A stretch of 27,996 nucleotides of DNA from a virus. Numbering within the stretch: position 1 is the first letter of the stretch; every line of letters begins with the position of its first letter. The DNA lies in the IMG/VR virus record IMGVR_UViG_3300030085_003788, positions 1-27,996 of that record. One strand, 5' to 3'. The notes beneath the pieces were generated by a model. It was not told the origin of the DNA, searched no databases, and was given only the letters and a program-made list of their open reading frames with translations. Positions 1 to 27,996 of the stretch are shown here, one piece after another. The position numbers and the translations under genes are program-made.

Positions 1-159
1 GCTGTCGCGCAAATTCCAGAAAACGAAGAACTTGGTGAGAAACTGGTTGAGATCTGTCTTGTTATCCTTGCTAAAGCGGTTAAGTTAACTAAAACTGATA
101 TGGATGACAAACTTCTAGAAGTTGTCACTAAAGCAATCGCTGCAAGAGAAGAAGACTAA
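1..159 (+). CDS. Small helical protein, C-terminal part (cut by window edge)
   Basis: The reading frame is open from base 1 to a TAA at 157-159 and gives the last 52 residues of a protein. The stop shares its final A with the ATG of the next gene, so the two are translationally coupled. The end has a hydrophobic helix (around LVEICLVILAKAV) followed by KTDMDDKLLEVVTKAI. A closely similar pattern (ETDLDDMMLKRLKKAI) occurs in the next gene, so the two look like tandem paralogues. Small phage membrane or holin-type proteins often have a helix followed by a TD-x-DD segment, but no function can be assigned. The N-terminus lies outside the window. Confidence 0.75.
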   Translation, partial: AVAQIPENEELGEKLVEICLVILAKAVKLTKTDMDDKLLEVVTKAIAAREED

Positions 160-380
160 TGTGGTCTTTTTTGTTCCCATATGCTAAACAAGTTATATTG
201 AAGCATGTGGGAACACCTTCTTATAGGAAGGTAGTCATAGAATTTTTAGAAGTTTTGGTGAGAAGTACTGAAACTGATCTTGATGATATGATGTTAAAGC
301 GTTTAAAAAAAGCAATTCTGGCACCAACTGGAAAACCTCTTTCTAAACAACTTCTTAAAGAACAAAAGAATATATTATAA
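159..380 (+). CDS. 73-aa hypothetical protein, paralogue of the preceding gene
   Basis: The ATG overlaps the upstream stop by one base (TAATG), which fixes the start. The N-terminus (MWSFLFPYAKQVIL) is hydrophobic and could touch the membrane. The middle is a short helix followed by TETDLDDMMLKRLKKAI, which matches the end of the preceding gene, so this is probably a diverged duplicate. The C-terminus is lysine-rich. I do not recognise a named family. The stop TAA at 378-380 lies inside the late-promoter octamer of the next gene. Confidence 0.75.
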   Translation: MWSFLFPYAKQVILKHVGTPSYRKVVIEFLEVLVRSTETDLDDMMLKRLKKAILAPTGKPLSKQLLKEQKNIL

Positions 381-383
381 ATA
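376..383 (+). promoter_or_regulatory. T4-type late promoter, TATAAATA
   Basis: Perfect match to the T4 late promoter octamer, 33 bases before the ATG at 417. It overlaps the stop codon of the upstream gene. It should drive 417-701 late in infection through a gp55-type sigma factor and the sliding clamp. The assignment rests on motif and position only. Confidence 0.75.
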
Positions 384-416
384 TTCTTATAATGACACAC
401 ATACAGGTAAGAAAAC

Positions 417-701
417 ATGTCTCTTTGGGGAAAAACTGACACCTCTGGTGACGAACCTAAGTTTGGTGCTGCACTTAATGCCAATACTTCAGCAACCATC
501 GAAGTATATGGTGTAGATGCTACTGAGCAAGGTGTTGCAAACGCTTCTGGTTCTGCATATGCACCTGCTCACGCTGGATGGGTTGCTATTCAAACCTACA
601 CTGATATGCATGGCAATGCTAGAGTTAAGAGTGAAACTTTAGTTGCAATGGGCTCACTAACTGGAGACCAAGCAGACGACGCAGTTTACGCTGATAGTTG
701 A
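417..701 (+). CDS. 94-aa conserved cyanomyovirus protein, probably virion-associated
   Basis: A small acidic, Ala/Gly/Thr-rich protein starting MSLWGKTDTSGDEPK. I recall closely similar small proteins (VYGVDATEQGVANASGSAY, then HAGWV and HGNARVKSETLV) as common in T4-like cyanophages, where they are annotated hypothetical or structural. There is no signal peptide, membrane segment or catalytic motif. The RBS-like AGGTAAG lies just before the ATG, and a perfect late promoter lies at 376-383, which supports a late, particle-related role. The exact function is unknown. Confidence 0.85.
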   Translation: MSLWGKTDTSGDEPKFGAALNANTSATIEVYGVDATEQGVANASGSAYAPAHAGWVAIQTYTDMHGNARVKSETLVAMGSLTGDQADDAVYADS

Positions 702-716
702 TAATTTGGGTTTAGT

Positions 717-1088
717 ATGAGATTTGATGAATTGAATGAGAGCAATTATATGCTCTTCGCTATAAAATTCTATGACAACCCACAGGCTGTCACAAAAGAC
801 GATTTTGAAAGTGATCTTAAAAGGATTCGCTATATCAAGCGTCTATTAAAGCGTTACAAAAATACAGGTGAACTTAAGATTCATCTCATATTGAACCACA
901 TAACAATTCTATTCAATGTGTTCAATGAGGCAGCGGTTCCGCTGCTTTTTTATAATTTAGAAGAAGATCTTTGGCCAAGCATAAAAAGTTTCTTGGTTTT
1001 CTTGGATAGAATACCAGAGTATCCTAAAACAAAGATTAGTGATATTGAAGTAGATAAAGAATGTTTGGATAAATTGCAAGCAGTCTAA
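717..1088 (+). CDS. 123-aa conserved phage protein (DUF7207-like)
   Basis: A compact alpha-helical protein without a membrane segment. It has the pattern FAIKFYDNPQ, then DLKRIRYIKRLLKRY, LILNHITILFNVF and a lysine/proline-rich C-terminus. I recall this pattern as a family widespread in T4-like phages, tentatively DUF7207; its role is not known to me. The stop TAA overlaps the ATG of the next gene by one base. The RBS is weak, and the gene is probably read from the late promoter at 376-383 with its upstream neighbour. Confidence 0.85.
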   Translation: MRFDELNESNYMLFAIKFYDNPQAVTKDDFESDLKRIRYIKRLLKRYKNTGELKIHLILNHITILFNVFNEAAVPLLFYNLEEDLWPSIKSFLVFLDRIPEYPKTKISDIEVDKECLDKLQAV

Positions 1089-1390
1089 TGGACATCAATA
1101 AGGTTATTAATATTATTAGAGAATCTAAGAAGGCATCAAAGTGTCCTCCTGGATATAAACTTGATAAGAAAACAAAAGCTTGTGTGCCAACTAAGCGCGG
1201 AAAGACTGTAGTGCTTGGTTACTTTGGTAGAGGTCATGATCACGATCATGATGATGAGGGCAAAAAGAAAAATGGGAAGAATGGTAATGGATCAAATGGT
1301 AATGGTGGAAATAGTGGAAGCAGTGGTCCTTCTAATGGTGGCAATGGTGGTGGGAATGGTTCTAACGGCGGAAACGGTGGGGGAGAATGA
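1088..1390 (+). CDS. 100-aa Gly/Asn-rich protein with Cys motif and His-rich patch
   Basis: Three parts are visible. The N-terminus is MDINKVINIIRE. Residues about 19-33 form a two-cysteine motif (CPPGYKLDKKTKACV). A GHDHDHDDEG patch that could bind metal comes next, followed by about 45 residues of almost only Gly, Asn and Ser. Short proteins with such starts and glycine-rich tails are frequent among structural-type genes of cyanomyoviruses. The start overlaps the upstream stop (TAATG) and the end overlaps the next start (ATGA). The low-complexity tail could change length by replication slippage. No enzyme function is visible. Confidence 0.8.
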   Translation: MDINKVINIIRESKKASKCPPGYKLDKKTKACVPTKRGKTVVLGYFGRGHDHDHDDEGKKKNGKNGNGSNGNGGNSGSSGPSNGGNGGGNGSNGGNGGGE

Positions 1391-1554
1391 AGACCTTTAA
1401 GCAGTTCTGTGAAGAAATGATGGGGGCACCTGTTAACAGTGTGGGTGACGGATCTTCCACTGCATTGCCACCAGCACATGAACCTGGTATAAAGAAGAAA
1501 AAAAATAAAAGAAAACAAGTGATGGGGATGTGGTCCAGATCTCTTCGTAAATAA
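1387..1554 (+). CDS. 55-aa basic protein with capsid-targeting-like N-terminus
   Basis: The ATG at 1387 overlaps the upstream TGA (ATGA). The product begins MKTFKQFCEE, which resembles the T4 capsid-targeting peptide MKTYQEFIAE of internal head proteins. It then has a Gly/Ser/Pro-rich middle (NSVGDGSSTALPP), EPGIKKKKNKRK and MWSRSLRK, so the C-terminal half is strongly basic, as in DNA-associated internal proteins. The stop TAA at 1552-1554 is embedded in a late-promoter octamer. That this is a packaged head protein is inference from the N-terminus and charge. Confidence 0.7.
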   Translation: MKTFKQFCEEMMGAPVNSVGDGSSTALPPAHEPGIKKKKNKRKQVMGMWSRSLRK

Positions 1555-1557
1555 ATA
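1550..1557 (+). promoter_or_regulatory. Late promoter variant AATAAATA
   Basis: One mismatch from TATAAATA. It overlaps the stop codon of the 55-aa gene and lies 34 bases before the proposed GTG start at 1592. It probably drives the coiled-coil membrane protein and genes downstream. Confidence 0.55.
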
Positions 1558-1591
1558 TTAAAGATACCTAATAGAGGTGAACTGGCGAACA

Positions 1592-1984
1592 GTGAACAAC
1601 AAAGAAGCAACCACAATATCTGCTTTGCTGCAGAGACTCGAAAAAGTAGTCGACTCATTGCAGGATAATTCTGTTAAGATGGGTCAGCTTCTTGCAGTTC
1701 ATAATGAAAAACTAGATAAGCAAGATAGAACAGATACTATTCTTTTCCGTAAACTGGAGGATCTAGACATTTCTTTCCAAAAAGAGACCGATAGTATTAA
1801 AAAAGGTTGTGAAAGAGATATTAAAAAAATTGAAGAAAGACTCACTATGATGGAAAAAAAGATGTGGACCATCTTCGGTGCAATAAGTGTAATTACTTTT
1901 ATAGTGAGCCCATTGGGATCTAAAATAAGCGAAGTCATCTTGACTAACAACGCTCCTCCTGCTATTATAGATACAACCCAATAA
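1592..1984 (+). CDS. Coiled-coil protein with C-terminal membrane anchor
   Basis: About 130 residues. A long charged heptad-rich helix (roughly residues 8-90, with many Leu, Lys, Glu and Asp) is followed by one membrane segment (WTIFGAISVITFIVSPLG) and a short tail. This is the layout of XhlA-like phage membrane proteins that assist lysis, but similarity beyond layout cannot be shown. I choose GTG 1592 because AGAGGTGA lies about 8 bases upstream; GTG 1577 in the same frame would add five residues (VNWRT) but overlaps that RBS. A lysis or spanin-assembly role is an inference. Confidence 0.75.
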   Translation: MNNKEATTISALLQRLEKVVDSLQDNSVKMGQLLAVHNEKLDKQDRTDTILFRKLEDLDISFQKETDSIKKGCERDIKKIEERLTMMEKKMWTIFGAISVITFIVSPLGSKISEVILTNNAPPAIIDTTQ

Positions 1985-1994
1985 GTTCATATTA

Positions 1995-2468
1995 ATGAGC
2001 AGCGTACAGTTTAGAAAGCATCGGGTGTTCCGTGAGACGCCCGATGTTGTTTTTTATGATATATCTGTCGATGATTCAAATGCATCTGATCTTGTGGTTC
2101 ATGAAGGACCAGCAGTTTCACCACCAGACGATCTCATCGGTGCAAAGCAGTTCTATATCCACCATCACCAAGTGGATCATAATCGTGTCCTCTCAGGAGA
2201 GAGAACTTTTGAACTTGTCAACTTAGATTGGAAGTTTCCATATCACATTGTTCATTTAAACCGAAAGAGTGGAGCACTAGTAGTTCCTATAGGTACATAT
2301 CACCGCAGTACTTCTGGTAAAGATGGTTCTATTGTAATCAATCAAGCGATTCGTGATCCTGAGTTTGATCCAGACACTGAATTTATTCCTGTAAGTGCTG
2401 GAAATAATCCAGAACTATATCGTATACTTGTTCACGAACAACCTGTAATCCACGAACTTGGTGAATAA
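1995..2468 (+). CDS. Cupin-like conserved cyanophage protein
   Basis: 157 residues. Two segments match the two cupin motifs. One is a histidine cluster before a VLSGERTF turn (YIHHHQVDHNRVLSGERTF). The other is GALVVPIGTYHRS, which fits G-x4-P-x-G-x2-H. These would supply metal-binding histidines in a beta-barrel. The C-terminal QAIRDPEFDPDTEFIPV recalls the end of WxcM/FdtA-like sugar isomerases, but that link is weak. I recall very similar proteins in other T4-like cyanophages as hypothetical. The stop TAA shares its last base with the ATG of the primase gene, so it is cotranslated with a replication gene. The substrate is unknown. Confidence 0.8.
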   Translation: MSSVQFRKHRVFRETPDVVFYDISVDDSNASDLVVHEGPAVSPPDDLIGAKQFYIHHHQVDHNRVLSGERTFELVNLDWKFPYHIVHLNRKSGALVVPIGTYHRSTSGKDGSIVINQAIRDPEFDPDTEFIPVSAGNNPELYRILVHEQPVIHELGE

Positions 2469-3442
2469 TGGATCTTACTGATGCAAAGTATATTGGTCTT
2501 GTATCTTCACGACTTCAGAAATTTAAGAAAGTTAAGGCAGACCTTTATAACTTTCGTTGTCCAATCTGTGGTGATTCTCAGAAGAATAAGAACAAGGCAA
2601 GGGGATACATCTATGCTATTAAAAACAATGCAAACTATAAGTGCCATAACTGCGGTGCAAGTTTGTCATTAAATAATTTTCTTAAGAAGATTGATACAAC
2701 CCTCCATAAGCAATACACTATTGAAAAGTTCAAGAATGGATTTGGTGGTGGAAAAAACTTTGTTGTCGAAGAACCAGTTTTTGAATTTAAGAAACCAGTT
2801 TTCCGTAAAAAGATTGATTTGCCTAAGGCATCCGAAGTTCCTATTGCAAAGAAATATCTTGAAACTAGAAAATTAGATCCAACTAAATTTTATTACACTG
2901 ATAAGTTTAAGCAGTGGACAAATACCCAAAAACAAACTTTTGACACTATCGGTAGGGATGAAGAACGCATCATCATTCCAATGTATGATGCGAATAGACA
3001 ATTGATTGGATATCAGGGTAGAAGTCTAAATTCAAACTCTGTTAAATATATCACTGTGATGCTTGAGGAGAATGCCCCAAAAATTTACGGTCTTGATAAA
3101 ATTGATATCAATGCACCAATTTTTGTCGTGGAAGGACCTTTCGATTCATCCCTTATTGAAAACTCTGTCGCTATGTGCGGTGCCGATATTGATCTTAGGT
3201 CGTTTGGTTGGAGCAATTATATTTTTGTTTACGATAATGAGCCTAGGAACAGAGAAATCACCAATCGAATATCCAAGACCATTGCTAGAGGGGAGAGAGT
3301 AGTTATCTGGCCCTCTTCTATTGAAGAGAAAGATATCAACGATATGATTCTCGGTGGACATCAAGTTATGGATATGTTAAAATGTAATACATATCAGGGT
3401 TTAGAAGCAACTGTAAAATTCAACAATTGGAAAAAAATATGA
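2468..3442 (+). CDS. 61: DNA primase, T4 gp61-like
   Basis: 324 residues, close to T4 gp61 (342). A CHC2-type zinc ribbon uses C31, C34, C59 and C62 (CPICG, KCHNC) for template recognition. A TOPRIM catalytic region follows, with VVEGPFDS (acidic metal ligand), FVYDNEP and KDINDMI. It makes the RNA primers for lagging-strand synthesis and acts with the gp41 helicase, which is not in the window. It overlaps both neighbours by one to four bases (TAATG before it, ATGA with nrdA after it), placing it in an operon of DNA-synthesis genes. Both the zinc and TOPRIM parts look intact. Confidence 0.95.
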   Translation: MDLTDAKYIGLVSSRLQKFKKVKADLYNFRCPICGDSQKNKNKARGYIYAIKNNANYKCHNCGASLSLNNFLKKIDTTLHKQYTIEKFKNGFGGGKNFVVEEPVFEFKKPVFRKKIDLPKASEVPIAKKYLETRKLDPTKFYYTDKFKQWTNTQKQTFDTIGRDEERIIIPMYDANRQLIGYQGRSLNSNSVKYITVMLEENAPKIYGLDKIDINAPIFVVEGPFDSSLIENSVAMCGADIDLRSFGWSNYIFVYDNEPRNREITNRISKTIARGERVVIWPSSIEEKDINDMILGGHQVMDMLKCNTYQGLEATVKFNNWKKI

Positions 3443-5757
3443 GTAACGGTACAACGGTTAAGAAGCGTAATGGAAGAGGTACAGAACCCCTGAATCTTGA
3501 TAAGATTCATGTGATGGTAGAAGAGGCATGTAATGGTCTTGCGGGGGTTTCTGCAAGTCAAGTAGAGATTCAATCTGGAATTCAATTCTATGATGGAATT
3601 ACTACCGCAGAAATTCAAGAGATTCTTATTCGTAGTGCTAGTGATCTGATTGATCTAGAGCATCCAAACTATCAATTTGTATCTGCTCGTCTTCTACTAT
3701 TTGCACTTAGAAAAAGTCTATACGGCAGAATGCGCGAATGCCCATCAGTCAAGAAGCACACTGAGAAGTGTGTAGACATGGGTGTCTATGATCCTGAAAT
3801 CTTGAATCTTTATTCTGATGAAGAATTTGAGAAGATGGATTCTTTTATTGATCATGATAGAGATTTCCTATTCACCTATGCTGGTCTTCGTCAGGTAGTT
3901 GATAAGTATCTGGTTCAAGATCGTAGTAGTGGGCAAGTGTACGAAACCCCACAATTCATGTATCTGTTGATTTCTGCAACTATTTTCTCTAAATACCCAA
4001 AGGAGACTCGCCTGGATTATGTCAAACGATACTACGACGCAATCTCAAAGCACAAAATCAACATTCCAACCCCCATCATGGCAGGGGTGCGGACGCCAAT
4101 TCGTCAATATGCATCTTGTGTTCTTGTTGATATTGATGACACCCTCGATAGTATCTTTAGCAGTGATATGGCTATTGGCAAATACGTTGCACAAAGGGCT
4201 GGAATTGGGATTAACGCAGGTCGAATCAGGGGTATCAACAGCAAAATCAGAGGCGGAGAGGTTCAACACACAGGTGTTGTCCCCTTTCTCAAAAAGTTTG
4301 AATCAACTGTCAGATGTTGCACACAAAACGGCATCCGAGGCGGAAGTGCTACTGTCCACTTTCCTATCTGGCATCAAGAAATCCAAGACATCCTAGTACT
4401 AAAAAATAATAAAGGAACCGAAGATAATCGTGTTCGTAAACTAGACTATAGTATCCAAATCTCAAAACTCTTCTATGAACGATTTATCAAGAACGAAGAA
4501 GTTTCACTATTCAGTCCTCATGATGTCCCTGGGCTTTATGATGATTTCGGGACTGATCGCTTCGACGATAGGTATTGTGGTTACGAAGCAGATGCTTCCA
4601 TCCCCCGCACCACTATCAATGCCCAAGAACTGATTCTAGATCTTCTAAAAGAGAGAGCAGAAACTGGTCGTATCTACATTATGAATATCGACCACTGTAA
4701 CTCTCACTCATCTTTCTTGGATAAAGTTGAGATGAGTAACCTATGTCAAGAGATTACTCTTCCCACTAAACCTATTCAACACATTGATGATGAAGCTGGA
4801 GAAATTGCTCTGTGCATCCTTTCTGCTATTAATATTGGCAAAATTAGGGATCTTCAGGATCTTGAAGTTCTCTGCGATCTTAGCGTTAGGAGTCTTGATG
4901 AACTTATTGATTTTCAAGGATATCCCGTCAGAGCAGCAGAAATTGCCACAAAGGCACGACGCTCCCTTGGAGTGGGATTCATCGGTCTAGCACACTATCT
5001 CGCCAAGCAAGGCGTTTCTTACAACGATCCAGAGGCATGGAAACTTGTACATGAACTAACGGAAGTATTTCAATATCATTTGATTCGTTCTTCTGTAGAT
5101 CTTGCGAAAGAAAAAGGTCCTTGTACTTACTCTGATCGCACTAAGTATTCTCAAGGTATTCTGCCAATTGATACATATAAGAAGGATGTTGATGAACTAG
5201 TTCCTAATGACCTTTTACTTGATTGGGAGTCTCTACGGGCAGAAGTGGTTGAACATGGAATCAGGAACTCAACATTGTCCGCACAAATGCCTTCAGAGAG
5301 CAGTTCCGTTGTGTCAAATGCAACAAATGGAATTGAGCCACCTAGAGCGTACCTGTCCATTAAAAAATCTAAAAAAGGACCACTAAAGCAGATTGTTCCG
5401 CAGTATAATACTCTGAAGAACAATTACACTCTATTGTGGGATATGCCTAACAATTCTGGATATATCAGTATTGTGGCAGTAATGCAGAAGTTCTTTGATC
5501 AAGCAATCTCTGGTAACTGGAGTTATAATCCTCAGCACTTTGATGGATCTGAAGTTCCTACCAGCGTAATGGCAAATGACTTTTTAACTACATATAAGTA
5601 CGGTTGGAAGACATCTTATTATCAGAATACATATGATGTAAAAACCGACGAAGTAGAAGAAGAACCAGCATCAGTTCAACTCAAAGATGCAACTAGACTA
5701 CAAAGTCTAGTAGAAGACCTATCAAACCCAGAGGAGTGCGAATCCTGTGCAATTTAA
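3439..5757 (+). CDS. nrdA: Ribonucleotide reductase class Ia, large (alpha) subunit
   Basis: 772 residues, near the 761 of E. coli R1. It reduces ribonucleoside diphosphates to deoxynucleotides with NrdB. Visible parts are an N-terminal ATP-cone-like start (VKKRNGRGTEPLNLDKI), the redox cysteine in QYASCVLV (about residue 227), the active-site region NLCQEITLPTKP with GEIALCILSAINIG (radical and second redox cysteines), and the C-terminal shuttle pair in ECESCAI. All five key cysteines are present, so it should be active. I choose ATG 3439, which overlaps the primase stop as ATGA; the in-frame TTG 3427 is inside the primase gene. Phage RNR supplies dNTPs beyond host turnover. Confidence 0.97.
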   Translation: MSNGTTVKKRNGRGTEPLNLDKIHVMVEEACNGLAGVSASQVEIQSGIQFYDGITTAEIQEILIRSASDLIDLEHPNYQFVSARLLLFALRKSLYGRMRECPSVKKHTEKCVDMGVYDPEILNLYSDEEFEKMDSFIDHDRDFLFTYAGLRQVVDKYLVQDRSSGQVYETPQFMYLLISATIFSKYPKETRLDYVKRYYDAISKHKINIPTPIMAGVRTPIRQYASCVLVDIDDTLDSIFSSDMAIGKYVAQRAGIGINAGRIRGINSKIRGGEVQHTGVVPFLKKFESTVRCCTQNGIRGGSATVHFPIWHQEIQDILVLKNNKGTEDNRVRKLDYSIQISKLFYERFIKNEEVSLFSPHDVPGLYDDFGTDRFDDRYCGYEADASIPRTTINAQELILDLLKERAETGRIYIMNIDHCNSHSSFLDKVEMSNLCQEITLPTKPIQHIDDEAGEIALCILSAINIGKIRDLQDLEVLCDLSVRSLDELIDFQGYPVRAAEIATKARRSLGVGFIGLAHYLAKQGVSYNDPEAWKLVHELTEVFQYHLIRSSVDLAKEKGPCTYSDRTKYSQGILPIDTYKKDVDELVPNDLLLDWESLRAEVVEHGIRNSTLSAQMPSESSSVVSNATNGIEPPRAYLSIKKSKKGPLKQIVPQYNTLKNNYTLLWDMPNNSGYISIVAVMQKFFDQAISGNWSYNPQHFDGSEVPTSVMANDFLTTYKYGWKTSYYQNTYDVKTDEVEEEPASVQLKDATRLQSLVEDLSNPEECESCAI

Positions 5758-5779
5758 GAAATCAGTAGACGGTAAGTCA

Positions 5780-6928
5780 ATGACAAATCTTAAGGGGATG
5801 ACAGTTTTTAATACTGAAGATGTTGATACCAAAAAACAACCTATGTTTTTTGGTAAACCCCTAGGTGTCCAACGCTATGACAATTTTAAGTATCCTCAGT
5901 TTGAAAATCTAACGAAACAACAACTAGGATACTTTTGGCGTCCAGAAGAAGTATCCTTGCAGAAAGATCGTGGAGATTATCAAACGCTTCGTCCAGAACA
6001 AAAGCATATCTATACCTCTAACCTCAAGTACCAGATTATGCTTGACTCCGTTCAAGGGCGTGCTCCTGGGATGGCTTTCTTACCATACTGCAGTCTACCT
6101 GAACTAGAGGCATGTATGGAGGTATGGTCTTTTATGGAGATGATTCATAGTAGATCATATACTTATGTTATCAAAAATGTCTATCCTGACCCATCTGAAG
6201 TTTTTGATACTATAATTAAGGATGATAGAATCCTACAACGCGCTTCTACTGTTACCGAATCTTACGATGATTTCATCAATAGTGCCCAACTTTGGGGAAC
6301 TGGTAATATGTGGAGAGATGAGTTTAGAGGTTCTCCAACATCAGAATGGGAGATGATGGATGTTAAAAGAAAGTTATACAGAGCTGTCGCTAATGTTAAC
6401 ATTCTTGAGGGTATCCGTTTCTATGTTAGCTTTGCTTGCAGTTTTGCTTTTGGTGAACTCAAACTTATGGAGGGTTCTGCTAAGATTATCTCACTCATTG
6501 CGCGTGATGAAAATCAGCATCTTGCAATCACTCAGAACATTCTAAATAAGTGGAGACGCGGCGATGATCCTGACATGGTGAAAATCATGAAGGAAGAAGA
6601 GCAATGGACTTATGCAATGTTTGATCGCTGCGTAAACGAAGAAAAACTTTGGGCAGAGTATCTGTTCAAAGATGGATCTATGATTGGTCTTAATGACAAA
6701 CTACTTCAACAGTATGTTGAATGGATTGCAAATCGTAGAATGAAATCTATCGGACTAAAACCAGTTTATGACATTCCAGCAAAGAACAATCCACTTCCTT
6801 GGACAGAGCATTGGATTTCCTCAAAAGGTCTTCAAGTTGCTCCTCAAGAAACTGAAGTCGAATCATACATCGTCGGTGGAATCAAACAAGATGTCAAGCA
6901 AGACACTTTCGCAGGATTCAAGCTTTGA
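5780..6928 (+). CDS. nrdB: Ribonucleotide reductase class Ia, small (beta) subunit
   Basis: 382 residues from ATG 5780. It houses the di-iron/tyrosyl radical that starts NrdA catalysis. Iron ligands and the radical site are readable: the Asp in MLDSVQGRAP, EMIHSRSY (Glu, His and the radical Tyr), ILEGIRFYVSFACSFAF (Glu) and RDENQHLAI (Glu, His). The start is not certain. GTG 5747 overlaps nrdA and has GAGGAG upstream, and ATG 5801 (MTVFNTEDVDTKKQPMFFG) matches the usual beginning of cyanophage NrdB. The conserved protein is the same in all cases. It follows nrdA directly and lies in the same operon. Confidence 0.95.
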   Translation: MTNLKGMTVFNTEDVDTKKQPMFFGKPLGVQRYDNFKYPQFENLTKQQLGYFWRPEEVSLQKDRGDYQTLRPEQKHIYTSNLKYQIMLDSVQGRAPGMAFLPYCSLPELEACMEVWSFMEMIHSRSYTYVIKNVYPDPSEVFDTIIKDDRILQRASTVTESYDDFINSAQLWGTGNMWRDEFRGSPTSEWEMMDVKRKLYRAVANVNILEGIRFYVSFACSFAFGELKLMEGSAKIISLIARDENQHLAITQNILNKWRRGDDPDMVKIMKEEEQWTYAMFDRCVNEEKLWAEYLFKDGSMIGLNDKLLQQYVEWIANRRMKSIGLKPVYDIPAKNNPLPWTEHWISSKGLQVAPQETEVESYIVGGIKQDVKQDTFAGFKL

Positions 6929-7094
6929 AGAAATCTGGAAGGAGATGGATGAGATAGAACCTCTCACTCCTACTCCTTCTAAGAAAGAAGAAGAAGCAGC
7001 AGCACTAAGAGCATATAAGGAGGCAGCATTGTCTGACTCCTATATGTTTGGCGAGTATAATGGATATGAAGCATACGGGGATATCCCTGATTGA
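6891..7094 (+). CDS. 67-aa acidic hypothetical protein after nrdB
   Basis: Frame open to TGA at 7092-7094. The ATG at 6891 gives MSSKTLSQDSSFEEIWKEMDEIEP and overlaps the nrdB end by 38 bases; an internal ATG at 6945 would give a shorter protein, but its GGAG touches the codon. The protein is acidic and helical (KKEEEAAALRAYKEAALSDSY) and ends in a Tyr/Gly-rich tail (FGEYNGYEAYGDIPD). There is no cysteine pair, so it is not the glutaredoxin (nrdC) often found near nrdB. The function is unknown. Confidence 0.65.
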   Translation: MSSKTLSQDSSFEEIWKEMDEIEPLTPTPSKKEEEAAALRAYKEAALSDSYMFGEYNGYEAYGDIPD

Positions 7095-7095
7095 T

Positions 7096-7167
7096 GCGGG
7101 TGTAGCTCAGCGGTAGAGCGTCTGCCTTCCAAGCAGAATGTCGTCGGTTCGATCCCGATCACCCGCT
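7096..7167 (+). tRNA. tRNA-Gly (anticodon TCC)
   Basis: A full cloverleaf can be folded by eye. The acceptor stem GCGGGTG pairs with CACCCGC, the D arm is GCTC/GAGC, the anticodon stem TCTGC/GCAGA has loop CTTCCAA, and the T arm is GTCGG/CCGAT with loop TTCGATC. No CCA is encoded. It reads GGA and GGG codons. It starts one base after the stop of the small ORF and lies directly upstream of a late promoter. Confidence 0.95.
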
Positions 7168-7177
7168 TTATAAATAC
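7168..7177 (+). promoter_or_regulatory. Late promoter TTATAAATAC
   Basis: The core TATAAATA at 7169-7176 is a perfect T4 late octamer, abutting the tRNA 3' end and 22 bases before the ATG at 7199. It marks the switch from DNA-synthesis genes to late virion-type genes. Confidence 0.8.
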
Positions 7178-7198
7178 TAAAAAAGTGTGCTTACGATA

Positions 7199-9529
7199 AT
7201 GAAGTCGTTTAAGAATTTTTTAGTTGAAAAAGAGAATCCAAATAATCCTTCTGAAAAGAAACCTCAGATTTCTAAATCTGATGCGAAAAAAATTCAGAGA
7301 ATGAAGGATGCGGATCCTGATACCGCTAGAAGAATTCAATCTGGATTAGAATCCAGTAGAGAAGCCGCTAGAAGAATAAAGAGTGGAGAAACCAGAACAT
7401 CTCAGACTGGTCAAAGAACAAGAACAAGACCCAGCACACTAGGTCCAGATCGTATTGGTGGTGGTGAAGTCGATCCATCTGATCAGGCACGAGCAAGGCA
7501 ATCTGGTAGAGTTAGAACAGGTACAGATACACCAATAAAAGATCTACCACAAGCTGATACTGCTAAAGTAACTCCAAAAAAGAAAGCAGAATTAGATAAG
7601 TTTAGAAGCACTAAACCTCAACAATCTCCAGAACCTCAACGATCTCCAGTTGGATCAGGTGAGAGGAGAAGAGCAGATGCAATGAATCAGGCTAGGGCTG
7701 ATGGTGCTGATAAACCTTTTAAAAGTCCTAGAGGTCGTGGTGGTGATCTTTTAGATAGATTAACAGGTCGCACAACACGCACAAGATCAAGTGCAAAACC
7801 CACAACTGCATTTGGCAAACCTTCAGGAACTGATCCAAAAACTGGAAAAGCGATGTATGTTCCTCCTAAGAACATACCTCAAAGAGATCAAAGAGTTGAT
7901 CCTAAAACTGGCAAAGCAACTCAGGCAGGTGTAAGAAACTATGCTATGAGTCAGGGTGGATATGCTCGATCTGATCGAAATATGTCCAAAGCAGAATTTG
8001 ATCAGGTCAAAGCAAGAGCAGATCAGATTGCTAGTGATCCAAACAGTGCAGAATATAAAAAGATTGAGAGGAAGATAAATCAGGAATATGGTGGAAGGAG
8101 GATGAGAAGGAGACCTTCTAATGCCCCATCTTTCGCTCAAGTACAGGCAGAGATTGATGCAAAAGAAGCACAAAAGACAAAGCCTCAAAAATCTGCAAAG
8201 GCAGTTCCACCAAAACCAACTCCCACTCCAACACCAACTCCTACTCCAGAACAACCAAAGACTCCTAAGAAATCTTACTCAGATTTTAGTAAGTTCACTC
8301 AACAGAATATGAGGGGAGATTCTAGACCTAAAGTAGTTGCAACACCTGAACCCCCAGCACAACCAAAGGCACCAAAACCAGAGTTTAAATCAAAACCAAC
8401 ACCTACCCCTACACCCACTACAACTAGATCGGTTGGACAATCAGTAGCAGGTGGTCCAGTGCCTTCTTCTCCACCATCATCACCCGAGAAACCAAAGGTT
8501 GTTGATGGAAATAATCGTTTTAGTGATCGTTCAGCATCTGCTGCTGCCGATGATCTTAGGAAATCTGGACTTGGTGATAAATTGGGTCAGGATGAGTTAC
8601 TTGATAGAATTAATCAAAAACCAAGAACTACAAAACCCAAACCCACAAAACCTAAACTTCAGCTTCCCCCTAAACTTAAAGGAGTTGGTGGAACTGCTTT
8701 GAGAGGTGCTGCTGGAACTGCTTTTGGTCTTGGAGTAGGTGCTGGTATTGAAAAACTGCCTGTTAATCGCCAAACCAAAGATGCACTTCAAACAACGGCT
8801 GGTGTTATTGGTGCTGTAAGTACCCCTGTTGCTTCCACGTTGCTCAGTCTTGGTGGATCTACAAGACAGGCACCGACAACACAACCATCTGCTTCTGACA
8901 GAGCCACTGAATTTAAATCTGATCCAAATAAAGTTAATGTGAGATCTTTTAAACCAGCATATGATCCAAAAAATCCATATGATATTACTAAGTGGAGATT
9001 AAGTAATGATCCTGGTGTCAACACTAAAATGACCAAAGCTGAACTTGAAAAATTAACTAAACCTAAGTTTGCAGATCTTCGTGGTAGTATCAAGCCTGGT
9101 AGTGTTGTACCAAAAGGATTTAAAACTTCTGATCCTGAATTAGCAAAACTCAATCAGAAAGAACTTGATAAATTAAAGCCCAAACCAGTAAAACTACCTC
9201 CTGGTACAGATAAAGGCACATCTCCTAAACCAGAGGAATCTCCTTCGGTTGCAAACCCAGGAGCAACACCCAATACTACAACCAGAACCACCAATCCTAC
9301 AGAACCCGCACCAGCGCCAAAAACACAACCAGAACCACAACTACAGCCAAAACCACAACCACAACCACAACCACCAAAAACACAAACTAAAGATCCGAAA
9401 CCAAAGAATCCACAAAATCCTATGCTACCACCACGACCACCAGGTGGAAGAAAACCTAATATTAAGACCCATACATGGTATGGACCTACAAAGAGGAAGT
9501 ACTTATTTGGTGGACCCGATAAATCCTAA
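7199..9529 (+). CDS. Large Pro/Lys-rich virion-type protein with capsid-targeting-like N-terminus
   Basis: 776 residues from ATG 7199 (GTG 7187 would add four residues and leave almost no leader from the late promoter). It begins MKSFKNFLVE, which resembles the T4 internal-protein signal MKTYQEFIAE and ends in L-x-E, the form cut by the gp21 head protease. The rest is basic and disordered: Arg/Ser/Thr-rich, then PTPTPTP and proline-lysine stretches, then a Gly/Ala-rich hydrophobic segment (about residues 493-550, with GGTALRGAAGTAFGLGVGAG) that could enter membranes, and a Pro/Gln/Thr-rich C-terminus. The short repeat DPKTGKAMYVPP/DPKTGKATQAGV is visible around residues 210-240. No enzymatic domain is seen. 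A packaged and ejected head protein fits, but this is inference. Confidence 0.85.
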   Translation: MKSFKNFLVEKENPNNPSEKKPQISKSDAKKIQRMKDADPDTARRIQSGLESSREAARRIKSGETRTSQTGQRTRTRPSTLGPDRIGGGEVDPSDQARARQSGRVRTGTDTPIKDLPQADTAKVTPKKKAELDKFRSTKPQQSPEPQRSPVGSGERRRADAMNQARADGADKPFKSPRGRGGDLLDRLTGRTTRTRSSAKPTTAFGKPSGTDPKTGKAMYVPPKNIPQRDQRVDPKTGKATQAGVRNYAMSQGGYARSDRNMSKAEFDQVKARADQIASDPNSAEYKKIERKINQEYGGRRMRRRPSNAPSFAQVQAEIDAKEAQKTKPQKSAKAVPPKPTPTPTPTPTPEQPKTPKKSYSDFSKFTQQNMRGDSRPKVVATPEPPAQPKAPKPEFKSKPTPTPTPTTTRSVGQSVAGGPVPSSPPSSPEKPKVVDGNNRFSDRSASAAADDLRKSGLGDKLGQDELLDRINQKPRTTKPKPTKPKLQLPPKLKGVGGTALRGAAGTAFGLGVGAGIEKLPVNRQTKDALQTTAGVIGAVSTPVASTLLSLGGSTRQAPTTQPSASDRATEFKSDPNKVNVRSFKPAYDPKNPYDITKWRLSNDPGVNTKMTKAELEKLTKPKFADLRGSIKPGSVVPKGFKTSDPELAKLNQKELDKLKPKPVKLPPGTDKGTSPKPEESPSVANPGATPNTTTRTTNPTEPAPAPKTQPEPQLQPKPQPQPQPPKTQTKDPKPKNPQNPMLPPRPPGGRKPNIKTHTWYGPTKRKYLFGGPDKS

Positions 9530-9557
9530 ATACATTTTATAAGGAATATTAGTAGAA

Positions 9558-10433
9558 ATGGAAAAGAAAGAGGTAAAGGAAGAGAGAACTGCCGCCGATC
9601 CTGGTATGAAGGCAAGGATGGGTAGAGTTAAGAAGGATACTGGATCTTTCTTTGATGGTGCTAGAGGTGGCAAGTATGACCTCAATCCTAAGAATAAGGA
9701 TACTGGATCTTTCTTTGATGGTGCTAGAGGTGGCAAGTATGACCTCAATCCTAAGAATAAGGATACTGGATCTTTCTTTGATGGTGCTAGAGGTGGCAAG
9801 TATGATACGACAACATCAACTAAAACCTCTCCAGCAGCGCCTACAACGCCCGAAAAACCCCTAAGATCTATTGATCCTAGTGTTGAAAGACGCCTCTCTG
9901 TCGGCGCTGAGAGGGTGGATAAGATGGCAGAAAAGATTAGAGCATTGAGAGCGATGAGAGCTAGATCTCAAAGTCGTCTTATGTCTCAAGGAGAAAAACC
10001 AGTAACTCCTATGGTTGTTCCTTCTGCAAAAGTAGAAAAACCAAGAAGTGGAAGAAATGCTATGAGAGATAGTAATGATAGTATGGATGCTTTTGATCTA
10101 GTTCTAGAGTATCTCATAACCACTGGTCAGGTTGATAGTTTAGATGAAGCACTCTATGTTATGATGGAAATGGATGCAGAAACCATCCAAGGAATCATAA
10201 GTGAAGAGACTGAAGATTCTTTGAGAGACCGTCGCCAAGAGCGTGGTGGTTCTGATGGCAATCAGCGTTATCCATCCGACAGGGGTGTTAAAAAAGGACC
10301 CATGTCTCCTGAAGATAAGAAAAAATCTAGGGAGAAGTCAAAGTCTGCTTTAGATCATGTAAGATCATCCATTACTAAGCAGTATGGAGCAGGTGCTATC
10401 TACAAGAAAAAAGAAAAGAAAGACGAAGACTGA
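9558..10433 (+). CDS. 291-aa virion-type protein with 21-residue tandem repeats
   Basis: ATG 9558 follows a 28-base gap holding a partial late promoter (CTAAATAC around 9526-9533, overlapping the upstream stop). After a charged start come nearly three copies of a 21-residue unit (KDTGSFFDGARGGKYDLNPKN). Next is a basic region, then DAFDLVLEYLITTGQVDSL with EALYVMMEMDAETIQGI (about residues 176-215). I recall this helical motif in several structural-type proteins of cyanomyoviruses. The C-terminus is Lys-rich. The protein probably belongs to the particle or its assembly. Its stop abuts the stop of the convergent gene with no spacer. Confidence 0.8.
   Translation: MEKKEVKEERTAADPGMKARMGRVKKDTGSFFDGARGGKYDLNPKNKDTGSFFDGARGGKYDLNPKNKDTGSFFDGARGGKYDTTTSTKTSPAAPTTPEKPLRSIDPSVERRLSVGAERVDKMAEKIRALRAMRARSQSRLMSQGEKPVTPMVVPSAKVEKPRSGRNAMRDSNDSMDAFDLVLEYLITTGQVDSLDEALYVMMEMDAETIQGIISEETEDSLRDRRQERGGSDGNQRYPSDRGVKKGPMSPEDKKKSREKSKSALDHVRSSITKQYGAGAIYKKKEKKDED
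9633..9806 (+). repeat. 63-bp tandem repeat, 2.8 copies, in frame
   Basis: Copies at 9633-9695, 9696-9758 and partial 9759-9806. By eye they are identical at the DNA level, including third codon positions, and encode the 21-residue unit of the 291-aa protein. This indicates recent duplication by slippage or recombination. Confidence 0.95.
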
Positions 10434-10778
10434 TTATCTAGTTACCGATTTCTTCACCAAAACAGTCCCCTCTACTGCCCTAGTGACAGAACCAGTGGGA
10501 CTGTTTAACATTAGGTCGTAAAAATATTTTCCTGGTTTCAGGTTTGCTGTAACTGATGATGCAATTGATATGGTAACTCTACCTGTTGTTCTGTCGTTAG
10601 CAAAACTTACTTGAAAATCTGCAGATTTTTTAGATCCCTCATATCGCTTCATCTGGGCACAACCATTGTACCCAGTAAGATCTAATATGCTGCTAGAATT
10701 GTAGTCTTCCAAAGCAAATGTTTGATCAAAATCCGTACCTGTGTACAACACAAGGTCGCTAACATATGTGGGTGCCAT
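10434..10778 (-). CDS. 114-aa stand-alone copy of a beta-rich phage baseplate/fibre domain
   Basis: The whole protein is one domain of about 110 residues that also forms the N-terminus of the genes at 13985-14584 and 14590-15552. Shared pattern: a DLTGY-type motif (LDLTGYNGCAQMKRY), then a beta strand with F-x-V-x-F, TGRVTISI, LKPGKYFYDL and VEGTVLV. It resembles BppU N-terminal-like baseplate domains in layout, but the family name is not proven. It probably attaches or caps tail structures. It is the last gene of the minus-strand cassette and has its own late promoter at 10791-10798. Its stop abuts that of the plus-strand gene. Confidence 0.8.
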   Translation of the reverse strand: MAPTYVSDLVLYTGTDFDQTFALEDYNSSSILDLTGYNGCAQMKRYEGSKKSADFQVSFANDRTTGRVTISIASSVTANLKPGKYFYDLMLNSPTGSVTRAVEGTVLVKKSVTR

Positions 10779-10790
10779 TGGTTTTTTAAA

Positions 10791-10798
10791 TATTTATG
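10791..10798 (-). promoter_or_regulatory. Late promoter CATAAATA (minus strand)
   Basis: Reverse complement of TATTTATG, 12 bases before the ATG of the 114-aa gene. The TAA stop of the 570-aa gene lies inside it, so the promoter sits at the gene junction. Confidence 0.65.
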
Positions 10799-12506
10799 TG
10801 AGGTCTGTTAAGAATGGTGCAATCCAATCTTCATTGGGGTTTGTTACTGTGATGATAGTAATATTTCTTTCATTTAATTTTTGAACTAATTTATCGTAAG
10901 ATTGCGAAACTGTTCTCATATTCATACTACCAGAGGTATCAATAAAGATAGCAACTTTACCACCTTCAGGAAGTTGATCTAAAGAACAAATATCATACCA
11001 GTCACAAACATCTAGTATATTTCCATCATCCCTGTTTACTCTTACTGGTCCAAAGGTTAAATTATTTGCATTTGCGCCAACAGATAATGATGTATCATTA
11101 ATAGTGATTTCAGGTGATGTTGCTAAGATAGCTCCATTTGAACCACCATCTCTAAGTTCAACACTGAATTTTTCGGGTCCTTCAGTTGATCTATCTGATT
11201 TTAGATATAAATTAAACAGAGCTTCTCCATTAGTAATATTTAAAAGTCCACTAGTAGGGTAAGCGTTTTCAAAGTCTGAATCAGTTAATGCATTATTTGG
11301 TGAGATGACTGTATAATATAAAAGCTGTGTGGATATAGTTGAAGTTACTGTAAAGAGTACGCTACCACCTTCATCTACATTAAGTATATTAGGTGTTATT
11401 GAATATGTTGGTGCAACATCACCTATGGTAACATCAGAACTTGTTACAATTCCTGGTCCTGATGTAGATCCAGTACGAACAACAATATTAAAAGTTTCAT
11501 CACCATCAAGAACTGCATCTGTTGCAATAGATCTTACAATAGTTCCAATACCAGTTGTTGCTCCTGTACTGACAACATTAAAAGAACCTGTTGTTGAATT
11601 ATTGGAAAAGTCTTCTGCAGTAGCAGTTCCACCTGTGCTGTAATATAAAGTTCCCGTTGCATTTATTGTATTGACTGTAAAACTTACAGAACTTCCTTCA
11701 TTTACCGATGTTGCGCTTGGTGTAATTGTAGCTGATGGTAAACCAAGATTTGTTATATGTGTGGCAGGACTTGATGTTGTTACAATACCACCAGTTGTAG
11801 ATCCTGTTGAAACATTAACAATAAATCCTTCAGTTATTTCATTTTCTAGTATATCATTAGCAGCAACTTTAGTAATTGTGCCAATACCATTATTGATTTC
11901 AAAAGAACCTACTAATAAATTATCGGCAAAATCTGCTGCTGAAACATTACCAACAATATTATAGTAAAGGGTAGTACCAGATCCAACATTAGTTGTATTG
12001 ACTGTGAAATTTACAGTGCCACCTTCTTGAATAGTTGTTGCAGATCCAACAATAGAGTAAGTCGGTGCATTTCCAGATTGAAATAATCCACCACCGAGAC
12101 CAAGAACTGTTAATGTTGAATCTGTACCAAGACTAATTGTGTCATTTAATCCATATGTTGTATCACCATATTTTACACCAACACCATCTCCAATAAACTC
12201 TAATTCATATGCTGCTCTATTTGGGTCTCCATCAGTTCCAACTCCAAGATTTATAAAATCTCCTTCCATTGCTGGAACATAAAATAGTTCATTATTGGAG
12301 AAGATTGTATCTACACCAACCTGTTCACCAGTTTCAAAAAGAACTACATTTATAACTTGATTGGTATTAATTCCAGATGCAACGGAAACCATTGCACCAG
12401 TCATTTCACCAAGCAGACAAGTTTGTATTCCGCTGGTGAATTTCTTTCTATGTGCCCTTAAAAAGGCTTTGAAACTATTTCTATTATTACTATTTGGAAA
12501 TGGCAT
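10794..12506 (-). CDS. Tail-adhesin-like protein: Calx-beta-like repeats and short vWA-like C-terminus
   Basis: 570 residues. A basic N-terminus is followed by a region of about 100 residues with beta-rich character. Three repeats of about 100-110 residues start with the sequence YSI..V.EGG.V.FTV (about 148, 255 and 367) and contain ATAEDF-, DGDETF- and TIND-like segments, as in Calx-beta domains. The C-terminus holds KVAIFIDTSGSM, a MIDAS DxSxS motif with D523, followed by a helix and a strand (ITIITV). Only about 55 residues of a vWA fold (normally about 180) are present. These features suit calcium- or metal-dependent binding to a cell surface. It follows the 491-aa gene with one spacer base and has an AGAGGA RBS. 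Confidence 0.85.
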   Translation of the reverse strand: MPFPNSNNRNSFKAFLRAHRKKFTSGIQTCLLGEMTGAMVSVASGINTNQVINVVLFETGEQVGVDTIFSNNELFYVPAMEGDFINLGVGTDGDPNRAAYELEFIGDGVGVKYGDTTYGLNDTISLGTDSTLTVLGLGGGLFQSGNAPTYSIVGSATTIQEGGTVNFTVNTTNVGSGTTLYYNIVGNVSAADFADNLLVGSFEINNGIGTITKVAANDILENEITEGFIVNVSTGSTTGGIVTTSSPATHITNLGLPSATITPSATSVNEGSSVSFTVNTINATGTLYYSTGGTATAEDFSNNSTTGSFNVVSTGATTGIGTIVRSIATDAVLDGDETFNIVVRTGSTSGPGIVTSSDVTIGDVAPTYSITPNILNVDEGGSVLFTVTSTISTQLLYYTVISPNNALTDSDFENAYPTSGLLNITNGEALFNLYLKSDRSTEGPEKFSVELRDGGSNGAILATSPEITINDTSLSVGANANNLTFGPVRVNRDDGNILDVCDWYDICSLDQLPEGGKVAIFIDTSGSMNMRTVSQSYDKLVQKLNERNITIITVTNPNEDWIAPFLTDLT

Positions 12507-12507
12507 A

Positions 12508-13983
12508 TCAGAATCCTCTCATTGCTGCAAACATAACCGCACCCAACAATAATGTATTATCAGCAATCGCATTGCCAAGAGGTATGTCTGGATTGTAAAA
12601 CGCTGGATCTGCTTCAGCATATGATGCTTTAGCAATTTGGACATCTACATATGGAAATCCTGGTAGGTGTGCATATCTAAGACTCATTGTTATTTTATCA
12701 CACTGTTCCCACCATTCTGCTTTACTTAAGTTATCACCATATGCTGCTGGTTTTGGTTGATCTGCATTATACCAGTCTACGTGAATAAATCCAATTTCGT
12801 TAGGAGCACCACTACATACAATGCTCAAATAATTAATTCTTCCAGATATTCTATTACTTGTTCCATCTGATAGATTTCCAAAGTCAACCATAGCATATGG
12901 TCCCATAATATCATTTGCCTCTTGAACTCTTTGAGCAAAACTTGTAAATGGTTTTGGATAGTTACCGCCACCGCCAAATGACCAAGAACTCATAGCGGCA
13001 GGCAGAACTCTATTATCTGGTAGATAGTTTGGTAACATACCAAAAGGATCAGGTCCAGAACCAACAGGACGAGAGGCACATTCAAATCCACAAGTGCCAT
13101 CTAGTGGTATTGTTGCTAATACTGAAAATGGAATTAATCCATCACGTATTGCTGCAAGGAATAAATTTTTATTACATTTACATATTTCTAATGGTGTAAA
13201 TGTAACCTTGAACTCCATTTGTTCGATTGCACCAATGTTAGTAACATTGACTCCAAATACTTCTGCCCATCTGAAAAGATTGAAATTTCGTGTTATTGAG
13301 GCATCACCTCCATAGACCCCAAATGCCCAATAGAGCATTTTTGATATATTGTTTTGTATACCTTTTTGAACTGCAAGTGGAACTAAAGGCAACCCAACAG
13401 CAAGACCAACAAGATATTTTACTAACCAATTCAACATTCCAAGAATACTCTTCCTCTGATCAATGGTTGGTGCAGCACCAAGATCATCCATTCCAGTGAA
13501 TAGATAGGTGTCTCTTATCTCCAAACTTCCATCTGGCATCCAATGAAAGGCACCCTGTTTTTTTCCTAGAACGTGGAAAACATTTGCAACACCATCTAAA
13601 TTTCTAGAGTGATTCTGATAATTATTAAATAAACCAGAAGCAGATGGATTTGATCCCAATGATTGTATAAATTTACATTTTACTTCATCATCATATGGAA
13701 CTTCTATAGGATTTCCTGGTGTTCCTGGACCGTTGGGAAGTTGATATGTTGTTTGTTGAATATAATATTGTGCCAACATCAAAGCAGCTGTTGCAAGCCC
13801 ACTAATTTGGGTTCTTAAATCATCTGCTACATTAGGGTCCGAATATTGATTATTGAAAGAATCACCTCTAAACTCCTCTGCAGCAGATTCTATTGCATTT
13901 CTAGATATAATGAGATTACTATAATTAAAGTCTGCATTATCATCTGGCATTATAAAATTTCCAGGAAATCCTTGCTGTGACAT
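12508..13983 (-). CDS. 491-aa structural-type protein of the adhesin cassette
   Basis: I do not recognise a family. The protein has a mixed alpha/beta composition and a hydrophobic stretch (WLVKYLVGLAVGLPLVPLAV, about residues 185-204). A cysteine-bearing region reads ICKCNKN, then GTCGFECASRP, and the C-terminus is Gly/Ala-rich and hydrophobic (LLGAVMFAAMRGF). There is no signal peptide. It sits between the 199-aa and 570-aa genes with one-base spacers on each side, so it is cotranslated with adhesin-like proteins and probably belongs to the same tail structure or its assembly. The exact role is unknown. Confidence 0.8.
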   Translation of the reverse strand: MSQQGFPGNFIMPDDNADFNYSNLIISRNAIESAAEEFRGDSFNNQYSDPNVADDLRTQISGLATAALMLAQYYIQQTTYQLPNGPGTPGNPIEVPYDDEVKCKFIQSLGSNPSASGLFNNYQNHSRNLDGVANVFHVLGKKQGAFHWMPDGSLEIRDTYLFTGMDDLGAAPTIDQRKSILGMLNWLVKYLVGLAVGLPLVPLAVQKGIQNNISKMLYWAFGVYGGDASITRNFNLFRWAEVFGVNVTNIGAIEQMEFKVTFTPLEICKCNKNLFLAAIRDGLIPFSVLATIPLDGTCGFECASRPVGSGPDPFGMLPNYLPDNRVLPAAMSSWSFGGGGNYPKPFTSFAQRVQEANDIMGPYAMVDFGNLSDGTSNRISGRINYLSIVCSGAPNEIGFIHVDWYNADQPKPAAYGDNLSKAEWWEQCDKITMSLRYAHLPGFPYVDVQIAKASYAEADPAFYNPDIPLGNAIADNTLLLGAVMFAAMRGF

Positions 13984-13984
13984 A

Positions 13985-14584
13985 TTAGATAAGAGGTGGA
14001 GTGTTTATTGTTGTTTCAGTTAGGAAATTATCAGGACATCTAAGCCTATCAAAATCATTACTTTCGGATGGTGTACCAAAAGCATTGGTGGCTGATGGTG
14101 TTAATAAGTAGAATTTTCTATATGGGAACTGTGATCTAAATTGTGTCCATTGAGATTCCATTATAGCTGTAGTTTGAGAGTCACTCTCATCAATTACTGC
14201 AATACAGACTCTTGTCATGTTACCTGCATTTGCAAATGAATCGCAGTTTGTGGAAATTCCTTCTACAACAGTTGCTCTTCCTTGCAAGACAATTTCTTTT
14301 TTACCTCCAGGTTTTGTGAAGATAATATCATAAACATATCTCCCAGCTTTAAGATTCGTAGTCGTAAAACTTGGAATTGATAATTTTATTTTTCCAGTTA
14401 CTCTATCTAAAAAACTGATAGTAAAATTGACAGAAGTTTTGCTACCAGCATGTTTCCGCAACTGAGCTTGTGCTGAATAATTAGTCAGATCAACAGGATC
14501 TCCACCCATTTGGAGCATGTCATATTCTTGTTCGTAATCACTTCCACCATCTATCCTGATGTTGTGGGTGTATACTACTGCCAT
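13985..14584 (-). CDS. Baseplate/fibre-domain protein with MIDAS-like C-terminal module
   Basis: 199 residues. Residues 1-110 repeat the domain found in the 114-aa and 320-aa proteins (VDLTNYSAQAQLRKH, then TGKIKLSI, LKAGRYVYDI and LQGRATVVEG). The C-terminal 75 residues have VCIAVIDESDSQ, a strand ending in DxSxS (residues 132-136), then a helix and FYLLTPSA. That matches the C-terminal module of the 570-aa protein (AIFIDTSGSM, helix, ITIITVTNP). The fit is a half-length vWA-like or Rossmann-like module. It is five bases from the upstream gene. A weak late-promoter-like CTAAATAG lies just upstream (14594-14601). Confidence 0.8.
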   Translation of the reverse strand: MAVVYTHNIRIDGGSDYEQEYDMLQMGGDPVDLTNYSAQAQLRKHAGSKTSVNFTISFLDRVTGKIKLSIPSFTTTNLKAGRYVYDIIFTKPGGKKEIVLQGRATVVEGISTNCDSFANAGNMTRVCIAVIDESDSQTTAIMESQWTQFRSQFPYRKFYLLTPSATNAFGTPSESNDFDRLRCPDNFLTETTINTPPLI

Positions 14585-14589
14585 CTTTT

Positions 14590-15552
14590 TTAACTATTTA
14601 GAACTAGATTACGGAGAGCAGAATATAATTGTTGCCCCACAGTTGCAAAATCAGTGGGTTTCCCCTCAAAAGTAGGAAGATCAAAAGTATTAGTATCTGC
14701 ACTTACATATAATATTCCAGCTCCAATTTTCTCATAAGCAACAGTTACTTGAGCACCTACAGCATAAACTGGTGTTCCGCCAGTGAAGGTTCCGCTGGCA
14801 TTAGAATATAATTCAATGGGAAAGTTCGATTCTACAACTGAACTATCATTTGATCTGTCCATGAAGATCTGCAATGCCACATCTACATTATCTTGTCTAA
14901 TTTCTGAGCCAAGACCTATCAATATCTCATTCATTCCTGCCTCATCTCCACAACCATTTTGTGTAAACCATTCATTATTTACCCATATAACTCCACCACG
15001 TTGAAGATATTGAACCAGACTATTTTTATATGCCGTATTTCTTATAAGAGATACAGCGTTATCTAATGTCTGACATCCATTGACAAATCCTAGACGAACT
15101 ATACCATAATCATTGATATCATTAATAGTAATTGATGTACCAGTTACATTAGGACCAAATCCGTTTGCTTCTAAAATAAATCCAATCTCTTCATTTGCAT
15201 AAGAAGTAACAACACACGATGGTGTAACATCTTCAGTTGCCAGTACATTACCTTCTATAACAATACTTTTCTTACCTGTAGTATCTGTAAACATCATATC
15301 CCAGACATACCGACCAGGTTTAATATCTACACTATCGCTTGATTTTAAAGATATTCTTACTCTTCCGTTCGCCCTGTCTATAAATCCAACATTGAAAGTC
15401 GCAGCTGCATTTAAACTTTCTGGATGCTTTCTGACTTGAGATGCTGCTGTATATCCAGTTAGATCTAGAGGTCCATTACTATCATCTAGATAAAAATCTC
15501 TAGAAAAATATTCCCCCGTGTTAATAGTAATATTGTTGACGTAGACTGCCAT
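14590..15552 (-). CDS. Baseplate/fibre-domain protein with Rossmann/amidotransferase-like C-terminus
   Basis: 320 residues. Residues 1-108 are the shared domain (LDLTGYTAASQVRKHP, then NGRVRISL, IKPGRYVWDM and IEGNVLA). The C-terminal 200 residues read like an alpha/beta flavodoxin or class-I amidotransferase fold (DYGIVRLGFVNG, then YLQRGGVIWVNNEW, EILIGLGSEI and GAGILYVSADTNTF), similar in layout to ThuA or DUF4350 domains. No catalytic Cys-His pair is clear, so binding is more likely than catalysis. It is the first gene of the minus-strand cassette, with a late promoter 19 bases upstream. Confidence 0.8.
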   Translation of the reverse strand: MAVYVNNITINTGEYFSRDFYLDDSNGPLDLTGYTAASQVRKHPESLNAAATFNVGFIDRANGRVRISLKSSDSVDIKPGRYVWDMMFTDTTGKKSIVIEGNVLATEDVTPSCVVTSYANEEIGFILEANGFGPNVTGTSITINDINDYGIVRLGFVNGCQTLDNAVSLIRNTAYKNSLVQYLQRGGVIWVNNEWFTQNGCGDEAGMNEILIGLGSEIRQDNVDVALQIFMDRSNDSSVVESNFPIELYSNASGTFTGGTPVYAVGAQVTVAYEKIGAGILYVSADTNTFDLPTFEGKPTDFATVGQQLYSALRNLVLNS

Positions 15553-15571
15553 AGTATACAGCTTTATTGAT

Positions 15572-15579
15572 TATTTATC
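15572..15579 (-). promoter_or_regulatory. Late promoter GATAAATA (minus strand)
   Basis: Reverse complement of TATTTATC, 19 bases before the ATG at 15552. It should drive the whole five-gene minus-strand cassette. It lies back to back with plus-strand promoters at 15586-15640. Confidence 0.65.
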
Positions 15580-15585
15580 AAGGGC

Positions 15586-15614
15586 TTGACAAACCTTGAT
15601 TCCGTAAGTAGGAT
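15586..15614 (+). promoter_or_regulatory. Host sigma70-type (early) promoter
   Basis: TTGACA at 15586-15591 and TAGGAT at 15609-15614 are separated by exactly 17 bases. It points to the GIY-YIG gene and the plus-strand run behind it. The assignment is from motif and spacing only. Confidence 0.55.
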
Positions 15615-15632
15615 CTGTTTGTTAGGTTTGGA

Positions 15633-15640
15633 GATAAATA
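15633..15640 (+). promoter_or_regulatory. Late promoter GATAAATA (plus strand)
   Basis: One mismatch from TATAAATA, 26 bases before the ATG at 15667. Together with the sigma70-type site at 15586 it would allow transcription both early and late. Confidence 0.5.
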
Positions 15641-15666
15641 AGAGCTCTAAGACATTAAGCTATAGT

Positions 15667-16116
15667 ATGAGTTATGAGAATCCTTGGATATACTTGGAAC
15701 GAACTTTTGATAGTGATGATGTTGGGGACTACTTTGGCTTTGTTTATCTCATTACCAATAAGTCCAACCAACGACAATACATTGGGCGAAAGTATTTTTG
15801 GTCGTTTAGAAAACCACCAGGGAAGAAAAGAAAAGTAAAGCAAGAATCTGATTGGAAAAAGTATTATGGTTCTTGTCCTGAGTTAAAAGAAGACATCAAA
15901 AAGTATGGCAAAGAGTTCTTCAGTAGAGAAATATTGAGTCTGCATAAAACTAAAGGAACTTGTAACTTTGAGGAAACTAAGCAGTTATTCCTAAATAATG
16001 TGTTACAAGAATCACTTGACAGCGGTATACCCGCCTACTATAATAGTAATATTCTTGGAAGGTATATGCGTAAGGACTATGGTAACTTTAGCAAAAATAC
16101 TGAAGAAGAATCATGA
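15667..16116 (+). CDS. GIY-YIG-type endonuclease (Seg-like)
   Basis: 149 residues from ATG 15667; upstream in-frame codons would run into the promoters. GFVYLITN (residues 24-31) and QYIGRKYF (37-44) are the two GIY-YIG core motifs including the conserved Arg41. A basic stretch (PPGKKRKVKQ) is followed by KKYGKEFFSREILS and a conserved NFEETKQLF segment. T4 has homing nucleases of this class (SegA-E). The cyanophage versions are short, lack an obvious DNA-binding tail and may act in phage competition or DNA processing rather than homing. The gene lies at the divergent promoter region at the edge of the adhesin cassette. Confidence 0.75.
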   Translation: MSYENPWIYLERTFDSDDVGDYFGFVYLITNKSNQRQYIGRKYFWSFRKPPGKKRKVKQESDWKKYYGSCPELKEDIKKYGKEFFSREILSLHKTKGTCNFEETKQLFLNNVLQESLDSGIPAYYNSNILGRYMRKDYGNFSKNTEEES

Positions 16117-16276
16117 TTGGGCGATAGACCAAATTCATTATCACTGTGATTCTGGAGATATAGAATCTGCGTATTCTATTCAATGTGAATTTGATGAATG
16201 GTTAGATCCTAATACTGATGAACATGACATTTTGTCTCTGGAATACTTCGGAGAAGAAAGTCAGTTTGATATATAG
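16079..16276 (+). CDS. 65-aa acidic hypothetical protein
   Basis: The start at ATG 16079 has AAGGA a few bases upstream and lies inside the nuclease gene (38-base overlap). The protein is acidic and starts MVTLAKILKKNHDWAIDQI, with two short helices rich in Asp and Glu (DIESAYSIQCEFDEWL). There is no membrane segment. The function is unknown; it is coupled to the GIY-YIG gene. Confidence 0.65.
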   Translation: MVTLAKILKKNHDWAIDQIHYHCDSGDIESAYSIQCEFDEWLDPNTDEHDILSLEYFGEESQFDI

Positions 16277-16296
16277 ATTGATAACTGGAGTTTATC

Positions 16297-16536
16297 ATGC
16301 AAAAACTCGTTAACTTAATTGCGCTTTTTTCTGGCGTTGTATCTCTATCTGTAGTTGCAGGTGGGGCATATGTTTATGTAAACAAAGATGCCATGGTTGA
16401 AAGAGCTAAAGAAAAAATTACTGCTGCTGCAACAGAAGCAATTGCTGGTGCATTGCCTGATATGTTAGGTAATACTGCACCTCTGGGTGAATCTGGACCA
16501 GTTGGTGGATCTAGTCTTCCTATACAGTTCCCCTGA
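16297..16536 (+). CDS. 79-aa single-span membrane protein
   Basis: One N-terminal membrane segment (LVNLIALFSGVVSLSVVAGG) is followed by a charged helix (KDAMVERAKEKITAAATEAI) and a Gly/Pro-rich tail. The hydrophobic N-terminus lacks a clear cleavage site, so it probably stays as an anchor. RBS GGAG lies about 8 bases before the ATG. I recall similar small membrane proteins in T4-like cyanophages; no function is assigned. It precedes another membrane protein, so the pair may act in the envelope. Confidence 0.75.
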   Translation: MQKLVNLIALFSGVVSLSVVAGGAYVYVNKDAMVERAKEKITAAATEAIAGALPDMLGNTAPLGESGPVGGSSLPIQFP

Positions 16537-16564
16537 GCTATATAGAACAGTTGCTTAGACTTCT

Positions 16565-17026
16565 ATGCCCGAAGAAGTAAAGAAAGAAGAACTTAAAACG
16601 GAAGAACCGAAAAAGAAGAGTGCTCTTGAAAAATTGAAGGAAAAGGCAGGTGACTCTGAAGAACACCTTGCTATTCTTTCAACCTTTGTTCGTTTAGGTA
16701 TTCTTGTTTGGTCTGGTGGTATTCTAACTCTTAACTATGTGACCATTCCTGGTTTCCCACAAGGAAAGATCGACCCAACCTTCATAGCCAGCGTTTTTAC
16801 GGGCGTTTTAGCTACATTCGGGGTTCAGACGGCGAAGAATAAAGCTAATGGTGGCAGTGGTGCCTCTGCAGGTGGTGTGAGTAAAGCAGACATGGAGAAG
16901 TTAATTGCTGCAGCATCACAAACTGCTCCTGCTCAAACGATTAGGATTGAGCAAGCACCACTTCAAATCGGAAACTCACCAGCACCTAAAGGACCAGCAA
17001 AGTCAGACGAAAAGTACACGATGTGA
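16565..17026 (+). CDS. 153-aa two-span membrane protein, holin-like layout
   Basis: Charged N-terminus (residues 1-38, rich in Glu and Lys), two hydrophobic segments (FVRLGILVWSGGILTLNYV and PTFIASVFTGVLATFGVQTA), then a Gly/Ser/Ala-rich stretch and a C-terminal tail. Two spans with a short loop are typical of small phage holins and other envelope proteins, but the order and tail do not identify a family. Lysis is only one possibility. It lies in a run of membrane proteins. Confidence 0.75.
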   Translation: MPEEVKKEELKTEEPKKKSALEKLKEKAGDSEEHLAILSTFVRLGILVWSGGILTLNYVTIPGFPQGKIDPTFIASVFTGVLATFGVQTAKNKANGGSGASAGGVSKADMEKLIAAASQTAPAQTIRIEQAPLQIGNSPAPKGPAKSDEKYTM

Positions 17027-17030
17027 TGTT

Positions 17031-17582
17031 ATGAACTACAAATGGGCGGTATTAGGATCAGCAGCGGCATTTGGATTTGCACATATTGGAATCCTAGGTC
17101 ATTTGATGAGTCGTTCTCAACTGCCAGTTATCAATTTACCTGTTGGTGACTATACCTCCTATATTGTAGAAGCTCATAAAGATGGTTATAGAATTCAGTA
17201 TAATTCTAATGACCCTAAAGTTTTAGGTGTTAGAAAGTTTGTTGATAAAAAGAATGGAGTCTTTGGTATAGGTGGTGAGACAACTACCACCTTCAAAGAA
17301 GAATACACTATGGATGGTGCCCGCCATATGGGTGGAGGTGATGTGGGAAAGTTGAGTGCCGAAAAATTAGCATGTATCAAGGCGGAAGGTGGCGGAGAAA
17401 ATGCAGGTAGACAAGTTGGTGCTACTATAGGTGCTGCTACTGCTCCTGCTGTCTTAAGTATTCCATACATTGGATGGTTGGCAGCTGGTTGGGTTGCAAT
17501 ATTCAGTCAGGAAAAAGGTGCTGAGATTGGTGGTGATCTAGCTGTTTCTATGAAAGATGGTTGCGATAGTAACCAAAATTAA
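17031..17582 (+). CDS. 183-aa membrane-associated hypothetical protein
   Basis: ATG 17031 lies four bases after the upstream stop. The N-terminus is hydrophobic (WAVLGSAAAFGFAHIGILGHLM) and can serve as an uncleaved anchor. Then a soluble domain has VGDYTSYIVEAHKDGYRIQY, KKNGVFGIGGETTTTFKEEYTM and a single Cys (KLACIKAEGGG). A Gly/Ala-rich second hydrophobic region follows (VGATIGAATAPAVLSIPYIG and WLAAGWVAIFS). The function is unknown. Its position after two other membrane proteins suggests a shared envelope role. Confidence 0.75.
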   Translation: MNYKWAVLGSAAAFGFAHIGILGHLMSRSQLPVINLPVGDYTSYIVEAHKDGYRIQYNSNDPKVLGVRKFVDKKNGVFGIGGETTTTFKEEYTMDGARHMGGGDVGKLSAEKLACIKAEGGGENAGRQVGATIGAATAPAVLSIPYIGWLAAGWVAIFSQEKGAEIGGDLAVSMKDGCDSNQN

Positions 17583-17602
17583 AAATTTGTAGCTATATGG
17601 CA

Positions 17603-17631
17603 CAGACAAAAGTGGTAAATAGGACTATACT
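17603..17631 (+). promoter_or_regulatory. Possible sigma70-type promoter
   Basis: TATACT at 17626-17631 with CAGACA 17 bases upstream (17603-17608). It would serve the zinc-ribbon gene at 17660. Late-like GTAAATAG sequences are also nearby (17614-17621 and again around 17639). The match is moderate. Confidence 0.35.
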
Positions 17632-17659
17632 ACTAATGTAAATAGAGGATACTGCAGTA

Positions 17660-17980
17660 ATGACTGATCCTGATCAAAGTTTTTCCGATCTTAAACTGGA
17701 TAGGAAAGAATGTCCCAAATGTGGAGCCACATGGATTAATGGTAAGCATGTTTGGAGGGGTACGGGTGCAAGTTCAGATTCTAGTGAATTAGATTTAGCT
17801 GGACTTGTTTGCAACCCATATGGAAATAATCAATGCATCAATCCAAAGAAAGGTGTTGACGGTGGTCAAACCTGGGAATATAGAAGAGGATATGTTGATG
17901 CTGCTATTGAAAGCAGAAAAAACGAAATTGAAAATGCAGATAAAATGTTTAGAACTCAGTTTCCTGACGAGGATCTATGA
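17660..17980 (+). CDS. Zinc-ribbon-like 106-aa protein
   Basis: CPKCGATWINGKHVW and VCNPYGNNQCINPKKG provide four cysteines (CxxC plus C-x7-C), consistent with one zinc site. The rest is a short acidic/basic helix (YVDAAIESRKNEIENADKMF). I recall the pattern in other T4-like cyanophages, function unassigned; a nucleic-acid or protein-binding role is possible. The stop overlaps the ATG of the next gene (ATGA at 17977). Confidence 0.8.
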   Translation: MTDPDQSFSDLKLDRKECPKCGATWINGKHVWRGTGASSDSSELDLAGLVCNPYGNNQCINPKKGVDGGQTWEYRRGYVDAAIESRKNEIENADKMFRTQFPDEDL

Positions 17981-18189
17981 ATTATTCATTCACTCTTCTT
18001 CTGTGTTTCGTACCTTTAGTTGTGATCTACATAGTAATGAAGATTGCCGTATGGATGTCTGCTGTAAACTATGAAGCGGATTATGTCAGAAAAGAACCTT
18101 CACGAAAACGAGGACCCTTTGTGGCAAACCCATATGAGGATGTTGATGCAGAGGAAGAGGACTATGGAAATCGCACAGACTATCGATGA
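17977..18189 (+). CDS. 70-aa single-span membrane protein
   Basis: One hydrophobic helix at the N-terminus (FTLLLCFVPLVVIYIVMKIAV) is followed by a basic patch (RKEPSRKRG) and an acidic tail (EDVDAEEEDYG). This follows the positive-inside rule with the C-terminus in the cytoplasm. It overlaps the zinc-ribbon gene by four bases. The function is unknown. Confidence 0.7.
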   Translation: MNYSFTLLLCFVPLVVIYIVMKIAVWMSAVNYEADYVRKEPSRKRGPFVANPYEDVDAEEEDYGNRTDYR

Positions 18190-18304
18190 TGCTCTTTACG
18201 AGTATTATACTGTAGATAGGGGTGTACCAGTTCCAAAGTGGAGAATGAAAAAAGATCCAGATTGGTGGACTGAGTATTTAAAAAGTTTAGAAGATGATAT
18301 TTAA
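18164..18304 (+). CDS. 46-aa hypothetical protein (short, overlapping)
   Basis: The start at ATG 18164 has GAGGAAGAGG a few bases upstream and gives MEIAQTIDDALYEYYTVDRG, then PVPKWRMKKDPDWWTEYLKS. Longer in-frame starts reach 18071 but would overlap the membrane-protein gene by over 100 bases. The WWTEYL end looks like a folded helix. It overlaps both neighbours, which is common for phage mini-genes. No function is visible. Confidence 0.5.
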   Translation: MEIAQTIDDALYEYYTVDRGVPVPKWRMKKDPDWWTEYLKSLEDDI

Positions 18305-18872
18305 TTATGTGAATACAGAATCGATTCCTTGTGATGATTTTTGTATCTCTAAAGTCACAAAATCGTTTCCCATTTTTCATTATGTTCCACCAACATACTC
18401 TGAAATAAATGAGAAGTTAATACCATTATTTCAGCAATATAAAGAAGAGAACCCAGAGTCAATAAGAACAAATGTAGTCACTACTTGGAGAAGTGGTTGG
18501 TTTGTTCAGAATGACCCTAGGTTTAAATTTTTTGTTGATTGGATTATCACTCAATGTAAGTATATTTGTATAAATCACCTTTATAAACATTTTGAATTTC
18601 TTTGTTTGAATATGTGGTTAATGCAATATGAAGGAGGTGATTATGCTCAATCACATGATCACTTTCCAAATTCATTTTCCTGTGTTTATTATATTGATGT
18701 AGAAGAAGATTGTTCTCCAATTATTTTTGAAGGAGAACTTGAGATTAATCCTAAACCTGGAATGGTTGTCATATTTCCATCTGTATTAATGCATGAGGTT
18801 CCTAAGACTGATAAAAAGAGGATGGTAATCTCAATGAACTTCAATGTAGAGGAATATAAACCTAGTGTGTAA
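18294..18872 (+). CDS. 2OG-Fe(II) oxygenase family protein (first of two)
   Basis: 192 residues. The core has YAQSHDHFPNSFSCVYYID (H121 and H123, followed by a strand) and PKPGMVVIFPSVLMHEVPK with H167, plus R176 in KKRMVISMNF. This is the jelly-roll pattern of small non-heme iron 2-oxoglutarate oxygenases (2OG-FeII_Oxy_5-like). Cyanophages commonly carry such genes; substrates are unknown, and roles in nucleic acid or protein modification or in host nitrogen metabolism have been suggested. The ATG overlaps the previous gene by 11 bases. Confidence 0.75.
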   Translation: MIFNYVNTESIPCDDFCISKVTKSFPIFHYVPPTYSEINEKLIPLFQQYKEENPESIRTNVVTTWRSGWFVQNDPRFKFFVDWIITQCKYICINHLYKHFEFLCLNMWLMQYEGGDYAQSHDHFPNSFSCVYYIDVEEDCSPIIFEGELEINPKPGMVVIFPSVLMHEVPKTDKKRMVISMNFNVEEYKPSV

Positions 18873-18905
18873 ATCAACACAATAAGTAATTTTGCGTATT
18901 TTTGA

Positions 18906-18913
18906 AATAAATA
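18906..18913 (+). promoter_or_regulatory. Late promoter variant AATAAATA before petE
   Basis: 21 bases before the petE ATG. It could drive the electron-flow cassette petE, 53-aa protein, PTOX and 78-aa protein. The 62-base gap also has an AT-rich stretch but no good -35. Confidence 0.5.
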
Positions 18914-18934
18914 CTTGCAGCGATAAACGAATAG

Positions 18935-19258
18935 ATGAAGTTTTTCTTTGCGCTGTTAGCTACACTCTTTCTTGCTACACCTGCTTGGGCTGTAGATGTC
19001 ATGATGGGTGCTGGTGGTAATTTAGTATTTGAACCATCAGAACTTACAATTTCTGCTGGAGATTCAGTTCACTTTGTGAACAACATGCTTCCTCCCCATA
19101 ATGTATTGATTAAAGATCACCCTGAGTTAGGTCATGAAGCCCTAGCAATGATGCCTGGTGAGGAGTTCGATGTTGAATTTCCTGAAGCAGGTGACTATAC
19201 TTTCTATTGTGGTCCCCATGAGGGAGCAGGTATGATCGGAACAATTCATGTAGAATGA
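18935..19258 (+). CDS. petE: Plastocyanin precursor
   Basis: 107 residues. A signal peptide (MKFFFALLATLFLATPAWA, cut near residue 19) directs it to the thylakoid lumen. The blue-copper site is complete: H55 in PPHNV and C92, H95 and M100 in YCGPHEGAGM. It carries electrons from cytochrome b6f to photosystem I. Cyanophage petE is a known auxiliary metabolic gene often beside PTOX, as here. It should keep electron flow going when host synthesis declines. The stop TGA overlaps the ATG of the 53-aa gene. Confidence 0.97.
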   Translation: MKFFFALLATLFLATPAWAVDVMMGAGGNLVFEPSELTISAGDSVHFVNNMLPPHNVLIKDHPELGHEALAMMPGEEFDVEFPEAGDYTFYCGPHEGAGMIGTIHVE

Positions 19259-19416
19259 TTCACAACGCAGGGCATTTTGCCGCATGGGCTTTAAATAACC
19301 CATATACATTAGGACCAATGTGTATAGCATTGGTCTTTGTTCCCATTCTTGGAATGTGGGCAGTTCACAAATATGGATGGGAGCATTGGGAACCTTTTGA
19401 CAAAAAACACAAGTAA
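19255..19416 (+). CDS. 53-aa single-span membrane protein between petE and PTOX
   Basis: A short gene whose ATG overlaps the petE stop (ATGA) and whose TAA lies seven bases before the PTOX start. The product has one membrane segment (MCIALVFVPILGMWAV) between MIHNAGHFAAWALNN and KYGWEHWEPFDKKHK. His and Trp are notable at both ends; no cysteine or heme motif is seen. It belongs to no family I recognise. Its place suggests a role with plastocyanin or PTOX, perhaps anchoring or quinone access, but this is inference from position. Confidence 0.7.
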   Translation: MIHNAGHFAAWALNNPYTLGPMCIALVFVPILGMWAVHKYGWEHWEPFDKKHK

Positions 19417-19423
19417 TAGTGTT

Positions 19424-20056
19424 ATGGAAAAATTTAACCAGATTACTTTAAATATTACAGTATCAATTATAGACTTCCTGTATAAAGGAAGAGACTTTCA
19501 AAGATTTTGGGTGCTTGAGGAAATTGCTCGGGCACCATATTTTGCGTTTTTAAGTGTCTTACACCTTCGTGAATCTTTAGGTTTGCGAGGTCAATGGCAC
19601 ATTTATTTGATGAAAGAACACTTCGAGCAGAGCGTCAATGAAACAGAACATCTGGAGTACATGGAATCTAGGGGCGGTAATTCTTATTGGATTGATCGCT
19701 TTTTTGCCAGACACCTCGTCCTTATCTATTATTGGGTCAATGTGGTTTATTATTGGGTGGCTCCTCGCGCTGCTTACCATCTCTCCTACGAAGTAGAGAT
19801 TCATGCAGCAGAAACATATGGAGAATACTTAACTCGTTTTCCAAAAGATGAGAAGATTTGGGAGATTATGAATGATGAGGTTCAGCACTTCCAAGAACTT
19901 GCAGAAGCGATTAGGATCCTTGATCCTGATCACTTAACTGTAAGAGAGAAGGATCGTGATCCATTCCCCCCAGATGTAAGTGATCTAGGAGTCACAGTTA
20001 AAACTATTGGGTATCAAGAACATGAACCTATTTCTCAGACCACTAGAAGATCCTAA
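19424..20056 (+). CDS. ptox: Plastoquinol terminal oxidase (PTOX, alternative-oxidase family)
   Basis: 210 residues. The di-iron ligands of the family are readable: E32 (VLEEIARAPYFAF), E73 and H76 (NETEHL), E125 (EVEIHAAETY) and E152 and H155 (DEVQH). It oxidises plastoquinol and reduces O2 to water, relieving over-reduction of the electron chain and permitting continued photosystem II activity. The ATG at 19424 is chosen because it opens the conserved N-terminus. A short C-terminal tail past the DEVQH motif overlaps the next gene by 35 bases. It sits in the petE operon. Confidence 0.95.
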   Translation: MEKFNQITLNITVSIIDFLYKGRDFQRFWVLEEIARAPYFAFLSVLHLRESLGLRGQWHIYLMKEHFEQSVNETEHLEYMESRGGNSYWIDRFFARHLVLIYYWVNVVYYWVAPRAAYHLSYEVEIHAAETYGEYLTRFPKDEKIWEIMNDEVQHFQELAEAIRILDPDHLTVREKDRDPFPPDVSDLGVTVKTIGYQEHEPISQTTRRS

Positions 20057-20258
20057 TGGTGTCACATGGAGTATCATCTGGAGTTTGGTGATACTCCTTA
20101 TAGGAGTAGCTTATTACATATACACTATTATGACTCTGGCATTTAGTGAAATGAATGAACCTGATCCTCCTCCAGCACCTGAAAAGGAAGTTGTAGATGA
20201 AGTAATAGAACTTACTGGATTGGAAAAAATTAATACTGATGATGAAGTGAATAAATAG
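20022..20258 (+). CDS. 78-aa single-span membrane protein after PTOX
   Basis: ATG 20022 lies inside the PTOX C-terminus (35-base overlap). The protein has a membrane segment (WSIIWSLVILLIGVAYYIY) and an acidic Pro-rich tail (EPDPPPAPEKEVVDEVIE). I do not recognise a family. The tight overlap suggests coupling to PTOX synthesis; a partner or membrane-tethering role is inference only. The TAG stop touches a late promoter octamer. Confidence 0.7.
   Translation: MNLFLRPLEDPNGVTWSIIWSLVILLIGVAYYIYTIMTLAFSEMNEPDPPPAPEKEVVDEVIELTGLEKINTDDEVNK
20250..20257 (+). promoter_or_regulatory. Late promoter variant AATAAATA
   Basis: 29 bases before the ATG at 20287, overlapping the stop of the 78-aa gene. 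Confidence 0.55.
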
Positions 20259-20286
20259 GTAGAGCACAAATCATTAGAGTGATATA

Positions 20287-20544
20287 ATGGCTTATATTCG
20301 CCACGATGAAAATAACAATCCAGTAGACCCACAACCTGGAAGTACGGAAGTTCAACAATTTGCAGGAACTGAAGGTTGGTCTACTGTAACCTATAAGAAT
20401 TTTAATGCAGATTATCAGGCTCGTAATACTGATAATAGTCCCAGGACTCCAGCAGCATATCAGAGACATGATGAGAATAATAATCCAGTAACACCAGCGG
20501 CGTATCAACGCCATGATGAGAATAATAATCCAGTTAATGCATGA
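20287..20544 (+). CDS. 85-aa repeat protein with RHDENNNPV units
   Basis: The protein starts MAYIRHDENNNPVDP and ends with two further 15-residue copies (PAAYQRHDENNNPV). Between them is FAGTEGWSTVTYKNFNADY. No signal peptide or membrane segment is seen; the composition is hydrophilic with Asn and Pro. It may be a small virion or assembly protein. It has late promoters on both sides (20250 and 20565). The function is unknown. Confidence 0.7.
   Translation: MAYIRHDENNNPVDPQPGSTEVQQFAGTEGWSTVTYKNFNADYQARNTDNSPRTPAAYQRHDENNNPVTPAAYQRHDENNNPVNA
20449..20538 (+). repeat. Two 45-bp coding repeats (PAAYQRHDENNNPV)
   Basis: Units 20449-20493 and 20494-20538, plus a diverged copy at 20287-20331. Protein sequence is kept while several codons differ between copies, unlike the identical repeat at 9633. 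Confidence 0.85.
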
Positions 20545-20564
20545 TTGTAAACGGATAGCATTGT

Positions 20565-20572
20565 AATAAATA
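20565..20572 (+). promoter_or_regulatory. Late promoter variant AATAAATA
   Basis: 22 bases before the ATG at 20595. It should drive the nuclease-like gene and the coupled genes behind it. Confidence 0.55.
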
Positions 20573-20594
20573 AAAAAAAATTAGGACTAAGGTT

Positions 20595-21065
20595 ATGGGA
20601 GCGATGATTCCGCCAAGTAGGAAGTCATGTTATAACTTCCGCGTGATTGAAATAAACAGAGTTGTTGATGGTGATACCATTGATGTAACTATTGATTTGG
20701 GATTTGACTTGTATAAGAAGGAGCGTGTCCGTGTGGCAGGTGTGGATACTCCAGAAAAGCGAACAAGAGACTTAGAAGAAAAGGAGCTTGGGATCGATGC
20801 AACGAATTGGCTCAAAGCGAAGTTGGATGGTGCCATTACTGGGGATGACGATCTTGTTATCCGTACTGAGCTTGTTGGTGGTATGGGCAAGTATGGTCGC
20901 CTTCTCGGTTGGTTGTACATAGGAGATGCTGATGTGTCCCTGAACGAACAAATGATTGACGAAGGATACGCTTGGGAGTATGATGGTGGTACTAAACAAA
21001 AGAATTTTGAAGAACTCCGCGAAATTCGTAGAGCACTTGGAACTTTAGTTGATGATTTGTCATGA
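20595..21065 (+). CDS. Staphylococcal-nuclease-like (thermonuclease) protein
   Basis: 156 residues with the SNase fold signature: VVDGDTIDV (D27), RVRVAGVDTPEKR (R46, D51, E54) and GKYGRLLGWLYIG (R102). These match the calcium and catalytic residues of Staphylococcus nuclease (D21, R35, D40, E43, R87). It probably cleaves DNA or RNA without sequence specificity, for instance to degrade host nucleic acid or in defence. No signal peptide is present, so it acts in the cytoplasm, unlike the secreted model. An internal ATG at 20604 is another possible start. It overlaps the next gene by four bases. Confidence 0.9.
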   Translation: MGAMIPPSRKSCYNFRVIEINRVVDGDTIDVTIDLGFDLYKKERVRVAGVDTPEKRTRDLEEKELGIDATNWLKAKLDGAITGDDDLVIRTELVGGMGKYGRLLGWLYIGDADVSLNEQMIDEGYAWEYDGGTKQKNFEELREIRRALGTLVDDLS

Positions 21066-21304
21066 AAGACTTAAAAATTCCATTTGCTGTTATCTCATTT
21101 CTTGCTGTTCAACTTGGTGGTGCCATATGGTGGGCATCTCAAGTTGATGGTAGAGTAAGAACTCTAGAAACTAAAAGTCTTAGTGTTGCTCAAGAGAACA
21201 GGAGATATATTGAGCAAGTAGTTCAACCATCTTACGGAATTGGTAAGAATTGGAAGAATCAATATCATGATGAGTGGGTACTGAAAGGGGGTTGGAAAAA
21301 ATGA
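21062..21304 (+). CDS. 80-aa single-span membrane protein with coil
   Basis: ATGA overlap with the nuclease-like gene fixes the start. The N-terminal membrane helix (IPFAVISFLAVQLGGAIWWA) is followed by a charged coil (RVRTLETKSLSVAQENRRY) and a Trp/Lys-rich end. It resembles small membrane-anchored phage proteins found near lysis genes. No function is assigned. Confidence 0.75.
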   Translation: MKDLKIPFAVISFLAVQLGGAIWWASQVDGRVRTLETKSLSVAQENRRYIEQVVQPSYGIGKNWKNQYHDEWVLKGGWKK

Positions 21305-21501
21305 CAAAAGAAATTACTATCAATGCTCCAGAAGATCTGAGCATCGATCGTCTAATGATCGAGCAAACTATAACTCAACCATCAGACTTAGAAGTAGGTC
21401 CGATTAAAGTTGGGGATTCTTCAGCATTAACTGCGAGTAATGTTGCATTTGTAATTATTATTCTTGGTGCTCTTCTTGTATTCAAAAAATTTATCAAATG
21501 A
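21301..21501 (+). CDS. 66-aa tail-anchored membrane protein
   Basis: ATG 21301 overlaps the upstream stop (ATGA). The soluble N-terminus (MTKEITINAPEDLSIDRLMI) is followed by a C-terminal membrane segment (VAFVIIILGALLVF) and a basic end (KKFIK). Topology is opposite to the upstream gene. The function is unknown; together they could form a membrane complex. Confidence 0.7.
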   Translation: MTKEITINAPEDLSIDRLMIEQTITQPSDLEVGPIKVGDSSALTASNVAFVIIILGALLVFKKFIK

Positions 21502-21773
21502 GTTTTCTAAATATTTTACTCGCCGTAACTCTTTGGGTTCAAGTACCTCAATGGTCCGATGATTGGAGTAATTGTGCTGTTGATGTTCCTGATACATCTT
21601 GCCATTGGTACATTGTCAATGCGGACAACACCTTTGGAGAAGGATTTGACTGGGAAACAGCACCATGGTATTCAGTAGAAGGTCTTCAAGATATTGCTAA
21701 TCTTCATGATACCGTTTTAGAAGATGGGTATCGTTATACTATGGAAAGTCTACAAGATGATAAAGATATTTGA
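21498..21773 (+). CDS. 91-aa probable exported protein
   Basis: ATGA overlap with the previous gene. The N-terminus is short and hydrophobic (MSFLNILLAVTLWVQ) and may be an export signal. A tryptophan-rich region with two cysteines follows (WSNCAVDVPDTSCHWYIVN), consistent with a disulfide in the periplasm. It resembles conserved cyanophage proteins of unknown function. It overlaps the next gene by 17 bases. Confidence 0.7.
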   Translation: MSFLNILLAVTLWVQVPQWSDDWSNCAVDVPDTSCHWYIVNADNTFGEGFDWETAPWYSVEGLQDIANLHDTVLEDGYRYTMESLQDDKDI

Positions 21774-22293
21774 TAATTTTTTACCTGAGGAACAACATAG
21801 ATTAATATATGATTCTATGTTTCAGAATAGTATATTTCCTTGGTTTATAAGTCCTATCTTAACTGATAGTTGGATTCATTGTGATAGCAAAGAGAATCTT
21901 CAATTCTCAAGTTGGATTTATAAAGATTTTAGACCAGAAGGTCCTCAATTTGATTTATTTTTGCCTATCATATATCATCCAGAATTGGGTATTAAGTCTA
22001 TAAAAAGAATCAAGGCAAATTTAAATCTACAGACTCCTGAAATTATAACTCACGGATTTCATGTAGATGATCCTACATTGAAGAATCCTGCACATAATGC
22101 TATATATTATGTAAATTCAAATGATGGGTATACCTTATTTGAAGATGGGACAAAAATTGAAAGTGTAGAGAACCGTCTGGTTATCTTTAATTCACTTCTC
22201 AAACACACAGGTAGTAGTTGTACAGACGAAAAACTTCGCTGTGTAGTAAACTTTCTCTATTATTCGGACAACCGAGAAGATTATGAATCTTAA
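21757..22293 (+). CDS. 2OG-Fe(II) oxygenase family protein (second of two)
   Basis: 178 residues. The triad is visible: H102-x-D104 (GFHVDDP), H150 (LLKHTG) and R161 (EKLRCVVNFLYY). This is the prolyl-hydroxylase-like pattern and differs from the 18294 gene, so the two are not recent duplicates. ATG 21757 is preferred over the longer in-frame ATG 21724 because it opens the conserved start (MIKIFDNFLPEEQHRLI). Its substrate is unknown. The end overlaps the exported metallopeptidase-like gene by 11 bases. Confidence 0.8.
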   Translation: MIKIFDNFLPEEQHRLIYDSMFQNSIFPWFISPILTDSWIHCDSKENLQFSSWIYKDFRPEGPQFDLFLPIIYHPELGIKSIKRIKANLNLQTPEIITHGFHVDDPTLKNPAHNAIYYVNSNDGYTLFEDGTKIESVENRLVIFNSLLKHTGSSCTDEKLRCVVNFLYYSDNREDYES

Positions 22294-23005
22294 AAATGTA
22301 ATTATTGCTGGGTTATTGATTGGTTCAGCACATGGAATGACAGTTCCAGCAAAAGCACATCATCCAGAATTAGATAATCCTGTTTCTTTTACTGATAAAA
22401 TCACTAAGGGATATCATACTATGGATGCTATGGGATGTATGCTACTTAGGGAGTGTACTGATGGAGTCAATAAAGTCAAAAGTATCTCAGATATTGATGC
22501 TGAGTATCCCAATAGTGATTTTGGTTTTGTTACTAACGAGTTCAACTCAATTCTCTCCTCTCTTGATCGGATCGGAGTTGAAGTTTTTCTAGCAGATTCA
22601 AAATATTTTCCTATCGGACATAGGGGAGTTTATCATACTGTTTCTAATAACTTTTTTCTGAATCGCGCTTTTATGCATCGTCCTAGTACTCTGATGAGTG
22701 TGATGCGTCATGAAGGATGGCATGCTGCCCAAGACTGTATGGCTGGTTCGATTGAAAATAATATGATCGCCATCATTCATAATGAAGATGATGTTCCGAA
22801 GATTTGGCAGGATATTGCTACGAAGACTTACAAAGATATGCCTCATGCTATTCCCTGGGAAAAGGAAGCATTCTGGGCAGGTAAAACTCTTGGTATGACT
22901 CAGAAAGCACTTGATGCTTGTGCTGCAGGAAAAATGTGGGAAGTGTATACGCCAACACCAATGACTGGTGAGTGGTTGAGAGAAAATGGATTTATGTCTA
23001 AATGA
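22283..23005 (+). CDS. Exported HExxH metallopeptidase-like protein
   Basis: 240 residues. The N-terminus looks like a signal peptide (MNLKNVIIAGLLIGSAHG, then AKAHH). The core has VMRHEGWHAAQDC (H143, E144, H147) and, downstream, PWEKEAFWAGKT, where a Glu may be the third zinc ligand. That fits a zincin-type fold, but the family is not named. I recall related proteins in cyanophages as hypothetical. If exported, it could act on the cell envelope, but peptidase activity is inferred from the motif. It overlaps the oxygenase gene by 11 bases. Confidence 0.8.
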   Translation: MNLKNVIIAGLLIGSAHGMTVPAKAHHPELDNPVSFTDKITKGYHTMDAMGCMLLRECTDGVNKVKSISDIDAEYPNSDFGFVTNEFNSILSSLDRIGVEVFLADSKYFPIGHRGVYHTVSNNFFLNRAFMHRPSTLMSVMRHEGWHAAQDCMAGSIENNMIAIIHNEDDVPKIWQDIATKTYKDMPHAIPWEKEAFWAGKTLGMTQKALDACAAGKMWEVYTPTPMTGEWLRENGFMSK

Positions 23006-23008
23006 ATT

Positions 23009-23269
23009 ATGGATATCAAAGATAAGTTAGTTGCAGGTACATCTGTTTTAGCATTAGGTGCTAGTTCAGTTGTTGGTGGTAATATTGCTATTGATAAGGC
23101 AACTGGTGGTGCTGAAAAGCGTAGAGATGAAACTGTCCAGGCAGTTCTTGAGGAAATCATGCCTATTGTAGATGCCAGGATACATCAATTAGTACCTAAA
23201 ACCTCAGGTTCAGTTGTTACGGATCAACCAGCACCTTCTGCTAATTATAGAAATAGGGTTCCAAAATGA
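23009..23269 (+). CDS. 86-aa hypothetical protein, Ala/Gly-rich
   Basis: A start MDIKDKLVAGTSVLALGASSVVGGNIAI with a short hydrophobic stretch, then a charged helix (AEKRRDETVQAVLEEIMPIV) and a Pro-rich end. No clear cleavage site. The ATGA overlap with the next gene at 23266 marks it as coupled to the structural-type gene. The function is unknown. Confidence 0.7.
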   Translation: MDIKDKLVAGTSVLALGASSVVGGNIAIDKATGGAEKRRDETVQAVLEEIMPIVDARIHQLVPKTSGSVVTDQPAPSANYRNRVPK

Positions 23270-24117
23270 TACCTGAAGTAGAACTTAATAAAGTTAAAAT
23301 AGGAAACATTGGAGTTCAAATCGGGGGTCGAATTAGACCCTCTTCTTTACGTAATATAGACATTCCAGATAATAATATTTGGGTTACTCAACCACCAAGT
23401 GTAATTCCCCCAGCTGTTCCAGTAACTGTGGATCTCGGAACACCAATTGTGAATATTCCTGGATGTGTTAATGTTCACAAAGAAAATGTAAAGCAAGCTT
23501 CTAAGAATAAGAACCTTGTTGATGATGACCCCAAAGGCAATACAACTCTTTGTGATGCGGGAGTACCTTCATATGCCCCTCTTGACTATCAGGCGAATGA
23601 ATTAACTTGGACTACAGTTACTCCAAAACAACCAGAACCCAAAGGTGTAGATGCAGGTACTCCTGAGGCACCACCACTTCCTGCTACACCATCACCTCCA
23701 GTTATTCCGCCTAAAACTGCAGAGCAAAAAAAATGCCCTGGACCGAAAGATCTCAGGGTTGGTGATTATTCTACTAGTGGTGATGAAAAGGTAATAGGTC
23801 ACAGATGGAATGAGGATGAAACCATTTGTATTGTTGAATGGGGACCTGTTGGTATTACTGAAAAATATTTACCCGCACCTCAAACTGTAACTACTACCGC
23901 GACAATCGCCGTAGTTGCGACGACTTCTGCACTGCTCGCAAAACCTCTTGCTGACCTCCTCCTGAGGATCGTGAAGCCTGTTGTGAAGAAAACTGTAGGT
24001 AAGGTGAAGAAGATCCTGGGTAAAGAAGATCCTGTGCAGTCCCTGGAGCAACGGAAGCTTGCTCAGAGGGATCGGAATCGGGCTTTACGGGAGCTGCGGA
24101 AGGCGATGAAGAAGTAG
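23266..24117 (+). CDS. 283-aa Pro-rich structural-type protein with C-terminal basic helices
   Basis: Start fixed by ATGA overlap. Residues 1-70 are beta-rich with Ile, Val and Pro; residues 125-160 are Pro-rich (PPLPATPSPPVIPPKTAEQ); then a folded part (VGDYSTSGDEKVIGHRW, EWGPVGITEKYL); then a hydrophobic segment (ATIAVVATTSALLAKPLADLLL) and a Lys/Arg-rich end (RKLAQRDRNRALRELRKAMKK). I recall this C-terminal pattern in other cyanomyovirus proteins. The minus-strand gene below overlaps its last 224 bases. The function is unknown, possibly virion. Confidence 0.8.
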   Translation: MIPEVELNKVKIGNIGVQIGGRIRPSSLRNIDIPDNNIWVTQPPSVIPPAVPVTVDLGTPIVNIPGCVNVHKENVKQASKNKNLVDDDPKGNTTLCDAGVPSYAPLDYQANELTWTTVTPKQPEPKGVDAGTPEAPPLPATPSPPVIPPKTAEQKKCPGPKDLRVGDYSTSGDEKVIGHRWNEDETICIVEWGPVGITEKYLPAPQTVTTTATIAVVATTSALLAKPLADLLLRIVKPVVKKTVGKVKKILGKEDPVQSLEQRKLAQRDRNRALRELRKAMKK

Positions 24118-24916
24118 GTTGTGGGTGAATATGGTGTGTGTGATCTGGGATTTTACCTGATGGTGCATTAGTTACCATGACATCAGCACAGATTGCCGCA
24201 TATGGACTTCTGGGATGAAAGCGAATTCCTCTCATCATCAAATCTCCACAATTCTTCAATCTAGCTAATTCAAAATCTAATCTTTTATTGGCAGTTAATT
24301 GTTGTTGCATTGCAATTTGTGCTTGCGCTGCTTCATGACATTGCTTTTGAAACTTCTTATTCATTGGAATACTCAAAGTCGCAGACAAACCTATATTAAA
24401 ACTTTGATTTGCTTTCATATCTGTACGAACAGGTTTTTGCCAGACTACACTACCAGGATTATCTGGAATTCCGTCTGGTCCATCCTGATCAATAGTGATT
24501 TCCATTGGATCACCGTCAGGAAACCAACGAACAGTTTCTCCAGCATCATTTACATAAGTTCTATCATCATACCAAGGTTCCCAGGGGTAATTTCTTACTG
24601 TCGTTGATACTTCAGTAGTTCTACCTTCAAAATCAGTCATATCATACTGTGGTTCCATATAGAAATCTTCCCACGGATCTTTTCTACTATCCGCAAATTG
24701 AAGATATGGTGTCACATTAAGAGTGCTTCCCTGACATTGAACACCACCACCGTAAGTATTAGTGATGTAAGGACCTTGTAAAACCTGGATCGCCTGATTG
24801 GTCACCGAGCCTGAGCTATTCGCGATTGGATTTGCAGTCGCAGAAACACCACCTACACCTTGTGCAAGTGCTGCATTTGGACTCAGGATACTAAAAGAAG
24901 TTATTACTGCGTAAAT
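23894..24916 (-). CDS. Exported-type structural protein, non-standard start, long C-terminal overlap
   Basis: About 340 residues from a proposed ATT at 24916. Signal-peptide-like YAVITSFSILSPNAALAQ precedes VQCQGSTLNVTPYLQF, KDPWEDFYMEPQYD, IPDNPGSVVWQKPVRT and a helix with ARLKNCGDLMMRGI, ending in CADVMVT and DHTHHIH. I recall this order in exported or structural cyanophage proteins. No ATG, GTG or TTG lies in frame between the upstream gene's interior and residue E of YMEPQY, so a standard start would delete the signal. The start is therefore uncertain. The last 74 codons are antisense to 23266-24117 and are Ser/Pro/Gln-rich, unlike the rest. An assembly error cannot be excluded. Confidence 0.6.
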   Translation of the reverse strand: MYAVITSFSILSPNAALAQGVGGVSATANPIANSSGSVTNQAIQVLQGPYITNTYGGGVQCQGSTLNVTPYLQFADSRKDPWEDFYMEPQYDMTDFEGRTTEVSTTVRNYPWEPWYDDRTYVNDAGETVRWFPDGDPMEITIDQDGPDGIPDNPGSVVWQKPVRTDMKANQSFNIGLSATLSIPMNKKFQKQCHEAAQAQIAMQQQLTANKRLDFELARLKNCGDLMMRGIRFHPRSPYAAICADVMVTNAPSGKIPDHTHHIHPQPTSSSPSAAPVKPDSDPSEQASVAPGTAQDLLYPGSSSPYLQFSSQQASRSSGGGQQEVLRAVQKSSQLRRLSR

Positions 24917-25392
24917 GTACTTGTGGTATCGGTTACGCTTTCTATCACCGTTGTTCTTTGAATAATTGTTTGATTCGTCATTCCTGGTCCAGAATATGTC
25001 TGGGTGAACTGAAATGCTGCTCCAGGATCTGATATTGTGAATGCTGCTTGGTTTGAGAGATCTAACGAGTCGAATGAACTTGTTACTTGACCTGTTACTT
25101 CTCCTGTAGCGCCAGTTGTTGCTGGCGCTACATTCACTGTTGATGTGTTCGTTGTTGGATTGAGTCTTTCTCCCCCATTGGAGACGCCCACTCCTGATAC
25201 TGAGTATTCCCATCCTGTTCTAAAATCCACGCTATTAATAGTTTCAGTCACGGTTGAGGTTGTTTCCGTGTGGCTCGTCATTGAGCCCTGTGTGAAGTTT
25301 GGGACAACGGGGACTGCCTGGGCAGTGGCACCTAAACTTAGGATTGCCGCTGCACTCGTCACAGTAGACATTATAGTCCGCCCAAAATTCAT
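24904..25392 (-). CDS. Exported Thr/Ser-rich protein
   Basis: 162 residues from ATG 25392, with GGAGAG about 8 bases upstream. A signal peptide (MNFGRTIMSTVTSAAAILSL, cut after ATAQA) leads to VPVVPNFTQGSMTSHTETTS and a Thr/Ser/Gly-rich body ending VIESVTDTTSTFTQ. I recall the VPVVPNFTQGSMTSHTET start and the FTQ end in cyanophage proteins of unknown function. It lies between two other exported-type genes. It may be displayed in the periplasm or be a virion component. Confidence 0.8.
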   Translation of the reverse strand: MNFGRTIMSTVTSAAAILSLGATAQAVPVVPNFTQGSMTSHTETTSTVTETINSVDFRTGWEYSVSGVGVSNGGERLNPTTNTSTVNVAPATTGATGEVTGQVTSSFDSLDLSNQAAFTISDPGAAFQFTQTYSGPGMTNQTIIQRTTVIESVTDTTSTFTQ

Positions 25393-25425
25393 TCTTTTTA
25401 CTCTCCATACTAGCACAGAAATGCT

Positions 25426-25935
25426 TTATCGTATAGTCAATTCTGTAACAAATTGACCTGTAACGCTTGTACCAGCTCCACCTGGAGTTAAAGTACCAAA
25501 TCCATGCTTACTGGTGACGCTACCAGCAAGGTCGCCAGCAGTTCCAGCCGCAGTAGAAATCTGATTACTGTATGCACTAACGGCACCTGTGGCAGGTGCA
25601 GAAGTAACAATAGTATCTCCTGCAGTATATGAAGCACTATATGAATATGCTTCACCAGCAGTTGTTTGTGATGCAGTGATGGCAGTTACATCAAACTGTC
25701 CATCGGAACCAACACCAATCTTGGCAACAGCATTTACATCTGCTGTTCCATTATTATATGTTGTTGTAACATTGCTGCCAGAGGTACTAAAGGTGTTACC
25801 CATTCTAGTTGCCTGAGTTGCTGCAGCATTGACAGTCAATTGAACACTTGACTGTAGTTTATGTGTTATGTCCGCATGTGCTGCACTTGCTGTTCCTAAC
25901 AAGAGCAGTGCTGCAATGGGTAAAAACCTTGTCAT
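25426..25935 (-). CDS. Exported Thr/Ala-rich beta-type protein
   Basis: 169 residues. A typical signal peptide (MTRFLPIAALLLLGTASAAHA) is followed by DITHKLQSSVQLTVNAAATQ and a Thr/Ser/Gly-rich body, ending GQFVTELTIR. I recall this pattern in other T4-like cyanophages without a known function. Good RBS (AGAGG) before the ATG, and a late-promoter-like site at 25960-25967. It is the first of three minus-strand exported-type genes. Confidence 0.8.
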   Translation of the reverse strand: MTRFLPIAALLLLGTASAAHADITHKLQSSVQLTVNAAATQATRMGNTFSTSGSNVTTTYNNGTADVNAVAKIGVGSDGQFDVTAITASQTTAGEAYSYSASYTAGDTIVTSAPATGAVSAYSNQISTAAGTAGDLAGSVTSKHGFGTLTPGGAGTSVTGQFVTELTIR

Positions 25936-25959
25936 TCTTTTACCTCTTGTGATCAGCTT

Positions 25960-25967
25960 TATTTAGT
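25960..25967 (-). promoter_or_regulatory. Late-promoter-like ACTAAATA (minus strand)
   Basis: 24 bases before the ATG at 25935. Two mismatches from TATAAATA. It would drive the three minus-strand exported-type genes. Confidence 0.4.
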
Positions 25968-26004
25968 GATTAAAGATTTGCATAATGCAATACAGAATTA
26001 TATG

Positions 26005-26013
26005 TGTTATAAT
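26005..26013 (+). promoter_or_regulatory. Extended -10 promoter (TGT TATAAT)
   Basis: A perfect TATAAT preceded by TG-N. No good -35 is visible, but extended -10 promoters tolerate this. It is 22 bases before the ATG at 26036 and probably starts transcription of the coiled-coil gene and talC. Confidence 0.6.
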
Positions 26014-26035
26014 ATAGTATAGTCTATGTAAAAAA

Positions 26036-26254
26036 ATGGCTCAATCTACTGAACAACAAAAACAACATTTGGATTCTGCTGTTGAGCAGCAGCAAATGTT
26101 GCTGAACGAGATTCAAGAATTACAAAATCAAATTAATCAGAAGAGAGAAGTTGTACTAAAAGTACAAGGCGTTATTGAATATCTGCAACAAGTTGTAGAA
26201 GCACCTGAACCTGTTGTAGTTCCTGAAACAACAACTGAAGGAGATGCTGAATGA
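26036..26254 (+). CDS. 72-aa coiled-coil protein upstream of talC
   Basis: Almost all of residues 5-52 form one Gln/Glu/Leu-rich coil (LLNEIQELQNQINQKREVVL), followed by a Pro/Val/Glu tail. There is no signal peptide or enzymatic motif. The stop overlaps the talC start by four bases (ATGA). Coupling to talC is seen; a functional link is not established. Confidence 0.8.
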   Translation: MAQSTEQQKQHLDSAVEQQQMLLNEIQELQNQINQKREVVLKVQGVIEYLQQVVEAPEPVVVPETTTEGDAE

Positions 26255-26901
26255 AAATCTTTCTAGACACTGCAGATGTAAATGAAATCCGTGAGGGATG
26301 GGAGTCTGGAATTATTGATGGTATTACCACTAACCCTACACTAATCCGTAAGAGTGGTAGAGATCCTGAAGAAGTTTATCAGGAACTTATTGATATGGGC
26401 ATCAATGATGTCAGCATGGAAGTCGTAGGAGACTATGCTACAATGGTTGATGAAGGTGCTCGCCTTGCCCGCAAATTTGGTAAATCAGCAACTATTAAAG
26501 TTCCTTGTACTCCAGATGGTTTGCGTGTTTGTAGAACACTTTCAAGAGATCTGATCAGTGTAAATGTAACTCTAATCTTTTCTCCTGCACAAGCAATTCT
26601 TGCCGCAAAGAGTGGTGCGAAATATGTATCACCATTTGTAGGTAGAGTTGACGATAACTCATATTCTGGTCTTTCTCTTGTGGAGCAGATCGCTAAAGTA
26701 TATGATGTGCAGGGTATCAATAAAACAGAAGTTCTTGCAGCATCCATTCGTGATGTAAAAGCAGTATCTGATTGTTTTGCTGTTGGAGCTAATGTTGTTA
26801 CAATGCCACCAAAAGTATTTCACAAAATGTATGAACATGTATTGACTGATAAAGGTCTATACCTATTCGATTTGGATTTTGCTCAGATTGTCAAAAAGTA
26901 G
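26251..26901 (+). CDS. talC: Transaldolase, TalC type
   Basis: 216 residues, typical for the short TalC/MipB family. The N-terminal MKIFLDTADVNEIREG and TTNPTLIRK are diagnostic. Schiff-base lysine K83 lies in TIKVPC. NVTLIFSPAQA and AASIRDV complete the barrel. It transfers dihydroxyacetone units in the pentose phosphate pathway. In cyanophages it is a common auxiliary metabolic gene that pushes carbon towards NADPH and ribose-5-phosphate, which fits with the NrdAB genes in this window. The ATG overlaps the coiled-coil gene. Confidence 0.97.
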   Translation: MKIFLDTADVNEIREGWESGIIDGITTNPTLIRKSGRDPEEVYQELIDMGINDVSMEVVGDYATMVDEGARLARKFGKSATIKVPCTPDGLRVCRTLSRDLISVNVTLIFSPAQAILAAKSGAKYVSPFVGRVDDNSYSGLSLVEQIAKVYDVQGINKTEVLAASIRDVKAVSDCFAVGANVVTMPPKVFHKMYEHVLTDKGLYLFDLDFAQIVKK

Positions 26902-26916
26902 AAATAACCGAACTAC

Positions 26917-26945
26917 TTGACGAAAGCTTAAGTAAAGGTTATAAT
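26917..26945 (+). promoter_or_regulatory. Strong sigma70 promoter before the beta-barrel-like gene
   Basis: TTGACG at 26917-26922, 17-base spacer, and TATAAT at 26940-26945. It is nearly consensus. A late octamer overlaps its -10, so the same place can serve host and phage sigma factors. The expected start is near 26951. Confidence 0.8.
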
Positions 26946-26950
26946 AAATA
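26943..26950 (+). promoter_or_regulatory. Late promoter AATAAATA fused with the -10
   Basis: The -10 and the late octamer share bases (TATAATAAATA at 26940-26950). This suits an early-and-late, strongly expressed gene. Confidence 0.55.
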
Positions 26951-27093
26951 CCTACTCATAGAGGACGCTCTATGCGCCCCCTAATCCGAATTCCGCAAAT
27001 TTGAGCTAGGATAGAGTAGGGATATTACGGAATCATGTCGAGATTCCTATCATCCGTAGGTTAAACTCTACGAGTTCACTCAAAAGGAAAAAA
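26951..27093 (+). promoter_or_regulatory. Structured leader of the 27094 gene
   Basis: About 140 bases between the promoter and the ATG. Hairpins by eye: 26957-26963 with 26968-26974 (7 bp, loop GACG); 27029-27034 with 27042-27047 (6 bp, loop of 7); 27055-27059 with 27068-27072 (5 bp, loop of 8). Alternative pairs exist: CCTACTC at 26951-26957 with GAGTAGG at 27014-27020, and ATAGAG at 27011-27016 with CTCTAT at 26968-26973. The RBS AAGGA lies before the ATG. A regulatory or stability role, or a small RNA, is inference. Confidence 0.4.
26972..27004 (+). CDS. Possible 10-aa leader peptide in the leader
   Basis: ATG at 26972 follows GAGGA with a 6-base gap and opens MRPLIRIPQI before TGA. The RBS and ATG lie in the first hairpin, so folding could block this start. 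It uses codons that look uncommon for this AT-rich genome (CGC, CCC, CTA, CGA, CCG). The coding status is unproven. Confidence 0.25.
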   Translation: MRPLIRIPQI

Positions 27094-27474
27094 ATGTTTA
27101 CTAAATCTATTTTCGCAGCCATTGCTGCAGCCCCCCTGTTCGCTGGTGCCGCTTTCGCAGGTCCCTATGTCAATGTGGAAGTCAATGCAGGTTGGACGGG
27201 CGACGACTACACTGGGGCAACTACAGATGCTCATGTAGGCTTTGAAGGACCTCTAGGCGAAGCTGGTGCTTCCTACTATGTGCAGGGCGGACCTGCTATC
27301 GTATCTGTAGATGGCGAAGAGCTTTCTACTCGTTTCTCTGGTAAAGCAGGTGTTGGCGTTCCCGTCACGGATGCGCTTGGTCTCTATGGTGAAGTCAGTT
27401 TCATCACTGCTGAAGAAGAGTTCCTAGATGATCTGGGAGTAGGCGGTAAACTGGGTGTGAAGTACAACTTCTGA
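27094..27474 (+). CDS. Small exported beta-barrel-like (porin-like) protein
   Basis: 126 residues. A signal peptide (MFTKSIFAAIAAAPLFAGAAFA) is followed by GPYVNVEVNAGWTGDDY and a pattern of alternating strands (FEGPLGEAGASYYVQGG, LGLYGEVSFIT, LGVGGKLGVKYNF). The terminal aromatic Phe is typical of outer-membrane beta-barrels. I recall similar short proteins in T4-like cyanophages. It has the strongest promoter in the window, a structured leader and a clear terminator. It may change the host outer membrane; the role is inference. Confidence 0.85.
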   Translation: MFTKSIFAAIAAAPLFAGAAFAGPYVNVEVNAGWTGDDYTGATTDAHVGFEGPLGEAGASYYVQGGPAIVSVDGEELSTRFSGKAGVGVPVTDALGLYGEVSFITAEEEFLDDLGVGGKLGVKYNF

Positions 27475-27490
27475 TAATAATATAAAAATT

Positions 27491-27519
27491 AGATCCCCCC
27501 TTGCAGGGGATCTTTTTTT
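27491..27519 (+). terminator. Rho-independent terminator
   Basis: AGATCCCC and GGGGATCT form a perfect 8-bp stem (27491-27498 with 27506-27513), loop of 7, followed by a run of T. It ends the beta-barrel-like transcript 17 bases after its stop. Confidence 0.9.
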
Positions 27520-27520
27520 A

Positions 27521-27529
27521 TGCTATACT
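27521..27529 (+). promoter_or_regulatory. Extended -10 promoter (TGC TATACT)
   Basis: TGC-TATACT lies directly after the terminator T-run and 25 bases before the TTG start at 27555. It likely drives the two small genes and perhaps tRNA-Ile. Confidence 0.5.
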
Positions 27530-27554
27530 TTATCAGTAATCAAGGGCACAGAAC

Positions 27555-27737
27555 TTGAAAGACCTCGATCTATCAAAACAGTTTGAATATCAAAAGCTTG
27601 TCAGAGAAATAGATCAATGCTATGATATAGATCAACTGAAAGAACTTTTTAAAGAATGGTTAGAGGTTCAGTTCAAAAAAGACAAGGTCATGCAGGACCT
27701 GCTCTTAGATACTATGAAAGATTTGTATTCTGAATGA
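27555..27737 (+). CDS. 60-aa charged helical protein, weakly NblA-like
   Basis: The only upstream start is TTG 27555, with AAGGG about 9 bases before it. The product has two charged helices (LSKQFEYQKLVREIDQCYD and IDQLKELFKEWLEVQFKKDK), then VMQDLLLDTMKDL. Length and two-helix layout recall NblA (phycobilisome degradation), which some freshwater cyanophages carry, but the key pattern is not clear. The family is uncertain. The next gene begins immediately after its stop. Confidence 0.6.
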   Translation: MKDLDLSKQFEYQKLVREIDQCYDIDQLKELFKEWLEVQFKKDKVMQDLLLDTMKDLYSE

Positions 27738-27914
27738 ATGGAAGTATTTACTCTTAAAGAATGGGAAGAAAACTTTGATGCATTATTCAAAAGAGTTGAA
27801 GAAGGAGAGACGATAGGTATTGTGAGAGAAGACGGAAAAGCAGCAGTATTCATGCCTTCTGATGAAGCAGAGTTTCTGCGAATACATACAACAGATAATA
27901 ACGACGCTGATTGA
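27738..27914 (+). CDS. Phd/YefM-like antitoxin-type protein (orphan)
   Basis: 58 residues, ATG directly after the upstream TGA. FTLKEWEENFDALFKRVEEGE and TIGIVREDGKAAVFMPSDEAEF match the N-terminal DNA-binding fold of Phd/YefM antitoxins (helix, strand with KAAVFMP). No toxin gene is adjacent, and the C-terminal toxin-binding part is short or missing. It might act as a regulator or block host toxin-antitoxin systems. These roles are inference. Confidence 0.75.
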   Translation: MEVFTLKEWEENFDALFKRVEEGETIGIVREDGKAAVFMPSDEAEFLRIHTTDNNDAD

Positions 27915-27921
27915 TGTATTT

Positions 27922-27993
27922 GGGAGCATAGCTTAACGGTTAGAGCGGGCTCCTTATAAGGGCTTAGTCTGGGTTCAATTCCCAGTGTTCCCA
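27922..27993 (+). tRNA. tRNA-Ile (anticodon TAT)
   Basis: Acceptor GGGAGCA pairs with TGTTCCC, D arm GCTT/GAGC, anticodon stem GGCTC/GGGCT with loop CTTATAA, T arm CTGGG/CCCAG with loop TTCAATT, and discriminator A. It reads AUA, a rare codon in many cyanobacteria but frequent in AT-rich phage genes. No CCA is encoded in the visible part. Confidence 0.9.
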
Positions 27994-27996
27994 TCC

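Follow-up and report, generated by a model that had tools for sequence, protein, structure and literature searches.

A late-promoter cassette of collar-domain genes in P-SSM2-like cyanomyoviruses, a candidate exchangeable tail attachment unit

The DNA analyzed here (the window, 27,996 nucleotides) comes from a marine P-SSM2-like cyanomyovirus, and from position 10434 to 15552 it carries five minus-strand genes. The original prediction read these genes as a mix-and-match set of tail attachments built on one shared domain and interrupting plus-strand late genes. Do the genes, their neighbors and their relatives bear this out?

Layout and genomic setting of the cassette

When the ORF coordinates were checked, the five genes lay exactly as described, with products of 114, 570, 491, 199, and 320 amino acids (aa) and intergenic gaps of 15, 1, 1, and 5 bp (Table 1). 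The 320-aa gene is the first in the operon. A collar-type N-terminal domain is present in the 114-, 199-, and 320-aa products and absent from the 570- and 491-aa products. The same cassette, complete or reduced, is held by dozens of independent contigs.

Table 1. Features of the cassette and its surroundings (positions in the window)
Feature	Position	Strand	Description
nrdB	5747..6928	+	Conserved left neighbor of the insertion spot; phrog_86, E=1e-166; anchor for locus comparison
776-aa protein	7199..9529	+	Basic, proline-rich; start MKSFKNFLVE/K; plus-strand half of the insert, convergent with the cassette
291-aa protein	9558..10433	+	P-SSM2 gp212 homologue; phrog_1418, E=4e-13
114-aa protein	10434..10778	-	Bare collar (LtfC-like) protein; phrog_1084, 3e-26; phrog_3304, 1e-25
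Late-promoter-type motif CATAAATA	10791..10798	-	Upstream of the 114-aa gene
570-aa protein	10794..12506	-	N-terminal ~140 aa; about three Calx-beta/Ig-like repeats (~149-475); conserved C-terminal domain (~476-570)
491-aa protein	12508..13983	-	Only in five-gene-type cassettes; region variable, split or replaced in relatives
199-aa protein	13985..14584	-	Collar domain (14243-14584) and conserved ~85-aa C-terminal tail; phrog_3304, 1e-42 over residues 1-180
320-aa protein	14590..15552	-	Collar domain (15214-15552) and ~205-aa alpha/beta C-terminal module; phrog_3304, 4e-29
Late promoter GATAAATA	15572..15579	-	20 bp before the lead (320-aa) gene
GIY-YIG-like gene	15667..16116	+	phrog_447; conserved right neighbor of the spot

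The late-promoter motif of T4-type late genes, NATAAATA, was taken from PMC2984593. This motif precedes the lead gene at all 37 loci (0.50 expected) and the "last" cassette gene of relatives in 16 of 35 cases. The window contains two minus-strand ATAAATA sequences in all, one of them within CATAAATA. CTAAATA was also tried as the promoter and was rejected in favor of NATAAATA, since it occurs at chance level. These sequence data indicate that the cassette is a late operon.

The neighbors of the cassette do not fit the prediction that plus-strand late genes are interrupted. To the left lie primase (gp61), nrdA, and nrdB, followed by two plus-strand genes, the first of which also has a late promoter; to the right lie the GIY-YIG-like gene, plastoquinol terminal oxidase, endonuclease V, transaldolase, and similar genes. 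The 776-aa product is, by its sequence features, probably an internal head protein; a T4-CTS-like start occurs at 14 of the 19 distinct cassette loci when a permissive pattern is used, and a PHROG search with the protein returned no match. A relative of the 291-aa protein adjoins most cassettes; in the window, the 291-aa gene and the convergent 114-aa gene meet stop to stop. The GIY-YIG-like gene matches phrog_447 (1e-66) from residue 28, as well as the homing endonuclease phrog_314 (3e-13), and its listed TTG start at 15586 is probably too early. A tRNA-bounded insertion was considered and rejected: a tRNA-Gly (7096-7167) flanks the insert here, and among the other scanned cassette loci only a near-identical contig (L009) has one.

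The shared domain and the parts joined to it

The common N-terminal domain, about 112 residues long, aligned among the three proteins with pairwise E values of 1e-22 to 2e-25 (34% identity over 113 aa for the 114- and 199-aa proteins, E=1e-22; 37% over 119 aa for the 199- and 320-aa proteins, E=2e-25), and a search from the 320-aa protein recovered the other two copies (E=7e-24 and 9e-21). The predicted domain of about 110 residues is therefore present, and the motifs named for it were seen in the alignment. When the PDB was searched with the domain profile, the only matches were T5 p132 (7qg9, 7e-4) and DT57C LtfC (8hqz, 0.011). The PHROG matches (phrog_3304, down to 1e-42) carry the label "L-shaped tail fibre assembly." Pfam LtfC matched at best at 1.5e-4 (2.7e-4 for the 114-aa protein), under the curated cut-off, and BppU_N reached 5e-5 among relatives, the window proteins lying below the cut-off.

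An AlphaFold model of the 320-aa protein (pLDDT 82) contains an Ig-type beta-sandwich with a domain pLDDT of about 77-91. In a Foldseek search with this model, T5-type collars took the first four places, with DT57C/T5 on top (8hqz: E 4e-8, TM 0.62 on target), and baseplate proteins of 80alpha, NF5, and TP901-1 appeared lower in the list. The expectation of one shared fold was not contradicted, the 320-aa protein being modeled and the 114- and 199-aa proteins assigned by sequence. These alignments and this model support the identification of the shared domain as the known tail docking/collar domain of the LtfC/p132 type, which is most likely an attachment socket rather than an adhesin.

The 114-aa protein is single-domain and the other two are multi-part. 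A tree of 131 collar domains groups the 114-aa protein with the lone operon copy found in other cyanophages and gathers the 199-aa type in a clade (100/90). Among the 199-aa proteins the C-terminal tail is well conserved, in contrast to a fast-changing receptor-binding tip. The C-terminal module of the 320-aa protein has an alpha/beta fold whose Foldseek matches were weak and mixed (glycosidases, lipin).

The architecture of the 570-aa protein was derived from an alignment of 21 relatives. The best matches among family members were Calx-beta (1.7e-6) and Ig_3 (6e-8); PF03160 was detected, at up to 1.7e-6, in 5 of the 21, and the window copy is sub-threshold yet aligns with them. Its C-terminal domain, which contains FIDTSGSM, resembles phrog_29022, a "virion structural protein" (2e-15). 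Because of their DESDS and DTSGSM motifs, a common von Willebrand-type origin was considered for the C-terminal ends of the 199- and 570-aa proteins; it was rejected after profile-profile comparison revealed no relation and the MIDAS-like motif proved to be lost in three-gene relatives. No match to the 491-aa protein was found in PHROG, Pfam, PDB, or phage records, and its model, from six sequences, was too poor for use (pLDDT 42). No long trimeric fibre gene (LtfA/pb1-like) was recognized in the cassette, the 570-aa protein being a stalk-like candidate only.

A variable spot beside nrdB

In a locus comparison of 71 relatives, the spot between nrdB and the GIY-YIG-like gene measured less than 700 bp in 51, and seven loci held a collar cassette there. 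One relative (L073) has a different insert in the spot, a pair of minus-strand tail-fibre genes accompanied by a Peptidase_S74 chaperone; others hold two-, three-, or five-gene versions of the cassette. The domain tree suggests a two-gene ancestor to which tails, a third collar copy, and another two genes were later added. With 0, 2, 3, or 5 genes, the relatives form a graded series that would record how a putative attachment device has grown.

The predicted C-terminal variation was found: parts are absent, swapped, or interrupted by an inserted module, and gene presence differs as well. The 320-type domain is bare (116 aa) in L092 and L094, is joined in L138 to an unrelated module also found in a "putative tail protein" of a crAss-like phage, and belongs to a protein with a PA14-like insert in L007, L095, L096, and L097. 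Between L007 and the window, identity is 85-91% in the 491-aa protein and in the opening part of the 570-aa protein, against 46% in the 320-type C-terminal module and 36% in repeat 3 of the 570-aa protein. These alignments show that C-terminal parts have been gained, lost, and swapped between relatives.

Cassette-free phages have a single bare collar copy in a baseplate-neck operon. In P-SSM2 this operon copy was looked for and was absent. P-SSM2 gp214-gp216 (NC_006883) resemble the cassette in lying at the same position after nrdB, on the same strand, with three of the five genes; identity is 51% over the full length for the 199-aa protein (gp216) and 60.5% for the 114-aa protein. Unlike the window, P-SSM2 has no counterpart of the 320- and 491-aa genes, and the middle one of its three proteins contains a single repeat in 198 aa, compared to about three in 570 aa here. 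A move of the collar gene out of the operon and into the nrdB spot was considered and rejected: each of the 53 informative loci with a relationship to P-SSM2 gp118 is missing the operon copy, which may thus have been lost before the cassette appeared. The sole claim made on relocation is that operon copy and nrdB-spot cassette appear mutually exclusive.

Proposed function and known systems

The cassette is probably a late-operon, exchangeable tail attachment unit, in which a collar ring would hold interchangeable adhesins whose outward modules change by gain, loss, and replacement. Directly behind this reading stand the domain homology, the operon, the late promoter, the variable-spot location, the accretion series, and the module change. 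Counting against it are the conserved 199-aa tails, the failure to recognize a T5 LtfA/pb1-like fibre gene in the cassette, the matchless 491-aa protein, and the Pfam LtfC score under its cut-off. The parts are taken as exchangeable and host attaching because the docking domain is T5-collar-like and the joined ends are swapped between relatives. The 114-, 199-, and 320-aa proteins would be LtfC/p132-type collar subunits that probably assemble jointly into a ring on the tail, close to the baseplate: the 114-aa protein is bare, the 199-aa protein adds its short conserved tail, and the 320-aa protein adds a variable alpha/beta head that would be exposed. This ring probably holds two accessory proteins that serve as adhesin or stalk, the 570-aa protein (a Calx-beta-type stalk plus a C-terminal domain also found in virion proteins of cyanophages) and the 491-aa protein. 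We infer ring formation, mixed composition, exposed ends, and an effect on host range. In this reading the unit was assembled stepwise in its hot spot from a two-gene collar pair, and gain, loss, and replacement of outward-facing modules would alter the cell surfaces the phage can hold. The mix-and-match prediction is thus supported for the docking domain and the varying joined parts and gene content; it is refined in that the shared domain is most likely the socket rather than the adhesin, and the 570- and 491-aa genes are without the domain.

A broader proposal is held tentatively, at somewhat less than even likelihood: in P-SSM2-like cyanomyoviruses a mobile late cassette may have replaced the single operon collar, giving a mixed ring of two or three paralogues, each of them plugging in its own swappable adhesin; a virion would then carry several attachment modules, and host choice would shift with the content of the nrdB-side spot.

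The products might instead form a collar/whisker structure at the neck, the head-tail joint, and serve sensing or fibre folding rather than host binding. T4 collar/whisker proteins are likewise modular, and the operon copy of other cyanophages sits between baseplate genes and the neck genes gp13/gp14/gp15. The T5 and DT57C homologues, however, ring the tail tip (PMC10038345, PMC10713586), and the fold neighbors in 80alpha, TP901-1, and NF5 are baseplate proteins, which makes a neck location unlikely. Somewhat less likely again, the products could be assembly factors for tail fibres encoded elsewhere, absent from the finished virion, as the PHROG and RefSeq label "L-shaped tail fiber protein assembly" would have it. 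Detection of the products by mass spectrometry (MS) is not known, and the literature searched (supplementary tables being outside its scope) held neither virion MS of cassette genes nor mention of the nrdB spot; yet LtfC of T5-like phages, a family member, was seen by cryo-EM as a structural virion ring, and Calx-beta stalks, PA14 inserts, and swapped ends are features characteristic of structural parts that are exposed. Display of these Ig-like and PA14-bearing proteins on the capsid is very improbable: many capsids are decorated by Ig-like folds, and the L007 insert of PA14-like type has matches in structural proteins of cyanophages named "major head protein" in RefSeq, but the docking domain is closest in sequence and fold to tail collar proteins, not to Hoc-like decorations.

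As an exchangeable tail attachment unit, the cassette would be a compact host-attachment candidate in a widespread marine group, the cyanomyoviruses, whose tail-fibre and receptor-binding genes are mostly without assignment. P-SSM2 is a cultured phage, and therefore virion proteomics and gene-loss tests are conceivable. The metaviromic islands of marine phages (PMC3909814, which does not mention P-SSM2) are similar in placing variable host-recognition genes within otherwise conserved phage genomes. In staphylococcal phage 80alpha, FibL and FibU (PMC7048315) are likewise paralogues within a single phage, their BppU-type docking domains joined to different C-terminal modules; these proteins and TP901-1 BppU form rings of attachment proteins, and the cassette may work in a comparable way. 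They carry coiled-coil or collagen-like fibres, whereas the cassette has alpha/beta, PA14-like, or short tails and a Calx-beta protein, and its sequence relation to BppU_N is weak. The closest counterpart is the dodecameric tail collar of T5 p132 and DT57C LtfC, which rings the tail tip and anchors the lateral fibres (PDB 7qg9, 8hqz; PMC10038345, PMC10713586); both systems have an Ig-type beta-sandwich of about 110-140 aa encoded by a small late structural gene. T5-like phages are siphoviruses in which one bare copy forms a homododecamer holding a long fibre, whereas the cassette has three paralogues, two with C-terminal extensions, at a separate variable spot of a T4-like myovirus. The T5-type collar is thereby given a place in T4-like phages.

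The cassette and the nrdB spot

The window derives from a 36-kb virus record of a T4-like cyanomyovirus near Prochlorococcus phage P-SSM2. The cassette consists of five genes encoding products of 114, 570, 491, 199, and 320 aa, separated by gaps of 15, 1, 1, and 5 bp. A collar domain of about 112 residues is common to the N termini of the 114-, 199-, and 320-aa products (34% and 37% identity in the two BLASTP pairs). The original prediction was correct in coordinates, strand, spacing, and shared motifs. The late-gene block that it placed around the cassette was not borne out: the left flank holds primase, nrdA, nrdB, and two plus-strand genes, and the right flank holds a GIY-YIG-like gene and auxiliary metabolic genes.

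Features in the window and in related loci
Position	Strand	Feature
10434-15552	minus	Five-gene cassette
15572-15578	minus	ATAAATA directly before a cassette gene
10791-10797	minus	ATAAATA directly before a cassette gene
7199-9529	plus	Basic, proline-rich protein; start MKSFKNFLVE, likely gp21 cleavage site ending the peptide
9558-10433		291-aa protein, tandem repeats of DTGSFFDGARGGKYDLNPKNK near N terminus; 270 aa, one repeat length shorter, in near-identical contig L005
15667-16116		phrog_447, labeled "NAD synthetase"; right edge of the spot; looks like a GIY-YIG/homing-endonuclease relative rather than the labeled enzyme
19337-20056 and 26251-26901		Cyanophage auxiliary genes (plastoquinol terminal oxidase, transaldolase)
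L007:1223-2638		320-type protein with a PA14-like domain inside its collar domain
L073:4059-6431	minus	Tail-fiber pair, Peptidase_S74 intramolecular chaperone; late-promoter-type motif upstream

The interval between nrdB and the GIY-YIG-like gene is variable. It is shorter than 700 bp in 51 of the 71 nrdB loci with the latter gene in view, and a collar cassette occupies 7 of 75 informative nrdB loci. One other informative locus (L073) carries a different minus-strand pair there, a tail-fiber-like gene with a Peptidase_S74 chaperone. In P-SSM2 and five contigs (L013, L089, L098, L105, and L106), the cassette is separated from the GIY-YIG-like gene by a tryptophan-halogenase-like gene. Most cassette loci have plus-strand genes facing the cassette. 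In 14/19 distinct cassette loci, as scored with a permissive pattern, the first large gene after nrdB has a start like the T4 capsid-targeting sequence (CTS; PMC9026906) and likely encodes an internal head protein. Basic, proline-rich proteins with this start, in which the CTS-like peptide runs up to a likely gp21 cleavage site, are encoded at 7199-9529 in the window (MKSFKNFLVE) and by the first post-nrdB gene in, e.g., L004, L013, L039, and L099; such proteins probably belong to one family and are packaged internally.

The collar domain and its exchangeable ends

All three collar proteins matched PHROGs phrog_3304, "L-shaped tail fiber protein assembly" (best, 1e-42). When the PDB was searched with a profile built from ten domains, only T5 p132 (7e-4) and its DT57C counterpart (0.011) were found; Pfam LtfC and BppU_N matched weakly, below the cut-off. 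With a structure model of the 320-aa protein (pLDDT 82), Foldseek ranked T5/DT57C collar chains first (4e-8), with baseplate proteins of 80alpha, NF5, and TP901-1 lower in the list, and a viral-library fold search matched many short phage proteins. The T5/DT57C counterpart forms a dodecameric ring around the tail tip, where it serves as the anchor of the lateral fibers (PMC10038345, PMC10713586). The three cassette proteins therefore most likely have a docking socket in common.

The ends attached to this domain change among relatives. In the 320-type branch, L092 and L094 have the bare domain (116 aa), and L138 has an unrelated module that is also present in other phages, including a crAss-like phage protein called a putative tail protein. 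A PA14-like insert lies inside the domain in two separate sub-branches (L007/L095 and L096/L097); this PA14-like domain also occurs in cyanophage structural proteins labeled "PA14 domain" or "major head protein." A comparison of the window with L007 gave identities of 85% for the 491-aa protein and 91% for the first part of the 570-aa protein, versus 46% for the 320-type C-terminal module and 36% for the last repeat of the 570-aa protein. The 199-type tail is well conserved, in contrast to the 320-type ends.

In the 570-aa protein, an N-terminal region is followed by about three Calx-beta/Ig-like repeats and then by a conserved C-terminal domain; among its relatives, the number of repeats ranges from one (about 200 aa) to about four (723 aa). 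The C-terminal domain recurs near the N terminus of S-PM2 p223, an annotated virion structural protein in a short-tail-fiber cluster. Relatives of the 491-aa protein are all close and come from similar cassettes; named phages have no counterpart, and in other cassettes the protein is split or replaced.

Probable late expression and growth of the cassette

Late promoters of S-PM2 and other cyanomyoviruses carry NATAAATA (PMC2984593). On the minus strand of the whole window, ATAAATA occurs just twice, both times directly before a cassette gene, and across relatives all 37 of 37 lead genes (the first of the operon) have the late motif within 60 bp, versus 0.50 expected. Because of this placement, the cassette very probably constitutes a separate late operon.

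Cassettes have two, three, or five genes. The two-gene form is a pair of bare collar genes, and the three-gene form encodes the 114-type protein, an approximately 200-aa Calx-beta protein, and a 196-aa protein. A tree built from 131 domains, with only 113 columns, places the 114-type together with the far gene of the two-gene form and joins these two to the lone operon copy of other cyanophages (a bare collar gene in the baseplate-neck operon). The 199-type clade (support, 100/90) has the near gene of the two-gene form as its sister, and the 320-type makes up a third branch. As read from these sequences, the simplest history would be stepwise: starting from the bare pair, the near copy would have acquired a tail and a Calx-beta gene been inserted, and a third collar copy and a 491-type gene would have joined, the data leaving the order of the last steps free.

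Named phages outside the P-SSM2 group have one collar copy each; the 133 named-phage records hold 139 collar gene places, the six extra matching the six P-SSM2-group records, which have two each. In S-CAM9, the operon copy is flanked on one side by a 2508-aa structural gene with a small virion gene and on the other by gp13-15. P-SSM2 has similar neighbors, but its gp116 and gp117 have no collar gene between them, and the operon copy was absent at that place in 53/53 informative loci related to P-SSM2 gp118; its loss may therefore predate the cassette. Mutual exclusion of cassette and operon copy is an observed pattern.

A proposed mixed docking ring

The best reading is that the collar paralogues would form a mixed docking ring on the virion, each subunit bearing a different outward module, with the Calx-beta (570-aa) and 491-aa proteins serving as accessory attachment parts; the cassette products may thereby affect host range. 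The comparisons show the domain homology, the late-type operon, the variability of the spot, the accretion of genes, and the change of modules; assembly into a ring, presence in the virion, and an influence on host range are inferred from them. The nearest working parallel to the proposed ring is FibL and FibU of 80alpha (PMC7048315).
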